From positions 224,051 to 288,050 of the forward strand of contig NC_006397.1 in NCBI RefSeq assembly GCF_000011085.1: a stretch of 64,000 nucleotides of DNA, in the 5' to 3' direction. This DNA comes from Haloarcula marismortui ATCC 43049. GTDB taxonomy: Archaea > Halobacteriota > Halobacteria > Halobacteriales > Haloarculaceae. The notes under the pieces are model-generated. The model had not been told where the DNA came from and searched no databases. It was given only the letters and a program-made list of their open reading frames with translations. Position numbers and translations under genes: made by a program. This document shows positions 1-64,000 of this stretch, piece after piece. Each line of letters begins with the position of its first letter. Position 1 is the stretch's first letter.

Positions 1-663
1 TCGGGATCCACATATCTGCAGTACTCTCGACAGTGGGTTCTGCACCGATAACGACCGCGACTGGCATCGGTTCGCCCCGCGGCTCGTAGTCGTAGTAGTA
101 GCGGTTGGGAACCTGCTCACCGGCCAGTAACAGCAGACTGGCCTGGGAGCTGTCGTGGATCATCATTCGATGGCTCGACCAGGTCCCCCACTCTGTGTCG
201 GGGTCCGGTGCGACGATGGTGTGGTGGTTAGAATACCGCCCCCCGTCGCCCTCGTGGATATATGGCCACGGGAACGACAGGAGGTCGACCTCGGTTCCCG
301 TCCGCACTGTTTCCTTACAGGGGGCCCTGTGACTCGCAACGGTTCGAGGCGCTTTCGTCCTGTTGAGGCGGGCAATCACTCGGTCGTAGTACGTACAGCC
401 TGAAAGGCCACTTGGGAAGCCCAGCGCTTGAGCGAAGTGATCCCAGGGGCGTGTCTGAGGGCCGCGGTACGGGTCGCCAACCAGTTTCGACTCCGTTTCT
501 ATCCCTGCGATGGACTCGAACACCGGGACCGGTCCGTCACGGATGTTGGCAAGCATCGTCGCTGCACTTGCTTCGAGGTCCCACGACACCGGTTGGTCGA
601 AGGACCGAAGCCAGCCGGTCGTGTCGAGCAAATCGAGGTACTCGCGGAGCGAATTGACTGCCA
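1..663 (-). CDS. UbiD-family decarboxylase, partial (C-terminus beyond window)
   Basis: An open frame of 221 codons starts at the ATG at 663 and runs off the left edge, so only the N-terminal half of a family of usually 450-500 residues is present. The start resembles UbiD proteins, with a GPVPVFESIAG segment near residues 44-54. The FPWPYIHEGDGGRY block at 131-144, SHRMMIHD at 164-171 and PVAVVIGAEP at 201-210 match the prenylated-FMN binding region and the conserved first domain of UbiD. The family carries out reversible non-oxidative decarboxylation of aromatic or unsaturated acids with prFMN made by UbiX. The substrate cannot be read here. The start lies 4 bp after the stop of the upstream gene, so the two are probably cotranscribed. 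Confidence 0.85.
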
Positions 664-667
664 TCTG

Positions 668-1162
668 TCACTCCTGTTTTCCGAGCACGCGCCTGAGTGG
701 GTCGTCATCGGGTTCGCGGCGGACCTCCGCGTAGGCGTCCAGCAGGGCCGGTCGCTCTGTGGCGAGGTGGTCGAACGCGACCTCACGAAGCGCATCGGCC
801 GTTGATTCGTACTCGCCAGTCTCGACGAGATACTGCAAGAGTACCTTCAGATCGTCGGACCGGGTGTTGAGGATATTCGACGCCGTCTCCTGTTCGGCCG
901 CCAGATGGGCTACGAGCTCGTGATCGATACCGGTCGCATCGGTCTCATCGAGTAGTTCGACGTATCTGGTCTCGCTGACGCTCTCGTGTGGCCCGGCAAC
1001 GATTGTAAGCGGTTCCGGGTCAGTGAGTTCAGCAGGGTCCTTGGCAATCCGGACGCGTGCCTCGAAGATGCGTTTCGTCTGCGCGTCCGTGATCTGTAGT
1101 GTGGTTTCTGCCTGTGCTTCCTCAGGGAGATGGTCTGTTGACGTGATGTAGTGGCTCGACAT
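668..1162 (-). CDS. Small acidic hypothetical protein upstream of ubiD-like gene
   Basis: This gene encodes 164 residues that I do not recognise as a named family. It is soluble and acidic, with no signal peptide or membrane segment. The C-terminal third (about 110-164) is helical, with a run ADALREVAFDHLA followed by an arginine-rich tail ending PLRRVLGKQE. The stop is 4 bp from the start of the UbiD-type gene, so it is probably the first gene of that operon and may assist or regulate the decarboxylase. A TATA-like stretch (catatatg) lies about 55 bp upstream of the start on the minus strand. Confidence 0.7.
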   Translation of the reverse strand: MSSHYITSTDHLPEEAQAETTLQITDAQTKRIFEARVRIAKDPAELTDPEPLTIVAGPHESVSETRYVELLDETDATGIDHELVAHLAAEQETASNILNTRSDDLKVLLQYLVETGEYESTADALREVAFDHLATERPALLDAYAEVRREPDDDPLRRVLGKQE

Positions 1163-1336
1163 TACCTGCCCTCAGTTGGTTTGCTGATGTTCTTAGCAAC
1201 CTCTTGTTCCAATGGCATATATGTACCGTCGTCGCGTCACTATCGCATCGGTTCGTACGTCACCGTCACAATCTGACCGAAGTGGCAACGGTAGATTGTG
1301 ATCCCGGCATCTGTAGTTGGAGATGCTCCACACACC

Positions 1337-1384
1337 CACCCCACTGCTTCCGCTGTTAGCCACCCCACCGGTTCCGCTGTTAGA
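1337..1384. repeat. Two tandem 24-bp repeats, ORB-like
   Basis: Two adjacent 24-bp units at 1337-1360 and 1361-1384 differ at three or four positions; each holds CACCCCAC followed by TTCCGCTGTTAG. Read on the minus strand they give a GGAA core followed by a G-rich GTGGGGTG run, which recalls Orc1/Cdc6 origin recognition boxes of haloarchaea. This is resemblance only: no orc1/cdc6 gene is next to them. They sit in the 382-bp gap between the divergent genes at 1162 and 1545, where nothing else was recognised. Confidence 0.5.
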
Positions 1385-1544
1385 CAGAGAGCAGAACTAT
1401 ACTACCCACAGTGACGTAACTCTGGACGGGTACCAGCCTACTGAAAGCCAACGAATACAGGACTTACCCGATACCGATGGCGTGCTCTGACTTTCACTGG
1501 CGCTGGCCAGTACCGTGCCGACGTGTTTTATCGAACCGCGCTGT

Positions 1545-2303
1545 ATGATGCGTATGCGCGAACTCGTCTTCGCCCTTGACTACGAACCGGGCTGTAACAG
1601 GGTTGCAGACGCCCTCGCCGAGCATCCCGATGCCCGCGTCCGCTCGCTGTCGCTGCACGCCACTGCTGACCGTCTCTGGCGGGTTGACCACGCAACTGGA
1701 ACGCCAGCCGCACTCACCGCCATCGAGGACGCCTTCCTCACCAGCGACTACTACGCTGACTGTCTTGCCACCGAGGACTGCGGTGCCACACAGACCACTC
1801 GCGTCCTTGACCGAGCCGATGACATGCTCGTCCTCTACTCTGACTGGGAGCGCACCCCTGCCTGTGCCTCGGTTCCCCACATCGCTCAGGACCACCTGGG
1901 CGACGGGGTGCTGTTCGAGACGCGCCACGAGGGGCGTCACTACACGTGGCGACTCATTCACTCCGGCGACGGTGACGTGGCCGCGTTCTTCGACGAGCTC
2001 GCGGCGGCCGTCGGGGAACGTGCTCAGATGGAGATACTCCGTACTGCCGACACGACGGCGTCGATGCGAGAAGCCAACGGGACACAGAGCGCTCTATCGC
2101 CGGAACAAGAGGCCGCACTCCAGGCCGCCGTCGAGCACGGCTACTACGAGTCACCCCGGGAAGTCGACGGCGGCGAGTTAGCCGAGCACCTCGATGTCCC
2201 GCGGTCGACGCTCACCTACCGACTGCGTCGGGCCGAGGAACAGTTGGCAAAACAGTACGTCGCAGGCAGGCACCTGACCGAAGAGCCGCCGGTATCACGC
2301 TGA
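1545..2303 (+). CDS. Bat-type (HTH_10) transcriptional regulator, probably metal-responsive
   Basis: The protein has about 253 residues from the ATG at 1545; ATGs at 1548 and 1554 and a GTG at 1515 are alternatives. The opening MRELVFALDYEPG is typical of haloarchaeal regulators related to bacterioopsin activator. The C-terminal segment (about 186-236) contains a winged HTH with the LDVPRSTLTYRLRRAE recognition-helix pattern of the HTH_10 family. The N-terminal domain carries several cysteines (in EPGCN, DCLATEDCG and TPACASVP) that could bind a metal. The gene ends 59 bp before a Zn/Cd-type P-ATPase on the same strand, so I infer that it senses metal and controls that pump. The ligand is not known. 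Confidence 0.82.
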   Translation: MMRMRELVFALDYEPGCNRVADALAEHPDARVRSLSLHATADRLWRVDHATGTPAALTAIEDAFLTSDYYADCLATEDCGATQTTRVLDRADDMLVLYSDWERTPACASVPHIAQDHLGDGVLFETRHEGRHYTWRLIHSGDGDVAAFFDELAAAVGERAQMEILRTADTTASMREANGTQSALSPEQEAALQAAVEHGYYESPREVDGGELAEHLDVPRSTLTYRLRRAEEQLAKQYVAGRHLTEEPPVSR

Positions 2304-2311
2304 CGCTCGGT

Positions 2312-2325
2312 TTGGAATATTCCAA
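2312..2325. promoter_or_regulatory. 14-bp perfect palindrome upstream of the metal ATPase
   Basis: TTGGAATATTCCAA is a perfect inverted repeat located 37 bp before the ATPase start codon at 2363. It falls where an archaeal BRE/TATA region would be expected. It is a candidate operator for the upstream regulator or for a metalloregulator of another family. Confidence 0.45.
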
Positions 2326-2362
2326 TAAAGCCTTATCGAACTCACGCACCAATCATGAAGTA

Positions 2363-4783
2363 ATGACAGAGAATCCGGATGCGGCGGAGGGGGCGGGTGG
2401 CGACGGTCAGCGACAGGAGCGGACTGTCCGCCTCACAGTCCCCGAGATGGATTGTCCCTCCTGCGCCCAGAAGGTAGATAAGAGCCTCCAGCGCGTTGAC
2501 GGCGTTGTCGACGCTACCCTCCAACCGACTACTGGGACGGCCGCTGTCACGTACGACCCTGAGCGCACCAGCGGGACAGACGTGGTCAAGGCGATTGAGG
2601 CTGCTGGCTACGAGGTCAGCGGCGGCCCGGACTCCGACGCCGCTGAGCAAGCGGAGACGGGTGGCGGTGCCGATATCGCGCCGCCGTCGGAGGTCTGGAC
2701 GAGTCCCCGCGCGAAGAAGACGTGGCTCGGCGCAGCGCTGGTCACGTTCGGTCTCCTGTTCAAATTTCTCCTGACGGCACAGAACGTCGCGGTAGCAAGC
2801 GCTCTCGGGTATCCGTTGTCCGTTGCCGACGCCCTATTTCTGGGGGCCGTCGCCGTCAGCGGTGTCCCCGTCGTCCGCAGTGGCTACTACTCTGCGAAGA
2901 ATCTAAGTCTCGATATCGACCTGCTGATGGGCACGGCTATCATCGCCGCGACCGGCATCGGTTATTTCGTTGAGGCTGCGACGCTGGCCGTCCTGTTCAG
3001 CATTGCAGAACTGCTCGAAGACTACGCGATGGACAGGGCACGAGACTCTCTGCGTGAACTGATGGAACTGTCACCTGACGAGGCCACCGTTGTGCGCGAT
3101 GGCGAGGAAGTGACGGTGCCCGCCGACGAGGTAGAGGTGGGTGAGACTGTGGCCGTCCGCCCCGGTGACAAGATCCCGCTTGACGGCACGGTCGTCGATG
3201 GCGAGAGCGCGGTCGACCAGTCACCGATCACCGGCGAAAGTGTCCCCGTCGACAAGGTCGCCGGTGACGAGGTCTACGCCGGCGCAATCAACGAAGAGGG
3301 ATACCTCGAAGTGACGGTCACGTCGACGGCGGGCGACTCGACGCTCTCGCGCATTATCGAGATGGTGCAGGGCGCACAGGCGAAAAAGACCGACACTGAG
3401 CAGTTTGTCGACCGGTTCTCGGGCTACTACACGCCAGCCGTCGTTGTGCTGGCGATTCTGACCGCCGCCATCCCGCCACTGGTCATCGCCGACCCAGTGT
3501 CAGTGGCTGTAGCGGGGTATGGAGTCACGTTCGTCGGCGACTGGCAGACGTGGTTCATCCGTGGGCTCACGCTGCTGGTGATTGCCTGCCCCTGTGCGTT
3601 CGTTATTTCGACGCCCGTCTCGGTGGTCTCGGGCATCACCAGCGCCGCAAAGAACGGCGTTCTCATCAAAGGCGGCAACTATCTCGAGGCGATGGGCGAG
3701 GTCGACGCTGTCGCCGTCGACAAGACGGGGACGCTCACGAAAGGCGAACTCGCTGTCACCGATGTTGTCCCTGCCGGCGACACCGACGCGGCGACGCTCC
3801 TCAGTCACGCCGCCGGACTGGAACGTCGCAGCGAGCATCCGATCGCCACGGCGATTCTCACCCGTGCCACCGAGGACGGTGTAGAGGACCTGCCTGCAGT
3901 GACTGGCTTCGAGACTCTCACCGGAAAGGGTATCCGCGGAGAGATTGACGGCGAGATATATTACGCGGGCAAGCCTGCGCTCTTCGAGGAGGTGGGCTTC
4001 GACCTCTCACGTACTCGCCGCGAGGCAGACGGTGTCCTCAGGAGCGGAGCGACCGGGGACTCCTCAGATCATCGGTCTGACGGTGGCGTCGTGTCGGAAG
4101 AGACACCTGCGTCCGGTGGCGGGGCATTCGCCGGGAATACACTCGCCGCACTGGAGCGGGAGGGCAAGACAGTCATTATCGTCGGAACGGACTCGGAACT
4201 GCTGGGTGCCATCGCTATCGCCGACGAGGTACGCCCCGCCTCAAAACAGGCTGTCGAGCGATTACAGGCGCTCGGTATCGAGCGTGTCGTGATGCTGACT
4301 GGCGACAACGAAGGCACCGCCCGCGCCATCGCCGACACGGTCGGTGTCGACGAGTATCGCGCCGAACTCCTGCCAGATGAGAAGGTCGATGCGGTCGAGG
4401 AGTTGCAGGCGGAGTACGGTACGGTGGCGATGGTCGGCGACGGGATCAACGACGCACCAGCACTCGCCACCGCAGAGGTCGGCATTGCGATGGGTGCTGC
4501 CGGCACCGACACAGCGCTGGAAACTGCGGATATCGCACTGATGGGCGATGACATCGGGAAGCTCCCTTACCTGTACGAGCTGTCACACACCGCCACCGAC
4601 GTGATCCGACAGAATATCTGGGTGAGCCTCGGCGTGAAGCTCCTGCTCGCACTGGGCGTCCCACTGGGACTGGTAAGCGTAGCGCTCGCGGTCGTGGTCG
4701 GCGACATGGGGATGAGCCTCGGCGTCACCGGAAACGCGATGCGGCTATCGCGAATCAAGCCTGACCGGTTTTTCGACGCCTGA
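2363..4783 (+). CDS. zntA: Heavy-metal P1B-type ATPase (Zn/Cd/Pb exporter class)
   Basis: From the ATG at 2363 this is an 806-residue ATP-driven metal exporter of the cytoplasmic membrane. An N-terminal HMA domain carries MDCPSC with cysteines at about 31 and 34. The CPC transport motif is at 409-411, the phosphorylated DKTGT at 453-457, SEHPIA follows, and the GDGINDAP hinge is at about 692. The last two membrane helices contain a lysine (GVKLLLALG) and DMG (VVGDMGMSLG), the pairing known for Zn/Cd/Pb ATPases, whereas copper pumps carry other residues there. A linker rich in Ser and Gly near 555-590 enlarges the nucleotide-binding domain. An in-frame TTG at 2312 is rejected because it lies in the palindrome and would add a non-conserved leader. 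Confidence 0.93.
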   Translation: MTENPDAAEGAGGDGQRQERTVRLTVPEMDCPSCAQKVDKSLQRVDGVVDATLQPTTGTAAVTYDPERTSGTDVVKAIEAAGYEVSGGPDSDAAEQAETGGGADIAPPSEVWTSPRAKKTWLGAALVTFGLLFKFLLTAQNVAVASALGYPLSVADALFLGAVAVSGVPVVRSGYYSAKNLSLDIDLLMGTAIIAATGIGYFVEAATLAVLFSIAELLEDYAMDRARDSLRELMELSPDEATVVRDGEEVTVPADEVEVGETVAVRPGDKIPLDGTVVDGESAVDQSPITGESVPVDKVAGDEVYAGAINEEGYLEVTVTSTAGDSTLSRIIEMVQGAQAKKTDTEQFVDRFSGYYTPAVVVLAILTAAIPPLVIADPVSVAVAGYGVTFVGDWQTWFIRGLTLLVIACPCAFVISTPVSVVSGITSAAKNGVLIKGGNYLEAMGEVDAVAVDKTGTLTKGELAVTDVVPAGDTDAATLLSHAAGLERRSEHPIATAILTRATEDGVEDLPAVTGFETLTGKGIRGEIDGEIYYAGKPALFEEVGFDLSRTRREADGVLRSGATGDSSDHRSDGGVVSEETPASGGGAFAGNTLAALEREGKTVIIVGTDSELLGAIAIADEVRPASKQAVERLQALGIERVVMLTGDNEGTARAIADTVGVDEYRAELLPDEKVDAVEELQAEYGTVAMVGDGINDAPALATAEVGIAMGAAGTDTALETADIALMGDDIGKLPYLYELSHTATDVIRQNIWVSLGVKLLLALGVPLGLVSVALAVVVGDMGMSLGVTGNAMRLSRIKPDRFFDA

Positions 4784-4916
4784 CGTTTCGCCACCTCACC
4801 ACTCACGTCCATAGCTATTCTGAGACCGTCGCGACACCAGAGTTGTGTGACCGCAGTCGGTACAGGCTTTTAGACGCGCTCTCTTGAGAGCGACGTAGCT
4901 CCGCTAGCGTAGCGAA

Positions 4917-6155
4917 TCACAGGACGACGACAACGATGCCAGCGGCGGCGACGGCCCCAAGAGCGACCGTCACCCGCCGGCCCAGTTCGACCGTCCCCAG
5001 TAGCCACGCGAGGCCGGCCTTTGTGAGCGTATTCGCAATAGCACCGATGACGATACCGGTAGTTGCGACTCTGGCAGAGATCTCACCGTCCGCTTCGAGT
5101 GCGCTCAGCGTAAGCGTGATCGCATCGACGTCAGCAAGCCCCGAAAGAAACGCAGTCACGTAGATACCCGAATCGCCGAACCAGGTATTTGCGGACTGGG
5201 ACACCAGGAGCACGATTGCGAAGACAGCGCCGAAAAACAGTGCCGGTCGGAGACGAAACGGGTTCGTGAGATCGGTCTCGACCGCCGACTCTGTGGTCGA
5301 TTGCCAGTAGACGATGCCGGCGATACACACGCCAACACCAGTCATCACTCCGAGCGGCACAGCGACTTGAGGGAGGAGTGCCCGGTTCACGACAGCGACC
5401 TCGAGGAGTGCGCGCGGAAACATGACAATCGATGCGACAACAACCGAAAACGAGCCGATCCTGTAGAGGTCGGGAGTTTCACTGATTCGCTCGGCCACCG
5501 AGACCGTCGTCGCGGTTGAAGAGACGAATCCGCCAAAGATTCCCGTGAGGGCAATTCCTCGCTTGGCTCCGACAGCCCGACTCAGGATGTAGGCAACGAA
5601 GCTCAGCCCGGTGACAAAGCCGACCATCACCCAGATAAACCGTGGATTGAGACCATACAGCACATCGAGTTCACGATCAGGCAGAATTGGCAGCACGACC
5701 ACCACGACGAGGATGAATTTGAGGGAGGCACGGCGTTCACGTTCGTCAATTTTGTCGACGAACCTGTGGATCGTCGGCTTCGCAGACAGGAGGATAGTGA
5801 CAAGCCCGCCGAGAATGATCGCGAAGACCGTCCCGCGTTCGGAGGACACTGCTAACGCGCCCAGAAGGACAGTGAGCAATGCAGCAGTCACCGTCGTGAG
5901 TCCGATATCTCCTTCGGTCAGAACTTTCCCGGCATACGCGACGGTCAGGAGGATTGCAATAGCGAGGACTGTGACAGGGAAGAGGGCAGGAAAGAACGCC
6001 TGAACGGTTGCGCCGGCGAGGGCAAACAGCGGAAACGTCCGGCTGCCGGCGAACATTCCCCCAGATTCCGCCTGTTCCCGTTCCAGTCCGATGAGAGCGC
6101 CAATACCGAATGCAACGAGGAGACGAAGGAGAAGCGAGTCGATGATCTCGACCAT
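4917..6155 (-). CDS. MgtC/SapB and DUF4010 family membrane protein
   Basis: This is a 412-residue polytopic membrane protein. The N-terminal part (residues 1-140) has the MgtC-like signature FGIGALIGLEREQ followed by SRTFPLFALAG. The C-terminal half is the DUF4010 type, with the FGGFVSSTATTVSVAER motif near 215-231 and SGLADVDAIT further on. About eleven hydrophobic segments are apparent. MgtC proteins are linked to magnesium and phosphate homeostasis, but the role of this fused type is not established. A paralogue with the same architecture lies at 47.5-48.8 kb. The gene is convergent with the metal ATPase. Confidence 0.85.
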   Translation of the reverse strand: MVEIIDSLLLRLLVAFGIGALIGLEREQAESGGMFAGSRTFPLFALAGATVQAFFPALFPVTVLAIAILLTVAYAGKVLTEGDIGLTTVTAALLTVLLGALAVSSERGTVFAIILGGLVTILLSAKPTIHRFVDKIDERERRASLKFILVVVVVLPILPDRELDVLYGLNPRFIWVMVGFVTGLSFVAYILSRAVGAKRGIALTGIFGGFVSSTATTVSVAERISETPDLYRIGSFSVVVASIVMFPRALLEVAVVNRALLPQVAVPLGVMTGVGVCIAGIVYWQSTTESAVETDLTNPFRLRPALFFGAVFAIVLLVSQSANTWFGDSGIYVTAFLSGLADVDAITLTLSALEADGEISARVATTGIVIGAIANTLTKAGLAWLLGTVELGRRVTVALGAVAAAGIVVVVL

Positions 6156-6374
6156 TCTCTAGAGTTCAGTCCTCCAAGTTGTCAAACTTCGGGTGTGAGG
6201 CCCGGAATCAATTGTCTACTGTGGGTGCTATGGGGCCATGCTCGGTTCGAGTTATTTGGAGAGCAGCAAACTGGACGAGCCATTTCAGATGACCGTCTCC
6301 CCGTGCTGTCACTCTCTGTCCTGTTCCTTGAGCGAATTGCCGTCTGTTCTTCTGGGACCCGGTGAATCTGAAAA

Positions 6375-7940
6375 TTATGACCCGATGTCGACAAGATAGA
6401 ACAGCAGAAAGCCGGCTGCGGCGGCACCCACGGGGATTTCGTACGGGCGCTCGTGGAACGTCAGAATTGCTGCGGCCACGATGAGCGCGCCGGCGACCAC
6501 CGCGTAGCCGAGCTTCTGTGCACCCGTTCCGCGTCCCTCAACCGGGTCTGTACGGACGACCAGTTCGCCCCGCTCAAGCCGGGACAACGTTCTATCGACC
6601 CGAGAGGGGACCCGTGCCAGTGCAGGAAGCGACCGGCGAATATCTGCCCGCGTTTCCTCGATGAGTGCATTGAGTTCGTTCTCGATGAGCCCCTGTTCGA
6701 CGAGGAATGAGCGCACAGCGGCGAGAAAGTCAAACTCCGGATCGAGCTGCCGACAGACACCCTCACCGACGGTCCCGACCCGGATGAGTAACATTACGTC
6801 CGGCGGAATCCGGAACGGGAACGCACGGAGATTTGTCGTCAATTCCGTAATTATCATCCGCCAAGTGATTTCCGAGCGGCCTTCGAGGTTCTCGATGACG
6901 AGCGCAAGCACCCGGCCGACCTCAGCACGGTTGACGTGTGGCTCAAGGACATCGAGCGCGACAAGCACATCTACCAGATCATCCACGTCACGACGGACGA
7001 GTGCCCGATAGAGCGCGACAATGTCCTCCTGAACCGTGGGTGGAAGGCGTTCGTTCATGCCGAAATCGAAGAGCAACAGACGGCCGTCGTCTGTGACGGC
7101 GAGGTTACCCGGATGGGGATCAGCGTGGAACACGCCGTCGACGAGTCCCATCTCCAGATACACATTGATGATCCGTGTCGCCATCTCGTGTGGCGTCATA
7201 TCGATACCGTCGAAGGCGTTGCCGTCAGTTACTTTCTGCCCGGTCAGATACTCCATCGCTAGCACTCGTTCCGAGCACAGGTCTTCATAGACGGCAGGGA
7301 TCACGACTCGCTCATCGCCGTGGAAATTCTCCCTGATGTCAGCCATGACCGTCGCTTCGCGGTCGAAGTCCAGTTCGTCCAGAATTATGTCCTCAAAATC
7401 GTCAGCCGCATTTTCGATCGAATACTGCTGGCGCTCGGTAGCGAAGGGGCGAATCAACGGAACCAGTCCCCGGACGACCCGAAGGTCACGCGTAATCATG
7501 GGCTTCAGTTCAGGACGTCGCACCTTCAGTGCGATTCGCTCACCTCGGTAGGTCGCCGTATAGACGTACGCGAGCGACCCGCCGGCGACCGGTTCGAGTG
7601 TCGACTGATCGAGTTCGTCGCCAAGCTCTTGTGCAATGACGTGCTTTGGATCTCCCCCCGCGCCCTCGGGGACCTCGTCTTGGAGGGTTCCGAATACGTC
7701 GGCATAGACCGGCGGGACGATATCGGGGCGTGTCGAGAGTACCTGCCCGACTTTGATGAACGCTGGTCCGAGTTCGAGCATCGTATCCCGGATCTGCTCG
7801 GCTCGCTGTCGATGGGCCTCGTCCGGGACCTGCCTTCGTGAGCCAAACAGGATGAACCGCCGTCGATCGCGGAGAAATGCCAGCGCGAATGGGAAAAACC
7901 GGACGAGAACGACCAAGTACCGGCGAAACAACCCGCTCAT
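6375..7940 (-). CDS. ABC1/AarF/UbiB-family atypical protein kinase
   Basis: The 521-residue protein has the ABC1 hallmarks: the KxGQ segment FIKVGQVLSTRPDIVP (about 60-75), an alanine/glycine-rich nucleotide loop in VAGGSLAYVY, FHADPHPGNL as catalytic loop and LLLFDFGM as metal-binding motif. Two hydrophobic segments at the C-terminus (about 478-520) anchor it to the membrane. Family members support quinone or isoprenoid lipid metabolism through ATPase activity. No quinone gene is adjacent, apart from the UbiD-type gene 6 kb away. It appears monocistronic. The start at 7940 keeps a short basic N-terminus typical of the family. Confidence 0.9.
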   Translation of the reverse strand: MSGLFRRYLVVLVRFFPFALAFLRDRRRFILFGSRRQVPDEAHRQRAEQIRDTMLELGPAFIKVGQVLSTRPDIVPPVYADVFGTLQDEVPEGAGGDPKHVIAQELGDELDQSTLEPVAGGSLAYVYTATYRGERIALKVRRPELKPMITRDLRVVRGLVPLIRPFATERQQYSIENAADDFEDIILDELDFDREATVMADIRENFHGDERVVIPAVYEDLCSERVLAMEYLTGQKVTDGNAFDGIDMTPHEMATRIINVYLEMGLVDGVFHADPHPGNLAVTDDGRLLLFDFGMNERLPPTVQEDIVALYRALVRRDVDDLVDVLVALDVLEPHVNRAEVGRVLALVIENLEGRSEITWRMIITELTTNLRAFPFRIPPDVMLLIRVGTVGEGVCRQLDPEFDFLAAVRSFLVEQGLIENELNALIEETRADIRRSLPALARVPSRVDRTLSRLERGELVVRTDPVEGRGTGAQKLGYAVVAGALIVAAAILTFHERPYEIPVGAAAAGFLLFYLVDIGS

Positions 7941-8120
7941 TCTATCGGAGTGAATAGCGGTCGAGGAGCGTCAATTGACAGTACATACATTGGTTTCGAT
8001 CAAGTGGCATATATAAATGGATGAAAACTGGATCCCCTCGGATATCTAGTCTCTTAGGATTGCAGGCACTGTCTAGTTGGGCGAGTTTGAGAAACGAGGA
8101 GGTCGTAGCGAGAAGTGTCC

Positions 8121-8692
8121 ATGCAACTCGCAGACCTCCTCAGAGAAACGTTAGATGAGGACAACCAAGACGTTTGGGAGAATGAGCGCACGCCGACACC
8201 CGTCCGGCGGTTTGGGGTGCGTCTCCATACTGCGGTGAACTCGAATCGACCGTTGATGCGTTCTCACTCGCCGACGACATCGACCTCGTCGCGACGGAAC
8301 TCCCATTCCGCGTCGACCGCCTCGATTCGCCGGACTATCGAACATGGATCGCCGTCGATGGATTCACCGATGGGACTCCGCTCGCCGATATCGACGGTGA
8401 GTTTGCCGGGTATATCGCGGCCGAAATCGACGAAGCGCCGCGTGTCTTTGACCGCCCCGACCGACTGTTCATCTGTGACATCTACGTTGACGAACCGTAT
8501 CGTGGAACGGGATTGGCAGAGGACCTGTTTGACCGTCTCAGACACTGGGCACACGACGCCGGGTGTGAAGAGTTCAGTCTCGATCCGCATGTCGACAACG
8601 ACCGATCCAACGCCTTCTACGAGAAGCTCGGGTTCGAACAGACGAAGTGTCATATGGTAGCCAGCGCAGAAGCCCGGATGAACCACGAGTAG
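8121..8692 (+). pseudogene. GNAT N-acetyltransferase, frameshifted
   Basis: The first 20-odd codons from the ATG at 8121 (MQLADLLRETLDEDNQDVWE) continue in another frame as a convincing GNAT domain. That frame has DRLFICDIYVDEPYRGTGLAE as the acetyl-CoA loop and NAFYEKLGFEQTKCHM at the C-terminus, ending at the TAG at 8690-8692. The total length is not a multiple of three, and one missing base between about 8184 and 8225 would restore one reading frame. In the GNAT frame a TGA lies at about 8183 and no good start codon follows before the conserved part. It is either a recent pseudogene or a sequencing error. The substrate is unknown. Confidence 0.65.
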
Positions 8693-8724
8693 TGGCAGTA
8701 CGTCGGACACAAGCGCACAGCGAA

Positions 8725-9006
8725 CTACCTGATCCAGCGGTCGGGGACGGACTCGAAGGTGACCTCCCCGACCGGTTCCATCGACACTGAGTAAGAACTG
8801 CTCGCGGTCGCCGCGTCCTCGGCCGTAGTCCCCTGCTCATCGGTGAGTGTCGCCGTGTCCTCGTTCTCTGCTGGCGTGTCTCCAGTCGCGGACGCCGCCT
8901 CTTCGGTCCCGGACTGGCAACCAGCTACCCCCAGCGTCCCAACAGTACCGACGCTCGTTCGCAGGATGCGACGCCTCGTCACTGATGTCGCCTCGCTGTC
9001 ATCCAT
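8725..9006 (-). pseudogene. Truncated iron-type ABC substrate-binding lipoprotein
   Basis: The 93 codons start at the ATG at 9006. The protein begins with a Tat-type signal (RRRILRTSVG), a lipobox ending GVAGC, and an acidic Thr/Ser linker. It then shows YSVSMEPVGEVTFESVPDRW, which is the start of a FecB/FepB-like binding domain, and stops two residues later. The neighbouring full-length gene has a nearly parallel segment followed by about 300 more residues, so here the ligand-binding domain is deleted. The deletion joint lies close to the broken GNAT gene. Its operator at 9012-9027 is intact. A secreted 90-residue peptide could still be made. Confidence 0.7.
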
Positions 9007-9011
9007 AAAAT

Positions 9012-9027
9012 TTTAGGCTGGCCTAAA
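9012..9027. promoter_or_regulatory. DtxR/IdeR-like iron operator (left)
   Basis: TTTAGGC-TG-GCCTAAA has two 7-bp arms as an inverted repeat. It matches the TTAGGC/GCCTAA half-sites known for DtxR-family iron repressors. It lies 5 bp upstream of the truncated lipoprotein gene, which is read leftward. Confidence 0.75.
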
Positions 9028-9147
9028 TACAATAAGCATTGTGCTTCGGGCACGTCGGAGTCACGGCAACCGGCGGAGAATGCTGTGATTCTGCACAGCA
9101 GCGCAGACTAATTTCAGCCAGAGATACATTCCAATAGGCCTTTATGT

Positions 9148-9165
9148 TTTTAGGCTAGCCTAAAA
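9148..9165. promoter_or_regulatory. DtxR/IdeR-like iron operator (right), perfect 18-bp palindrome
   Basis: TTTTAGGCTAGCCTAAAA is a perfect palindrome ending 3 bp before the GTG start of the full-length binding protein. A repressor bound here would cover the transcript start of a leaderless mRNA, which suggests iron-dependent repression by a SirR/Idr-like DtxR-family protein. The regulator gene is not in the window. Confidence 0.8.
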
Positions 9166-9168
9166 TCT

Positions 9169-10269
9169 GTGCGACGACGAACCTATATCGCAAGTGGAAC
9201 AGTAATGGCAAGCGGCCTGCTGGCGGGCTGTAGTAGTGGGAGCAGTGAGAGTGAGTCAACGCCCGAATCGGCCGACTCTTACACTGTCTCGATGGAACCG
9301 ATGGGGCCCGTGACCTTCGACGGGCCTCCGGAAGACTGGGTGGCACTGCTCCCGAGCTACGCCGACATGGGGATGGCCCTCGACGCAGGCCAGACGCTCG
9401 GAATACAGTTGCCATACCGGTATGCCACCGGGTTTTACGAAGAACTCCCCGGTGTCGAGTACGACCCCGATGCGGTGACGACCCTCTATCAGGATGGCGT
9501 CGATAAAGAGTTGTTCTACGAGATAGATGCCGACGTCCACTTCATGGAACCAAACCAGCTACGCAACTGGTACGACTGGGACGACCGAGACATTCGGGAA
9601 GTCAAAGAGAACATCGGTCCCTTCTTCGGGAACTTCATCCGGCGGCGTAGCGACGACTGGCACGACTACCCGTACTACTCGCTGTACGGGGCCTTCGAGA
9701 AGATTGCCCAGGTCTTCGACCGCGAGCAGCGCTACCAGCAGTTCGCGTCGTTCCACGAGGAGTTCCTGACCAACCTCCAGGAGCGACTGCCCGAAACGAC
9801 TCCAGAGGCGGCACTGCTCTACCCCGCAGACAAGACACCGGAGACGTTCTACCTCTACCAGCTCTATGACGGTGGTGTCGGAAAGAAACACTGGCGTGAT
9901 CTACGGCTCCGGGACGCTTTCGAGGGGACCGACGTAGGACACTATTCGGGCAACACGAGTCTCAAGGTGGATTTCGAGACGCTGCTGGATATTGATCCGG
10001 ATGTTCTGCTGGTCCGTGGACAGGTTGAAGAGGATCAGGCGACCTTCGAGGAGACCATCGTCGACTCGCTGCGGAACAACCCTGTCGCCAGCGAACTGAC
10101 CGCTGTCCAGAACGACGCAGTCTACCGTGGTGGATATCTTGATCAGGGGCCGATCATCAACCTCTTCCAGACCGAAGCCGCGGCCCAGCGGATCTACTCC
10201 GACGAGTTTTCCGAGGAGACAGTGTTCGACCGGCAGCGGGTGGCAGATATCATCACCGGCTCTACCTGA
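9169..10269 (+). CDS. Iron/siderophore-type ABC transporter substrate-binding lipoprotein
   Basis: The 366-residue protein starts with GTG; the iron box ends 3 bp upstream and no other start keeps the signal. It has a short Tat signal (MRRRTYIASG) and lipobox LLAGC, so it should be exported folded and lipid-anchored. The mature part has the two-lobe periplasmic-binding architecture of the FecB/BtuF class, including ELPGVEYDPDA, KVDFETLLDIDPDVLLVRG and DQGPIINLFQTEAAA. No permease or ATPase gene is adjacent, so it must work with a transporter encoded elsewhere. Iron regulation is inferred from the palindromic box. A truncated, divergent homologue lies across the control region. Confidence 0.88.
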   Translation: MRRRTYIASGTVMASGLLAGCSSGSSESESTPESADSYTVSMEPMGPVTFDGPPEDWVALLPSYADMGMALDAGQTLGIQLPYRYATGFYEELPGVEYDPDAVTTLYQDGVDKELFYEIDADVHFMEPNQLRNWYDWDDRDIREVKENIGPFFGNFIRRRSDDWHDYPYYSLYGAFEKIAQVFDREQRYQQFASFHEEFLTNLQERLPETTPEAALLYPADKTPETFYLYQLYDGGVGKKHWRDLRLRDAFEGTDVGHYSGNTSLKVDFETLLDIDPDVLLVRGQVEEDQATFEETIVDSLRNNPVASELTAVQNDAVYRGGYLDQGPIINLFQTEAAAQRIYSDEFSEETVFDRQRVADIITGST

Positions 10270-10343
10270 CTGACTGCGGTGACGGCCAGACATGAAACCA
10301 GTGTCATCGATGGCGAGCGCTATCACGCTACTGCCACGGTTCT

Positions 10344-10416
10344 GGACACACCACTGTTTCCAGTAAAATACCACCAGATAGCGACCAGATTTCACAGGAA
10401 ATGTGGAGTGGTGGAC
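10344..10416. repeat. Pair of inverted ORB-like elements
   Basis: In the 324-bp gap after the binding-protein gene, 10344-10368 read on the minus strand gives ACTGGAAACAGTGGTGTG. Segment 10389-10416 on the plus strand gives CACAGGAAATGTGGAGTGG. Both resemble haloarchaeal Orc1/Cdc6 origin recognition boxes (GGAAA core followed by a GTGG-type run), and they face away from each other across about 20 bp. No initiator gene is adjacent, so function is uncertain. Nothing else was recognised in 10270-10593. Confidence 0.4.
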
Positions 10417-10593
10417 AGATGAACAGTCATAATCGGAAATTAGTCTGTGCGTGTCCGAACTACCTGGCGAACACAGGTGTCGGCGAGATGACTCGCGAGT
10501 GTGTCGCAACGAACTCAGGGCCCCCGTTCCAGAGAGCGGTATTGTGCGTTAGCTACAAAACAAATAAACGCCACGAGCGCATACTAAACGGTG

Positions 10594-11004
10594 ATGACCG
10601 ACGAGCTAGCAGAGATCCGACAGAAGAAGCTCGAAGAGCTCCGAAACGGAGAGCGAGGGACCGCTGCTGAGAACGAGAACAGCGAGTCGGCAGCCGAACC
10701 AGTCCACGTCCACGGCGCAGGCGACCTACAGGACACCGTTGATGATGGGGTCGTCCTCGTGGACTTCTACGCCGACTGGTGTGGCCCGTGCAAGCAACTC
10801 GAACCCGTCGTCGAGCGCATCGCCGCTGGCACCGCCGCGACCGTAGCGAAAGTCGACATCGACGCAAACCAGCAGTTGGCAGCCAAATACGGCGTCCGTA
10901 GCGTACCGACGCTGTTGCTGTTCGTTGATGGGGAGCCGGTCGAGCGCTTAGTGGGGATGCAACAGGAACCGCAACTCCGGTCGCTCATCGAGAGCTACAC
11001 CTGA
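10594..11004 (+). CDS. trxA: Thioredoxin
   Basis: From the ATG at 10594 the protein has 136 residues; a GTG three bases earlier is a weaker alternative. Residues 1-40 form a charged helical extension (AEIRQKKLEELR) not found in minimal thioredoxins but common in haloarchaea. The thioredoxin fold follows, with active site DWCGPCK (Cys 63 and Cys 66), the cis-proline segment GVRSVPTLLLF and a final helix. It should reduce protein disulfides in the cytoplasm. It stands alone between the iron-binding gene and the sulfur island, so a role in delivering electrons to sulfur carriers is possible but only inferred. Confidence 0.92.
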   Translation: MTDELAEIRQKKLEELRNGERGTAAENENSESAAEPVHVHGAGDLQDTVDDGVVLVDFYADWCGPCKQLEPVVERIAAGTAATVAKVDIDANQQLAAKYGVRSVPTLLLFVDGEPVERLVGMQQEPQLRSLIESYT

Positions 11005-11224
11005 TTCTCTCGGCTGTGTCATCCCAGTTTGCTACCGCACTGGAGTCACATCTGGTGTATTGGTGGATTCACGTCTCAATCGCCAGCGGAAGATCGCTAA
11101 CCGGCTTAGACTTTAGCCAGTATGGCTTCTGAGCGCTGGTAGCGACCCAGTGTTTCAACAGAGCTACTATTGTTTATATTGTACAATCAAAGATTTATTG
11201 TTCTTGTAGGACTAACTGTGTTGT

Positions 11225-11449
11225 ATGGAGCGTAACGTCGGTTCGACAGACAAGACTGCCAGAATCCTCATCGGTGCCATCGCGGGGCTGGTATCGCTCG
11301 GTATCCTCGCCAGCACCGTTCCGCTGCCAGCAATACTTGCACCTGTGCTCGGGCTCGCCGCGGTGCTGCTGCTCGTCACTGGCTTCACCAGATTCTGCGG
11401 GCTGTACGGACTCCTGGGTGTCGACACCTGCTCTGTCGACACCCGGTGA
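11225..11449 (+). CDS. DUF2892 (YgaP transmembrane-like) small membrane protein
   Basis: This gene encodes 74 residues with the DUF2892 pattern: an N-terminal RNVGSTDKTARILIGAIAG, two hydrophobic helices, and a C-terminal GFTRFCGLYGLLGVDTC. The two cysteines in that last motif are conserved in the family. In bacteria such domains occur fused to rhodaneses (YgaP) or beside sulfur-transfer genes. Its position next to the DUF1641/SQR/TusA operon fits a sulfur role. An AT-rich TATA region (tttatattgtac) lies about 50 bp upstream. Confidence 0.85.
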   Translation: MERNVGSTDKTARILIGAIAGLVSLGILASTVPLPAILAPVLGLAAVLLLVTGFTRFCGLYGLLGVDTCSVDTR

Positions 11450-11571
11450 ACAATCGGGGCGGGGCCTGATCGGCTTACGCCGAGCAGCGACTGATTCTTC
11501 GAATCGAGGTTCCCGGTCAGCCTATTCTCAGACAGGTGGCCAGGCATCTGGCAATGACGAAAAATACGATT

Positions 11572-11970
11572 TCACTGGTTCTGGACCGCACGACCGAGCG
11601 ACCGGACGATGGCGAGCACGTATCGGATGCCGGTAAGAAACTCGCCGCTTCGAATCCCATCCAAGACATCGTGCAGATCGACTGGCCCTCTAGAGTTCGC
11701 GTCGCCGAGTGCGCCGAGGACAGTCTGTAGCGCGCCTCGTGTGTCATCACTGGCGGCTGTCTCAGCGAGTTCGCCGAGCGAGGCGCCAGTCCCGGCGAGG
11801 GAGGTGACCATCTCGTCGTCCATCGCAGCGGTCCCGAGTTCGGCTACTTCGACCAGTTCGTTGACCGTATCGAGATTGCGGACGAACGTGGCGAAGGCCT
11901 CGGGGTTCTCCTCGATGGCGGTGGTCAGTTCCTCGCTCAGATCGTCAGCCGATGATTGTTGTTCACTCAT
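11572..11970 (-). CDS. DUF1641 family protein
   Basis: The 132-residue acidic soluble protein fits DUF1641. It has alternating small helices around NLDTVNELVEVAELGTAA and a C-terminal DVLDGIRSGEFLTGIRYVLA. Such proteins are commonly encoded beside sulfide:quinone-oxidoreductase-like flavoproteins and are thought to assist them, but the biochemical role is unknown. It is the last gene of a three-gene minus-strand operon, 11 bp after the flavoprotein gene. Confidence 0.85.
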   Translation of the reverse strand: MSEQQSSADDLSEELTTAIEENPEAFATFVRNLDTVNELVEVAELGTAAMDDEMVTSLAGTGASLGELAETAASDDTRGALQTVLGALGDANSRGPVDLHDVLDGIRSGEFLTGIRYVLAIVRSLGRAVQNQ

Positions 11971-11981
11971 TGTTTGTCACC

Positions 11982-13127
11982 TCAGAGTAGCCCCCGCGCT
12001 GTGAGCCAGTAGGATTCGTTGTACGCAAGCTTCGACCAGTGCATGGCCCGACTCGGTTCACTCGGCTCAGGCGGGCGTTCGTAGTCGAACTCGACGAACG
12101 TGGCGTCATCCATCCCAGTCTCGATGAAGCAGACGGTCTTGCCGCCGTAGACAGCTGTCGCTGGCTGGCCGCGGACCTCACTCGCGAGTCGCTGAGCGAC
12201 GACGTGGGCCTGATAGTGCGCCGCGCTCCCGGCCTTTGGGACCCCGGTCTGGGCGGCATCGCCGATGGCGTACACGTCGTCGAAGCCGGTCGCTTCGAGC
12301 GTGTGCTTGTCGACATCTACCCACCCTCCATCGCCGAGGCCGGCCGACTCGACGAAGTCGCTGCCGGTGTGTGGCGGGATGGCGACGAGGAGGTCGTAGT
12401 CCAGCTCCGTCCCTTCCATCGACGTAATCGTCTCCGCATCGGGGTCGACAGCCTCGGCGTTGAACATCGTCTCAATGGCGATATCGCGCTCCCGGAGTCG
12501 CGGGTCGGCCCACTCCGCGATGTGTTCGTTTCCGTGGACCCGCATGATGGGGTAGGTGTAGGTGATGTCGAACGCGTCCCGACGGCCGCGTTCTCGGAGC
12601 CAGTCGTCGACCATGAACGTGAACTCAAGCGGCGCGGCCGGACACATATGTGGCGTCCCGACAACGCTCAGGACGATGTGGCCGCCGTTCATTTCCAAGA
12701 GTTCGTCACGGAGAGCTTGGGAACCGTCTTCGCCGTAGAAGTGGTGCCCGCCCTCGGCGAGGCCCGGAACCCGCTCTGGTTCGAGCTGTGCCCCTGTCGC
12801 GACGACAAGTTTGTCGTACGGCGCAGGGTCGATAGCGTCGACAAGTTCGAGTTCCTTGCGCTCGTGGTCAACATCAACGACGGAGTCCTGCCGGATGGTG
12901 ACGCGGTTATCGACGACCTCTCGAAGGGGCCGGCGGCCGTCCGCAGGTTCGCGCTGTCCGAAAGCGACGTAGAGCCAGACCGGCTTGTAGACGTGGTCCC
13001 CGCTGTCGTTGAATAGCGTGATCTCGACCTCGCCGGCGGCTAGCTCCGCATCGAGTTTCTCCGCGAGGGTATTCGCCAGTACGGTACCACCGGTGCCGCC
13101 ACCGACGATTGCGATATGTTCGGTCAT
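11982..13127 (-). CDS. SQR-like NAD(P)/FAD-dependent oxidoreductase
   Basis: The 381-residue protein opens with a dinucleotide fold, IAIVGGGTGGTVLAN, and has a second FAD motif, DVYAIGDAA, near residue 283. Cys162 in GTPHMCPAAP and another cysteine in GGKTVCFIETG (about 334) correspond to the redox cysteine pair of sulfide:quinone oxidoreductases and flavocytochrome c sulfide dehydrogenases. It lacks an obvious C-terminal membrane anchor. The likely reaction is oxidation of sulfide to bound persulfide with electrons passed to quinone. It is translationally coupled to tusA (4-bp overlap) and followed by DUF1641, which suggests that TusA receives the sulfur. Confidence 0.87.
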   Translation of the reverse strand: MTEHIAIVGGGTGGTVLANTLAEKLDAELAAGEVEITLFNDSGDHVYKPVWLYVAFGQREPADGRRPLREVVDNRVTIRQDSVVDVDHERKELELVDAIDPAPYDKLVVATGAQLEPERVPGLAEGGHHFYGEDGSQALRDELLEMNGGHIVLSVVGTPHMCPAAPLEFTFMVDDWLRERGRRDAFDITYTYPIMRVHGNEHIAEWADPRLRERDIAIETMFNAEAVDPDAETITSMEGTELDYDLLVAIPPHTGSDFVESAGLGDGGWVDVDKHTLEATGFDDVYAIGDAAQTGVPKAGSAAHYQAHVVAQRLASEVRGQPATAVYGGKTVCFIETGMDDATFVEFDYERPPEPSEPSRAMHWSKLAYNESYWLTARGLL

Positions 13128-13372
13128 AGTTTCTTCACGTGAATCCTGTAGTGGTCGCCTTCATCGGCGATATCAAGGACTTCGTTGCCGGACTCGTCGG
13201 CCCACTCCTGGACCTCCGACGACGACTTCTCAGCGTCGCTCAACAGGGCGATAACGGAGCCGGTGTCGACGGCCCGAACCTCCGAGATGAGGTCCATCAG
13301 CGGACCCGGACAGGTCGCGCCCCGAGCGTCGACAGTCGTGTCAGCCTCAGTGTGACTTTGATTGGTGGTCAT
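13124..13372 (-). CDS. tusA: TusA-family sulfur carrier
   Basis: The 82-residue protein has the family motif RGATCPGPLMDL with the acceptor Cys21 and the compact beta-alpha-beta fold ending in YRIHVKKL. TusA proteins carry persulfide sulfur between donors and acceptors. It is first in the operon with the SQR-like flavoprotein. A 10-bp inverted repeat has one arm (13372-13381) overlapping the start codon. Confidence 0.9.
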   Translation of the reverse strand: MTTNQSHTEADTTVDARGATCPGPLMDLISEVRAVDTGSVIALLSDAEKSSSEVQEWADESGNEVLDIADEGDHYRIHVKKL

Positions 13373-13443
13373 GCTTTCTCATCTGTACATAGGCAAGCTA
13401 TGAATTTAATAATGTATGGGTGTTCCAAGACTGTGAGAAAGCA
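13372..13443. promoter_or_regulatory. 10-bp inverted repeat spanning the tusA/SQR promoter
   Basis: TGCTTTCTCA at 13372-13381 and TGAGAAAGCA at 13434-13443 are exact inverted copies separated by 52 bp of AT-rich DNA holding the probable TATA region. It is a candidate operator pair or a leader hairpin. Confidence 0.35.
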
Positions 13444-13540
13444 GTTTATCTATACGCAAACACCCTCGGTGACCACACACCAGTTTAAGTAAAGTTCGGG
13501 GCGAACGTGCCGCCCTTCAGAGCGGGGAGGATGGCAAGAA

Positions 13541-13687
13541 TCCGGTGGGGCCGACGAACGGCTGGCCGATGAAGGCATCGTCGTCCGTTCGCTACCCGAG
13601 CCATCGGCGGTGCGGGCGTCGACACACGCAGTCAATACTGAGTCAGAAGTCGACCGGCTTGCGACGGCACTGACGGCGGAATTCTGA
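13541..13687 (+). pseudogene. C-terminal remnant of a class V aminotransferase (cysteine-desulfurase-like)
   Basis: A 48-codon open stretch ends at the TGA at 13685-13687. It reads GADERLADEGIVVRSLPEPS and then VRASTHAVNTESEVDRLA, which is the characteristic C-terminus of class V PLP enzymes such as cysteine desulfurases. No start codon or N-terminal domain is present upstream, where the sequence is unrelated. It is evidently the tail of a deleted gene, and its location between two tusA operons suggests a lost sulfur donor. Confidence 0.65.
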
Positions 13688-13696
13688 CGTACCGAG

Positions 13697-14407
13697 TCAG
13701 TCGAGTCGACCCGGTCGCCGCTGATGGGTGGCGACCAGTCCGAGGAAGTTCTCGAACACCGTCGTCGCCTCCCGGGCGGCTGCGACCGACTCATCAGTGA
13801 TCGTTGCCGTTACTGTCTCCCGCCGTTCGTCGGTGAGGTCCTTGTTGCCGATGACCCACTCGGCTGTCTCGCGGTCGTACTCGGGGTGGAACTGCACGCC
13901 GTAGCGTGTGCCGAGCCGAAACGCCTGTATGCCGTACTGGTTTCGCGCCAGTTCTACCGCACCCGCAGGCAGTTCGGCGACGCGGTCAGAGTGTGTCTGG
14001 AACGCGGTGAACGACGGCGACATATCGGCAAACAGCGGGTCCTCGCCTCGCCGGTGAACTGTTCGGTATCCGAGTTCGTGTTCGCCCATGTCGACCACGC
14101 GCCCACCGAGAGACTGCGCAAGGAACTGGTGGCCCCAGCAAATCCCCAGGGTTGGTACGTCCGCCCGGTGGACGTCCCGGACCCACGACGTGAGGTCGTG
14201 AATCCAGCCGTGGTCGTCGTACACCGATGTCTGTGACCCACTGATAACCACGCCGTCGTACCGCCAGTCGCCGCCCGCGGGCACCGGTGGGAGATGACCA
14301 TCGCTGACTTTGTACACCGTCGTCTCGGCGTCAAGCGACCGGGTCAGGTTTCGTTCTGCGGGTGTCTCACCGACTGATGCATCGACGATTGCGATTGTCT
14401 GGTTCAT
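13697..14407 (-). CDS. Class I glutamine amidotransferase (GMP-synthase-like)
   Basis: The 236-residue protein has the nucleophile elbow TLGICWGHQF (Cys90) and the catalytic pair in GVQFHPEYD (His174, Glu176). That is the full triad of class I glutamine amidotransferases that release ammonia from glutamine. No synthetase domain is attached. It resembles stand-alone GATase-like proteins related to GuaA and to gamma-glutamyl peptide hydrolases. It follows the dsrE-like gene by 41 bp in the tusA-dsrE operon, so glutathione- or gamma-glutamylcysteine-type thiols are conceivable substrates. That is inference only. It could instead be a GMP synthase subunit paralogue. Confidence 0.82.
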   Translation of the reverse strand: MNQTIAIVDASVGETPAERNLTRSLDAETTVYKVSDGHLPPVPAGGDWRYDGVVISGSQTSVYDDHGWIHDLTSWVRDVHRADVPTLGICWGHQFLAQSLGGRVVDMGEHELGYRTVHRRGEDPLFADMSPSFTAFQTHSDRVAELPAGAVELARNQYGIQAFRLGTRYGVQFHPEYDRETAEWVIGNKDLTDERRETVTATITDESVAAAREATTVFENFLGLVATHQRRPGRLD

Positions 14408-14448
14408 GTTTGGGGGGCCGGGAAAAGCCGCTCAGTGGCTCTCGTCGC

Positions 14449-15021
14449 TCAGACGAGCAGTTGGATGTCGGACTCGGCCATATGCTGGAGCGCAGTGGCC
14501 GCCCCGACGCCGACAGTAACGTCGTCGTAGAAGTCGTCCTCGTCGTAGTCCATCAGTTCGATGGTCATCTGACAGGCCTGCAGTTCGACGCCCTGATCCA
14601 GCGACAGCTCAATGAGTTCGTCGATCGTCGCCGTCCCGTTGTCGTCGATACGCTTTTCCATCATCCGCGTCGCCATGCGGTCCATGCCAGGCAGCGCCGC
14701 GAGCGCGTTCGGCATCGGCATGTTCGGGTTGCCGACGGCCGACAACTGGAGGTTCTCGGACTTCTCCTCGTGGAGGATATCCAGACCCCAGAACGTGTGG
14801 AACACGACCACGTCCCAGCCGAACGCGGCCGCGGTGCTGGCGAGAATGAGCGGCGGATATGCCATGTCAAACGACCCTTGGGTCGCGACGATAGTCATCT
14901 TCTTTTGCTCGTCGTCGGCTTCCAAGTCAGCGACGGTCTCTTCGAGCTCTTCGATCCGAGCCTGCAGCTCCGCCTCGGTCATCGAATCGCCGTCGCCCGC
15001 CGATGGTGTGTCCGTGCTCAT
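14449..15021 (-). CDS. DsrE/DsrF-like (DrsE family) protein with coiled-coil N-terminus
   Basis: From the ATG at 15021 the protein has 190 residues. Residues about 15-45 form a coiled coil (MTEAELQARIEELEETVADL). They are followed by a DsrE-fold domain starting KKMTIVATQGSFDMAYPPLI and containing the conserved cysteine segment GVELQACQMTIELM. Such proteins accept or store sulfur from TusA. It begins 1 bp after the upstream tusA stop, so the two are coupled. The longer in-frame extension to 15123 lies inside tusA and was not used. Confidence 0.87.
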   Translation of the reverse strand: MSTDTPSAGDGDSMTEAELQARIEELEETVADLEADDEQKKMTIVATQGSFDMAYPPLILASTAAAFGWDVVVFHTFWGLDILHEEKSENLQLSAVGNPNMPMPNALAALPGMDRMATRMMEKRIDDNGTATIDELIELSLDQGVELQACQMTIELMDYDEDDFYDDVTVGVGAATALQHMAESDIQLLV

Positions 15022-15022
15022 T

Positions 15023-15268
15023 TTAGTCCGTCTTCTCGACGTAGTGTTTGTACACGTCGCCTTCGTCGACCTGTTCGAGTAGTGCCACGCCGTTCGTTCC
15101 CTCGGCCCAGCCCTCGATGTCACTCATACTGCCGCTGTCGGTCGCGATGACCTCCAGTACTGACCCCTCGGCGAGGTCGTCTATCGCCTGTTTCGTCTTG
15201 ACGACCGGCATTGGGCACGATGCACCTTTCACGTCGAGCGTCTCTGCGATGTCGAATGCTTCACTCAT
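15023..15268 (-). CDS. tusA: TusA-family sulfur carrier (second copy)
   Basis: The 81-residue protein starts at the ATG at 15268, chosen because the upstream in-frame residues are not conserved. The motif VKGASCPMPVVKTKQAI carries the sulfur-accepting Cys18 in the usual CPxP context. It is first gene of the tusA-dsrE-GATase operon and divergent from the rhodanese/metallo-beta-lactamase gene. The 250-bp gap to that gene is AT-rich and must hold both promoters. Confidence 0.92.
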   Translation of the reverse strand: MSEAFDIAETLDVKGASCPMPVVKTKQAIDDLAEGSVLEVIATDSGSMSDIEGWAEGTNGVALLEQVDEGDVYKHYVEKTD

Positions 15269-15517
15269 TGTTGGAAAGACTCCAGCTACTGTATTGGAGC
15301 TACTACACAATATCGGGTGGATGGTTAAAAGAATATCGATTATTGTGCTATTCTAGCAACACCATCCTTGGACAATATGCCCTCAAATAGCTTTCAGAGA
15401 GTTTCTTATACCATAACTGTACTTTATCGGTGTTCTCTAACGAAATGATATTGTGTAGATTGGGAATTTCTATACAAACTCTTTTATGCCTCAACCCTGT
15501 AGCAATGAGTGTACTAC

Positions 15518-16759
15518 ATGAACGCTGAAGACTTCCCGACGCCGGACGCAGACGTCGAATCGGTCACGCCCGAAACGCTGAAATCGCGTATCGACGACGG
15601 AGAGTCGGTCACGATCCTCGACGCGCGTATGTCCGGGGACTACGAGGAATGGCACATCGACGGGGAAAACGTCGAATCCATCAACGTCCCGTACTTCCAC
15701 TTTCTGGAAGACGAGCTAGATGCAGACATCATCGCGGACGTGCCGGACGACCGCGAAGTCACGGTTCTCTGTGCGAAAGGTGGGGCCAGCGAGTATGTCG
15801 CGGGCACACTCGCAGACCGCGGCTACGACGTTCACCACCTCGAAGACGGCATGAACGGGTGGGCGCGCATCTACGAGACCGTCGAAGTCACTGACTACGA
15901 CGGAGCCGGCACACTCCTACAGTACCAGCGGCCGTCCTCCGGCTGTCTCGGCTATCTGGTCTACGACGACGGCGAAGCCGCTATCATCGACCCGTTGCGC
16001 GCCTTTGCCGACCGATACTTCGACGATGCTGACGAGCTGGGCGTCGACCTGAAATACGCGCTTGACACGCACATCCACGCGGACCACATTTCGGGGGTCC
16101 GCGGCCTCGATGCGGCGGGCGTCGAGGGCGTCATCCCCGCAGCCGCCGTGGACCGCGGGGTCACCTACGCCGCGGAGCAGAGCTCCGCGAGCCCTGTCTC
16201 GCAAGCTCGGCAGGACGCCGACGACCTGACGACTGCCGAGGACGGCGACACCTTCGAGGTTGGCGACGTCACCATCGAGACCGTCGCGACACCCGGCCAC
16301 ACGACCGGGATGACCTCGTATCTCGTCGACGACAGCCTGCTCGCCACCGGTGACGGGCTTTTCATCGAGAGTGTCGCCCGACCGGACCTCGAAGAGGGCG
16401 ACGAGGGCGCACCCGACGCAGCTCGGATGCTCTATGAGTCATTGCAGGAGCGCGTGCTGACACTGCCCGATGATACGCTCATCGGGGGCGCGCACTTCAG
16501 CGACGCGGCCGAACCGGCGAACGACGGCACCTACACCGCACCGATCGGCCAGCTTGTCGAGGAGATGGACGCTCTCACTATGGACGAGGACGACTTCGTC
16601 GAGACGATTCTGGCCGATATGCCACCGCGACCGGCGAACTACGAGGACATCATCGCGACGAACCTCGGCCAGAACACCGTCGACGACGAGGAGGCGTTCA
16701 CGCTGGAACTCGGACCGAACAACTGCGCGGCGAGCCAGGAATCGCTCGCGGGTGACTAA
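15518..16759 (+). CDS. Rhodanese-metallo-beta-lactamase fusion (persulfide dioxygenase-like)
   Basis: The 413-residue protein (ATG 15518) has a rhodanese domain first (1-125) with active Cys85 in VLCAKGGASEYVAG. An MBL domain follows, with THIHADH at 184-190, a second metal ligand in ATPGHTTGM and another in GGAHFSDA. This order is reversed compared with the common ETHE1-rhodanese fusions, where the dioxygenase comes first. The likely job is oxidation of persulfide to sulfite coupled to sulfur transfer. It heads the plus-strand operon with two YeeE/YedE genes and a PiT-type permease, with only 6 bp to the next gene. The TATA-like cttttatg lies about 35 bp before the start. Confidence 0.88.
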   Translation: MNAEDFPTPDADVESVTPETLKSRIDDGESVTILDARMSGDYEEWHIDGENVESINVPYFHFLEDELDADIIADVPDDREVTVLCAKGGASEYVAGTLADRGYDVHHLEDGMNGWARIYETVEVTDYDGAGTLLQYQRPSSGCLGYLVYDDGEAAIIDPLRAFADRYFDDADELGVDLKYALDTHIHADHISGVRGLDAAGVEGVIPAAAVDRGVTYAAEQSSASPVSQARQDADDLTTAEDGDTFEVGDVTIETVATPGHTTGMTSYLVDDSLLATGDGLFIESVARPDLEEGDEGAPDAARMLYESLQERVLTLPDDTLIGGAHFSDAAEPANDGTYTAPIGQLVEEMDALTMDEDDFVETILADMPPRPANYEDIIATNLGQNTVDDEEAFTLELGPNNCAASQESLAGD

Positions 16760-16765
16760 CCGTCG

Positions 16766-17257
16766 ATGGTAGCTGACCCTGTCCCGCTGCAACTGGCCGC
16801 CGAGCTGTTCCCCAACGGTATCAGCCGGTACGCCATCGGCGGCCTCTTCGTCGGTCTCGGCGCGGCGGTAATCTACGTGGGCACCGGCATTAGCGCCGGC
16901 GCGAGCACGTTCCTCGAATCGACGCTGTCGTACGTCTCCGGCCAGTCGCGGTTCCAGCAGTACGTCGCCTCTCGTGACTGGCGGCTCGTGTTCACGCTCG
17001 GCATCATCCTCGGCGCGGCCGTGTACGCGGTCGTCTACCAGGGTGGCGCGTGGACAACGGATGTCTCCTGGTGGCGGCTGTTGCTTGGTGGCATCTTCGT
17101 CGGTATCGGAACCCGCGTCGGGAAGGGCTGTACCTCGGGCCACGGCGTCTGTGGCGTGGGATCGGCCTCGAAAACGTCACTGGCGGGCGTCCTCGCCTTC
17201 CTGCTGGTCGCGATACTGACTGCACAGGTCGTCGCCGCACTGGGGGTGACGCCGTAA
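16766..17257 (+). CDS. YeeE/YedE (TsuA-like) sulfur transport protein, first half
   Basis: The 163-residue polytopic membrane protein has the hallmark GCTSGHGVCG with the conserved cysteines near residues 118-124. Full-length TsuA/YeeE proteins have two such repeats and import thiosulfate-type sulfur. Here the two repeats are separate genes. It overlaps the next gene at TAATG and is cotranscribed with the rhodanese/MBL gene. About four hydrophobic helices are visible. Confidence 0.9.
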   Translation: MVADPVPLQLAAELFPNGISRYAIGGLFVGLGAAVIYVGTGISAGASTFLESTLSYVSGQSRFQQYVASRDWRLVFTLGIILGAAVYAVVYQGGAWTTDVSWWRLLLGGIFVGIGTRVGKGCTSGHGVCGVGSASKTSLAGVLAFLLVAILTAQVVAALGVTP

Positions 17258-17727
17258 TGGCGACGTCGACGGACCGGCACCCGCTGTTCATCCCGCTCGT
17301 GCTGGTCGGCGGGCTCATCTTCGGCTTCGGCCTCGGCTACAGCCACATGGCCCGTCCCGAGGTGGTGCTGAACTTCCTCCAGTTCGAGGACTTCGGCCTG
17401 CTGTTCGTGATGTTCGGCGGCGCGGCCGTGACAGGGATCGTGTTCTTTGTCATGCCGCGCGTGCTGGACCGGGCACCGCTGACCGGCGACCCATTCGAAC
17501 GTCGGCTGAAGTCCTTCGACCGGAACGTGCTGATCGGCGGCGCGATATTCGGCGTCGGTTGGGGGCTCTCCGGGATCTGTCCGGGTGCCGCCTATGCCAG
17601 CCTCGGCATCGGAAACGTGACTATTCTGTGGGCGCTCGCCGGGATGTTCCTCGGTGCGTACCTCCAGGGGTGGTGGCGAAGCCGCGCAACCGACGGCGTC
17701 GACCCGTCCCCCACGGGAGCGGACTGA
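17257..17727 (+). CDS. YeeE/YedE (DUF395) sulfur transport protein, second half
   Basis: The 156-residue membrane protein starts at the ATG at 17257, overlapping the previous stop. It has about four hydrophobic helices and the second-half motif GLSGICPGAAYAS containing a single conserved cysteine. With the preceding protein it probably forms the heterodimeric equivalent of TsuA, a thiosulfate or related sulfur-compound channel. The charged C-terminus ends in the cytoplasm. Confidence 0.9.
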   Translation: MATSTDRHPLFIPLVLVGGLIFGFGLGYSHMARPEVVLNFLQFEDFGLLFVMFGGAAVTGIVFFVMPRVLDRAPLTGDPFERRLKSFDRNVLIGGAIFGVGWGLSGICPGAAYASLGIGNVTILWALAGMFLGAYLQGWWRSRATDGVDPSPTGAD

Positions 17728-17746
17728 ACGTACCCCGATTTTCACA

Positions 17747-18928
17747 ATGGAACTCCAGCTTCTCGCGCTCTTCTTGACCGCCGGTCTCGCGAGCCTGTTC
17801 ATGTCGTGGGTTATCGGTGCTGGCTCTAGCGGCGCGACGCCGTTCGCGCCCGCTGTCGGTGCCAACGCCATTTCGACGATGCGGGCGGCGTTCATCGTCG
17901 GCATCTTTGGTCTCGCGGGCGCGGTGACACAGGGGTCGAACGTCTCGGAAGCGGTCGGCCGCGGCCTCATCGGCGGCGTCACCCTTCCCGCCACTGGGGT
18001 CATCGTCGCGCTGCTGGCCGGCGCTGGGCTCATGGCCGTCGGTATCTACACCGGTTACCCCATCGCGACGGCGTTTACTGTGACCGGCGCAATCATCGGT
18101 GTCGGGCTGGCCCTCGGTGGCACCCCCGTCTGGGGGAAGTACCAGCAAATCGGTGCCGTCTGGGTCCTGACACCGGTCGTCGGCGGCGGTTTCGCCTACG
18201 CCATCGCGAGCGTGCTGCCGCGGTCTGATGCCCCCGAAAAGGCCACCATTCCGACGCTCGCGGCGCTGGTCGGCGTCGTGCTGGCCAACGTCGAGTTCGC
18301 GTTTCTCGGGTCCGGCGGCGGCCCCGGTTCGCTGACGAGCCTCGGCCAGCGACTGCTCGGCATCGACGGCGTCGTGGCGACAGTCGTTCTCTCCGGCACT
18401 GTCGCCGCCGTGGTGTGGGCCGCGGTGTACCGAGACATCCGCCACGACGAGGCGGGCGGACTCAGACACGTCCTGCTAGCGCTCGGTTCTCTGGTCGCCT
18501 TTTCAGCCGGTGGGAGTCAGGTCGGGCTGGCGGTCGGTCCGTTGCTCCCATTGCTGGACGAGGTTGGGGCGCTCTCGCCAGCGGTCGTCCTGCTGGGGGG
18601 TGGCCTCGGAATTCTGGTCGGGTCGTGGACCGGCGCGCCACGGATGATAAAATCGCTCGCACAGGACTATTCTTCGCTGGGCCCGCGGCGCTCTATCGCC
18701 GCGCTCGTCCCCTCGTTCCTCATCGCGCAACTCGCCGTCTTCCTCGGTGTGCCGGTGTCGTTCAACGAGATTATTGTCAGCGCTATCATCGGGAGCGGTG
18801 CCGCAGTCGGCGGCAGCGAGGCGATCGACCCACAGAAGATTGTGGTCACAGTTGGCGCGTGGGCCGGGTCGTTCACGCTTGCGCTGGCCGTTGGCTTCGG
18901 GTCAATGACCGCGATGGGCGCGCTCTGA
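17747..18928 (+). CDS. PiT-family anion permease (CysP-like)
   Basis: From the ATG at 17747 the protein has 393 residues and about ten membrane helices. It carries two inverted PiT signatures: FAPAVGANAISTMRAAFIVG near residues 33-52 and the second-half segment GSGAAVGGSEAIDPQKIV near 340-357. PiT proteins transport phosphate, and the subgroup around Bacillus CysP transports sulfate. Its position 19 bp behind the YeeE genes points to sulfate or thiosulfate rather than phosphate. A longer in-frame start at 17654 overlaps the upstream gene and lacks conservation. Confidence 0.85.
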   Translation: MELQLLALFLTAGLASLFMSWVIGAGSSGATPFAPAVGANAISTMRAAFIVGIFGLAGAVTQGSNVSEAVGRGLIGGVTLPATGVIVALLAGAGLMAVGIYTGYPIATAFTVTGAIIGVGLALGGTPVWGKYQQIGAVWVLTPVVGGGFAYAIASVLPRSDAPEKATIPTLAALVGVVLANVEFAFLGSGGGPGSLTSLGQRLLGIDGVVATVVLSGTVAAVVWAAVYRDIRHDEAGGLRHVLLALGSLVAFSAGGSQVGLAVGPLLPLLDEVGALSPAVVLLGGGLGILVGSWTGAPRMIKSLAQDYSSLGPRRSIAALVPSFLIAQLAVFLGVPVSFNEIIVSAIIGSGAAVGGSEAIDPQKIVVTVGAWAGSFTLALAVGFGSMTAMGAL

Positions 18929-18937
18929 CCCCCCGTT

Positions 18938-19777
18938 TCAGGCGGTTCGTGGCGGCGGGACGAGGTAGACGTTCCCGGTCGCCTGCGCGATGATATCCTC
19001 GGAGACGCTGCCGAGCAACAGCCGGCGCATCCGGCTCTGGCCACGAGAGCCGACGAGCGTTGTCGTTGGCGTCACGGCCGCTTCGACATCGAGAATCTCC
19101 TCAGCGGGGTCGCCACGGCGGACCTCGACGTTCGTTTCGATGTCCCACTGTGACAGTGTGTCGGCGAGCGACGCAAGCTGTTCAGCTGGGTCCGCCTCGC
19201 TCGTCGCATCTTTCGGTGATTCCACGTGGACGAGCGTCGCTTCCTGGGTCGCGTGGCGGAGATACTGAAACGCGTCGAAGGCACGCGTTGCGTTCTCAGA
19301 GAAGTCAGTCGCGTAGAGCACCCGCTGGAACAGGTGCTCCCTGAGCACGTCCGGTTCGTCTGTACTGCGTTCGATGCGGTTGACCAGCAACGGCACCACC
19401 GTGGTTCGCGCGAGGTTCCGAGCAGTGGAACCAATGACGCGGTTATTGAGTGGACTCTGCCCCCGGGACCCGATTATTGTCACGTCGGCTTTCTCTGCCT
19501 CCGCGATACCGTTGATGCGGCGGTGGGGAGTCCCACGCACGACGTGGGTCTCAGTGTCGAACCCGGCGTCCTCCATCACGTTCTGGTACCGCGTAAGTCC
19601 CTGTTCCCGTCGCTTGCTGAAGTTCATTCCCGGCATCCCTGCGTGGACGTTCGATGGGATGACGGTGACAAGGTGGATCGTATCGACACCGATGCGTCCG
19701 AGGCACTCAAGACAGGTCTCGTTCTGTATCGCCGCTTCACTCGCCGCCGAGAGGTCTGTCGCATAGATGGCTCTCAT
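18938..19777 (-). CDS. Tandem universal stress protein (UspA, two domains)
   Basis: The 279-residue protein starts at the ATG at 19777 (RAIYATDLSAASEAA). It has two Usp domains, each with the ATP-binding G-2x-G-9x-GS pattern: GSRGQSPLNNRVIGSTARNL near 120 and GSRGQSRMRRLLLGSVSEDI near 255. It is cytoplasmic. The gene is convergent with the PiT permease (9 bp apart) and lies inside the sulfur island, so it may tune these transporters. That is inferred from location only. Confidence 0.9.
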   Translation of the reverse strand: MRAIYATDLSAASEAAIQNETCLECLGRIGVDTIHLVTVIPSNVHAGMPGMNFSKRREQGLTRYQNVMEDAGFDTETHVVRGTPHRRINGIAEAEKADVTIIGSRGQSPLNNRVIGSTARNLARTTVVPLLVNRIERSTDEPDVLREHLFQRVLYATDFSENATRAFDAFQYLRHATQEATLVHVESPKDATSEADPAEQLASLADTLSQWDIETNVEVRRGDPAEEILDVEAAVTPTTTLVGSRGQSRMRRLLLGSVSEDIIAQATGNVYLVPPPRTA

Positions 19778-20155
19778 ACTCGACAGTACGCAGCCAACTG
19801 TTAATATTGTTTTGTTTGTACAAGACAGCCAGATTTGGATTGGTCTGTAGAGCTGCTGTCTCACCTGACGGTAGGTCAATCTAGGTAGCCACGCCGTACT
19901 GAGAGCCGATTACATAAACGCGACAGAACAGCGCGCGCAACATTATTACGGGCAAGAAGCAGGGGTTTGAACAGTGACCATATGTGGCCGATATTTGTGT
20001 AACGTATGCAGATATCTCCGTGGGATAGCGGTGTGATACCCGTCGATAATATTGTTCGACAGTCCCAAAACTGTTATCAGTACCCTCCGATTAGGGGTGA
20101 TTGAGTAGAAAAGTATGATACGTTCACGACAGCACAATATCAGAGGTGAATCCCC
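19778..20155. other. 378-bp intergenic region with promoters only
   Basis: No coding frame was recognised between the Usp gene and the small ORF at 20156. The stretch is comparatively AT-rich (for example aacattattacggg near 19940 and gataatattgttcg near 20045) and probably carries the two outward promoters. Confidence 0.4.
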
Positions 20156-20317
20156 ATGGTAGACCTCGCGGCCTTCACATCGATGGGCGCAGACGGCATC
20201 GACGCGGCAATGCTCATCGGCGCGGTGCTGCTGGAGGCGGCCATCCTCTACGTCGGGTACGGGGCAGTAGAAGAGGCATTCGGACAGCGTGTCGTCGAGC
20301 GGTTACGAGGGGAGTGA
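20156..20317 (+). CDS. 53-residue membrane micro-protein preceding a TauE-type exporter
   Basis: This short frame starts at the ATG at 20156 (MVDLAAFTSMGADGIDAAM). It has one hydrophobic helix (AAMLIGAVLLEAAILYVGYGA, read through two parts) and a charged tail VVERLRGE. The stop is 3 bp before the next start, so it is translated with the exporter. Small proteins of this kind beside haloarchaeal TauE/SafE genes are known as DUF7512-type; I assign it from size and position with moderate certainty. It may be an accessory subunit. Confidence 0.7.
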   Translation: MVDLAAFTSMGADGIDAAMLIGAVLLEAAILYVGYGAVEEAFGQRVVERLRGE

Positions 20318-20320
20318 CGA

Positions 20321-21349
20321 ATGGAGATACTGGGACTCAGCCTGGCGATGGTGGTGTTGTTTGTCGGGTTCGGCCTGCTCATCGGCGTCCTGTTTGGCTT
20401 CTTCGGGATGGGTGGGTCGTTCCTGGTCACCCCGGCACTGCTGGTGATGGGGTATCCCACCCGGGTTGCCGTCGGGAGCGGGCTCGCATTCGTGTTTGGC
20501 ACATCGGTTATCGCTACACTGAAACACCGAGATATGGGGCAGGTCGACTACAAACTGGGGGTGCTGATGATCGCCGGAACGACCGCCGGCATCGAAGCCG
20601 GGAAAGAGATAGTCCTCCATCTGGAAACGCTCGGGCTGGCTGGCAGTATCATCAGCGTCACGTACGTCGTCCTTCTGGGCGGTATCGGCGCGTTCGTCAC
20701 CTACGAGGCACTTCGAGGTGGCGATGGCGGCGAGGGGATCGACCACGATGCCGCGGAGGGCGACGTCGACGCCGACGACATCCCGGACATCGCAAAGAAG
20801 ATTCAATCGTACCGCATCCCGCCGATGATATCGCTTCGCGGCGGCGTCAGCGTCTCCCTCTGGATGATACTTGGCGTCGCGTTCGTTACCGGCCTGCTTT
20901 CGGGCTTCCTCGGTGTCGGCGGCGGATTCATCCGTATGCCCGCGCTGTTCTATCTCATCGGAGTTCCCGTCCCCATCGCTGTCGGGACCGACCTCTTCGA
21001 GATCGTCTTCTCAGGCGGGCTCGGGAGCTTCCTGTACGCGCTGGACGGTGGTGTCGACCTCTCCATTGTGCTCCCGCTGCTGGCAGGGAGCGCCTTCGGG
21101 GCCCGTGTGGGTTCCGCTGCGACGAGCATCGTCGACGAAGACGAAATCAAGGTGTACTTCGGGCTAATGCTGCTCGGCGGCGCCCTCGCTGTCGCGGTCC
21201 GTGAAATCGGCAACGTCTACGGTATCGACGCCCTGAACACGGTCAGTCTGGTGCTCATCCTCGGCTCCGCGTTGCTGGTCAGTGGTGCTGTCGTCTACAG
21301 CAGCATCACTGCGCTCCGGGAAGAGCGTCAGTCGTCATCGCCCGCGTGA
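20321..21349 (+). CDS. TauE/SafE-family sulfite/sulfonate exporter
   Basis: The 342-residue protein has about eight membrane helices in two homologous halves. Each half has the family motif: GVLFGFFGMGGSFLVTPAL near residues 23-41 and GLLSGFLGVGGGFIRMPAL near 190-208. An acidic loop (about 130-160, EGDVDADDIPDI) separates the halves. TauE/SafE proteins move sulfite, sulfoacetate or other sulfur anions out of the cell. Behind the persulfide-oxidising genes it would be a reasonable sulfite outlet. A strong hairpin follows the stop codon. Confidence 0.9.
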   Translation: MEILGLSLAMVVLFVGFGLLIGVLFGFFGMGGSFLVTPALLVMGYPTRVAVGSGLAFVFGTSVIATLKHRDMGQVDYKLGVLMIAGTTAGIEAGKEIVLHLETLGLAGSIISVTYVVLLGGIGAFVTYEALRGGDGGEGIDHDAAEGDVDADDIPDIAKKIQSYRIPPMISLRGGVSVSLWMILGVAFVTGLLSGFLGVGGGFIRMPALFYLIGVPVPIAVGTDLFEIVFSGGLGSFLYALDGGVDLSIVLPLLAGSAFGARVGSAATSIVDEDEIKVYFGLMLLGGALAVAVREIGNVYGIDALNTVSLVLILGSALLVSGAVVYSSITALREERQSSSPA

Positions 21350-21394
21350 GGGTGCGTCAGACCACTTTTTTCTCACGGTCTGACACGCACCCTC
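21348..21394. terminator. Long hairpin after the TauE gene
   Basis: GAGGGTGCGT-CAGACC at 21348-21363 pairs with GGTCTGACACGCACCCTC at 21377-21394, with a 2-nt bulge and a loop containing six T residues. It overlaps the last codon and stop, and could terminate transcription or protect the mRNA 3' end. Confidence 0.6.
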
Positions 21395-21525
21395 AATTGA
21401 GCCGGTACTTACTTCCGAGTATGTCCCTGCCTCACTGCACAGTTCGCAACTCGTTAAGTGGAAACATTGCGTTCTTTCCCCAATGGCCCGCCTAAACGTG
21501 ACTGAACTCAGGGGAAGTTTTTCAC

Positions 21526-23517
21526 ATGAGTAACAACGAGTGCGGGAGTCCACGTCCAGACATTGGCACTAATGAAGGGTTGGTTGTGAGTGCTTCTGAC
21601 GGGGAAATCGTTGAGACAACTGGGCTGGTCTCACGGGTGACCGGCTACTCAAAAGCAGAGTTGCTTGCGATGCCACTATCTGCCCTGTTCTGTGCCGCAG
21701 GTACGGATGATTCCGACAAGCAAGTTGGGACGGCGTTATCCGAGACGGACGGACGATCTTATGTAGTTCTTGAATGTGCCGACGGGACGCGGACAACCGT
21801 CGAACAGCATAGCTACACGGTTCGTATCGGGCCGCAAACATACGTCTGCACGACGCTTCGGCTGCCAGCGGCAGAACCTGGGTCGTTGACGCTGCCGGGA
21901 AAGGATGCGTTCCGACGACTGCATAAAGCTGCGATGGAGAGCGAGAGCGTTGCAGACACCGCACAGCGATTGCTGACGCTGGGATGTGACTACCTTGGAG
22001 CTGACGCCGGCGCGCTTGCACGCATCGACGATGCCACGTACACGGTTGAGTATACCAGCAGTGAATCCACCGTGTACGAACCGGGGCAGTCAATGCCCCT
22101 CGGTGAGACTATCGCCAGTGAAGTAGTCACTGGTGCCGTAACGGATCCTGCCACGTTTGTCGTGGGCGAAGGCCAGCACAGCTCTCTAGACGCGCACGGA
22201 GCGTACGCCGGCGCACCCGTGACAGTCGGTGAAGATACCTACGGTGTCATTGAATTCACTGGTCTGGCGACACGCGAAGGTGCGTTTGGGCAGTCCGAAC
22301 GGGAGTTTGTCGACTTCACTGCACAGTGGCTCGGGAGTAAAATCGAGCAGGAGAGACAGAGCAAACGGTTGGAACGGTGTGAAATGGCACTGGAAACTGT
22401 TGATGAGCCGGCCCACACACTTGAAACCGACGCAGTTGATGACCTGTTATCTCATACCCGCGGCACGACTGCCAGCAAACAACGAGCCCGACTTTTTGAC
22501 AGTGTGTTCAACCAGACCTATCAGTTCACTGCACTGCTCGAACCCGATGGAACGGTCATCGAGACCAACGATGCGACCCTCGAATTCGGTGGCTTCAACC
22601 GTGCAGATATGGTTGGGAAACCCTTCGCTGAAGCGCCATGGTGGAGTCACTCTGAAACCGTCCGTGACCGTGTCTGGGACGCTCTCAAGCGCGCGGCCGA
22701 CGGTGAGTCTGCCCGCTACGAGACAGAAGTTCGGGACCGTCAGGAAGTCGGGACTATCGACTTCACCGTCAAGCCCGTGACCAACGAAGACGGGTGTGTA
22801 AATATGTTGGTGGTCGAGGGGCGGGACATCACAAAACAGAGCCGACATCGAGATCATCTACAGGTCATGCAGCGTGTGATGCGACATCATATGCGCAACG
22901 ACCTGACGAAGCTCCGGGGGTTCACTGGAGCGCTGTACACCCTGCCTGATTCGGAAGCGCAGTCGAGATACTTCGAGCGCATTGAAGCGATTCTGGATAA
23001 GTGGACCGACATGACCGAAAAGACACGGCAGATTGGACAGGTGCTTGAAGAACAACGACACTCGCAAGCCACCACGGCGGTAGACGAACTCGTTGCCCAC
23101 GCGACCGCCAGAGCTGACGAGTTCGTTGCCGAGACAAGAATCAGGAACGACCTGCCAGATGGTGTGACACCACACCTCCCGACTGTCATGCGCGAAGCGG
23201 TCAGTGAATTACTCGGAAACGCCGCCGATGCTACTCCCGACTCGAATGGACAGATTACAGTAACGCTCTCGCAAACCGCTGACGACTGGGTCGGTATTAC
23301 CGTTGCAGACAACGGCTTTGGACTGCCGGATGCGGAAGCAAGCGTACTCAGGACGGGCGAAGAGACGCCACTAAACCACGGACAGGGGATCGGCCTCTGT
23401 ATGGTGCGGATGATCGTCAAGCAGGTGGGCGGCGATGTCTCCGTTGATGTGACTCAGGGCGGGACCGAAGTGACACTGCACGTGCCGGCGAGCGAGAGTC
23501 TGCGAAAAAGAGGGTAA
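21526..23517 (+). CDS. PAS-GAF-PAS sensor histidine kinase
   Basis: The 663-residue soluble kinase has an N-terminal PAS (about 15-110) and a GAF domain (about 130-285, ending FVDFTAQWLGSKIE). A second PAS (about 320-440) runs from FNQTYQFTALLEPDGTVIETN. The dimerisation/phosphoacceptor segment MRHHMRNDL has histidines at 454 and 455. The HATPase domain follows, with SELLGNAADAT, DNGFGLPDAEA and HGQGIGLCMV. There are no membrane segments, so it senses an intracellular signal. It converges on the five-gene signalling operon downstream. No cognate receiver gene is on its own strand. Confidence 0.9.
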   Translation: MSNNECGSPRPDIGTNEGLVVSASDGEIVETTGLVSRVTGYSKAELLAMPLSALFCAAGTDDSDKQVGTALSETDGRSYVVLECADGTRTTVEQHSYTVRIGPQTYVCTTLRLPAAEPGSLTLPGKDAFRRLHKAAMESESVADTAQRLLTLGCDYLGADAGALARIDDATYTVEYTSSESTVYEPGQSMPLGETIASEVVTGAVTDPATFVVGEGQHSSLDAHGAYAGAPVTVGEDTYGVIEFTGLATREGAFGQSEREFVDFTAQWLGSKIEQERQSKRLERCEMALETVDEPAHTLETDAVDDLLSHTRGTTASKQRARLFDSVFNQTYQFTALLEPDGTVIETNDATLEFGGFNRADMVGKPFAEAPWWSHSETVRDRVWDALKRAADGESARYETEVRDRQEVGTIDFTVKPVTNEDGCVNMLVVEGRDITKQSRHRDHLQVMQRVMRHHMRNDLTKLRGFTGALYTLPDSEAQSRYFERIEAILDKWTDMTEKTRQIGQVLEEQRHSQATTAVDELVAHATARADEFVAETRIRNDLPDGVTPHLPTVMREAVSELLGNAADATPDSNGQITVTLSQTADDWVGITVADNGFGLPDAEASVLRTGEETPLNHGQGIGLCMVRMIVKQVGGDVSVDVTQGGTEVTLHVPASESLRKRG

Positions 23518-23642
23518 GTTGCTACCTGTATGTCCTTTTTATCTCCATATGACGGAAACAGGCCGACAAACGCACTGGACACCTGTGGTCACAAGTGCCG
23601 GCCAACAGAACGCAGGCTAGCCAGAGCAACTGTCACCGGCTG

Positions 23643-24743
23643 TCAGGCCCGATTGAGGGTTACTGTGAAGACGCTGCCATCCACGTCCGGCTCACTGACC
23701 CATTCGTCGCGGTCTGCAATCGTGACCGTCCCGTCGTACATCTCTACCAGCGTATCCACGAGATAGAGGCCGATTCCTGACCCCTGACTCTTTGCCCCCA
23801 TCTCCCCACGACCAAATATCTCTGTCTTCTGGCTATCGGGCACACCCGGGCCGTTGTCAGCGACGGAGACCTCGACTGTATCCGGGCTGACGTCCACTTC
23901 GACTGTGATCTCGGGGCTTGACTTATTGTTGTGTGTGACAGCGTTGTTCAGTAAATTGCGGAACACGGACGAGAGCAGATTGGTTGCCGAAACCTGGAGC
24001 GTCTCGGATAGTTCGCCGTTGACTGTGATGGTTGCCGCCGAGTGTGCGGACTGTGACTTCTTGATTTCGCTCTGCAGAACGGGTTTGAGCGCAACGGGAT
24101 GGAGTTCTGGTTCCCTGTTCCCTTCGAGTATCTCCATGAAGTCACCGGCGGTTTCAGCGATGCCGGCAATGTGCTCGCTTGCATTCATAATCCGCTCAAG
24201 ATGGTCCTGTCCGGCTGGTTCGACGTGTTCACGGAGCGCATCACCCCAGCCGAGAATGACTGTCAGGTCGTTTTTGATATCGTGGCGGATGACCTGATTG
24301 AGTAGAGCGAGTTCCTTGTTACGTCGTTCAAGCACCTGTTGCTGGCGTTCACGTTCGACAGCGTAGCTTAGTGTCCGCTGGAGGAGTTTCGGGTTGATGT
24401 CGCCCTTGACGAGAAAGTCTTGTGCGCCGCGTTCGACGGCCTCAATCCCGACGCTGTCGTCGTCAAGTCCAGTGAGGACGACAACGGGTTCGTCCCCGGC
24501 TGCTTCGAGCATCGTTTCGAGCGTCTCGAACCCGTTGCTGTCCGGCAGCCCAAGGTCCAGCAAGATAATATCAATCGATTCGTCCCGGGCATCGACCGCC
24601 GCAGACAACCGGTCGAAGTGCTGGATGGTCGGCACTGTTTGCTGCCCCGACCAGCCCGGCTCTTTGAGATACTCTTTGATGAGCCGCGCGTCGCTGGGAT
24701 TGTCCTCCACGAGCAGGATATTGTATTGCTGTGTGTCAGTCAT
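23643..24743 (-). CDS. Receiver-histidine kinase hybrid
   Basis: The 366-residue protein has a receiver domain at 1-125 with the acidic pair ED (13-14), phospho-acceptor Asp63 in LLDLGLPD and Lys113. It is followed by a phosphoacceptor helix with His154 in VIRHDIKNDL and an HATPase domain (about 235-365) with FRNLLNNAVTHN, DNGPGVPDSQ and GSGIGLYLV. There is no sensor domain, so the receiver probably controls kinase activity. It is the last gene of the overlapping operon, its start overlapping the upstream stop by 8 bp. Confidence 0.9.
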   Translation of the reverse strand: MTDTQQYNILLVEDNPSDARLIKEYLKEPGWSGQQTVPTIQHFDRLSAAVDARDESIDIILLDLGLPDSNGFETLETMLEAAGDEPVVVLTGLDDDSVGIEAVERGAQDFLVKGDINPKLLQRTLSYAVERERQQQVLERRNKELALLNQVIRHDIKNDLTVILGWGDALREHVEPAGQDHLERIMNASEHIAGIAETAGDFMEILEGNREPELHPVALKPVLQSEIKKSQSAHSAATITVNGELSETLQVSATNLLSSVFRNLLNNAVTHNNKSSPEITVEVDVSPDTVEVSVADNGPGVPDSQKTEIFGRGEMGAKSQGSGIGLYLVDTLVEMYDGTVTIADRDEWVSEPDVDGSVFTVTLNRA

Positions 24744-25173
24744 TGGTAGTTGAGCTACTGATTGGTGGCATCCAGAACCGCACTGCGGCGGTGATCATCT
24801 GGATAAATTCGTCGGGGTCGGTCGGCTTCGTCAAGTACGCGTTCGCGGACGACTCATACACACGGCGGATGTCGTCCGGGTTCTCCGAACTCGACACAGT
24901 GAGGATAGGCACAGCGTCTAATTCCGAATCTTTGCGGAGATATCGGAGGATTTCAAGCCCTGACTTGCCTGGTATATTGAGATCAAGCAATACTAATTGT
25001 ACCGACTCTGCGGGGACGCCACCATCGCCGGTCAACTGTTCGATGGCATTTCGGCCGTTGTTGTATACGCGGAAGTCGATATCCCGGTCGACGGCAGCGA
25101 CACCCTCTTCGATGAGTCGTACGTCGGCCGGGTTGTCCTCAACCGAGACGACAAGCGGCGTCGGCTCACTCAT
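24736..25173 (-). CDS. Single-domain response regulator (Rcp1-like)
   Basis: From the ATG at 25173 the protein has 145 residues and consists only of a receiver: ED (12-13), phospho-acceptor Asp64 in VLLDLNIPGKSG and Lys116 in AYLTKPTD. The long loop between beta2 and alpha3 and the NIPGKSG motif are typical of Rcp1-type regulators paired with phytochrome-like or multi-PAS kinases. With no output domain it likely shuttles phosphate between the large kinase and the hybrid encoded next. Starts and stops overlap by 8 bp at both ends. Confidence 0.9.
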   Translation of the reverse strand: MSEPTPLVVSVEDNPADVRLIEEGVAAVDRDIDFRVYNNGRNAIEQLTGDGGVPAESVQLVLLDLNIPGKSGLEILRYLRKDSELDAVPILTVSSSENPDDIRRVYESSANAYLTKPTDPDEFIQMITAAVRFWMPPISSSTTND

Positions 25174-28100
25174 GTTCCTCACCTGCGGCGGGAAGTGTCA
25201 CGAAGAACGTCGAGCCCTCGTCTGGTGCCGATTTGACCCGTATCTGGCCGGAATGTCGGTCAACGATCTTCCGGCACATCGAGAGCCCGATACCAGTCCC
25301 GCTGATTTCTTCGTGCGTGTGGAGTCGCTGGAACACTTCGAAGATATCGTCCAGTTGGCTCGGTTCCATTCCGATTCCGTCGTCGGACACCGCGTACTCG
25401 ACGGTATCGTCGTCGGACCGGACGACAGAGATATCCACGTGTGGCGTTTCTTCGCTGTACTTGATCCCGTTCTCGACGAGGTTCTGGAACAACTGAACGA
25501 GCTGGTTCGTGTCGCCGACGACGTGGCCGCCTGCATCGGGGACGTTCACGACCGCGCCGGACTCTTCGATGTTCACCTCAAGGTTTCGAGCGACTGTGTC
25601 AAACACTGCATCCATATCGGTTGATTCGAACGCCTGCCCGCGAGTATCGACACGCGAGTAGGCCAGCAGTGCCTGTATCATCTCCCGCATCCGCTCGGCT
25701 CCGTCAACGGCGAAGTCGATGAACTCCAGCGCGTCGTCGTCCAGCACCTCCTCATTGCGTCGTTCGAGGAGCGTGAGGTAGCTCGAAACGGTCCGAAGCG
25801 GTTCCTGCAGGTCGTGGGAGGCCGCGTACGCGAACTGTTCGAGTTCTTCGTTGGACTGCTCCAGCCGTTCGCGAGTGTCTCGCAACACCTGCTCGCGCTC
25901 GGCCCGACTGAGTGCCGTTTCGACGGTCGCAGCGAGGATTTCGAACAGCCCGCGGTCGGTCTCGGAAAATGCCCGCTGTTCGGTGGACCCACTTATCAAA
26001 ATCCCCTTATCGCCCAGCGGCACGAGGGTCTCGGAGCGTATCGGTGTGTCGTCGTTGAACCGTGCCTCCACTTCCTGTAGGTCGTCGTAGACCCGCACCT
26101 CGCCGCTCTCGAAGGTCTCCCAGGCGAGCGATCCCTCTCCATCGAACGTCGGCTGCGTGCCCAGTAGCGCCCCCGCTTCATCTGTTAGTCCCGCCGGAAC
26201 GAGTGCGTCCTTCCCCTCATCGTACCACCAGATTCCCGTCATCGGCAGGCCGAGTACCCGCTTTGCACTCTCGATAGCGGTAGACGCGACTTCCGACGCG
26301 TCGCTGGCCGACAGGAGTCGCTGCGCGGTCTCGTTGAGTTCGCGGAGCTTCGTCTCGACGGCCTCACCGGCGAGTTCATACCGCACCCACTGGACAAGGA
26401 GTTCGACGAACGCGCGCTCGCTTTCATCGAACTGGTGGTCTCGGTTGTCGCGGTCAGCAAAGCAGAGTGTCCCATAGAGTTCGCCGTTGACGGTCACTTT
26501 CCCGCCGACATAGCAGCCCAGTCCAAACATTTCATACGCGACGTCGTCCGGCCAGTCCTCTTCGACCGCGTTCTGGATGGTGAGCGGTTCGTCCTGCTCG
26601 ATAGTCCGCCGGCAGTACGCCTTCGACATCGGTGCGGATGCCCCGGCCTGTAGCTCTGAATGGGAACCCGACGCCTCAACAATATGCTGTGTCCCATCGT
26701 CGATACGGGTCAAAAAGCCATACGGCAGGTTGAGTCGCTCACAGCCCAGTTCGAGTATCGCGGCCAATTTGCCTTCGAACCCACGGTCTGTATCGGATGC
26801 GACTTCGGTCATTTCGCGCAGTGACTGCTCACTCTGCCGAAGAGACTGTTCGAGTCGCTTTCGGTCAGTGATATCGATAAGGTAGCCCAGATAGTGCGTT
26901 ATCTCGCCGTCGTTACGGATGATCTTCGTGTTGTCCGTGACCCACTTCACCTCGCCGTCGGCCGTGACCATCCGGTATGGGTCGTGACTGAACCGTTCGG
27001 TCTCGGTGTCGGTGTTTGCTTGCACCTCCGCGGTGACCGTATCCATGTCCTCGTCGTGAATCAGCGTCTTGTACGGGATGTCACCCGACTCCAGCTCTTC
27101 CGGCGTGAAGCCAAACGTCTCGGTGACGTTCTCCGAGACGTATTCCACAGGCCAGTCGGGTTCGTTTTGCCACTTGAATACGACCGCGGGACCCTGTGCG
27201 AACATATCACGCTCTTCTTCGAGAGCGTTCTCGGACCGCTTCTGGTCAGTGATATCCAGGTGGATACCGACAGCACGGGTCGGCTGGCCGTCAGAATCAC
27301 GTTCAACGACTTCGCCGACGTCCCGAATCCACTTCCACTCACCACTCGCTGTCCGCATCCGATGGTCACAGTCGTACAGTTCTGCCTCCCCAGCGATATG
27401 TGCCTCCAGCGCGTCCTCGACACGGTCCATATCCGCTGGATGGACGCGTTCTTCCCACGTTTCCAGCGTGTGGGCAATCTCATCCAACGAGAGGCCGAGC
27501 ATCGACGCCCACTGCTCGTTGAACGTCACGGCATCCGTGGTCATGTCCCAGTCCCAGACACCGAGATTCGCGCCTTCGACGGCGAGGTCAAGTCGCTCTG
27601 TCAGCTCCTGCACGTCCTGCTCTCGCTCCTTTCGATCGGTGATGTCCTGAAAGATACCACGGGCCCCGACGACTTCGCCGTCGTCGAACTCGGGGTCACC
27701 GACAGTCCGTACCCACTTGACCGCATCAGCCGCAGTGACGATGCGCAGTTCCTCGTCGTACGGTTCGCCTTCTTCGACCAGCCGATCGAACACCGCATTG
27801 AGTGTCGGCCTCTCCTCTGGATGGTAGTAGTCGATGCCGTCCTCGACAGTAACGTCGGCATCGAGCGGCAAGTCATGAATGCGATACACCTCGTCCGTCC
27901 ACCGCAGCTCATCTGTCTGGAGGTCGATTTCCCAGCCGCCGACGGACGCGATATTCTGTGTTTTCTCGAGGAACTCGCGGTTGCGGACCATCTCCCGCTC
28001 GCGGGCTTTTCTATCGCTGATATCACGAGAGATGGCGATAAACCGTATCTCCCCGTGGACCTCTGTTTTCGATATCCAGACCTCAACTGGGAAGATACTC

Positions 28101-31081
28101 CCGTTCTTACGACGGTGACTCCCCTCAACCCGGCGTGTTTCGCCAAGTGCCATGTCGCTCCACAGTGCACGAAGTTCCGTCCGGCTATGTCCGACCTCGA
28201 ACTCGGCGACATTCACCCCGCACAACTCTTCGTAGCCGAGCTGGTCGATCTGAGTGGTGTTCGTGTCGATAATCTCGCCGTTCTCGTCGTGGACAATAAT
28301 GCCATCGGGCGACTCGTCGAACAGCGCCCGGAGCCGTGCCCGCTTGCGCTCTAGTTCCTGTTCGCGTGCTTTCCGTGCCGTGACATCACGGGCAACGACT
28401 GCTGCCCGTTGTTCGCCGGCGGAGGTGAACGGTGAGAACAGACACTCCAGAATGTACTCCCCGGTCGGTAGTTGCAGCGGTAATTCACACCGCTCATTGA
28501 CCTGTTCCCCATCGAGCGTTCGCTCTAATGTGTCGTTGAACGTTTTGTAATCAGCCTTGTCGGTAACCAAGCCGTCGAACAGTTCCATTATATCCTGTCC
28601 GAGAACCGAACGTGGCTCGACATCTCCCAACGAGAGCGTTCTTTCGTTTGCGTAGGCGAGTCGCCACTCATCATCAACGATGAACGCTGCCTCGTTCATG
28701 TTTTCGATGAGCGCCTCGTACTGTTCGAGTACGTTCTCTCTGGCTTTCTGCTCCGTGATGTCACGGTTCGTACAGATGAGTTTGCCATCGTCGAGCAGCG
28801 AGAGCGCTAGTTCCTGGGTGACCGGCGACCCATCGCGTTGCCGTCCGACCGTCTCGCCGCGCCACTGACCGTGCTCTTCCAGTTCCGGAAACACCTCCTG
28901 TCTGATTCGCTCGACTTCCTCGTCGCTGTACAACCGTCGCCACGAACTCCCGATGAGGTCGTCAGGGTCATATCCGAACACCGCCGCGTGCGCCTCGTTC
29001 ATGTAGATGTACTCACGGTCGTCGTCGAGGACGGAGATGCCGTCCATCGATGCCTCCATCGCGGCCGACTGCATCTCCAGCTCGGCCTCGCGCTGTTTGA
29101 GTTCCGTGATGTCCGTTGAGACGCCCAGCACGGCGTCGCCGGGTGTGTCGACCGGGTCGTAGGGGATTTTCCTCGTCGATAAAATCCGCTCTATTCCATC
29201 AGTGGTCGTCAGCGACTCTTCGGAGATGTGCTTTGGCTCCCCGGAGTCGATGACGGCTCGATCGTCAGCCCGAAACTGTTCGGCCTCCGCCTCGCTGTCG
29301 GCGAACTCGGCGTCGGTTGCCCCCTCCAGTTCGTCGACCGTGGTCCCGTACGCGTCGGCGACAGCTTCGTTTGCCAGCAGGAACGTTCCCGATTCATCCT
29401 TTGCGAACACCAGCTGTGGGAGCATATCGATTATCTGCCGCAACCGCCGCTTACTCTGCTCGAGTTGCGCCTCCAGCTGTTTCTGTTCGGTAATATCCGT
29501 CGCCACGACGAGGGCCCGCCTCTCTCCGGACGCGATCTCGATTGGGACGATGTCGGTCTGGACGGTGTGCGAGCTTCCGTCTGCCTCGACTAATCCGTCC
29601 TCCTCGATGTGGACCGACTCACCGTTCTCAATGACCGCTGCATCGTCTGATTTGAAGTCTCGCTGTTCGTCCGAGAGCGCGAATTCGTCATGGGTTGCGC
29701 CCTCAAGCCTCTCGACGGCGACGCCGTGGGCCGCTGCCGCGGCCTTGTTTGCGAGCGTGTAAGTGCCGTCGGCGTCCTTCACAAATACCTGCTGCGGGAT
29801 GGTGTCGATTATCTGCCGCAATCGTTCCCGCTCAGCGTTCGCTCGCTTCTGATTTCGCCGTCTGCTGATCTCTTTGCCCGCCCACTGTGCAACGATGCGG
29901 ACGAACGTTTCCTCACTCTCTGAGAACGCCGACGCCCGACTGCCTCCGTCCGTGAAGCTGAGGACTCCGTACTGCTTGTCGTCGACGGTGACTGAGACGC
30001 CGAGATACGCCGCTATCTCCCCCGATTCGGCGGCACGGTGCTCTGTGAACTCTGCCTCCTTCACGTCGTGGAACCCAAACGGTTTGCGGGTCGTCGCGAC
30101 GCGCTCATCGAACGTCGTGTCGAGGGGGCGTCGCTCAGTGGCTGTTGCCGCTTCCCCAGCGGTGAATACGTGACGGGGAATCCGCGTCTGCCCGTCTATC
30201 TCAGCTATCACACCAGTTTCAACATCGAGATAGTCGACCGCAAGCTTGAGCACTGCCGCCGCCTGCGTCGCGAACGGTTTCTTCTCGTCAGTCGTTATAT
30301 CGTGAAACTGCTTGAGCGCGCGATTGCGCTGCTCGATGCTGCGCTTGTAGTTGAGTTGGCTCGTCACGTCCCGGACCGTCGCGAAGAACGCGAACGTCCC
30401 ATCCGCCTCTCTTTTGAGCGGCGTTCCGACTGTTTCTCCTTCGAACGTTGTCCCGTCCGCCCGCTCGTATTCGACGACGTATCGGTCGCGGCGCTGCGGG
30501 GCTTGCTCGTTGAACCGTTTGTCACCCTGGCGCTCGAACGTCTCGGGATCAGCGTACAACAACTGTGACTTCTCGCCGATGACCTCGGACGCGTCGTACC
30601 CGAATAGCCGCTCCGCCGCGGGATTGAAATCAGTGATTCGGCGGTCGGTGTCGGCAACGATGATAGCGTCCTCCGTCTCGTGGAACACGGACTCGAACAG
30701 CTGTTGACTGCGCTGGAGTTCGAGTTTTCGCTCGCGTTCCGCTGTCAGTTCGCGGAGGCACACGGTCAGCCCATCATTCGACGGGTATGCATGCACTACG
30801 AATCGGGTGTCACGGGGGCCAAACACCATCTCGAAGTGACAGGGTTCCTGTGTCTCGACCGCGTTGTGACACGCGTCAAACGCGGCCGAGTCGGCACTGT
30901 CCGGAAACACCTCCCAGAGCGACTCCCCGAGAAGTGTCGCCGGGTCGCGGTCGACAAGCGCGGCCGTCTGCTGATTGATGTAAGTGAACTGCCAGTCAGT
31001 ATCGAGCGCAAAAACCGCCTCGTCGATGCGGCCGAAGACAGTTTCAGGTGTTGTTTCTTGCGCGATATTGTCAGTGCTCAT
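25166..31081 (-). CDS. Giant multi-PAS/GAF histidine kinase (1971 residues)
   Basis: This soluble kinase has two PAS domains (about 10-115, 127-245) and a GAF (255-410). Eight further PAS domains follow (about 420-1405), three of them in the PAC-rich fold with WEIDL, WDWDM or VEYVS starts. Two more GAF domains (1410-1570, 1575-1735) precede the HisKA helix with the phosphoacceptor in YAASHDLQEPLR. The HATPase domain (1850-1965) shows LVENGIKYS, DDGIGMEPSQ and GTGIGLSMC. There are no membrane helices. Typical family members have two to five sensor domains, so this one is exceptionally long. The first codon overlaps the stop of the HxlR-receiver gene (ATGA). Confidence 0.92.
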   Translation of the reverse strand: MSTDNIAQETTPETVFGRIDEAVFALDTDWQFTYINQQTAALVDRDPATLLGESLWEVFPDSADSAAFDACHNAVETQEPCHFEMVFGPRDTRFVVHAYPSNDGLTVCLRELTAERERKLELQRSQQLFESVFHETEDAIIVADTDRRITDFNPAAERLFGYDASEVIGEKSQLLYADPETFERQGDKRFNEQAPQRRDRYVVEYERADGTTFEGETVGTPLKREADGTFAFFATVRDVTSQLNYKRSIEQRNRALKQFHDITTDEKKPFATQAAAVLKLAVDYLDVETGVIAEIDGQTRIPRHVFTAGEAATATERRPLDTTFDERVATTRKPFGFHDVKEAEFTEHRAAESGEIAAYLGVSVTVDDKQYGVLSFTDGGSRASAFSESEETFVRIVAQWAGKEISRRRNQKRANAERERLRQIIDTIPQQVFVKDADGTYTLANKAAAAAHGVAVERLEGATHDEFALSDEQRDFKSDDAAVIENGESVHIEEDGLVEADGSSHTVQTDIVPIEIASGERRALVVATDITEQKQLEAQLEQSKRRLRQIIDMLPQLVFAKDESGTFLLANEAVADAYGTTVDELEGATDAEFADSEAEAEQFRADDRAVIDSGEPKHISEESLTTTDGIERILSTRKIPYDPVDTPGDAVLGVSTDITELKQREAELEMQSAAMEASMDGISVLDDDREYIYMNEAHAAVFGYDPDDLIGSSWRRLYSDEEVERIRQEVFPELEEHGQWRGETVGRQRDGSPVTQELALSLLDDGKLICTNRDITEQKARENVLEQYEALIENMNEAAFIVDDEWRLAYANERTLSLGDVEPRSVLGQDIMELFDGLVTDKADYKTFNDTLERTLDGEQVNERCELPLQLPTGEYILECLFSPFTSAGEQRAAVVARDVTARKAREQELERKRARLRALFDESPDGIIVHDENGEIIDTNTTQIDQLGYEELCGVNVAEFEVGHSRTELRALWSDMALGETRRVEGSHRRKNGSIFPVEVWISKTEVHGEIRFIAISRDISDRKAREREMVRNREFLEKTQNIASVGGWEIDLQTDELRWTDEVYRIHDLPLDADVTVEDGIDYYHPEERPTLNAVFDRLVEEGEPYDEELRIVTAADAVKWVRTVGDPEFDDGEVVGARGIFQDITDRKEREQDVQELTERLDLAVEGANLGVWDWDMTTDAVTFNEQWASMLGLSLDEIAHTLETWEERVHPADMDRVEDALEAHIAGEAELYDCDHRMRTASGEWKWIRDVGEVVERDSDGQPTRAVGIHLDITDQKRSENALEEERDMFAQGPAVVFKWQNEPDWPVEYVSENVTETFGFTPEELESGDIPYKTLIHDEDMDTVTAEVQANTDTETERFSHDPYRMVTADGEVKWVTDNTKIIRNDGEITHYLGYLIDITDRKRLEQSLRQSEQSLREMTEVASDTDRGFEGKLAAILELGCERLNLPYGFLTRIDDGTQHIVEASGSHSELQAGASAPMSKAYCRRTIEQDEPLTIQNAVEEDWPDDVAYEMFGLGCYVGGKVTVNGELYGTLCFADRDNRDHQFDESERAFVELLVQWVRYELAGEAVETKLRELNETAQRLLSASDASEVASTAIESAKRVLGLPMTGIWWYDEGKDALVPAGLTDEAGALLGTQPTFDGEGSLAWETFESGEVRVYDDLQEVEARFNDDTPIRSETLVPLGDKGILISGSTEQRAFSETDRGLFEILAATVETALSRAEREQVLRDTRERLEQSNEELEQFAYAASHDLQEPLRTVSSYLTLLERRNEEVLDDDALEFIDFAVDGAERMREMIQALLAYSRVDTRGQAFESTDMDAVFDTVARNLEVNIEESGAVVNVPDAGGHVVGDTNQLVQLFQNLVENGIKYSEETPHVDISVVRSDDDTVEYAVSDDGIGMEPSQLDDIFEVFQRLHTHEEISGTGIGLSMCRKIVDRHSGQIRVKSAPDEGSTFFVTLPAAGEEHE

Positions 31082-31974
31082 TGTGTGTTGTTTGCCCGTA
31101 GTTGTTCGAGTGCTGTTTCAGCGGCTTTTGAGGGGTTCTCGATATCGTGTTCGAGCGTCTCGAGGCGCTTCTGGTAGCGGGTGTACGCGTCGTCGGCTGC
31201 CAGCTCGTCACCCGGCACTTCCGCCTCCAACAGCGCTAGCTTCGACCGGAGTGCCAGCAACTCCCTGACTTGCTCGTTGTACTCGGCTCGCTCGATAAGG
31301 TTCGCCACGGCCGACTGTAACTCATCTTTCAGCACCGGCTTGGTGAGATACTCGTCGAACCCCATCTCGAGGATTTCGACTTCTGGGTCTTCGGCAGTGG
31401 CCATAACCACGCGAGTGTCGTAGCGCTGCGAGCGGATCCAGTCGAGCACTTCATCACCCGTCAGTCCCGGCATCCGTCGGTCAAGGACGACGACATCCAC
31501 GTCCGTGTCGAGTTGGTCTAGCGTTTCCTTTCCATCTCGTGCTGTCCGGACAGTGTACTCGTCTTCCAGCCACGTCTCATGCATGGTGATGACACGCGTA
31601 TCGTCGTCAGCTATCAAGACAACGCGTTCTTCATCGTTACTGTCAAGATGTGTCTCGCCCCAGTCCGCGAGCGACTGAATGACTCCCTCCAATTCATCCC
31701 CACGTTCGGTTAGCGTATACTCAACGCGGAGGGGTTGCTGGCTGACCTCGGTCCGGTCGATGATATCGTGTTCCTGAAGCTCAGATAACGCGTCGGTTAG
31801 GACCTTCGCGGAGACACCGTCCAGTCGGTCCTCGAGGTCGCTGTAGCCCAGTCCATCGCTCGTCGCCAGACAGCGGATGATGGCCGGATGCCACTTCTTT
31901 GAGACGAGAGACACGCTCTGCTGGAGAGATTCGGGTAAGAGCGGACTTTCAGCGTCCGAAAAGACATCAGTCAT
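31078..31974 (-). CDS. HxlR-type winged HTH fused to receiver and HalX domain
   Basis: From the ATG at 31974 the protein has 298 residues. An HxlR-like winged helix (about 15-105) contains SKKWHPAIIRCLATSDGLGYSDLE, here in two parts, and EYTLTERGDELE. A receiver (115-225) follows with phospho-acceptor Asp165 in VVLDRRMPGLTGDE and Lys212. A HalX-type helical C-terminus (about 230-290) contains LRSKLALLEAE. Archaeal receivers seldom carry a DNA-binding domain, so this is a likely transcriptional output of the phosphorelay. The start overlaps the upstream gene by 8 bp and the stop overlaps the giant kinase. Confidence 0.88.
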   Translation of the reverse strand: MTDVFSDAESPLLPESLQQSVSLVSKKWHPAIIRCLATSDGLGYSDLEDRLDGVSAKVLTDALSELQEHDIIDRTEVSQQPLRVEYTLTERGDELEGVIQSLADWGETHLDSNDEERVVLIADDDTRVITMHETWLEDEYTVRTARDGKETLDQLDTDVDVVVLDRRMPGLTGDEVLDWIRSQRYDTRVVMATAEDPEVEILEMGFDEYLTKPVLKDELQSAVANLIERAEYNEQVRELLALRSKLALLEAEVPGDELAADDAYTRYQKRLETLEHDIENPSKAAETALEQLRANNTQ

Positions 31975-32467
31975 ACGATATTGTTGCACTGTCGGAATAT
32001 AACGACTGTGGCGGTAGCGACACCTGGCTGAACCAGAATGCGGCGAACTCCTGAATGGCATCGGCGTAGGTCTCAATGTCGCTGGCACCCGAGATATGTC
32101 CGTTCACGCCGTGCTCGTACGCACTCTGTATGCGCTCTTTCGCCTCGTCTGGGGCCACTGTGTGATTGACAAGCGCAATAGCTGGAAGCGTCTGCAGTCG
32201 GGGGCTCGCCCGTATCGCGTTGAGCACGGTTAGCCCGTCGGCCGGGGCCGTCGTGAAGTCGATAGCGACGAGACAGGAGGACGCCACAGTGGTCTCGTCC
32301 TCACACATTGTCGTCAGGCGGTCGATTACTGTGCGGACATCTGCTGCAATGTCCATTGAGATGTCTTCGCGCTTGAGCCCACAAGAGATCACTCTGGCAT
32401 CCATTGGGGTTGCACCGACGAGCAGGACACTCGCATGGTTGTCCCCGGAATCTGTGTTGCCCTGCAT
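31967..32467 (-). CDS. Degenerate receiver-like protein
   Basis: The ATG at 32467 gives 166 residues. The fold pattern is that of a receiver (ASVLLVGATPMDARVISCGL at the start, CLVAIDFTTAPADGL in the middle). The first acidic pair is replaced by Gly-Ala, and the position of the conserved lysine reads GHISGASD. The central aspartate of AIDF is still present. It probably cannot be phosphorylated in the normal way and may act as a decoy or scaffold. It is the first gene of the five-gene operon. An in-frame GTG/ATG extension to 32557 is possible but less likely. Confidence 0.68.
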   Translation of the reverse strand: MQGNTDSGDNHASVLLVGATPMDARVISCGLKREDISMDIAADVRTVIDRLTTMCEDETTVASSCLVAIDFTTAPADGLTVLNAIRASPRLQTLPAIALVNHTVAPDEAKERIQSAYEHGVNGHISGASDIETYADAIQEFAAFWFSQVSLPPQSLYSDSATISYD

Positions 32468-32567
32468 CACTCCGTGCCTCGGTATATGCTCCTCTCTTGT
32501 CTCCAACAGTGCATGCCAAACTGTTGCTGTAGCGTGTAAAGAGCGTGCGCTAACCAAAGGCTAAGCT

Positions 32568-32918
32568 AGTAACTAACTTCTGGGTAAGTGCAATGACTCC
32601 CGCTGGATGTCGATGGCATTGGCTCGAGCGAGATGCAGTCTCACTTCGCTGTCGCCTCCCACGACAGTAAACACGATTCACAGCGACGTGAAGAGTAATT
32701 TCTCCGAGACTGCGGCAGACCGACTGCAGTGCGAGGGGACGCCATCACAATCGGCCAGGCTGTATTAAGCGGTTGCTGGTCGGCGTCGGCAGCCTCACCA
32801 CTCAGCGATGCTCTCCGTTTCAGACACGTACATCGGAGAACGGACTGCTGGGAAGCGCTCTCTACCCAGATTTCACGACGCGCCGAGATTTTCGCGTGAG
32901 CCACTAGACAGCCGTTTT
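32568..32918. other. Intergenic stretch left of the IS, no gene recognised
   Basis: About 350 bp between the signalling operon and the IS target duplication. One 87-codon frame on the minus strand here has cysteine-rich, basic composition unlike haloarchaeal proteins and was not accepted. Confidence 0.35.
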
Positions 32919-32928
32919 CGGGTCACAC
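32919..32928. repeat. Left target-site duplication of the ISH8-like element
   Basis: CGGGTCACAC is repeated exactly at 34332-34341, immediately outside the right end of the element. The identical copies indicate a fairly recent insertion and no later rearrangement. Confidence 0.9.
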
Positions 32929-34331
32929 CATCTGTCTTTAGCTAAGAGACGAACCACGTGACAGCAGCGGCTTATCGAGGCTACTTTTCGAGAGGAATGA
33001 GGAGGAGTCCGCTGTGCACACTGACACCTCCTCGTCGAGAATCATGCGTCGGCTCACTACACTGTTTCCCTCCGAGTTCCTCGAAGAGCACGCCGAGGAA
33101 CTCGGCGTGGTCGAGCGAGAGGGCAAGCTTCAGATTCCTGTCCTCGTGTGGGCGCTCGTGTTCGGCTTCGCCGCAGGCGAGAGCCGAACACTCGCTGGGT
33201 TTAGACGCTGCTACAACGCTACAGCTGACGAACCGATCTCTTCTGGCGGTTTCTATCACCGGTTGACGCCTACTCTTGCAGAGTATCTCCGCGACCTCGT
33301 CGAGGCCGCGCTCGACGAGGTCGCTGTCCCTGATGCTGTTGACGCTGATATCGACCGATTCAGGGACGTGATGATCGCTGATGGAACCGTGTTGCGGTTG
33401 CACGAGTTCCTCTCTGATGAGTTTCAAGCCCGCCACGAGGAGCAGGCTGGAGCGAAGCTCCACCTGCTCCACAACGCCACCGACCAGACGATTGAACGGA
33501 TCGATGTGACTGATGAGAAAACGCACGACAGCGCGCTGTTCAAGACGGGATCGTGGCTGCAAGGACGACTGGTTCTATTTGATCGGGCGTACTTCAAATA
33601 CCGCCGCTTTGCGTTGATCGACGAGAACGACGGCTACTTTGTGAGTCGGCTGAAGCAGAACGCAAATCCGGTGATAACGGCGGAATTACGGGAATGGCGC
33701 GGCCGCGCCATTCCCTTGGAGGGCAAGCAGATCCACGACGTGGTCAATGATCTCTCGCGGAAGTACATCGACGTAGAGGTGGAAGCAGAATTCAAGCGCG
33801 GCCAGTACGAGGGAACTCGGTCGCTGGACACGAAGCGGTTTCGCGTCGTCGGCGTCCGCAACGAGGACGCCGACGACTACCACCTGTACATCACGAATCT
33901 GCCGAGAGAGGAGTTTCTCCCGGCGGATCTAGCGACGCTGTATCGGTGTCGATGGGAGGTAGAAACGTTGTTCCGTGAGTTGAAAACGCAGTACGAACTG
34001 GACGAATTCGACACGAACAACCCTGATGTCGTGAAAATTCTACTATACGCTGCGTTGCTGTCACTGCTGGTGAGCCGAGAGTTGTTGGATCTGGTCACCG
34101 AGCAGGCCGACGATGAGATCGTGTTTCCGCCGGAACGCTGGGCGGCGACCTTCCGGTCGCACGCCCAGCTCATCCTCCACGAACTCGGTGAGTACCTCGG
34201 CTACTCGCCACCGCCGTTGCTGGAGCGGCTGATCGAGGATGCTCAGAAGATCCACCAACAACGACCGATCTTACAAGAGACGCTCGCTACCGCTACACAA
34301 CCGAGGTGTGAGTCTTAGCTAAAGACGAATG
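32929..34331 (+). mobile_element. Complete ISH8-like insertion sequence (IS4 superfamily), 1403 bp
   Basis: The left end reads CATCTGTCTTTAGCTAAGA and the reverse complement of the right end reads CATTCGTCTTTAGCTAAGA, imperfect terminal inverted repeats of about 19 bp with two mismatches. The element is bounded by a 10-bp direct repeat. The length is close to the roughly 1.4 kb known for ISH8. It encodes one intact DDE transposase. Confidence 0.92.
33044..34318 (+). CDS. IS4-family (ISH8 group) DDE transposase
   Basis: From the ATG at 33044 the protein has 424 residues; a GTG at 33014 in the same frame is possible. The DDE core is visible: DVMIADGTVLRLHEF for the first Asp, LVLFDRAYFKYRRF for the second, and the YREK-like box YRCRWEVETLFRELKTQYELD for the Glu, read in overlapping parts. 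The frame is unbroken, so the enzyme could be active. The stop lies 13 bp from the IS right end. Confidence 0.93.
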   Translation: MRRLTTLFPSEFLEEHAEELGVVEREGKLQIPVLVWALVFGFAAGESRTLAGFRRCYNATADEPISSGGFYHRLTPTLAEYLRDLVEAALDEVAVPDAVDADIDRFRDVMIADGTVLRLHEFLSDEFQARHEEQAGAKLHLLHNATDQTIERIDVTDEKTHDSALFKTGSWLQGRLVLFDRAYFKYRRFALIDENDGYFVSRLKQNANPVITAELREWRGRAIPLEGKQIHDVVNDLSRKYIDVEVEAEFKRGQYEGTRSLDTKRFRVVGVRNEDADDYHLYITNLPREEFLPADLATLYRCRWEVETLFRELKTQYELDEFDTNNPDVVKILLYAALLSLLVSRELLDLVTEQADDEIVFPPERWAATFRSHAQLILHELGEYLGYSPPPLLERLIEDAQKIHQQRPILQETLATATQPRCES

Positions 34332-34341
34332 CGGGTCACAC
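34332..34341. repeat. Right target-site duplication of the ISH8-like element
   Basis: CGGGTCACAC, identical to 32919-32928, directly follows the right terminal repeat. Confidence 0.9.
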
Positions 34342-34364
34342 TTTTTCAGCATCGCAAGACTGCT

Positions 34365-34505
34365 CTACTGTCCGTATCCCCACTCTTCGAGAATGTCGGC
34401 GAGGTCAACAACCTGCGCTAAACCGATAATGACCGCGGCTTCCCGAAGGTCAGCCTTCTGTACTATTTCACCGAGTTCCGACTCAACAGCTGACTGAGTC
34501 TGGCG
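34365..34505 (-). pseudogene. Short coding relic, C-terminal tail of an unknown protein
   Basis: A 47-codon open stretch without a start codon ends at 34365. It has haloarchaeal acidic composition and reads like a helical C-terminus (AVESELGEIVQKADLREAA and then LADILEEWGYG). An in-frame TAG lies just upstream (34506-34508). I do not recognise the family. The relic sits 24 bp from the IS, so the parent gene may have been lost around that insertion. Confidence 0.4.
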
Positions 34506-34609
34506 CTAGGCATTCAGTATCGACTGCTGGAGGTGGAAACCAATATAGGGCGTCCGACCACGGCGTAGCAGCAGTAGATTTAGATAACGGCCAGAGAAAC
34601 CAGCGTTTG

Positions 34610-35689
34610 ATGCCTATCTCGCTGGTAACGTGGCTCCGTCTGTTCGGTGGTGTCGCCTTACTTCTGGGAAACAGCTTCTTTGTCACGACCGAGTTCGCGA
34701 TGACCCGCGTCAGGCAATTTGAGGAGGACGCGTTTCTCGGCAACGGACGTGGACTTGAACGCGCCTGGAACATGACCAAGCGGCTGGAGATATTCCTCAC
34801 AGGCTGTCAGGTCGGAATCACCATCTGTAGTGTCGGGCTGGGAGTTGTCGCTGAGCCGGCTATCACAGCAGTGCTGGAGCCCCTGCTGGGCGCGGTTGGC
34901 GTCACCGGCGGCGGACACACGACGCTGTCCGTGCTCCTCGCGCTGGTAGTGGTCAATCTCATGCACGTTATCATCGGCGAGCAGGCACCGACGTATCTGG
35001 GAATCGAGCGTGCCAAGCTCGTCGCCGGATACGGCTCGGGCCCGCTGTACGTCTGGACAAAACTCATGTATCCGGTAATCATCGCAGCGGACTGGGTGGC
35101 CAAGGCGTTGCTGGGCCTCTTCGGCGTCGAAATATCCCGTTCGTGGACTGAATCGGAAGCCGAAAGCGCTCCCGCAACCACTCGCGCCGAACTGCGCAGC
35201 GAGATGGGTGAGTCACTCAGCCGCCTCGATATCTCCGAAGAGCGACGGAGTGAAGTTATCAATGCCCTCGATATCGGCGCGACACCAGTCAGTGAGATCA
35301 TGGTTGCTCGCAGTGACATCGTCGCGCTCTCGACGACTGACGACTTCGAGACGAACATGGACCGGATCGACGGAATGCCATACGTCCGCTTTCCGTTGAT
35401 CGAAGACTCAGTTGACTCGTTCATCGGCGTCGTCTACGCGCCGACGGTGTTGCACAACTACGAAATGCTGTATTCGGGGGCAACCACACTGGAAGAGCTG
35501 GCAACCCCGCCGCTGACCGTCGCTGCTAAAACGACTATCAGTGACTTCATCGACCGGTGTCAGGCCGAAAATCAGGAACTCGCCCTCGTGGTTGCAGATG
35601 ACGATATCGTTGGTCTCCTCACTGCGACAGACGCGTTCGAGGCGATCACCGGTGAACTCGAAGACCCGATGGATCGCGCGGCCGAGTGA
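34610..35689 (+). CDS. CNNM/DUF21-CBS (HlyC/CorC-like) membrane protein
   Basis: The 359-residue protein begins at the ATG at 34610. The N-terminal DUF21/CNNM domain (1-175) has about three or four helices and the motif GNSFFVTTEFAMTRVRQFE, followed by HVIIGEQAPTYLGIERA. A CBS pair follows (about 205-350, IGATPVSEIMVARSDIVAL and ALVVADDDIVGLLTATDAFE). CNNM proteins are implicated in magnesium or cobalt efflux or its control. There is no C-terminal CorC_HlyC domain. The gene appears monocistronic. Confidence 0.9.
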   Translation: MPISLVTWLRLFGGVALLLGNSFFVTTEFAMTRVRQFEEDAFLGNGRGLERAWNMTKRLEIFLTGCQVGITICSVGLGVVAEPAITAVLEPLLGAVGVTGGGHTTLSVLLALVVVNLMHVIIGEQAPTYLGIERAKLVAGYGSGPLYVWTKLMYPVIIAADWVAKALLGLFGVEISRSWTESEAESAPATTRAELRSEMGESLSRLDISEERRSEVINALDIGATPVSEIMVARSDIVALSTTDDFETNMDRIDGMPYVRFPLIEDSVDSFIGVVYAPTVLHNYEMLYSGATTLEELATPPLTVAAKTTISDFIDRCQAENQELALVVADDDIVGLLTATDAFEAITGELEDPMDRAAE

Positions 35690-35707
35690 CTATCGGCACA
35701 GAACGCA

Positions 35708-35980
35708 TCACAGCGTTGCTGTCAAACCCATTCGCGGGCCTTCAGGGGAGCCGTTAACTGGATGTGCTCTGCAGTCCGCGCGGACGACACCGCCTGAATT
35801 CGGCATGCCCTCCCCCTCTTGATACTCCAGTCTCCGGACAGCCGTGACGGGTAGCTGTTCGTCTGCCTGTCCGCACAGCAATGCTGGCCCAGTGGTGAGT
35901 TCGTCAGCGACAGAGTCGACGAGATTGCGGTCTGGTTCGACTCGGCCGATAGCAAGACCGTGAAACGTGAACTCTGTCAT
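35708..35980 (-). CDS. Possible small protein of unknown family
   Basis: A 90-codon frame starts at the ATG at 35980. The first 55 residues (MTEFTFHGLAIGRVEPDRNL, DSVADELTTGPALLCG) have normal haloarchaeal composition. The last part (SGGVVRADCRAHPVNGSPEG) looks less protein-like, so the 3' end could be frame-degraded. It is convergent with the CNNM gene. No function can be suggested. The remaining 36.0-36.17 kb holds only the promoter of the next gene. Confidence 0.4.
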   Translation of the reverse strand: MTEFTFHGLAIGRVEPDRNLVDSVADELTTGPALLCGQADEQLPVTAVRRLEYQEGEGMPNSGGVVRADCRAHPVNGSPEGPRMGLTATL

Positions 35981-36169
35981 CATCTAGATGTCGGAAGCTG
36001 GCTATTTTAACGCGAAGACGGTTGCACAGCTGCAGGAGTAGGCGAGATTGGTTTCGAGATAGATGTTGCCGAGCCTCCTGACCGTTCCGGGACGGGAGGC
36101 CGGAAGTTGTATGTAATGTAGTCGCCCGGCGGGCGGGTTTATTGGGACAGGCTGTGTACCACCTCCCGT

Positions 36170-36457
36170 ATGCCTGAAGAAGTTCTGTTCAAGTCAGAAA
36201 GTGACCAGAGCCGAGAAGCAATTGCATCGTACCTCCGGAAAGTCGCGGACAATCTCGACAGCGGAGCCGATATCACCCTGAAAGCTGGCTCTGAGACTGT
36301 AACGCTGGCTCCCCCTGCCCGGCCAACCTTTGAAGTCAAAGCTGAGCGTGAAGGTCCAGCAGGTAACATGACTGAACTGAGTGTCGAGTTCGAACTCGAA
36401 TGGGACGAGACTGATGACGGGGACGGCAGCGGAAGTGGGCAGCTAGAAATCGAGTAA
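36170..36457 (+). CDS. Amphi-Trp domain protein
   Basis: The 95-residue protein fits the amphi-Trp family: VLFKSESDQSREAIASYLRK, an interior strand pair with DITLKAG and VTLAPP, and the closing LSVEFELEWDE. The C-terminal tail is very acidic (DDGDGSGSGQLEIE). It is a small soluble protein of unknown role common in haloarchaea, often encoded with membrane or stress genes. Confidence 0.85.
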   Translation: MPEEVLFKSESDQSREAIASYLRKVADNLDSGADITLKAGSETVTLAPPARPTFEVKAEREGPAGNMTELSVEFELEWDETDDGDGSGSGQLEIE

Positions 36458-36633
36458 TTACTCCGCACACGCTGAGACGTTGTCTGTCATGTTCTGACTG
36501 ACACGGAAGTACCACTATCGTGTTCGAACCGCCCATCGATCGTTTGCTAACGACTGCCATGACACACCGGAGACAACACAGACCGCTGTGAAGATATCGA
36601 ATCTTTTTGTCATCGGTCGTTAAACTCGCAGTC

Positions 36634-37650
36634 GTGAACCTCAGCAAGGGGTTTGTCCTCACCCTCATCGTCACCCTCCTCGTGCTATCAGCCATGCTGA
36701 TACGGCCGTTTCTCCAGTACATTCTCGGTGCCGTCCTCCTCGCCTACGTCCTCTATCCGCTGCAGATCCGCCTCGAAACGTACGTCTCCCCGATGCTCGC
36801 TGCCCTCTCGCTTGTGACTCTGGCAGTCACCGGATTCGTCGCACCGGTCGTCGTCGTCCTCGCATCAATCATGGAGAGTGCCGACCGGATACTCCGAGAG
36901 TTCGGCACCGATCCGGTGCAACTCGACATACTCGAATCACGGATCAAGGGACTAACCGGAGTTGAGGTCGACATCGCCGGTGAACTCGTCAGCTCAGGGC
37001 GGGACATCGGGACGATCATAGTCGAACGGTCGACACAGGCGTTCAGTACGATCACCTTCCATCTCATCGGGATTGCGTTAGCACTCTTTCTCATCTACTA
37101 CCTTCTCAAAGACGGCGATGATCTGGTCGACTGGCTCCACCGAACGGTGCCACTTCCAGTGGATGTCCAGCGTGACTTTTATGCCGAGATCGACGACGTG
37201 ATGTTGGGTGTGCTCTTTGGCCACGTTTTCGTTGCCATCGTTCAGGGAATTGTCGCCGGAGTCGGACTCGCCGCCACTGGCGTCCCCAATGCGATGTTCT
37301 GGACGGCTGTCATGGTCGTGCTCGCGATGGTTCCACTCATCGGTACGATTCCCGTCTGGGGTGGGGCGGTAATCTACCTGTATGCCACGGACGAGCCCCT
37401 GCTTGCTGTCGGGTTATTCCTTTACAGTGTCATCATTGTTGGACTCACCGACGACTATCTCCGGCCGTTCGCCGTCGACAGGTACGCGAAGCTCAATCCG
37501 GCCGTCATCCTCCTCGGTATCCTCGGCGGGGCATACGCATTCGGGGTTATGGGACTGCTTTTCGGTCCCGTCGTCCTCGGGGCGCTCAAAGCCGCTCTCC
37601 GCGTCGGTCTGGATACCTGGTCTCAGATCGACGACGGAAACATTGGTTGA
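36634..37650 (+). CDS. AI-2E/PerM-family transporter
   Basis: From the GTG at 36634 the protein has 338 residues; a TTG at 36607 is an alternative with a short non-hydrophobic leader. About eight membrane helices are arranged in the family pattern, with a periplasmic loop (about 75-130) and the conserved FLIYYLLKDGDDLVDWL. The C-terminal GILGGAYAFGVMGLLFGPVV is also diagnostic. The family includes the quorum-signal exporter TqsA and Na+/H+ antiporters, so the substrate is not predictable. Confidence 0.87.
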   Translation: MNLSKGFVLTLIVTLLVLSAMLIRPFLQYILGAVLLAYVLYPLQIRLETYVSPMLAALSLVTLAVTGFVAPVVVVLASIMESADRILREFGTDPVQLDILESRIKGLTGVEVDIAGELVSSGRDIGTIIVERSTQAFSTITFHLIGIALALFLIYYLLKDGDDLVDWLHRTVPLPVDVQRDFYAEIDDVMLGVLFGHVFVAIVQGIVAGVGLAATGVPNAMFWTAVMVVLAMVPLIGTIPVWGGAVIYLYATDEPLLAVGLFLYSVIIVGLTDDYLRPFAVDRYAKLNPAVILLGILGGAYAFGVMGLLFGPVVLGALKAALRVGLDTWSQIDDGNIG

Positions 37651-37744
37651 CCGACCGCTCCGAATCTGCCGACGATAACCGTACACCCCATCAGCAGCGT
37701 CGACGGGTTACGGTGGCTGACACTGTCTCACCGTCGCCTGTCTA

Positions 37745-38176
37745 TCATCGCGGCTCAAAGACGTGAACCGGCCAGTCGGTCTCGTAGTCAAGGGCGATTT
37801 CCTGCTCTGTGGCCGTCGGCTCACGCACCGTGAGTTCGACCGGGTCCCCGATGGTGACATCGGCGTAGTCGGCGGCGACGCGCCCAAGCAGGCGGCCACC
37901 GTCCGCGAGTTCCACGACGGCGACCGTGTAGGGCGCGTCCGCTTCGAAGGCCGGCGGCGGCGTGTGGACCGCTGTGTACGAGAATATCTGGCCCTCGCGG
38001 GACTGCGATTCGACGTCGACAGCGCGACTGCCACAGGCGTAGCAGGCCGGTCGCGGCGGCAACAGGACCTGTCCACAGTCCGCACAGACTCCGCCCAGAA
38101 GTTCGCCGTCTGCGAGGGCGTCGAAGAAGCCCGGTAGCGTCCGCGGGTCGGTCGCATCGAGGTCGCTGCCCGTCAT
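37745..38176 (-). CDS. DUF35 OB-fold zinc-ribbon acyl-CoA-binding protein
   Basis: The 143-residue protein has a zinc ribbon with CADCGQVLLPPRPACYACG (residues about 31-49, two CxxC pairs). An OB fold follows (DVESQSREGQIFSYTAVHTP to TIGDPVELTVRE). DUF35 proteins bridge thiolase and HMG-CoA synthase or partner thiolases in archaea. The start overlaps the thiolase stop by 4 bp, which fits a two-subunit thiolase complex. Confidence 0.92.
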   Translation of the reverse strand: MTGSDLDATDPRTLPGFFDALADGELLGGVCADCGQVLLPPRPACYACGSRAVDVESQSREGQIFSYTAVHTPPPAFEADAPYTVAVVELADGGRLLGRVAADYADVTIGDPVELTVREPTATEQEIALDYETDWPVHVFEPR

Positions 38177-39342
38177 GGTGCCTCCGCCGTCGTGAGCACG
38201 TGGCTGACGGTGACGGCATCCCCGACGCCCCCTTCGTTGAGCAACAGAGCTGTCTCGGCACCCTCGACTGCCCGGTCGCCCGCACCGCCCGTGAGCTGTT
38301 CGTAGGCTTCGAGCGCCTGCAAGAGCCCGGTGGCACCGATAGGGTGACCGCGGGCCTTCAGTCCCCCACTCGGGCTCAACTGCACGTCCGTCCAGCCGTC
38401 AGCCCGCTCCGCTGGTGGCAGGTAGCTCTGATAGCCCGTTCCTGCGGGAGCGAAGCCGGCGGCCTCGGCAAGCAGCGCCTCGCAAACGGTGAAAGCGTCG
38501 TGGACCTCCGCGATGTCGACGGCCGTGGCGTCGATGCCTGCTTCCTCGTAGGCCGTCTCGGTGGCAACGCGAGCGCCCGCGATATCGGTCATATCTCGCT
38601 CAGCGACCGCGATGTTGTTCGCAGAAGCCCCACTGCCAGCGACGCGCACCTGTGGTTGGTCAAGCTCGGCCGCCAGTTCGGCGGTCGTCACGAGGACGGC
38701 GGCGGCACCGTCTCCGACCGGCGCACAGTCGTAGAGCTTCAGCGGCGGGGCGACGGGGTCCGATTCCAGCACGGTCGCCACGTCGATCTCTTTCGGGAAC
38801 TGCGCCCGGGGGTTGCGAGCGGCGTTGGCGTGGTTCTTCACTGCGATCTCGGCAAGGTCTCGCTCCGTGGCGTCGGTCTCGTAGAGGTACCGCTGGCCGA
38901 GCAGTGCGTACTGGCTGGGTGCGGTGATGCCGGAGCGTTGCTCGATGGCGCGGTCGAATGCCGCCGAGAGCGCATCTGTCGCGCCGCTGGTGCCCGCAGA
39001 CGTCATTTTTTCGACGCCGCAGGCAAGCACCGCCTCGTGTTCGCCGTTGCGAACGTCCTTGACTGCATGGCGTAGCGCGAGCGCGCCCGCGGCGGCACAC
39101 CCCTCAACCCGCTCGGCGGGGACGTGACGGAGGCCGGCCCATTCGGCCAGTAGCGTCCCGTGCATGATCTGGTGTTCGTAGCTCTCCGACTGGTTCCCGA
39201 CGTACACCGCCTCGACGATCTCGGCGGGGTCGGGCAGTTCGTCGAACGCCTCTGCAAGGGCCACTGAGAACAGGTCGCGGCCCGGGAGGTCTGTGCGGCC
39301 GAGCGGTGAGGCACCGACCGATGCGATGACTGGCTCTGGCAT
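38173..39342 (-). CDS. Thiolase (acetyl-CoA C-acetyltransferase, SCPx-like)
   Basis: From the ATG at 39342 the protein has 389 residues; a GTG nine bases upstream is possible. The nucleophile cysteine lies in RVEGCAAAGALALRHA (about 81). The second catalytic region has AEVHDAFTVCEALLAEA and the C-terminal SPSGGLKARGHPIGATG. It condenses or cleaves acyl-CoA units, and with the DUF35 partner it may feed the mevalonate route or degrade beta-ketoacyl-CoA. The two genes form a minus-strand operon. Confidence 0.92.
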   Translation of the reverse strand: MPEPVIASVGASPLGRTDLPGRDLFSVALAEAFDELPDPAEIVEAVYVGNQSESYEHQIMHGTLLAEWAGLRHVPAERVEGCAAAGALALRHAVKDVRNGEHEAVLACGVEKMTSAGTSGATDALSAAFDRAIEQRSGITAPSQYALLGQRYLYETDATERDLAEIAVKNHANAARNPRAQFPKEIDVATVLESDPVAPPLKLYDCAPVGDGAAAVLVTTAELAAELDQPQVRVAGSGASANNIAVAERDMTDIAGARVATETAYEEAGIDATAVDIAEVHDAFTVCEALLAEAAGFAPAGTGYQSYLPPAERADGWTDVQLSPSGGLKARGHPIGATGLLQALEAYEQLTGGAGDRAVEGAETALLLNEGGVGDAVTVSHVLTTAEAP

Positions 39343-39580
39343 CTGTACCACTCACGTCTCAACAGACCTAGTTAGTCGTTCTCATTTTCTATATTTTTGA
39401 TGTATTCGGCTGGCAAACTACACACATCGTTTTCTATCGGCCCGCAGAGAAGAGGTCTCTTGGAACGGCTGTTTTCCTTATCACACGGCTTTCAGACACG
39501 TGGCCCTGACAGCTATGGCCGCTGTGTCGAACAGTTTGACTCTCTGAGAGCGAGCGGAGACTGTCTCACAGCAATCACTC

Positions 39581-40699
39581 TCAGTCGTCGGCTGAGGCAC
39601 CGCCTGTCTGCACTTCATGCTCGGAGAGTGCAGCGGACGGCGCGAGGAATTTTGCAGGGTCGAACGCAGTCAGTTCCTCGCCCGCTTCGACTTTGTCAGG
39701 CCAATCCGGATTGGCGAGTGCACTCGTTGCCAGTGTTACGAGGTCGGCACCGGCATCGATCTTCTCGCGGGCCGCGTCAGGCGTCCCAAGCCCGCCGTTG
39801 TCGATGATGACCGTCTCATCCGCGGCGTATTCGGCCGCGGCCTCGGCCAGGGTTGGTCCATCGTCGCCAAACGCTGGCGTGGTCGCATCGGGTTCAGTAA
39901 CGTGGATGTAGTCGGCCCCAGCCGCCGACAGTTCCTCGAAGAACACCGCGGCGGCGTCCTCGCCTTCGGGCCACCGGTGGTCTTCATCAAGGGCCGTCGA
40001 CTGTGAGACTCGGATACCGACAACGAAATCGGCAGGTGTGGCCTCGTCGACCGCAGCGACAACCTCGCGCGGATAGCGTACCCGATTTGCGGGTTCACCG
40101 CCGTACTCGTCGTCACGCTGGTTGAAGTCAGCCGAGAGGAATTCGTGAAGGAGATACCCGTTCGCACCGTGGATTTCGACGCCGTCGAACCCCGCGTCGA
40201 TGGCGTTCTGCGCCGAGGTGACGAATGAATCACGGATGTCGGCAAGCTCATCGACCGTGGCTGCTTTGGGCGTCGGGAAGTCTCCGCTTCCGCCGTAGGC
40301 TTCGGCCTTTTGCCCGTCCGGTTGTACCGCTGAGGGGGCGATCGTCTGTTCCCCCGCAACATGCGGATTCCCCTGACTCTGTGCACCGGCATGCATCAAT
40401 TGTGCGAAAATCGGGACACCAGCCTCGTGGACTGTCTCCGTAACCTGTTGCCAAGACGCTGCCTGCGTGTCGGTCGCCAGTCCGGGCTGGTTCAGATACC
40501 CCTGGCTATGTGCTTCGTCGGGATACGTCCCCTCTGTAATGAGAAACGAGAACCCACCGTCAGCGAACCGCTGATAGTACTGGGCCATCTCCGCCGTCGC
40601 ACGGCCGTCGTCAGTGGCGCTCACCCGTGTCATCGGAGCAAGGCCAACTCGGTTATCTAATGGCAGCTCGTTGAGTGTCGTCGAGTCGAACAGTGTCAC
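39581..40699 (-). CDS. Old Yellow Enzyme-type NADH:flavin oxidoreductase
   Basis: Starting at the GTG at 40699 gives 372 residues beginning VTLFDSTTLNELPLDNRVGL, the normal N-terminus. An in-frame ATG at 40867 would add about 56 odd residues and cover the promoter. The FMN barrel shows LAPMTRVSA, QLMHAGAQS, FDGVEIHGANGYLLHEFL, RDDEYGG and TVIIDNGGL. It reduces activated C=C bonds or other electrophiles. A likely TATA (ttacgttat) lies about 20 bp before the chosen start, as expected for a leaderless mRNA. It is an isolated gene. Confidence 0.9.
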   Translation of the reverse strand: MTLFDSTTLNELPLDNRVGLAPMTRVSATDDGRATAEMAQYYQRFADGGFSFLITEGTYPDEAHSQGYLNQPGLATDTQAASWQQVTETVHEAGVPIFAQLMHAGAQSQGNPHVAGEQTIAPSAVQPDGQKAEAYGGSGDFPTPKAATVDELADIRDSFVTSAQNAIDAGFDGVEIHGANGYLLHEFLSADFNQRDDEYGGEPANRVRYPREVVAAVDEATPADFVVGIRVSQSTALDEDHRWPEGEDAAAVFFEELSAAGADYIHVTEPDATTPAFGDDGPTLAEAAAEYAADETVIIDNGGLGTPDAAREKIDAGADLVTLATSALANPDWPDKVEAGEELTAFDPAKFLAPSAALSEHEVQTGGASADD

Positions 40700-40897
40700 A
40701 CCGCCCGGTAAGCGGATAACGTAATTAACGGCTGGTTCAGCATACGCCGAATCAGTGCCTATAATTGTCAAAAGGCGCACACTGACGGTGTGACTACGAT
40801 TCATGCGTTTCTGATATGACGTGACTGGACCGGAACTTCGGTAGCGTGTTTCCGGACCGACAGACACGCAGTAGCCGCCATCGCAACGGACAGCGCC

Positions 40898-40939
40898 TAC
40901 TGTCCTATCATAATACCTTTATATACATATTGGACAGTA
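40898..40939. promoter_or_regulatory. Inverted repeat flanking the ugpB TATA box
   Basis: TACTGTCC at 40898-40905 and GGACAGTA at 40932-40939 are exact inverted copies 26 bp apart, enclosing ctttatatac, a strong archaeal TATA box. The start codon follows about 50 bp later. It is a likely operator controlling the glycerol-phosphate importer. Confidence 0.55.
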
Positions 40940-40988
40940 TAGAGACCAATTATAATCATTCATTCTTCATGCCTTGGTCGCACAGGAT

Positions 40989-42350
40989 ATGGTGCAAAGT
41001 GGTGGCGGGTACGACGGTGTATCGCGGCGGTCGGTGTTGAAAGCCTCAGGGACTGCGCTCACGGTCGGGACCGTGGGCTTAGCGGGGTGTAGCAGTAGCA
41101 GCGGTGCCAGCGTCCGACCGGTCAATGAAGACAGTCTCACTATCTGGCATGCCATGGGCGGGACCAACGGTGAGACGCTGCAGGGGCTGGTCGACCAGTT
41201 CCAGTCCGAGACAGACATCAACGCCAACCTCGTGTTTCAGGACTCCTACGAGGGAGTGCTGACGAACACACTGAGCGCACTCGACTCCGGCGAGGTCCCT
41301 GATGTCTTCCAGATCGACAGTCTGTTCGCCCAGCAAGTCCTCGATACGGACGCAGTCGAGCCCGTCGAGAACTTGCTCTCCGACAACTACCCGGTCGATG
41401 ACTTTCTGTCGAACGTGACCTCGTTTTTCACCATCGATGATACGCTCACATCGATGCCGTTCAACAACTCAAACGCTATTCTCTATTACAACCGGTCGGC
41501 GTTCAAGGAAGCCGGGCTTGACCCGGACAGCCCACCGACCACGCTGGAGGAAGTGCGTAGCTACTCACAGACGCTCGTCGACGAAGGAGTCACCGAAGCC
41601 GGGCTCACCTGGCCGAACCACGTCTGGTTCGTCGAGCACTTCTACTCCGTCGACGGACAGACGCTACTTGACGCCGAGAACGGCCATGCCGGCCAACCGA
41701 CGACGATGCAGACGGACAACAGTACGGCCCGGTCGCTGTACGAGTGGTGGCACGAAATGGCTGACAACGGTCTGTTCAGCAACCCCGGGATCGAGGCCTG
41801 GGGGGAAGCAACGTCCACATTCCTTACCGGGAAAGCCGCTATGTTGATGACCTCGACGGCATCGGTCACTGGTATCCGCTCCGGCGCGGAGGAGAACGGA
41901 TTCGAGGTGGACAACGCCTTCTACCCAACAATTGACGGTGACCGAACCGGGCCGGTTATCGGTGGTGCTTCGTGGTTCGTTCCCTCCGGACTGCCACAGG
42001 AGCGCCAGGACGACATCGGCAGCTTCCTCGAATTCATGGGACGACCGGAGTCACAGATCACCTGGCACAAGGGGACCGGCTACTACCCGATCCGACAGAG
42101 CGCTGTCGAACAGCTCGAAAACGACGGCTGGTTTGCGGAGAACCCAATGTACCGAACCGCATTCGACCAGTTGACACAGGCCGAGAGCACGCCGGCGACG
42201 AAGCGAATGCTCATCGGCCCAGCTCGACAGGTCCAGACAACAATTCAAGATATGTCAGTCGAGCTGTTCAGTGGCGATGTCAGCGTCGACGAGGGGCTCT
42301 CCGAGCTGAAGTCGGCTGTCGAGGACGAACTGGACCGATACTACAGCTAA
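40989..42350 (+). CDS. ugpB: Glycerol-3-phosphate-type ABC transporter substrate-binding lipoprotein
   Basis: From the ATG at 40989 the protein has 453 residues. The Tat signal SRRSVLKASGTALTVG and lipobox GLAGC are near residues 13-34. The mature part is a family 1 solute-binding protein, with SLTIWHAMGGTNGETLQGLV, SMPFNNSNAILYYNRSAFKEA and GGASWFVPSG. These agree with UgpB (the WHAM and PFNNS segments). The next gene starts within its stop codon (TAATG). GlpQ at the end of the cluster supports glycerophosphodiester or glycerol-3-phosphate as substrate; a sugar is the alternative. Confidence 0.85.
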   Translation: MVQSGGGYDGVSRRSVLKASGTALTVGTVGLAGCSSSSGASVRPVNEDSLTIWHAMGGTNGETLQGLVDQFQSETDINANLVFQDSYEGVLTNTLSALDSGEVPDVFQIDSLFAQQVLDTDAVEPVENLLSDNYPVDDFLSNVTSFFTIDDTLTSMPFNNSNAILYYNRSAFKEAGLDPDSPPTTLEEVRSYSQTLVDEGVTEAGLTWPNHVWFVEHFYSVDGQTLLDAENGHAGQPTTMQTDNSTARSLYEWWHEMADNGLFSNPGIEAWGEATSTFLTGKAAMLMTSTASVTGIRSGAEENGFEVDNAFYPTIDGDRTGPVIGGASWFVPSGLPQERQDDIGSFLEFMGRPESQITWHKGTGYYPIRQSAVEQLENDGWFAENPMYRTAFDQLTQAESTPATKRMLIGPARQVQTTIQDMSVELFSGDVSVDEGLSELKSAVEDELDRYYS

Positions 42351-43234
42351 TGTCCACGCGCGAAGTCTTCACAGACCGCCTGCAGGCCGGCGTGTTGCTG
42401 TTACCGACGATGGTCGTATCGCTGGTGTTCCTCTACTACCCGACGGTCCGTGCAGTTGGACTCAGTTTGTACCGGGCCTCGCTTGCCCGAGGTGACGTGT
42501 TCGTCGGGCTAGAGAACTACAGACGGTTAGCCAGCTCCTCGGAGTATCTCCGGAGCGTCCTGATATCGGTACTGTTCGCTGCGTGTGTCGTCGTCGGCGT
42601 GATGGCCGTTGCCCTGTGCATCTCCTTCCTTATCCACGAGATTGATGTCGGAAAGGGACTGTATCTGGTGGCGGTTATCTGGCCGTACGCACTGCCGCCG
42701 GCCGTCGCCGGGCTTGTGTTCCTGTTCATTGCACACCCGAACATCGGCATCTTCACGAGCTACATCGAGGCCTTTGGCGTCGATGTCAACTGGTTCAGCA
42801 ATGGTCCGCAGGCGTTCGTCGTCGTGCTGATCGCCGCGGTGTGGAAGCAGGTCGGGTACAACGTTATCTTCATGACAGCCGCACTCGGCAACGTCCCCGA
42901 GTCGCTGACTGAGACCGCCGAACTCGATGGCGTTTCCCGAACGCGGCGACTGCTCCGCGTGTACGTCCCGATCATCTCGCCGACGCTCGTGTTTCTGGTC
43001 ATCATGAACACGATCTACGGCTTTTTCGGGACGTTCGCGATGGTCGACCTCATGACCAAGGGTGGGCCCGCCGGTGCGACGAACATCCTCATCTATGACC
43101 TTTACCGGACCGCCTTCCAGTTCTACGAGTTCGGCTTCGCCTCGGCGAAGTCCGTTGTGCTGTTCGTCGCCGTCGGGCTGTTGATGTACGGTCAGTTCCG
43201 GCTGAGCGACAGATATGCCTACTACGGAGGATAA
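42350..43234 (+). CDS. ugpA: Ugp-type ABC permease, UgpA-like
   Basis: The 294-residue membrane protein has six hydrophobic helices and the MalF-type coupling motif ETAELDGVSRTRRLLRVYVPIISP (read in two parts). The N-terminus (STREVFTDRLQAGVLLLPTM) matches UgpA/MalF-like permeases. It starts at the ATG overlapping the ugpB stop, and longer upstream frames over ugpB are artefacts. It forms the heterodimeric channel with the next gene product. Confidence 0.9.
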   Translation: MSTREVFTDRLQAGVLLLPTMVVSLVFLYYPTVRAVGLSLYRASLARGDVFVGLENYRRLASSSEYLRSVLISVLFAACVVVGVMAVALCISFLIHEIDVGKGLYLVAVIWPYALPPAVAGLVFLFIAHPNIGIFTSYIEAFGVDVNWFSNGPQAFVVVLIAAVWKQVGYNVIFMTAALGNVPESLTETAELDGVSRTRRLLRVYVPIISPTLVFLVIMNTIYGFFGTFAMVDLMTKGGPAGATNILIYDLYRTAFQFYEFGFASAKSVVLFVAVGLLMYGQFRLSDRYAYYGG

Positions 43235-43235
43235 A

Positions 43236-44138
43236 ATGCTCGGCTCACTCCTTACTGCGTTGACCGCCGCTGCTGAGCCCTCCCGGTCTGCGGGACGAAC
43301 TACCAGTGAACGCATTCGGCGATTCGAGACGGAGCAGCTCACGCTGCACGTGCTTGCAGCGACAATCGTGTTCCTGATCATACTGCCAGTGTTGATCGCG
43401 GCACTCGTCTCCACGAAGCGGGCGGGTATCGTTACGTCTATCGGCGATCTGGCTCCCGGCGGCCACGCGCTGTCGAACTACCGGCGTGCGCTCATTGGCC
43501 TCGAATTCTGGCGATTTATGCTCAATTCGTTCCTGATGTCTGTTGCCGTCGTCGTCGGGAAACTGGTCGTGTCGCTGCTGGCCGCGCTGGTGATCGTCTA
43601 CTACAGGTTCCCGTACAAGAACGCCGTGTTCCTGTTTATCCTCTTTACTCTCTTGCTCCCGGTCCCGGTCAGGTTTGTGCCGCTGTATCGCCTGACGACA
43701 GAGCTCGGCATGAGTAACACCTTCTTCGCGATCACGGTCCCGTATCTGGCCAGCGCGACGACCGTGTTCATCCTGCGCCAGCACTTCTTGTCGATTCCAG
43801 CCTCGCTCGTTGAGACGGCAAAGGTCGACGGTGTCGGGCCGCTGCGGTTTCTGTGGTCGGTACTGGTTCCGATGTCCCGCGCCGTTCTCGTGGGCGTGTC
43901 GGTGATCATGTTCGTCTACACGTGGAACCAGTACCTCTGGCCGCTGGTGATCATCAACGCTGAAAGCCTGCAGGTCGCACAGGTCGGGCTGAGTCTGCTT
44001 CGCGGCCAGGCCAGCACCGGTGAAGTGGCCTGGTCCATGGTGATGACCGGGTCGATGCTGACCCTGTTGCCACCGCTGGCGCTGCTAGTGCTGTTCCGAC
44101 GACAGCTGCTGGAGACGTTCACGATTCAACAAAAATGA
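43236..44138 (+). CDS. ugpE: Ugp-type ABC permease, UgpE-like
   Basis: The 300-residue membrane protein has six helices and the EAA-type coupling loop VETAKVDGVGPLRFLWSVLV. The ATG at 43236 is preferred because a GGAGG sits 5 nt upstream, a rare clear Shine-Dalgarno site in this window. The ATG at 43215 in the same frame would overlap ugpA by 20 bp. The long soluble N-terminus before the first helix (about 30 residues) is unusual for the family. It pairs with UgpA. Confidence 0.88.
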   Translation: MLGSLLTALTAAAEPSRSAGRTTSERIRRFETEQLTLHVLAATIVFLIILPVLIAALVSTKRAGIVTSIGDLAPGGHALSNYRRALIGLEFWRFMLNSFLMSVAVVVGKLVVSLLAALVIVYYRFPYKNAVFLFILFTLLLPVPVRFVPLYRLTTELGMSNTFFAITVPYLASATTVFILRQHFLSIPASLVETAKVDGVGPLRFLWSVLVPMSRAVLVGVSVIMFVYTWNQYLWPLVIINAESLQVAQVGLSLLRGQASTGEVAWSMVMTGSMLTLLPPLALLVLFRRQLLETFTIQQK

Positions 44139-44147
44139 GAGAAAATT

Positions 44148-45287
44148 ATGACTGACGTAACCTTACAGGACGTACGAAAGGAATTCGATGGTGTCGTCGC
44201 CGTGAAAAATATCGACCTCCAGATCCCGGACGGAGCGTTCGTGACCGTGGTCGGGCCGAGTGGCTGTGGCAAAAGCACCACGCTCCGGCTGATCGCCGGG
44301 CTAGAGCAGGCCACTGACGGCACGATTCAGATGGGCAATCAGGATGTCACCGGGGTTGAACCGAAAGACAGGGACGTTGCGATGGTGTTCCAGAACTACG
44401 CGCTGTACCCTCACATGACCGCGCGCCGGAACATCACGTTCGGGATGAAGTCCGCCGGCGACTTCAGTGACGAGGAAATCGACCGCCAAGTGGCGGAAGC
44501 CGCAGCGGTGCTTGACATCGAGGACCTCCTCGACCGGACGCCCGGTGAGTTATCCGGCGGCGAACGACAGCGAGTCGCACTCGGTCGGGCACTGGTCCGG
44601 GACCCAGAGGTGTTCCTCATGGACGAGCCGCTGTCGAACCTTGATGCCAAACTCCGCATCAAAATGCGGGCTGAGCTGGCGAAACTCCACAGCGAATTTG
44701 GCACCACCACTATCTACGTTACTCACGACCAGACAGAAGCGATGACGCTTGGTGATCGGGTGGTCGTGATGAACGACGGCCGCATCCAGCAGGTCGACAG
44801 TCCACAGCGGCTGTATGACTATCCAGAGACCCGGTTTGTCGCGGAGTTCATCGGCGACCCCGCGATGAATATGCTCTCTGTGGATATCATCCATGACGGA
44901 AGCGAATACGAGGCCGTCGGTCCGACGTTTCGCGTACCGCTACCCGAGGGTGACGGACTGGAAACAGCAGCCGGAGGACAGGCACTGCTGGGCATTCGGC
45001 CCGAGAGCCTGTCGTTAGCTGATTCGGCCGACCGAAGTTCGTTTACCGCTGAGATAACGGTTACCGAACCGCTCGGTGATAGCCTCTTGCTGGAGTGTCG
45101 GACTGGCGATCAGGCGTTCAAGCTGCACGCAGAGCCTCGAACCGCCGTCGAGCCGGGAGACCAAGTCGCGTTGACGCTTGATGCTGAGCGACTCCACCTG
45201 TTCGATCCACAGACGGGCGAAGCCATCTATCATGCAGCGGCGGCACAATCACTCGAACAAGCCGGCACTGTCGATTGTACCATCTGA
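44148..45287 (+). CDS. ugpC: Ugp-type ABC ATPase, UgpC/MsmX-like
   Basis: The 379-residue ATPase has Walker A GPSGCGKST (about 36-44), Q-loop MVFQNYALYPHMT, signature LSGGERQRVALGRALV, Walker B VFLMDEPLSNLDA and the His switch YVTHDQTEAM. The C-terminal TOBE regulatory domain (about 240-370) is of the MalK/UgpC type, with LLGIRPESLSL. It is the last gene of the ugpBAEC operon, 9 bp after ugpE. It energises import. Confidence 0.93.
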   Translation: MTDVTLQDVRKEFDGVVAVKNIDLQIPDGAFVTVVGPSGCGKSTTLRLIAGLEQATDGTIQMGNQDVTGVEPKDRDVAMVFQNYALYPHMTARRNITFGMKSAGDFSDEEIDRQVAEAAAVLDIEDLLDRTPGELSGGERQRVALGRALVRDPEVFLMDEPLSNLDAKLRIKMRAELAKLHSEFGTTTIYVTHDQTEAMTLGDRVVVMNDGRIQQVDSPQRLYDYPETRFVAEFIGDPAMNMLSVDIIHDGSEYEAVGPTFRVPLPEGDGLETAAGGQALLGIRPESLSLADSADRSSFTAEITVTEPLGDSLLLECRTGDQAFKLHAEPRTAVEPGDQVALTLDAERLHLFDPQTGEAIYHAAAAQSLEQAGTVDCTI

Positions 45288-45454
45288 ATTCACAGCTGTA
45301 AACCCGAGACAAACACTGGGCTCACCCGATAACAGGGGAGCCCTATCGCAGAGTCGTTGCTGGCGAGAAAGCCAAACACCGACACTTCCGGCTATTTCGG
45401 GCGCTACCTGTCGTTTCAACATAACTACAGCATCCCTTCTACTAATATTTATAC

Positions 45455-45545
45455 TATATACCAATATATACTCCCGTTCTACAGCCATTACTGGCTCTCT
45501 ACAGCGTAAATAAACTCAGGTAAACAAAACGGTATATACCAATAT
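45455..45545. repeat. Direct repeat TATATACCAATAT before the glpQ-like gene
   Basis: The 13-mer occurs exactly at 45455-45467 and 45533-45545. The second copy is about 36 bp before the glpQ-like start and probably includes its TATA box. A related stretch (tatatacatattgg) lies in the ugpB promoter at about 40920, which suggests joint control. The rest of 45288-45580 is AT-rich with no gene seen. Confidence 0.45.
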
Positions 45546-45580
45546 TACCAATCAATAGTTATATATAGATTGTGTAGGTA

Positions 45581-46537
45581 ATGGCCCACGGAATGGTTCG
45601 AATACCAGACATATGCCGTCGAACTGTGCTGAAGAGTACGTCTGCCGCCGCTCTGGGGTCCATCGTTGGAACTGGGGCTGCCAGGGAAAACGACCACGAC
45701 AGTACCGAGCCGCCTATCGCTACCACACCGATTCTGGCTGCACACCGCGGCTACCGCGGTCTGTATCCTCAAAACACCATTGCTGCCGTCCAACAGGCAG
45801 CGTACGGTGGGCGTCGCAGTCAGGGGTACGACACCGACATGATGGAGTGTGACCTCGTTCCTGCGGGCGGTAAGCCCTGGAAGGGCGAAGACTTCGAAAT
45901 CGTCGTTTTCCACGACGATAAGCTGGATAACCTGACAGATGAATCCGGATACGTCTGGGAGAACAATGTAGAGACTGTGCTGAACGCCGAAATCCGTGAC
46001 AGCGGTCAGACGATACCCCGATTAGACGAGTTCGTCGAAGCCACTCCGGATAGCATCCCGCTCAACATTGAGTGGAAAGCTGCAGGTGTCTCGCCCGATG
46101 ATGACGCGTCAGCATCCGCTGTCGAGACCTGGGACCCGTTTACCGAACAGGCACTTGATGTCCTCTCCACTCACGAGAACGACTTTATTGTCCAGTCGTT
46201 CCAAAAGGCTGCGCTGCAGTCTGTCCAAAACTCAGACCCCGATATTCCGATAGCGTACTTGCTCTGGGATTCAATCGAAGAGGGCCTTGCTGTTGTCCGT
46301 GACCTGGACGCAGAGTACATCCAGCCGCCGTACAACATGATTATGAACACCCCCTTCTTCAACGAGGATTATTACCTCGAAGACCCAGGTTTCGCTGAGA
46401 TCGATCTGGTCGAGACCGCTCACGAGGAAGGTCGGAAAGTAATCCCGTACACGATAACGACATGGCATCAGGCGGAGAAACTGGTCGAGGCCGGTGTTGA
46501 TGGCATCATCGCTGACTACCCCGGCGTGCTCGACTGA
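45581..46537 (+). CDS. glpQ: Exported glycerophosphodiester phosphodiesterase (GlpQ-like)
   Basis: The 318-residue protein has a Tat signal (ICRRTVLKSTSAAALGSIVG) without a lipobox, so it should be secreted. The GDPD barrel shows HRGYRGLYPQNTIAAVQQA with the catalytic His and Arg, DMMECDLV with metal ligands, EIVVFHDDKLDNLTD with the second His, LNIEWKAAG and the closing GVDGIIADYPG. It hydrolyses glycerophosphodiesters to glycerol phosphate, which the adjacent Ugp importer can take up. It has its own promoter. Confidence 0.92.
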   Translation: MAHGMVRIPDICRRTVLKSTSAAALGSIVGTGAARENDHDSTEPPIATTPILAAHRGYRGLYPQNTIAAVQQAAYGGRRSQGYDTDMMECDLVPAGGKPWKGEDFEIVVFHDDKLDNLTDESGYVWENNVETVLNAEIRDSGQTIPRLDEFVEATPDSIPLNIEWKAAGVSPDDDASASAVETWDPFTEQALDVLSTHENDFIVQSFQKAALQSVQNSDPDIPIAYLLWDSIEEGLAVVRDLDAEYIQPPYNMIMNTPFFNEDYYLEDPGFAEIDLVETAHEEGRKVIPYTITTWHQAEKLVEAGVDGIIADYPGVLD

Positions 46538-46596
46538 TATTTGATGCAGCGGCGCAGTGGGAACGGGTTACCGCCCCTCGTTCCCGCCCGGCCCTA

Positions 46597-47385
46597 TCAT
46601 CCGTTTTCTACGATCGCTGCCAGCTCTGACAGGTCGGTCACAACGTGGTCAGCAATCACGTCACTTTCCGCTAAGTCCGCCGGACTGGTAACGCCAGTTA
46701 GTGGCAGTACCGTCTCCATTCCAGCTTGGTTTCCCATCCTGATGTCTGTCCCAAGCCGGTCACCGATCATAAGACAGCGGTCCGGCTCTCCACCGACCCG
46801 TTCCAGAGCCATCTGCAGGATTACGTTGGACGGTTTACCGATCAACTGGTCCAATTCCTGCCCAGTCACTCCCTCTATCGCTCCGATCATCCCTGCCGCA
46901 TCGGGTATCTCACCCCCCTCTACAGGACACGTCCGGTCCGGATTGGTGGCAACGAAAACCGCGTTGTTCTCAGTGAGTGCAATTAGCGCATCCTGTAGCG
47001 TCTGGTAATCAAAACCGAAATCAAGTGACGCGATCACGGTGCCTGCTCGCTCTGGGTCGGTTGTCGTGTCCAGCCCAGCGGCGCGCAATTCCGCAACCAA
47101 GGCGTCCTCGCCGATAACATAGATTTTGCGCTCCGGATACTGCGCGGATAGATAATCCGCTGCTGCAGTGGCGGACGTGATTATGTCATCACTGCTGCAA
47201 TCAATGCCCAGCGCGTTCAGCTTCTCACAATACTTCTCTCGCCGGTCAATCGGCTTGTTAGTAACAAATAGCGTCGAAAGCCCCGCTTCACGCACTGTCT
47301 GTACGCCTTCGGCGGCGTTTTCAACTAACGAATCACCACGATATACCGTACCGTCGAGGTCGATAATTGCACTTGTGTATGTCAT
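46597..47385 (-). CDS. HAD-superfamily IIA phosphatase (NagD/glycerol-phosphatase type)
   Basis: The 262-residue protein has all HAD motifs: IIDLDGTVYRGD (nucleophile Asp9 and Asp11), LFVTNKPIDRR, LIGKPSN and CLMIGDRLGTDIRMG. The C2-type cap (about 80-180) is that of subfamily IIA, which includes NagD, phosphoglycolate and glycerol-phosphate phosphatases. It converges with the glpQ-like gene, and dephosphorylation of imported glycerol phosphate is a reasonable role. That is inferred only from location. Confidence 0.87.
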   Translation of the reverse strand: MTYTSAIIDLDGTVYRGDSLVENAAEGVQTVREAGLSTLFVTNKPIDRREKYCEKLNALGIDCSSDDIITSATAAADYLSAQYPERKIYVIGEDALVAELRAAGLDTTTDPERAGTVIASLDFGFDYQTLQDALIALTENNAVFVATNPDRTCPVEGGEIPDAAGMIGAIEGVTGQELDQLIGKPSNVILQMALERVGGEPDRCLMIGDRLGTDIRMGNQAGMETVLPLTGVTSPADLAESDVIADHVVTDLSELAAIVENG

Positions 47386-47506
47386 CTAGAATCCTCCGTC
47401 TCAAACCGTGACGCTTCCGCAGCAGCCGCTGCTGGCGAGATCACAGGCGCTTTCTTGGCTGTAGGGACCGCGACAACCCTCGAAACACGCCGATAGCTTT
47501 GCCCGT

Positions 47507-48808
47507 TCATACTAATTGGACGCTGATGACCACGCCACCGATCCCGATGAGGGACAAGTAGAGCGATTTTCGTACGACCGGTGACAGCAGTGAACGGTTG
47601 ATACTCGTTGCAAACCCGATTTTCACGAGGATACTGGAGAGCGTCCCGGCCAGCACACCCTGTGCCGCGACTGTCGGCGATATCTGTCCTGTCGACGTCA
47701 GCGTCACTGCAGTCGTTGTCGTCGTGCCGCTCGAGACGATGCCACTGAGGAAGCTCGTAATCAGGAATCCGGCTGTTCCGAATATGCGCTGTGCGCCAGC
47801 AGTGAGAATCAAGACGGCAAGGAAGAGCACGCCGAATTTTAGCGCGTTCGCGCTGCTAAACGGCGAGTCAAAATCCAGTTCCAGATCACCCTCCCAGTCG
47901 CTATCGTAATATGCGAGTCCGACGCCACTGATAGCGATCAGGCCGAGTGGTAGTCCAACACTGACTGCCGACTCGGGGACGAACGCAACGATGATCGCTA
48001 AATTACGGACCGCCATCGCCGCATCAGCGATCAGTATCGTTCCCACCGCGAGCTCTGTGATCCCAGTGTTGTTCTTTGCCCGGCCCGCGATTTCGCCGAT
48101 CACTGCAGTTGAGTTCACCAAGCCGCCGAAGAAGCCGGTGACAGCGATCCCTTTACTGCCGTATCGCTGCATCACGATATAGTTCACAAACCCGATCCCG
48201 CTGACTGCGATCACGAGCATCCAGACCAGTTTCGGATCAATCGCATCCCATGGCCCGTACGTTCCGCCGGGCAAGAGCGGATACACGACAAACGAAATAA
48301 TCGCAAACTCACCGGCGCTGCGTACTTCCTCTCGCGATAGCTGGTTCGCAAACTCGTGTAACTCCCTTCGAAGGACGAGCAGGAATGACGACGTAATGCC
48401 AATAATGACGCCGATAAGGACGTGGTTGGCTCCAACCAGAATCCCGACCGCGTACGCGACAAGGAGTGAAGTCGATGTTGTCAGGGACAGGCCAGAATCT
48501 AGCTCACCATCGTCGCCGGTCCACTGTGCGACTATGCCCCGGATTCCGAGTAATCCGCCCTGTACGAGTACCAGTGCCCCTCCCGAGGCAAGTAGTATCG
48601 TCTCGTTGAGAGACATTGCGGCAGCGCCGACCAGACTGGTCAGCGTAAACGTGCGGATTCCTGCTGACTTGTTTGCCCACTCTCGTTCAAGCCCAAGCAG
48701 CATACCCAGTGCACCTGCAATAAAAAGGTGTAGTATCTCAGTATCGACAGTTATCCCCTCTATACCTCCGAAAACAGCCGTATTCGCGATTGCACTCATT
48801 ACAGTCAT
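47507..48808 (-). CDS. MgtC/SapB and DUF4010 family membrane protein (second copy)
   Basis: The 433-residue membrane protein has the same architecture as the gene at 4.9-6.2 kb. The MgtC-like half has AGALGMLLGLEREWANKSAGI, and the DUF4010 half has FFGGLVNSTAVIGEIAGRA and SGIVSSGTTTTTAVTL. About twelve hydrophobic segments are present. The ATG at 48799 is an equally good start. It lies between the two phosphorus-uptake clusters, which fits the known link of MgtC proteins to phosphate and magnesium homeostasis. Confidence 0.85.
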   Translation of the reverse strand: MTVMSAIANTAVFGGIEGITVDTEILHLFIAGALGMLLGLEREWANKSAGIRTFTLTSLVGAAAMSLNETILLASGGALVLVQGGLLGIRGIVAQWTGDDGELDSGLSLTTSTSLLVAYAVGILVGANHVLIGVIIGITSSFLLVLRRELHEFANQLSREEVRSAGEFAIISFVVYPLLPGGTYGPWDAIDPKLVWMLVIAVSGIGFVNYIVMQRYGSKGIAVTGFFGGLVNSTAVIGEIAGRAKNNTGITELAVGTILIADAAMAVRNLAIIVAFVPESAVSVGLPLGLIAISGVGLAYYDSDWEGDLELDFDSPFSSANALKFGVLFLAVLILTAGAQRIFGTAGFLITSFLSGIVSSGTTTTTAVTLTSTGQISPTVAAQGVLAGTLSSILVKIGFATSINRSLLSPVVRKSLYLSLIGIGGVVISVQLV

Positions 48809-49108
48809 CTTATCTTACAAACGGTGGTTCCGTCATTTTTATATAGTCTATATACTACTATGTTCTATATGGAGACAAATATACTGATGGGTAATAGGTG
48901 TTGGCCTTGAGGCTAGCTTGAATATCGCCATGGCCCCTGCGGAGACCGGAAAATCTCCCTCGATTACCGGCTAGTATATAGAGCCTGTCATATACTGAAT
49001 TCTGATACTTATTCTAAATTCTATATGAAGAGAGCCTAAAACTCGATACGAGGTAATTATGGTTTTGTCAGATTTAAACATAAATACTTTTTAACCCAGA
49101 TTTCGCAT
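48809..49108. promoter_or_regulatory. AT-rich divergent control region before phnD
   Basis: This 300-bp region between the DUF4010 gene and phnD holds no gene. It has several TATA-like blocks (tatatagtctatatacta near 48840) and two related copies, gttctatatggaga near 48861 and attctatatgaaga near 49018. The latter may be binding sites for a phosphate regulator. Confidence 0.4.
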
Positions 49109-50278
49109 ATGTCTGCGTCGACAATGAAACAGAACCCAGTTGACCGACGATCTGTGTTAAAAATCGGCGCTACTGCGCTCGCAGCAGGCGTTGCAGGCTG
49201 TTCTCAGGAGAGCAGTCAGAGCACCGAAACATCCGGCGGAGACGGTAGTGACGGGTCCAGTAGCGGTGACGGTGGGTCCGGACAGAGTAACGATTACCCC
49301 GAGTTCGATCCGTCGAATCCGGAGTTCCCGCAGTTGATGCAGACGCTCATCGAGGCCGGGTTCGAGACAGGGTCTCTACAGGACCTGAAGAACATGGAGG
49401 AACGCGAGAAGCCTCGCTACGGTGACCCCGTTCAGAGTACTCCCGATAATGAAGACGAGCTCATTGACCCGGACCGTATTGCGTTTGCGATGACGCCGAC
49501 GGAAGACCCGGCGGTCTATCGAGATACGATGCAGCCGCTGATGGACAACATCGCCGAAGAGACCGGGAAATCCGTTAAATACTTCCCCCTCAACTCGTAC
49601 GCGTCCCAGGTCGAGGCGATGCGGTCCGAACGCCTCCACGTCGCCGGGTTCTCTACTGGGCCGACGCCCTTTGCTGTGAACCTGGCCGGTGCTGTCCCGT
49701 TCTCGCTCCAGATTTCGAAGGCAGGTGACTTCGGCTATCGGCTGTGGCTGGCTACGCAGGCAGATAACGACGATATCTCCTCGCTGGCGGACCTCGAAGG
49801 CAAGCGCGTCGCACACGCCGAGCCCTCGTCCAACTCCGGGAACCTCGCCCCGCGTGCGCTGTTCTCGAACCAGGGCGTCACTCCGGGCGAAGACTACGAG
49901 GTGAGTTATTCCGGCGGCCACGAACAGAGCATTCTGGGCGTTGCAAACGACGACTACGACGCTGCCCCCGTTTGTAGCACCTGTGTCACGCGCGTTGCAG
50001 AAGCAGACAACATCGACCCGACGAACCTCAAAGTCGTGTGGGCCAGCAATCCGTTCCCCACGACGAGTTTCTGTTACCGCTACAACCTGAAGCCGGAACT
50101 TCAGGAGGGTATCAGGGCGGCGTTCATCGACTACGACTACTCGGACACCAAAATCGCGGAGGTGTTCGGTGGTCGCGGAACGTGGACGGAGATTGATTAC
50201 GCTACGACCTACGATATCATCCTCCAGATTCAGGAGAACAACGATATCACGTACCAGATCGACAACATCGAAGGCTAA
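49109..50278 (+). CDS. phnD: Phosphonate/phosphite ABC substrate-binding lipoprotein
   Basis: The 389-residue protein has a Tat signal (DRRSVLKIGATALAAG) and lipobox GVAGC, then a Ser/Gly/Asp-rich linker of about 30 residues. The PhnD-type domain shows DRIAFAMTPTEDPAVYRD, LHVAGFSTGPTPFAVNLAG, KRVAHAEPSSNSGNLAPR and YSGGHEQSILGVANDDYDA. These are typical of phosphonate, phosphite or phosphate-ester binding proteins. It is followed 15 bp later by the ATPase gene. Confidence 0.9.
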   Translation: MSASTMKQNPVDRRSVLKIGATALAAGVAGCSQESSQSTETSGGDGSDGSSSGDGGSGQSNDYPEFDPSNPEFPQLMQTLIEAGFETGSLQDLKNMEEREKPRYGDPVQSTPDNEDELIDPDRIAFAMTPTEDPAVYRDTMQPLMDNIAEETGKSVKYFPLNSYASQVEAMRSERLHVAGFSTGPTPFAVNLAGAVPFSLQISKAGDFGYRLWLATQADNDDISSLADLEGKRVAHAEPSSNSGNLAPRALFSNQGVTPGEDYEVSYSGGHEQSILGVANDDYDAAPVCSTCVTRVAEADNIDPTNLKVVWASNPFPTTSFCYRYNLKPELQEGIRAAFIDYDYSDTKIAEVFGGRGTWTEIDYATTYDIILQIQENNDITYQIDNIEG

Positions 50279-50293
50279 GAAGAGACCCAAATA

Positions 50294-51109
50294 ATGCTCA
50301 CTGTAGATAATTTGGAAAAAACGTACGACTCCGGTGATCGAGCACTCAAAGGTGTCTCATTCGAAGTCAGTGGTAACGAGATCGTTGCGATTATCGGGCC
50401 AAGCGGGGCCGGAAAAAGCACGCTCGTTCGTAGCATCAACAGGCTGACCGAGCCAACTGGCGGGCGCATCTCGCTTGACGATACAGAGGTGACCGGGCTG
50501 GAGAAATCAGCCCTTCGCGATGTCCGTCGCGATATGGGCATGATCTTCCAGGAGTTCAATCTCGTAGAGCGCCTGACGGTCATGGAGAACATCCTCTCCG
50601 GTCGCCTGGGCTATCTCAGTACGTGGAACGCGTTCCGGCGGAACTTCCCTCCGGAGGACATCAGGCGCGCACGCGAGATTCTCAGCCGGGTGAATCTGGA
50701 GGGTGTCGAGAACAACCGTGCAGATGAACTTTCCGGCGGCCAGCGACAGCGCGTTGGTATCGCCCGTGCCGTCATTCAGCGGCCGAAAATCCTGCTCGCT
50801 GACGAGCCGACGAGCGCGCTGGACCCTGACACCTCCCGAGAGGTCATGAGCCTCTTGACGGACATCGCCCACGAAGACGATATCCCGATCATCATCAACA
50901 TCCACGAAGTCGATCTAGCGGTCGACTACGCGGACCGGATAATCGGCCTCAGTGACGGTGAAATCGTCTTTAACGGCCCACCTGACGACCTAGATCAGGC
51001 AGCCAGAGACGAGATCTATCGCGGCGGTGAATCAATTGCGGACCGTGAAGAGCCGAGTGCTGGTAACAGCACTGACGCTGATGACGTCATTGCCGAACGA
51101 GGTGACTAA
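50294..51109 (+). CDS. phnC: Phosphonate-type ABC ATPase
   Basis: The 271-residue ATPase has Walker [19 protein letters not shown]-loop [14 protein letters not shown], signature [15 protein letters not shown], Walker [14 protein letters not shown] and switch [10 protein letters not shown]. The insertion [18 protein letters not shown] after the Q-loop is diagnostic of PhnC. The C-terminus is an acidic tail. It lies between phnD and two phnE genes in one operon. Confidence 0.93.
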
Positions 51110-51114
51110 TCAAT

Positions 51115-51930
51115 ATGGCTGCTGAATCTGGATCGACCGTTGAAGGATCTTGGGAGCGGCCCACAGTCTTCTACAACAAGAAAGTCAAGTATCTCATCTA
51201 CGGGCTTATCTTGTTGTTCTTCGCGTATAGCTTCTGGAACCTTCGGATTTCCCCCAGCCGATTTGTTCGCGGGATCGGAGCCGGTGTCGAACTCATCACG
51301 AGTATGCTACCACCGGCATACACTCCGTCGCAACGGGAACTCCTCATTCAGGGCATCGTCGAGAGCATCGTGATGACGATTGTCGCCACGACAATCGGCA
51401 TCATCGTCAGCGTGCCGGTCGCGATTATGGCTTCGAATAACCTCTCGCCGAAGCCAGTCTACTATGTCGGTCGCAGCATCGTTGCCGTCACGCGCTCGCT
51501 CCACGAGCTCATTGTTGCGATCATCATGGTCAAAGCGGTCGGGTTCGGTCCACTCGCTGGTGTCCTTGCACTTGCGTTCAAAACGATCGGATTCTTCGCG
51601 AAACTCCTCGCAGAGGAGATCGAAGATATCGACCGTGGGCAGATGGAGGCAATAACTGCCGCCGGTGGGACGCCCGTCCAGACGTATCTCTACGGCGTCC
51701 TCCCGCAGGTGATGCCCCGGATCGTCGGGCTGTCGATTTACCGGCTCGACATCAATCTCCGTCACAGCACTGTCGTCGGAATTGTCGGAGCCGGTGGTAT
51801 CGGGATCACGCTGCTGAACTCCTTCGATAAGTACGATTACCAGTTCAGCATGGCGATTATCGCTGTCATCGTCGCGATCGTCATGGTCGGTGAAGGTGTC
51901 AGCGCTCTCGCCCGGAGGCGGATCCAATAA
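51115..51930 (+). CDS. phnE: Phosphonate-type ABC permease (first PhnE)
   Basis: The 271-residue permease has about six helices and the coupling motif MEAITAAGGTPVQTYLYGVLPQVMP. The first helix follows a polar N-terminus of about 25 residues. The membrane-proximal segment TMLPPAYTPS and the end GAGGIGITLLNSFDKYDYQF are typical of PhnE. The ATG at 51115 follows the phnC stop by 5 bp. It overlaps the next permease start by 1 bp. Confidence 0.92.
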   Translation: MAAESGSTVEGSWERPTVFYNKKVKYLIYGLILLFFAYSFWNLRISPSRFVRGIGAGVELITSMLPPAYTPSQRELLIQGIVESIVMTIVATTIGIIVSVPVAIMASNNLSPKPVYYVGRSIVAVTRSLHELIVAIIMVKAVGFGPLAGVLALAFKTIGFFAKLLAEEIEDIDRGQMEAITAAGGTPVQTYLYGVLPQVMPRIVGLSIYRLDINLRHSTVVGIVGAGGIGITLLNSFDKYDYQFSMAIIAVIVAIVMVGEGVSALARRRIQ

Positions 51931-52724
51931 TGTCAAACAGCACTGACTCCTGGAGTCGGTTCGATCGCCGTGAGCGCTTACTCCGGTTCTTCGGGCTGCT
52001 GGCTGGCCTCGTCATTCTGGTCGCAGCCTGGCGCGCCATGGAAGTGAATTACGGCTACGCCGTGACTGCCCCGCGTGAGCTGGCTGACCTCTTCGGTCGG
52101 ATGTATCCGCCCAATGTCGGATACTCGCGAAAGATTGTCGGGCCGCTGCTTGAGACGATCAATATCTCGATCCTCGGCACGGCACTGGCCATCGTGATGG
52201 CGATTCCGGTCGCGTTCCTCGGTGCCAGCAACACGACACCCAACAAGCCGGCGTACCTGCTGGGTAAGTTCATCATCTCGTTTACCCGTTCGGTGAACGT
52301 CATCATCTGGGCACTGATCTTCGTGGTCATCTTCGGCCCGGGGGCCCTCGCTGGCGTGCTGGCGATTTCGATCAGATCTATCGGGTTCACTGCAAAGCTA
52401 ATCGCGGAAGCCATCGAAGAGATCGACCGCGGGTCTGTTGAGGCGGTCACTGCAGCTGGGGCATCGCCCGTTGATGTACTCATCTACAGTATCGTTCCAC
52501 AGATCAAGCCGGCGTTCATCAGCGTCGCGACGCTTCGATGGGACATCAACGTCAGAGCGTCAACGATCATCGGGTTCGTCGGTGCAGGCGGTATCGGTGT
52601 CCCGCTGCAGACTGAGATCAACTACTTCAACTGGGAAGCAGTCCTGACGATCCTCATCTCGATTCTGGGCCTTGTGCTCATCAGTGAAGGTATCTCGGCC
52701 TATCTGCGCAAGAAAGTAATGTAG
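51930..52724 (+). CDS. phnE: Phosphonate-type ABC permease (second PhnE)
   Basis: The 264-residue permease is a paralogue of the preceding one, with about six helices, VEAVTAAGASPVDVLIYSIV as coupling loop and GAGGIGVPLQTEINYFNWE near the end. Two different PhnE subunits suggest a heterodimeric channel, as in some phosphite (Ptx) and phosphonate systems. It is the last gene of phnDCEE. No C-P lyase or phosphite dehydrogenase gene follows, so the substrate must be processed elsewhere. Confidence 0.92.
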   Translation: MSNSTDSWSRFDRRERLLRFFGLLAGLVILVAAWRAMEVNYGYAVTAPRELADLFGRMYPPNVGYSRKIVGPLLETINISILGTALAIVMAIPVAFLGASNTTPNKPAYLLGKFIISFTRSVNVIIWALIFVVIFGPGALAGVLAISIRSIGFTAKLIAEAIEEIDRGSVEAVTAAGASPVDVLIYSIVPQIKPAFISVATLRWDINVRASTIIGFVGAGGIGVPLQTEINYFNWEAVLTILISILGLVLISEGISAYLRKKVM

Positions 52725-53711
52725 GCGATCGCAGCTCGCATCGCCTATTATTCTGATATCTGCTTAGATAATATTATAGAACTATTGTCAAAAGACTTAT
52801 GTATTTGGAGTATATATAGCCAGTGGGGCCAACGCCAGTGTCTGCCAACCTGGTTTTCCCCTTCTCCGTTTTGACAGACCTCTTCTCGCCAGAGACAGTT
52901 TCGCGAGATGGGTCCTTCTGGATAGATGCATAGGACATCGACCTGTTGTCTGGGCCCGAATACCAGAGCAGTCTGCTACAGTCCGCTCGTTGCTTTCGCC
53001 GCCGAAAAATTGACCACGCTGACTCCGGGCAAAGCATGGTCAGATAGGCTATGCAGTGATCAAACCAGAACTTACGAGTACGGGTCCAAGTCGGTGGTTT
53101 TGATTTTGGCAGTGCCCCTGATTCACTGGAGCAGGCTAGATTCCCGAATTGAATATCCCGTCCGACCCTGGCACTTGCACTACTATGTATACGATTGATT
53201 CTAATGTATACACGCATTCCAGAGCCACGCCGTCATGCCCAAGTCGCACTGTAGCCGCTTCGCTGCTGGAGAGCCACGGCATGGCGGCAGCCGAATAGCC
53301 GCACAAGTGTCACGAGAACCACCAGCTCCTCACTGCAGGTCAGCAAAGAAATGGTGGGCAGCCGGGGGGAGTGGCATGCACGCACCATTCGAAGTCGTCA
53401 TCCACGACGACAGGTTCTGGACTCGGGCCAATCGATGATCTGGATTGGATTCAAGGGGAAATGGAGCGAGGACCAGAACCCAACCGACCAGTATACAGTT
53501 GGTAATAAAAACGGTTGTGATATCTGCTTGCTGTCTGTCGATTCTGTGATTTCTGTGCAGCACGCACGCGCTATCAGAAGCGGCGAATTGTCCGGTCAAC
53601 TGTCAGCGAGACTGTCACAATTATGCCCACTCGTTTACGGGAACACCGAAACAGTCCCAGAGTGACACCCTCTCTGTCTGTGTCACGGGTAGTGCTTCTC
53701 TTTTAGACGAT
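52725..53711. other. Approximately 1-kb region without a recognisable gene
   Basis: Open frames here (for example 52774-53217 minus and 53235-53438 plus) have basic, cysteine- and serine-rich composition unlike the acidic neighbours and no motif I recognise. GC content is lower than around it. It may hold decayed mobile-element DNA. No terminal repeats were found. Confidence 0.4.
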
Positions 53712-53873
53712 TCACATCTCGCTCACATCGGTTGTGACCGGATGGTTCGGGTGCCCATCACCAAGTCGTTCAGATGCTTCCCGAAGCTGTGACCAGATAG
53801 ATGCCTCGCTACCACTGCTCCAGAAAGTCGCCGTGCCCGTTCGTACCACTTGGCTTGCTTGAACAACCAACAT
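53712..53873 (-). CDS. 53-residue protein coupled to a universal stress protein gene
   Basis: This short frame starts at the ATG at 53873, 3 bp after the stop of the Usp gene on the same strand. The peptide (MLVVQASQVVRTGTATFWSS at the start, LREASERLGDGHPNHPVTTD near the end) is polar and partly helical with no membrane segment. Composition and spacing support it as a real gene. I do not recognise the family with certainty. Confidence 0.55.
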   Translation of the reverse strand: MLVVQASQVVRTGTATFWSSGSEASIWSQLREASERLGDGHPNHPVTTDVSEM

Positions 53874-53876
53874 TAC

Positions 53877-54386
53877 CTATTCCGGAAGATAGAAATCGGA
53901 TTTCGATTGTCTGTGCGGGGACGTGTTCCTGAGCTTGGCGATCTTGGACGGGTTACGATGTCGAACGATGACGACATCGTAGGCGTCGTCCGAGGCAATC
54001 GACCCGCCAACGCTGCTGATGCTTGTAACGAGATGCCCGGCGTTTTCGCTTCCGATGAATACCATTGAGGCGTCTTCTCTCTTGGCCAGCTTGCGGATGG
54101 CTTTCGCTACAGCCCCGGCCGGCGCGTATCGATCCACGACTGTATGGCGGAAATCCGAACTCGGACACAGGTCTATCACCTGTTCGTGCAGTGAGGTGAC
54201 GACCGCCTCCAGATCGAAGTCCTCGTTTGGCCCGATCCAGTCGTGTTCCCGTGCGTATTTGGCATTCCCGTTCCGGATGACACTGACGGCCAGCACATCC
54301 TCTTCGAAGACGGTGCCGAACTCCGCCGCCCGGACGAGTGCTGCCTCGGCCAGTTCGGAGCCGTCGAACGGCACAACGAGTGTCAT
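53877..54386 (-). CDS. Universal stress protein (single UspA domain)
   Basis: From the ATG at 54386 the protein has 169 residues, opening MTLVVPFDGSELAEAALVRA. It has the Usp core, but the nucleotide loop reads FIGSENAGHLVTSISSVGGSIA, which departs from the standard G-2x-G-9x-GS spacing. ATP binding is therefore uncertain. The C-terminus has an unusual basic extension (RHRNPSKIAKLRN). It is cotranscribed with the 53-residue gene that follows. Confidence 0.83.
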   Translation of the reverse strand: MTLVVPFDGSELAEAALVRAAEFGTVFEEDVLAVSVIRNGNAKYAREHDWIGPNEDFDLEAVVTSLHEQVIDLCPSSDFRHTVVDRYAPAGAVAKAIRKLAKREDASMVFIGSENAGHLVTSISSVGGSIASDDAYDVVIVRHRNPSKIAKLRNTSPHRQSKSDFYLPE

Positions 54387-54515
54387 ATGCTGACTAGCGA
54401 AGCAGCAGGCAAGTAACACCCCCTCAATTCTTACAGCGCGGGAAGACAGTGCCAGCGTCTAAAAATCAGTACCAAGCATCTGCCCGAGAAAACCTGCACA
54501 CAGAACGGTAGTCCA

Positions 54516-55712
54516 TCAACTCCCGAGGGACAACCGTTCGTCACCCATTCGCTTGCCCTGGGCAACGAGACGCGCTCCGTAGTCGGTTCGGGCATCATCC
54601 CAGGACGCCAGTGCGCCTCCAAGGGAACTGTGGCGGTCGAGAGCGGCTTTGAGTTCAACGGCATCACTCGCCGCCTTCGAAGTGCCAGCGGCAGTGTGCG
54701 GACGGGCGACGAACGCCGCATCTCCAACCAGACAGACTCTGTCGACTGTCATCTGGGGGCTTTGCAGGTCGTAAATTGCCTGCACGAAGGGGGCTGCTGT
54801 TGTTGCAACGAGGTCGGTAAACACGGGCGGCAGTGTCTCGGCGGCCCGCTCGCGCTGGTGACTTTCAACTGGGTCTCGGAGCTGTCCCGGCGACACGCTG
54901 AACTGCTGGCTCGTGCCTGTTGTGTCGGTGAAGATGGTCTCACGCTCTCGCCCGGAGAGTGTGTCGTACCAGACCCAGTTGAGACGGCGGTCTCCCGGGG
55001 CGGTGTTACCGTCTTCGCCGGGGATGAAGTACGCGAGGATGAGCATCTGTTCCCCCTGATAAAACGTGAACCGGCCGTCGAACGCGTCGATGACTGCGTC
55101 CGATAGCTCCGCTTCTGAGACGACACCACGCCAAGCGACGTAGTCGGCAAACTCCGGGTCGGCGTCGGGAAACAGTTGCGCACGGGCTGTAGACTGCCCG
55201 CCGTCGGCAGCGACGACCAGATCGGCGGTGGTCCGGTCCCCGTCGGAAAATGTAACCGTGCCGTCTGTGGCCCTGACACCCGTGACAGTCTGGCCGGTGT
55301 GGTACCGGTCGTCTGGGAACGCCGCTCGCAGCTGACGATAGACGGCGTCCCAGGAGGTGAACACCATTGAATCCGGCGTCGACGTTCGCACATCGCCGTC
55401 AGCGGTCAGAAAGCGCCGCTCACTGGCTCGGGTGGTTATGTTCGCCGGGTCGACGATGTCGTGGCGCGAGAGGAACTGGCGGATTGACTGCTGGGCGACG
55501 ATGCCGCCGCCGCGACTTCGGAGGTCGCCGGCCGATTGCTCAGCGATAGTCACGTCGTGACCTGCACTGTCGAGCGCAATGCCGGTAAACAGGCCACCCA
55601 TCGACCCGCCGGAGATAGTAACAGAGAGGGTATCAGATGGTTCGTTGGCGAGGTCCTGAGACACGGCCCCTCTCAGCGCTTGCCGTATGAAAGGCCTCTG
55701 TTCCTCCGACAC
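54516..55712 (-). CDS. FAD-dependent aromatic monooxygenase-like protein
   Basis: The 398-residue protein has the Rossmann motif SVTISGGSMGGLFTGIALDS after about 30 extra N-terminal residues. It also has the DG region DLVVAADGGQSTARAQLFPD and the third motif VCLVGDAAFVARPHTAAGTS, which is the GD motif of class A flavin monooxygenases. The sequence recalls dihydroxypyridine or salicylate hydroxylases. No ring-cleavage gene is adjacent, so the substrate is unknown. The first 25-30 residues may not be translated. Confidence 0.86.
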   Translation of the reverse strand: MSEEQRPFIRQALRGAVSQDLANEPSDTLSVTISGGSMGGLFTGIALDSAGHDVTIAEQSAGDLRSRGGGIVAQQSIRQFLSRHDIVDPANITTRASERRFLTADGDVRTSTPDSMVFTSWDAVYRQLRAAFPDDRYHTGQTVTGVRATDGTVTFSDGDRTTADLVVAADGGQSTARAQLFPDADPEFADYVAWRGVVSEAELSDAVIDAFDGRFTFYQGEQMLILAYFIPGEDGNTAPGDRRLNWVWYDTLSGRERETIFTDTTGTSQQFSVSPGQLRDPVESHQRERAAETLPPVFTDLVATTAAPFVQAIYDLQSPQMTVDRVCLVGDAAFVARPHTAAGTSKAASDAVELKAALDRHSSLGGALASWDDARTDYGARLVAQGKRMGDERLSLGS

Positions 55713-55857
55713 GCGACAGTATCTTCCCGGACACCAGCTTTGGGAAGCGCCAGTGCAAATCAGACGCTATTCCGCTGTAATTCATCATGCCACGAAGTGC
55801 CAGTGGGGCGTCATACCGAGTCGGACTATTAATGTCAGTCTACACCAAACTCGACGT

Positions 55858-56964
55858 ATGCGAGTCGCGGCAGTCGGAATCGGTGGTGCTGGGGGCCGGA
55901 TCGTTGAGCGGCTATGGCAGGACAATGAACGCCGCGAAACAACGTATCTCGGCGCAGCCTGTGCCGTCGACACGGACACCGAAGCGCTCGACGAACTCGA
56001 CGCACTCCCGGCCGACCGGCGGTATGCCTTCGGACTCTCCGAAACAAATGGGACCGGAACGAACGGGGACCGAACGAGCGGCACCGCCGCCATCGAAGAC
56101 GAACGGCTCGAAGTTCGCCGGGCGATAGACGAACTGGTGACAAGCGATATCGACGCCGTCGTCCTCGTGGCGGGGCTTGCAGGCGGGACGGGGAGCGGCG
56201 CCACGGCCCACATCGCTGATGCACTCAGAGAGGTTTACTCGATTCCAGTCTACTGTCTGTCGGTGTTACCCGCCGGTAGGGACGACGACGCAGCCGCGAA
56301 CACGATGCAGGCACTCCGGGCGCTGGAATCGACCGTCGACGGGCAAATACTGTTCGACAACGAAGCGTGGCTCGGGAGTGGACAGACGGTCGAGTCGGCC
56401 TCCGAGACGCTGAACGAGACCATTGTGGCGCGGCTGGGGGCGCTATTCGCAGCAGGTGAGGCGACGGCACCCGACGCTGTCGGCCAGAGTGTCGTCGACG
56501 CCAGCGAAATAATCAATACCCTCTCAGACGCGGGTTTCACAACGCTTGGCTACGCCAGTCAGGATCTGCAAACGGGTGCTGGCAGCGGTGACGGAACGGT
56601 CATAGACCAACTCAAGAACCGCTTTCTCGGTGACAACGCAGACGATGTCGACGAAATCGAGGCGTACAACGCCGTCGAGACGACACTTCGCCGAGCGGTG
56701 CGTGGCAAACTGACGGCCCAGTGCGAGCTGGATTCAGCCGATAGAGCCCTGGCTGTGTTTGCCGGGCCGCCCGCGTGGTTGATTCGGGATGCTGTTACCG
56801 ACGGGCGACGATGGCTCACGGAGGAACTCCAGTCACCCGAGGTGCGGAGCGGCGATATGCCGACACCCGACCGGAACACGCTGTCGGTTCTGGTCGTAGT
56901 TAGCGGCGTCACGGAACTGCCGCGGCTGGTGGAACTCAAAACGCTGGCCGAACAATCGAGCTAA
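55858..56964 (+). CDS. Divergent tubulin/FtsZ-superfamily protein (CetZ-like)
   Basis: From the ATG at 55858 the protein has 368 residues. The GTP-binding opening VAAVGIGGAGGRIVERL and the tubulin signature AGLAGGTGSGATAHIADAL (near 105-114) are clear. The T7-loop position reads VVDASEIINTLSDAG, keeping an acidic pair but lacking the asparagine-led form of FtsZ. The C-terminal domain is short, and there is no FtsZ-type tail peptide. CetZ proteins control haloarchaeal cell shape; this one is more divergent and its role is unknown. It appears monocistronic, preceded by an AT-rich start region. Confidence 0.82.
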   Translation: MRVAAVGIGGAGGRIVERLWQDNERRETTYLGAACAVDTDTEALDELDALPADRRYAFGLSETNGTGTNGDRTSGTAAIEDERLEVRRAIDELVTSDIDAVVLVAGLAGGTGSGATAHIADALREVYSIPVYCLSVLPAGRDDDAAANTMQALRALESTVDGQILFDNEAWLGSGQTVESASETLNETIVARLGALFAAGEATAPDAVGQSVVDASEIINTLSDAGFTTLGYASQDLQTGAGSGDGTVIDQLKNRFLGDNADDVDEIEAYNAVETTLRRAVRGKLTAQCELDSADRALAVFAGPPAWLIRDAVTDGRRWLTEELQSPEVRSGDMPTPDRNTLSVLVVVSGVTELPRLVELKTLAEQSS

Positions 56965-57134
56965 AGAACTCGGATCGGAACAGGTGGTGGACGCGCCAGT
57001 CAAGGCTATTTTTCGAAAGCGTATCTCGCCCAGCAATAGAGGCGGTTTCACAGAGGGGGCCAGAGCGGGAGCCCTGGGCTAATATATCACAAGCGAAATA
57101 CACTTTTATGCCCCGCTGGAATCAGCTTTGAGCG

Positions 57135-58499
57135 ATGTCGGTCCGGTTGCTCCACTACTCTGACATTGAGAACGCCTGTGACGACCCTGTGCGAATGGGT
57201 CGGCTTGCCGGAACCATCCAGTCGATCCGCGGGGAGGACGCAGTAGTCGCTGGCACCGGCGACAACACTGCACCGGGTGTCCTCGCCCATTACTGCGAAG
57301 GGCGTCAAGTGATACCGTTTTTCCGGGCAGTGAGTACCGACATCGGGACGGTAGGGAACCACGATTTCGACTTCGGGACTGCTCCCATTCTGGACGTGGT
57401 TTCAGAGAGTCCACAGAAGTGGATCGTCGCGAACGTTTTTGAAGGGGAGAGGGAGGGCGGGCGTGGCGTTCCCTTCGCTGGGTTAGACGGAACGACAGTC
57501 CTGCATCGGGATGACCAGCGAGTCGGATTCGTCGGCGTAATCGATCCTGCGACTCCCCGGATTGCACCCACCGGCGCGTCAGAGCTGACCGTGACCAGTC
57601 CTGTTGAGAGCGTGCAAACAGCGGTCAGCGAACTCGGTCACAGTGTCGACCAGTTCGTTGTTCTCGCACACTTACGGAGCGACTTAGAGACCGACGTTGC
57701 GGCCGTTGACGGCGTTGACGCGGTCCTTGGCGGCCACGTCCACAAGGAACGCCACGAGGTTGTCGACGGAACACTGGTCGTCCGTCCCGGAGCGAACGGA
57801 CAGGTGGTCTGGGAAGTCGAACTCTTCAACGGGAATCGCTCGCCGATTGCCACCCGTCATTCGACAGCCGAGGGACCTATCGACGAGTCCGTGGCTGACA
57901 CGACCCGCGAACAGCTGGACGATGTCGGTCTGCTGGAGACTGTTGCCACTGTCGACGACCCGATCCATCGGGACCTTGACCGGCGAACCTGCGGCGAGAG
58001 TCGTGTTGGCAACCTCGTGGCCGACGCCTATCGCTGGGCGGCTGATACCGACGTCAGCTTCGTCCACAATGGCGGTCTCCGAACGGGTCGCCCCCTGTCC
58101 GGCGAGGTCACCGCTGGCGAGGTGGCCAGCGTAAACCCATTCGGCGGCAGGGTAGACGTCCTCCATGTCTCGGGTGAACAACTACGAACCCTCTTGCAGG
58201 CTGCCTTCCGTCCCCACCGCGAGGACGGACGGCTCTGGCACGGCGACATCAGCGGAATGACTGTTGAGTACGACACCGAGGCTGGACGGCTACTGGGGGT
58301 TGCCGTCAACGGGCAGCCTATCGAAGCCAGTCGAGAGTACAGGCTTGCCACCAACTCCTATGTCGCCTACAGCGATGACTGGCCAATCCCACATGAGGCA
58401 ACCGTTGATTCGTTCGGTCTCCCGTTCAAGGCCGTCGCAGACTACGCTCGTGAAGAAGGCCTTACTGTCCGAGTGGATGGGAGACTCCAAGAATGCTGA
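57135..58499 (+). CDS. UshA-like metallophosphatase/5'-nucleotidase
   Basis: The 454-residue protein has no signal peptide, so it is probably cytoplasmic. The N-terminal metallophosphatase domain has LLHYSDIENACDDP, GTGDNTAPG, VGNHDFDFG, VLAHLRSD and GGHVHKERH, the five metal-ligand blocks. The C-terminal 5'-nucleotidase domain (about 255-450) has NLVADAYRWAADTD, FVHNGGLRTG and NPFGGRVDVLHVSGEQL. It likely hydrolyses nucleoside phosphates or related esters. It has its own TATA-like box (ttttatgccc) near 57105. Confidence 0.9.
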   Translation: MSVRLLHYSDIENACDDPVRMGRLAGTIQSIRGEDAVVAGTGDNTAPGVLAHYCEGRQVIPFFRAVSTDIGTVGNHDFDFGTAPILDVVSESPQKWIVANVFEGEREGGRGVPFAGLDGTTVLHRDDQRVGFVGVIDPATPRIAPTGASELTVTSPVESVQTAVSELGHSVDQFVVLAHLRSDLETDVAAVDGVDAVLGGHVHKERHEVVDGTLVVRPGANGQVVWEVELFNGNRSPIATRHSTAEGPIDESVADTTREQLDDVGLLETVATVDDPIHRDLDRRTCGESRVGNLVADAYRWAADTDVSFVHNGGLRTGRPLSGEVTAGEVASVNPFGGRVDVLHVSGEQLRTLLQAAFRPHREDGRLWHGDISGMTVEYDTEAGRLLGVAVNGQPIEASREYRLATNSYVAYSDDWPIPHEATVDSFGLPFKAVADYAREEGLTVRVDGRLQEC

Positions 58500-58525
58500 C
58501 CGCAACGAATCCCGCTCAATATGAG

Positions 58526-59047
58526 CTACGTCCTCATTGCACGGTCAAGTACGTCCCGGATGAAATCACTTTTTTCAGCAGTGTATTTCTCTCTCGTTTC
58601 CGGGTACTTCTCCGCTAGTGCCCGCTTTATCGACGCATATTGTTCGGCAACCTCTGGATGGGCTCTAAGGTACTCTCTGAAGGCGATTTTTTCGTCATAA
58701 AAGTCACTATCCCGTTCCGCGAGTGAAAGGTAGTGCGTCCGGTTCGTGCGTGGTCCTTTGGCGAAGAATAGCCGGCCGCGTACGTCGTCATCGGCTCGGT
58801 ATTCATACCCGCTCTCTTCAAAAGCCGGAATCAGGTCTCTCACAGCTTCCAAGTCTTCGACAACAGCGAGTATGTCAATTATCGGTTTCGCCGGCACTCC
58901 TTCGATTGCGGTACTACCGATGTGTTCGAAATCGAGCAGTCGCTCACCTGCAACGGCTTTCAGGTGTGCAACTTCATTTTCATAGTGGTGTTTCCACTCC
59001 TCTTGATGCGGGACGAGTTCGACTGTCCCGCGTTCTAATCCGAGCAT
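58526..59047 (-). CDS. GrpB/DUF2204-like nucleotidyltransferase-fold protein
   Basis: From the ATG at 59047 the protein has 173 residues. It carries the GrpB family pattern: VELVPHQEEWKHHYENEVAH, FEHIGSTAIEGVPAKPIIDI (the GS...D active-site block of the polymerase-beta fold) and THYLSLAERDSDFYDEKIAF. The biochemical role of GrpB proteins is not established; some fuse to dephospho-CoA kinase. It is convergent with the metallophosphatase gene. Confidence 0.9.
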   Translation of the reverse strand: MLGLERGTVELVPHQEEWKHHYENEVAHLKAVAGERLLDFEHIGSTAIEGVPAKPIIDILAVVEDLEAVRDLIPAFEESGYEYRADDDVRGRLFFAKGPRTNRTHYLSLAERDSDFYDEKIAFREYLRAHPEVAEQYASIKRALAEKYPETREKYTAEKSDFIRDVLDRAMRT

Positions 59048-59417
59048 TAGTGCCGTGAGCTGCGTTTCAAGCAAATGTTTGTTACACGAACTGATAGAAT
59101 TTTGCTCTGCGCTGAGTGATTCAGGAGTCTTGGAGATGGTGTGTGAACAGTTCTATAACACCCTTACTACAGAGAAGTTCTGGGACGGCCAGTTCCCGAA
59201 GGGGACCGTCTAGAAGTATCCAATACGCCGAGCCCTTCGGTGACGGACTCGCCGTCAACCCCGGCAGTGTCGGCCAGCTATAGGATGGTATGGGCAACTT
59301 TGCGCCGTTTCCAGCGACACAACACAGCACTGCACAATAGCTGGGTTGGAGTCGGTCGAGTAACAGCCTGGTTGCGGGAGCGGTGGACTTACACTTTCTA
59401 TCCAACAACTCTAAGTC
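59048..59417. other. 370-bp stretch with no recognised gene
   Basis: No frame here has convincing composition. A minus-strand stretch ending near 59121 (SAYWILLDGPLRELAVPELL) could be a decayed coding remnant, but no start or family is evident. Confidence 0.3.
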
Positions 59418-59591
59418 ATGGTCTCCAGACAGACGAAAACCACCCTCCCATTCATTGTCGTCGCAATGCTGCTCTGGTACGTCTCACTGGGCAGTGTCGC
59501 CACGTGGGTATCTTGGGCCGTTCTCGTTGGCTTTGGCGTCGTGTTGCCGACAGTACTCACCAGCTATCAGCGGGATGCAACAGAGCAATGA
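59418..59591 (+). CDS. 57-residue membrane protein
   Basis: This short frame starts at the ATG at 59418, with two hydrophobic helices (LPFIVVAMLLWYVSLGS and WAVLVGFGVVLPTVLTS) and a charged C-terminus. The stop overlaps the next start (ATGA). No family was recognised. The pairing with the next small gene supports its being real. Confidence 0.65.
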   Translation: MVSRQTKTTLPFIVVAMLLWYVSLGSVATWVSWAVLVGFGVVLPTVLTSYQRDATEQ

Positions 59592-59788
59592 ACGACCTCT
59601 ACAACCGTCTCGACCAGTGGCTCCGCAACCGTTCGCGCGCTGAATACGCACTCCTCACAGGAGCCATGACGGCGTCGATACTGTTTGGGATTGGCGTAGC
59701 CATCGGGAGGCCACTCGGCTCCGACGCAATGATGCTCGGACTCACAATGACGGTGGTCTACTACTGGCTCGATCCCAATGCGAAGTGA
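59588..59788 (+). CDS. 66-residue membrane protein
   Basis: The start is the ATG at 59588, overlapping the previous stop. An amphipathic N-terminus (MNDLYNRLDQWLRNRSRAEY) precedes one or two hydrophobic helices (LLTGAMTASILFGIGVAIG and MLGLTMTVVYYWL). With the preceding gene it forms a two-gene unit that may encode a small heteromeric membrane complex. A longer upstream frame to 59240 is rejected because it reads through the neighbour. Confidence 0.65.
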   Translation: MNDLYNRLDQWLRNRSRAEYALLTGAMTASILFGIGVAIGRPLGSDAMMLGLTMTVVYYWLDPNAK

Positions 59789-59834
59789 TAAACAGCGACT
59801 GTCGGCTGATCCACTCGCCCCAATACGCGTTATT

Positions 59835-60086
59835 TCACGACTTCTGGTCTTCCGTGACGAGTTTTGTAAGCCGGGGGTATTCCATCGCGATTTTCAGGGG
59901 TCCCGCGTGGTACTCCTGTTTTGGAATGTCCCTTAGGCCAGCGTCTCGGAGTTCGTGTCTGTCCACAAAGTCGAGCGTGCCCTCAAACTCAGCCCACGTA
60001 TCTGAACGTCGACAAATACCTTCCTCCGAGGACTCGTCGTAGGGGAACCTCAGTCGGCGCTTCCAGCCGGGGAAGTAGACACGTTT
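59835..60086 (-). pseudogene. Truncated coding relic (C-terminal part of an unknown protein)
   Basis: An 84-codon open stretch without a plausible start codon ends at 59835. It is bounded upstream by an in-frame TAA (60087-60089). Composition is haloarchaeal (FPYDESSEEGICRRSDTWAE, then LRDIPKQEYHAGPLKIAMEY). I do not recognise the family. It underlies the promoter of the gene at 60114, so it is unlikely to be expressed intact. Confidence 0.45.
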
Positions 60087-60113
60087 TTACTGATCGATTC
60101 TAGATTTCGTGTT

Positions 60114-60437
60114 ATGGCAGTAGATAACAATCGATGTGAGACCGGCCGTGCTGCCACGCTTCCTGATGTTGTTCCATTCCATTTACCTCATTTGACACGG
60201 CAGAGCTGGGAATTGGGCACACGCTCTATTCAAGATGAGCAAACGGTGGAGCTCGGCAAATGGTCCTATCAAGCTGGACAGTGGTCGCTATCGCTGTTTG
60301 AGGTGACAAGTGAGACCGCCATTATCCGTATCCAGACACCAGTTGGCCGAAAGCGGTATTATGGGGCAATTCAGTCAGAGCTCCGCTCGGCGCTTCAAGA
60401 ACTCGAAGCGAGCCCAGCCTGGCAGAAAGTTGTGTGA
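60114..60437 (+). CDS. 107-residue hypothetical protein
   Basis: This small soluble protein has the core SWELGTRSIQDEQTVELGKW, then QWSLSLFEVTSETAIIRIQT and a closing helix SELRSALQELEASPAWQKV. I do not recognise a named family, but the strand-strand-helix pattern and normal codon use support a real gene. Its stop is overlapped by the GTG of a broken downstream gene. A TATA-like gtttttact lies about 30 bp upstream. Confidence 0.6.
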   Translation: MAVDNNRCETGRAATLPDVVPFHLPHLTRQSWELGTRSIQDEQTVELGKWSYQAGQWSLSLFEVTSETAIIRIQTPVGRKRYYGAIQSELRSALQELEASPAWQKVV

Positions 60438-60676
60438 GTAGCGCCGATGTATTGCTGGCCGAACTCAAAACCGACCAGAGCCGAAAGCTCCTGCTCTAGC
60501 AACTTGAAGCAGACGGGTGCTCGTTCTGTGGCATCAATTTAGTGTCGGAGCGCGACCTACAGAACGAACCTGTCGCTGACAACCACGGAACACCATCGGT
60601 TGCGAGCGTCTTTGAGAGTGTTGCCGGCGAGTGGAGAGTGGTTGCATTCACACCTTGCGGAGAAAATGCGACGTAA
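60434..60676 (+). pseudogene. Small zinc-knuckle-type gene interrupted by an amber stop
   Basis: A frame starting at the GTG at 60434 (overlapping the previous stop) is open for 81 codons except for a TAG at 60497-60499. Before the stop it reads SADVLLAELKTDQSRKLLL; after it, QLEADGCSFCGINLVSERDL and a second half ending in TPCGENAT. The CxxC motif suggests a metal site. The TAG differs from GAG by one base, so a single substitution probably inactivated it. Confidence 0.6.
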
Positions 60677-60906
60677 TGGCAGATAGAGAGATTGTAACCC
60701 CGAGTCACAAAACTTTTCGATACCAACCAGATACTGATTAGTTAGGTACTGGCCCCGCTCAATCGCTCCCTACTCCACCCCAAACGCATCGACTGGTCCG
60801 GGGCTAGAGCCTGTCGTCGTAGATGACGACCCCAAACGGTGCGTTGCACGCCACTCCCCCCGCCTGCGGCCACTATTATCTTTGCCTGCTTCAAAGTAAA
60901 TTTTGT

Positions 60907-60950
60907 CTGTAATACTCGTCTGTAGTAATTATCTGTGATAGGATTCTGGA
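60907..60950. repeat. CTGTA half-site array with 13-bp period (outlying copy)
   Basis: CTGTA at 60907 and 60920, CTGTG at 60933 and CTGGA at 60946 are spaced exactly 13 bp. TTTTGTCTGTAAT at 60901-60913 is the exact reverse complement of 62154-62166, at the near edge of the main array. It abuts the truncated 3' end of the tnpB relic. Confidence 0.7.
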
Positions 60951-60960
60951 TCAGGTTCTG

Positions 60961-62033
60961 AAACCCACGGTCTCGGCATTTGAACCGCTTCTCCCGCCTG
61001 TTCCCACGCTCCGTGTATAAACACGCGGTGCGAGGACACCGCTGACTCGTGTACTCCGGGTCTACGTCATCCGACGACACACCGTCACGAGCCACCTTGT
61101 ACGTGATCAGATCTCGAAGCTTGGCGAACGGCACCGAGTGCAGGTGGCGGTTCATCCGGGTCCCGTAGTTAATCGAGTCTCGCATGTCTTTGGGGTCTCC
61201 AAAGACGATGACCTGATTCTCGAACTGCGAGACCTACCTAACGACGGTACGTGACATCTTGTGGAGTTGGTCGTGAACAGAGTCTCGTTTCTCCTGTCCC
61301 ACGACCGTCTTGAACGCGGTCTGACCTGCCTCTCGTATCCACCTGCGCTTCGTGAAGCACTCATGCCGTCGACGCTTCACGTCCAGGTATTCGAGAACGA
61401 GCGAGTCCTGTACGTTGCCGCTTTCCCAGTTCATCGCGGCGAGTGCGACGCGGTTCTCGTTGATGTCCACGCCGACCACGTATTGGATTCGCTGGCGTGT
61501 GGACATTGGCGCCTGTGTTGGTGACGGTGATGTGGAACTGTCAGTCACCACGATGTTGGAGGAGTTCCGCGGTACCGACACGCCACGCGGACTTGTTGAG
61601 AGCAGTCGTGAGAAGATTGTGGTGGTCAGGACTGCCCTTCAACTTGCCTTTGGCGTGGTGGTATGGTTTCGCTGAGATGGGGAAGCGGTGCGTGTTATCG
61701 TCGGTTTCGGTGATGCGGTAGCCTTCGCGGTGGTTCATCCGCATTGGATAGGGTTCGTGGATGTAGGGGTTGGGTGCGCCCCAGTCCTCGTCATCGCCCT
61801 CGTCGTAGTTCGTGAGTTCCTGTTGGGCTTTGTCGATTATTTGCTGGCAGGTGTTGTTGACGAGGGCGGCTTTCCCGACCGCGGCGTCTTTGATTTCGCC
61901 CCAACTCTATCCTTGGTAGTGGAGACAGATGATTTCGTTTCGGAGGCGACGGGCTTTGAGGAGGGTGGGTTCAAGCAGCTCCTCGCCCTCTTCAACAGTG
62001 AGTTGGAAGGTGAGGAAAAGGGTCTGCTCCATA
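60961..62033 (-). pseudogene. tnpB: Decayed IS1341-type tnpB
   Basis: From the ATG at 62033 the frame reads MEQTLFLTFQLTVEEGEELL and continues to HYQG, an in-frame TAG, then SWGEIKD. Later pieces in shifted frames give the RuvC-like YVVGVDINENRVALAAMN near 61470 and MNRHLHSVPFAKLRDLITYK. The zinc-finger start SQRCPRTACLYTERG lies near 61020. The reading ends abruptly at RDRGFQ, where the 13-bp array begins, so the last catalytic part is lost. It is an inactive TnpB, an RNA-guided nuclease family of IS200/IS605 elements. No tnpA was seen. Confidence 0.8.
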
Positions 62034-62103
62034 CCCGTTGTGTCGTGTGATTATCTGCTAAAAGCTGCGGCGTGGCTGCTGGGCTTCACCCCCTCCCACG
62101 GTG

Positions 62104-62120
62104 GGGCGAGGCACTCGCCC
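62104..62120. other. Hairpin at the left end of the IS1341-type element
   Basis: GGGCGAG-GCA-CTCGCCC forms a perfect 7-bp stem with a 3-nt loop, about 70 bp upstream of the tnpB start. This is the usual form and place of the subterminal hairpin of IS200/IS605-group elements. The right end of the element was not identified. Confidence 0.6.
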
Positions 62121-62155
62121 TCATTAACTAGTGTAGACGTTTAGCCCAAACCAAT

Positions 62156-62444
62156 TACAGACAAAAAGCTGTAATTGCTGTCTGTAACAAATTGCTGTTC
62201 TGGCATCAATGCGGCTTGCTATCTAAAGTAACTCCAGACGATTATCTGTACCGAACATCTGTTCCATACAGCCGTTACAGGCGCTTAGTATGGACATCTA
62301 TTACAGATAATTGCTACAGATAAATGTTCCAGATCAGGCGCAATCCGATCTCTGTCTTGCGGTAGAGGTGCAATTACAGATAATAGATACAGACAACTGG
62401 TACAGGCAGCAGTCACGAATGTCTGACACAGATATATCTAACAG
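62156..62444. repeat. 13-bp-phased TACAG/CTGTA array upstream of parA
   Basis: TACAG or its complement recurs at exact 13-bp steps. Group A is at 62156 (TACAG), 62169, 62182 and 62195 (CTGTA, CTGTA, CTGTT). Group B is at 62233, 62246 and 62259. Group C is at 62276, 62302, 62315 and 62328, and group D at 62375, 62388, 62401, 62427 and 62440. The last unit is exactly 13 bp before the parA ATG at 62453. Spacers are 8 bp and not conserved beyond a loose ATAAT. Orientation switches between groups. This looks like a centromere or iteron set for a DNA-binding protein. Confidence 0.8.
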
Positions 62445-62452
62445 AAGTTCAA

Positions 62453-63457
62453 ATGAGGAAGCGTATGATAACGACCGTCGTCTACGCTGAGTCTGGGGGG
62501 ACATACAAAACGACCATGACAGCAAATCTCGCGGTTGGGTTCAAACGGATGGGACTTGATGTCCTCGTGATCGATTTGGACCCACAAACGGGCAACCTCA
62601 CCTCACTCTTCGACGTCGGTAAGAATCGTGGAGACCCGGAAGCTGACAATCTCGTAAAGCACATTCTTGAAATGCCAGACGGGGACTTCGACAACCTCAT
62701 CGAGACCTCTGAAGAGGGTGTTGATATTATTCCAAGTCACGATATGCTGGGCGATTTCACTTCCAATCTTGAGCAGAAGATTTCCTACGAAACGGGCATG
62801 AAGGGAATTTCTCGAGACGAGTATCCCCGCTTTGAACTTCTCTACAATCTTCTCTGGGAGCAAGAGCAGTTGAACGAAGAATACGACGCGGTCCTCATCG
62901 ACCCTAACGCACGCGCTGAAGACCTGCTCTACAATGCCATCTACGCGCTTCGGACATTAGTGGCACCTGTCAAGCCAGCTGGAAAGGGAAGTCTCAGTCT
63001 TGATGGTCTCGAAGAGATGGTCGGGAACATGGGGACTGCGTTGGACATCGAAATCGGGCTTTCGTGCGTGGTTCCATCCGGAGTCGGCCAGACAAACGCC
63101 CACAGGCAGTATCGCGATCAGTTCGAAAATACGGACGCCTTCGCAACGCCAGTGTCGATCGGGTCACGCGAGAGTTTGATGGACGCCATGTGGGAAGCCC
63201 GTGGCTCTGCGTTCAAAGTAGTAGAGGAGCGGTGGAAGACCTACGAAGAGGACGAGGAGATGGTCTCAAAAAAGGGAGAGCGGCGAGTGCCCGACCGTGA
63301 ACTCGAGACTCTGGATAAACTTTGGCAACTGGCGGGGTTCATTGCGACTGAGACGTTCGATGTCGACGTTGATGACAAACTGGTCTTAGATATCGACGAC
63401 TATGGAACCGAGACGATGCAGTTTGACCTCACCGCTAAGCCGGAGGTGGCTGACTAA
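62453..63457 (+). CDS. parA: ParA/Soj-family partition ATPase with atypical Walker A
   Basis: The 334-residue protein opens MITTVVYAESGGTYKTTMTA (ATG 62453, or ATG 62465 four codons later). The Walker A segment ESGGTYKTT keeps the P-loop Lys19, but the signature lysine of the deviant motif KGGxxKT is Ser14 here. The rest is ParA-like: VLVIDLDPQTGNLTSLFDVG, DAVLIDPNARAEDLLYNA, and VVPSGVGQTN. The C-terminal part carries a charged segment (about 255-285). The gene starts in phase with the 13-bp array and overlaps the partner gene by 1 bp. It most likely segregates a replicon. Confidence 0.88.
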   Translation: MRKRMITTVVYAESGGTYKTTMTANLAVGFKRMGLDVLVIDLDPQTGNLTSLFDVGKNRGDPEADNLVKHILEMPDGDFDNLIETSEEGVDIIPSHDMLGDFTSNLEQKISYETGMKGISRDEYPRFELLYNLLWEQEQLNEEYDAVLIDPNARAEDLLYNAIYALRTLVAPVKPAGKGSLSLDGLEEMVGNMGTALDIEIGLSCVVPSGVGQTNAHRQYRDQFENTDAFATPVSIGSRESLMDAMWEARGSAFKVVEERWKTYEEDEEMVSKKGERRVPDRELETLDKLWQLAGFIATETFDVDVDDKLVLDIDDYGTETMQFDLTAKPEVAD

Positions 63458-63972
63458 TGGGGGGCGATTCATTCAAATCAGGATCAGGTAACCTCAGCTT
63501 CGGAGATGATCAGGAAGAAGCAGACGACGAGCCAGCGGAAGCCGGTGAGGAAATCGATGACATCGCAGACGAGGAGGCGGACGATCGGGAACCCAAGGAA
63601 GCCACCCCTGAGGAGGTAGATGACAGCCGGGACTTCTCTGAAGCGAAGGGGGCCAATAGTCCCAACGAAGAGAGTACGACGAGCACTCCCACGGCCAACG
63701 ATGCCGAACCACACCAAACGAGTGCTCACCAGTATCCGTACTTCGTCCGTCGGAGTAACGTCGGGGACGAACGAGACAACCGTCTCGAACTCTTCGCTCG
63801 CGATAAAGTCGTTTCGCGAGAAGCGGAGTTTCGGAGCCAGCTTGCTTCGGAACTCGGAACGGACGACATTGCGAAGACGGACGCCCGTGAGTATGCGCTT
63901 CTTGCAGCGTTCGACAACGTAGAGGCCGTTGCAGAGCTCATGAGAGGAGACGGATACGGAGAACTCGATTAA
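63457..63972 (+). CDS. Acidic ParB-like partner protein of ParA
   Basis: The 171-residue protein has a long disordered acidic N-terminus (about 1-90, rich in Glu, Asp and Ser). A compact C-terminal domain (about 92-171) begins YPYFVRRSNVGDERDNRLEL, continues with a basic helix around ARDKVVSREAEFRSQLASEL and ends in an acidic helix. It has no classical ParB HTH. Position, overlap with parA and size suggest a centromere-binding adaptor, possibly binding the TACAG array. The family is not named with certainty. Confidence 0.7.
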   Translation: MGGDSFKSGSGNLSFGDDQEEADDEPAEAGEEIDDIADEEADDREPKEATPEEVDDSRDFSEAKGANSPNEESTTSTPTANDAEPHQTSAHQYPYFVRRSNVGDERDNRLELFARDKVVSREAEFRSQLASELGTDDIAKTDAREYALLAAFDNVEAVAELMRGDGYGELD

Positions 63973-64000
63973 TCGTAACAGACGGCTGGCTTACACTCGA

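Follow-up and report, generated by a model that had tools for sequence, protein, structure and literature searches.

The question raised by this locus is what the phased run of TACAG and CTGTA half-sites directly before a parA gene is for, and which protein reads it. The window analysed here is a stretch of 64,000 nucleotides of Haloarcula marismortui ATCC 43049, corresponding to positions 224051-288050 of a 288,050-bp replicon (C9 of the nine-contig genome). Between 62156 and 62444 of the window, we counted 11 exact half-sites and 12 with one mismatch, about 16 of which lie on 13-bp steps, in agreement with the original prediction of about sixteen TACAG-like half-sites in four groups. The main array as delimited here (62150..62446) contains 14 units of at least 3 bits, centred at 62156; at 62173 and 62186; at 62250, 62263, 62276, 62302, 62315 and 62328; and at 62375, 62388, 62401, 62414 and 62427, with a further weak half-site at 62440. 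The six centres from 62250 to 62328 had been described as a second and a third group, and they fall on one lattice. The window's units as a whole occupy several lattices. Breaks of 17 bp occur between 62156 and 62173 and between a weak half-site at 62233 and the unit at 62250; both had been taken for 13-bp flips.

The matrix used for scoring came from 49 other loci (the window and its nearest clade were left out). With it, the main array shows 13 positions scoring 5 bits or more, and 18 lattice pairs. Neither value was ever reached in 2000 first-order Markov shuffles, which averaged 1.02 positions and 0.01 lattice pairs; a comparison with shuffled controls had been named in the original prediction. 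The array is the sole dense cluster on the 288,050-bp replicon, with up to 10 sites of at least 6.5 bits per 250 bp; elsewhere there are at most three such sites per 250 bp, and two of these intervals represent an outlying piece of array at 60905-60956. An exact search for TACAG-N8-TACAG retrieved 9 matches genome-wide, 5 of them in the array and the outlying piece, and a reversed control pattern retrieved 7, so this exact pattern alone proves little.

Loci with close ParA relatives (69-100% identity) were collected from three sources, giving 59 after removal of exact duplicates and, with the near-duplicate L044 dropped, 58 including the window. Loci with short upstream regions (G323, G196, G143, and G046) and the second copies G363 and G367 lie outside this sample. 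The best public match is the ParA of Haloarcula sinaiiensis plasmid pHsi540, with 100% identity to the window ParA. A search for the phased motif upstream of close parA homologues, which had been proposed as a check, found the array in 58/58 non-redundant loci (window included), with 2-15 units each. The unit-matrix scan yielded 544 units in these loci, with a median of 9 (2-15) within 450 bp upstream, and steps between neighbours are multiples of 13 in 376 of 486 cases. The 500-bp upstream regions contain 262 TACAG and 258 CTGTA (520 versus a shuffle mean of 88), and same-strand pairs at 13, 26, 39, and 52 bp number 175, 96, 57, and 47, versus about 0.1-0.2 each in shuffles. Autocorrelation is strongest at a spacing of 13, 26, or 39 in all 58 close upstream regions versus 0/58 stretches of coding DNA, 6/55 regions further upstream, and 105/1160 shuffles. 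Among the 110 off-lattice neighbour steps, the class 13n+4 (17 bp, for example) is narrowly the commonest, with 15 cases, followed by classes of 12 and 11.

The spacings between half-sites on opposite strands bear on the nature of the unit. Convergent pairs (TACAG to CTGTA) peak at 9, 22, 35, and 48 bp, with a minority at 13 and 26 (8 and 8), and divergent pairs (CTGTA to TACAG) peak at 17, 30, 43, and 56 bp. Taken with the same-strand peaks, these mark one 13-bp palindrome in tandem; the unit is ATCTGT-W-ACAGAT repeated head to tail, not TACAG with an idle 8-bp spacer. The profile around TACAG in the close loci is TTACAGAYATCTGTTACAGA, in which the apparent spacer is the other half-site. The spacers had been described as unconserved and the groups as flipping in orientation. 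Across the family, the 8-bp spacer is instead conserved as AYATCTGT because the unit is a palindrome, and the apparent flips are the two halves of that palindrome, with spacing classes that fit a single 13-bp unit. A model of unphased TACAG direct repeats was rejected, given the conserved spacers and the opposite-strand spacings, which are mostly 9+13n and 4+13n. An alternative dyad, ACAGAYATCTGT, was disfavoured as the binding unit: among 60 isolated runs of two half-sites, 21 have the form ATCTGT-W-ACAGAT and 1 that of the alternative dyad, whereas 36 are direct repeats and 2 are arranged otherwise. Right array ends favour ATCTGT-W-ACAGAT over the alternative by 93 to 43, left ends merely by 74 to 62. 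The convergent pairs at 13 and 26 bp carry the same +4 shift as the 17-bp break at 62156-62173.

The outlying piece (60905..60956) consists of units at 60905, 60918, 60931, and 60944 in exact 13-bp steps, scoring 5.8-10.1 bits. Between it and the main array lies a decayed TnpB-type insertion element on the minus strand (60959..62137, ends approximate). Over this span, two segments align at 68% identity with an annotated transposase gene, and a Cas12f1-like_TNB domain is retained in the ORF at 60742-61185. In the relative L038, one of eight close relatives compared, the aligned blocks flanking the element are only 20 bp apart. The transposase match between the two pieces of array and the near-contiguous flanks in L038 indicate that the insertion element cut an originally longer array in two, with four units stranded at 60905-60956. 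The boundary originally placed at 62156 is accordingly not the limit of the repeats.

The parA gene (62465..63457, plus strand; Pfam AAA_31 and CbiA) encodes 330 aa from its conserved start, within an ORF that opens at 62453 (334 aa). The codon equivalent to 62465 is ATG in 57/58 close loci, a start codon is found at the place equivalent to 62453 in 10/58, and the RefSeq parA of H. sinaiiensis also begins at the 62465 equivalent. The gene therefore probably starts at 62465 and not at 62453, so the register of the array with the ATG at 62453, which the original prediction had emphasized, would be accidental. A conserved TCTGACACAGATATAT (62422..62437, plus strand), in which the last good array unit is fused to a TATA-like box, is the predicted parA promoter. 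Among the close loci, TCTGACACAGATTTAT is matched with 0-2 mismatches in 56/58, and a genome-wide scan for CTGACACAGATWTAT that allowed one mismatch gave a single occurrence. The TATA centre lies 28-30 bp before the 62465-equivalent start in 54/58 loci (30 bp in the window), so a leaderless mRNA is predicted. The sequence TCTGAC before the TATA box was considered and rejected as part of the repeated word: GTCTGA also stands shortly before the TATA-like box, no more than 62 bp ahead of the start, in 18/36 more distant loci (L087-L126) with different words. Since it is common to loci with other words, GTCTGA is probably a promoter element, possibly a BRE-like one.

The Walker A motif of the window ParA reads ESGGTYKTT and lacks the signature lysine. 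Throughout the family, the motif is E[SA]GGxxK[TS][TS] rather than KGGxxKT; of 91 sequences, 59 have Ser and 32 have Ala where the signature lysine would be, and none retains it. The Pfam AAA_31 match begins at residue 9 of the 334-aa ORF, and there is no N-terminal DNA-binding extension.

Directly after parA lies the gene for the small partner (63457..63972, plus strand; 171 aa), which overlaps the parA stop codon in the sequence TAATG and is the proposed centromere-binding protein. Such a partner ORF immediately follows the ParA gene at 93/96 loci, with an overlap of 1 or 4 bases in 91/93. At the remaining loci, which lie outside the partner analyses, L035 and L036 have a broken ParA and a partner detectable by tblastn, and a partner was not found at L104. 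Near its N-terminus, the window partner carries the motif FKSGSGN (63472..63492, plus strand), a putative ParA-contact and ATPase-activating peptide; among 93 aligned sequences, K7 is conserved in at least 90% and G9 is invariant. The C-terminal domain (63727..63969, plus strand) is predicted to be a ribbon-helix-helix, with a model at pLDDT 94.9 whose best structural matches are 3ft7, PutA, CopG, and KacTA, and the predicted DNA-contact strand is RLELFAR (63781-63801, plus strand). SegB and ParG are absent among the structural matches listed, which is no evidence of a difference from them. In searches of the 93 partners against Pfam, no match at E 0.001 was found among the best 25 of 47 families. 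The window's partner and two others gave nothing above the cut-off in NCBIfam, and a search of PDB sequences with two partner profiles, accepting E values as high as 10, yielded nothing beyond weak matches to unrelated proteins (best E 0.43). We note that the partner is labelled as an acyl-CoA dehydrogenase in many RefSeq plasmids (L144-L148), apparently a propagated misannotation.

The array was also followed into more distant loci (37-52% ParA identity), of which 38 were taken and 36 kept without the near-duplicates L111 and L114; this set was hand-picked from the list of ParA relatives and is non-exhaustive. All 38 together contain 43 TACAG/CTGTA. The top spacing is 13, 26, or 39 in 33/36 distant upstream regions (the exceptions are L095, L107, and L119), compared to 2/36 in coding DNA, 3/36 further upstream, and 54/720 shuffles. 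The words are different (TATCTWAGATA, CAGT-N3-ACTG, GTTASTAAC, and others) and the lattice is unchanged. In held-out distant loci, with predictions fixed beforehand, the 13-bp lattice was found in 19/20 (L160 failed), the partner lay downstream in 20/20, and its N-terminus contained K-[SKED]-G in 18/20 and K-x-G in 20/20. For the held-out loci of the TQHQ class (named for the partner residues described below), the exact predicted 4-mers were among the top three in 6/9, and any piece of TATCTTAGATA was found in 9/9, the latter by a criterion set after the fact. One of the exceptions, L107 (G000:C7:174261-175462), comes from the same genome as the window, where it forms a second ParA-partner pair, with a ParA at about 40% identity; its lattice is weak (top spacing 36, then 13), and TATA is among its top lattice words. 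The 13-bp periodicity scan of the other ParA-like genes of the genome (L002-L010) gave mixed results. Among these, L006 (G000:C9:49023-49604) is on the same replicon, near an orc/cdc6 gene at 50307-51452, and shows a 39-bp periodicity downstream. No viral relatives were confirmed in viral_contigs.

The four outward strand positions of the partner (109/111/113/115) were compared with the word, and the 91 loci fall into classes REHR (44), REFR (12), TQHQ (11), and VQFR (9), with the rest small. TQHQ pairs with TATCTWAGATA, VQFR with CAGT-N3-ACTG, and REHR and REFR with TCTGTWACAGA. Once ParA identity is accounted for, word similarity over 35 distant loci is still associated with the outward residues (partial r 0.418, p 0.002), which rank above 296/300 random sets of four. 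With ParA and the other partner segments included, the outward residues keep 0.356 and the other segments 0.15-0.24. In the full set of 91 loci, ParA (0.40) and the pre-strand segment (0.30) retain more than the outward residues (0.208), so shared descent may lie behind the association. That ParA itself is the specific DNA reader would fit its partial correlation of 0.40 given the partner segments and the close overall agreement of word similarity with ParA identity (r 0.93, 91 loci). We regard this as extremely improbable, however, as the ATPase domain beginning at residue 9 leaves no space for an N-terminal HTH, and the residual ParA association is nil in the 35 distant loci once all four partner segments are included (-0.031, p 0.75).

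On the combined evidence of conserved linkage, predicted fold, and word-residue covariation, the best-supported reading is the one that had been proposed for the product encoded from 63457: we estimate a probability of about 0.75 that the array is a parS, serving as centromere and operator, read by the small partner in a partition system resembling type Ib and SegAB. Rather unlikely, yet deserving consideration, is that the array is merely the operator of an autoregulated parA-partner operon, with segregation through another site or none. The array does lie directly before parA, with its last good unit overlapping the TATA-like box at 62422-62437, but the median of 9 units per locus exceeds the needs of repression, parA and the conserved partner N-terminal peptide are present, and the replicon has no other dense array. 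An iteron set for a replication initiator, the other possibility originally raised, is very unlikely. Tandem repeats of fixed spacing do resemble iterons, and two orc/cdc6 genes above the cut-off are found on the replicon, the nearest about 8.5 kb away round the circle. Against this, the array stands beside parA in loci that were found via parA, an initiator is annotated in 0/7 plasmid neighbourhoods (in incomplete PLSDB gene tables, one with only 0.5 kb upstream), and haloarchaeal ORBs are reported to carry a G-string (PMC3528665) that is missing from the array consensus. Binding by a host-encoded ribbon-helix-helix regulator such as CdrS, whose deletion is reported to reduce transcripts of a sojA gene on a Halobacterium megaplasmid (PMC7439475; this sojA may or may not be the counterpart of the window ParA), is scarcely credible. 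Were a conserved host regulator the reader, a single word should recur, but the word differs between ParA subfamilies, and L107 in the same genome has a single TACAG/CTGTA in the 500 bp upstream.

Under the preferred parS reading, the partner would coat the array and let ParA segregate the replicon, with one partner dimer per 13-bp unit and neighbours presumably stacked along the DNA. The N-terminal K-S-G peptide of the partner would touch ParA and drive its ATPase cycle, and a partner dimer on the promoter-proximal unit would block TBP/TFB and so autoregulate the leaderless parA-partner mRNA.

This arrangement has parallels in several described systems. SegAB of the Sulfolobales, as reported in PMC12284271 and PMC5120986, likewise pairs an ATPase of the ParA type with a small ribbon-helix-helix binder (here the fold is predicted) whose gene comes next and overlaps that of the ATPase. 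It also has a 13-bp odd palindrome (TCTAGASTCTAGA) as its site (here the binding is predicted), with sites upstream of the ATPase gene. In contrast to the head-to-tail units of the window, the SegB sites described there are spread throughout the chromosome (39 ChIP peaks, 46 sites). The haloarchaeal system also differs in that its words vary between subfamilies and its partner profile has no relevant PDB chain match by sequence. Bacterial type Ib sites are heptads or short boxes, unlike the 13-bp palindromic lattice found here. Nevertheless, ParF-ParG of TP228 and delta-omega of pSM19035, as described in PMC9178275, share a short ParA, a small ribbon-helix-helix partner that is encoded downstream and has a flexible tail at its N-terminus, and repeats upstream of the operon that act as operator and centromere. 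The window contains a Walker-type ParA, a downstream small partner, and an upstream repeat array, but KGGxxK[ST] is absent and the promoter is archaeal. As the signature lysine is replaced in 91/91 sequences, we do not file the system as canonical type Ib, though it appears designed to function as one. AspA-ParBA of Sulfolobus pNOB8 is likewise an archaeal plasmid partition system with a protein coating DNA from a palindrome, but is described (PMC5120986) as three genes (aspA-parB-parA) with a winged-helix AspA and a single 23-bp palindrome. Here, parA comes first with one partner gene after it, and a three-gene operon of that kind was not found in the window or in the seven plasmid neighbourhoods. 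Among ParA-like proteins, McdA positions carboxysomes. McdA-type ATPases (SGGQGKT, PMC9178275) resemble the haloarchaeal family in having Ser at the signature-lysine position of Walker A, but the haloarchaeal family is accompanied by an array and by a partner predicted to bind DNA.

Among the titles and abstract openings listed by searches of open-licence PMC papers, none reports a haloarchaeal parS or 13-bp array, in keeping with the original remark that no described haloarchaeal centromere or iteron of this form was known. As the word varies between subfamilies and the lattice stays constant, each replicon type could have a private centromere address. A broader proposal, which we consider evenly balanced between right and wrong, is that haloarchaea sort their many replicons by a centromere barcode. 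A single family of ParA and ribbon-helix-helix partner would act on palindromes that abut on an unvarying 13-bp lattice, with each replicon type having its own exchangeable word of 4-6 bp. Some four residues on the partner strand would read this word, which would set plasmid compatibility. Clostridial ParR plasmids are a reported precedent for word-specific incompatibility (PMC9426499). Relatives of ParA at this level are present in 243/391 genomes of the class sampled, so the system would be widespread. Haloarchaea carry many megaplasmids and mini-chromosomes, and for their segregation the array gives a defined candidate centromere, together with a likely reader and a correspondence of residues to word that can be swapped and tested, and it marks a ParA family that would work without the signature lysine.
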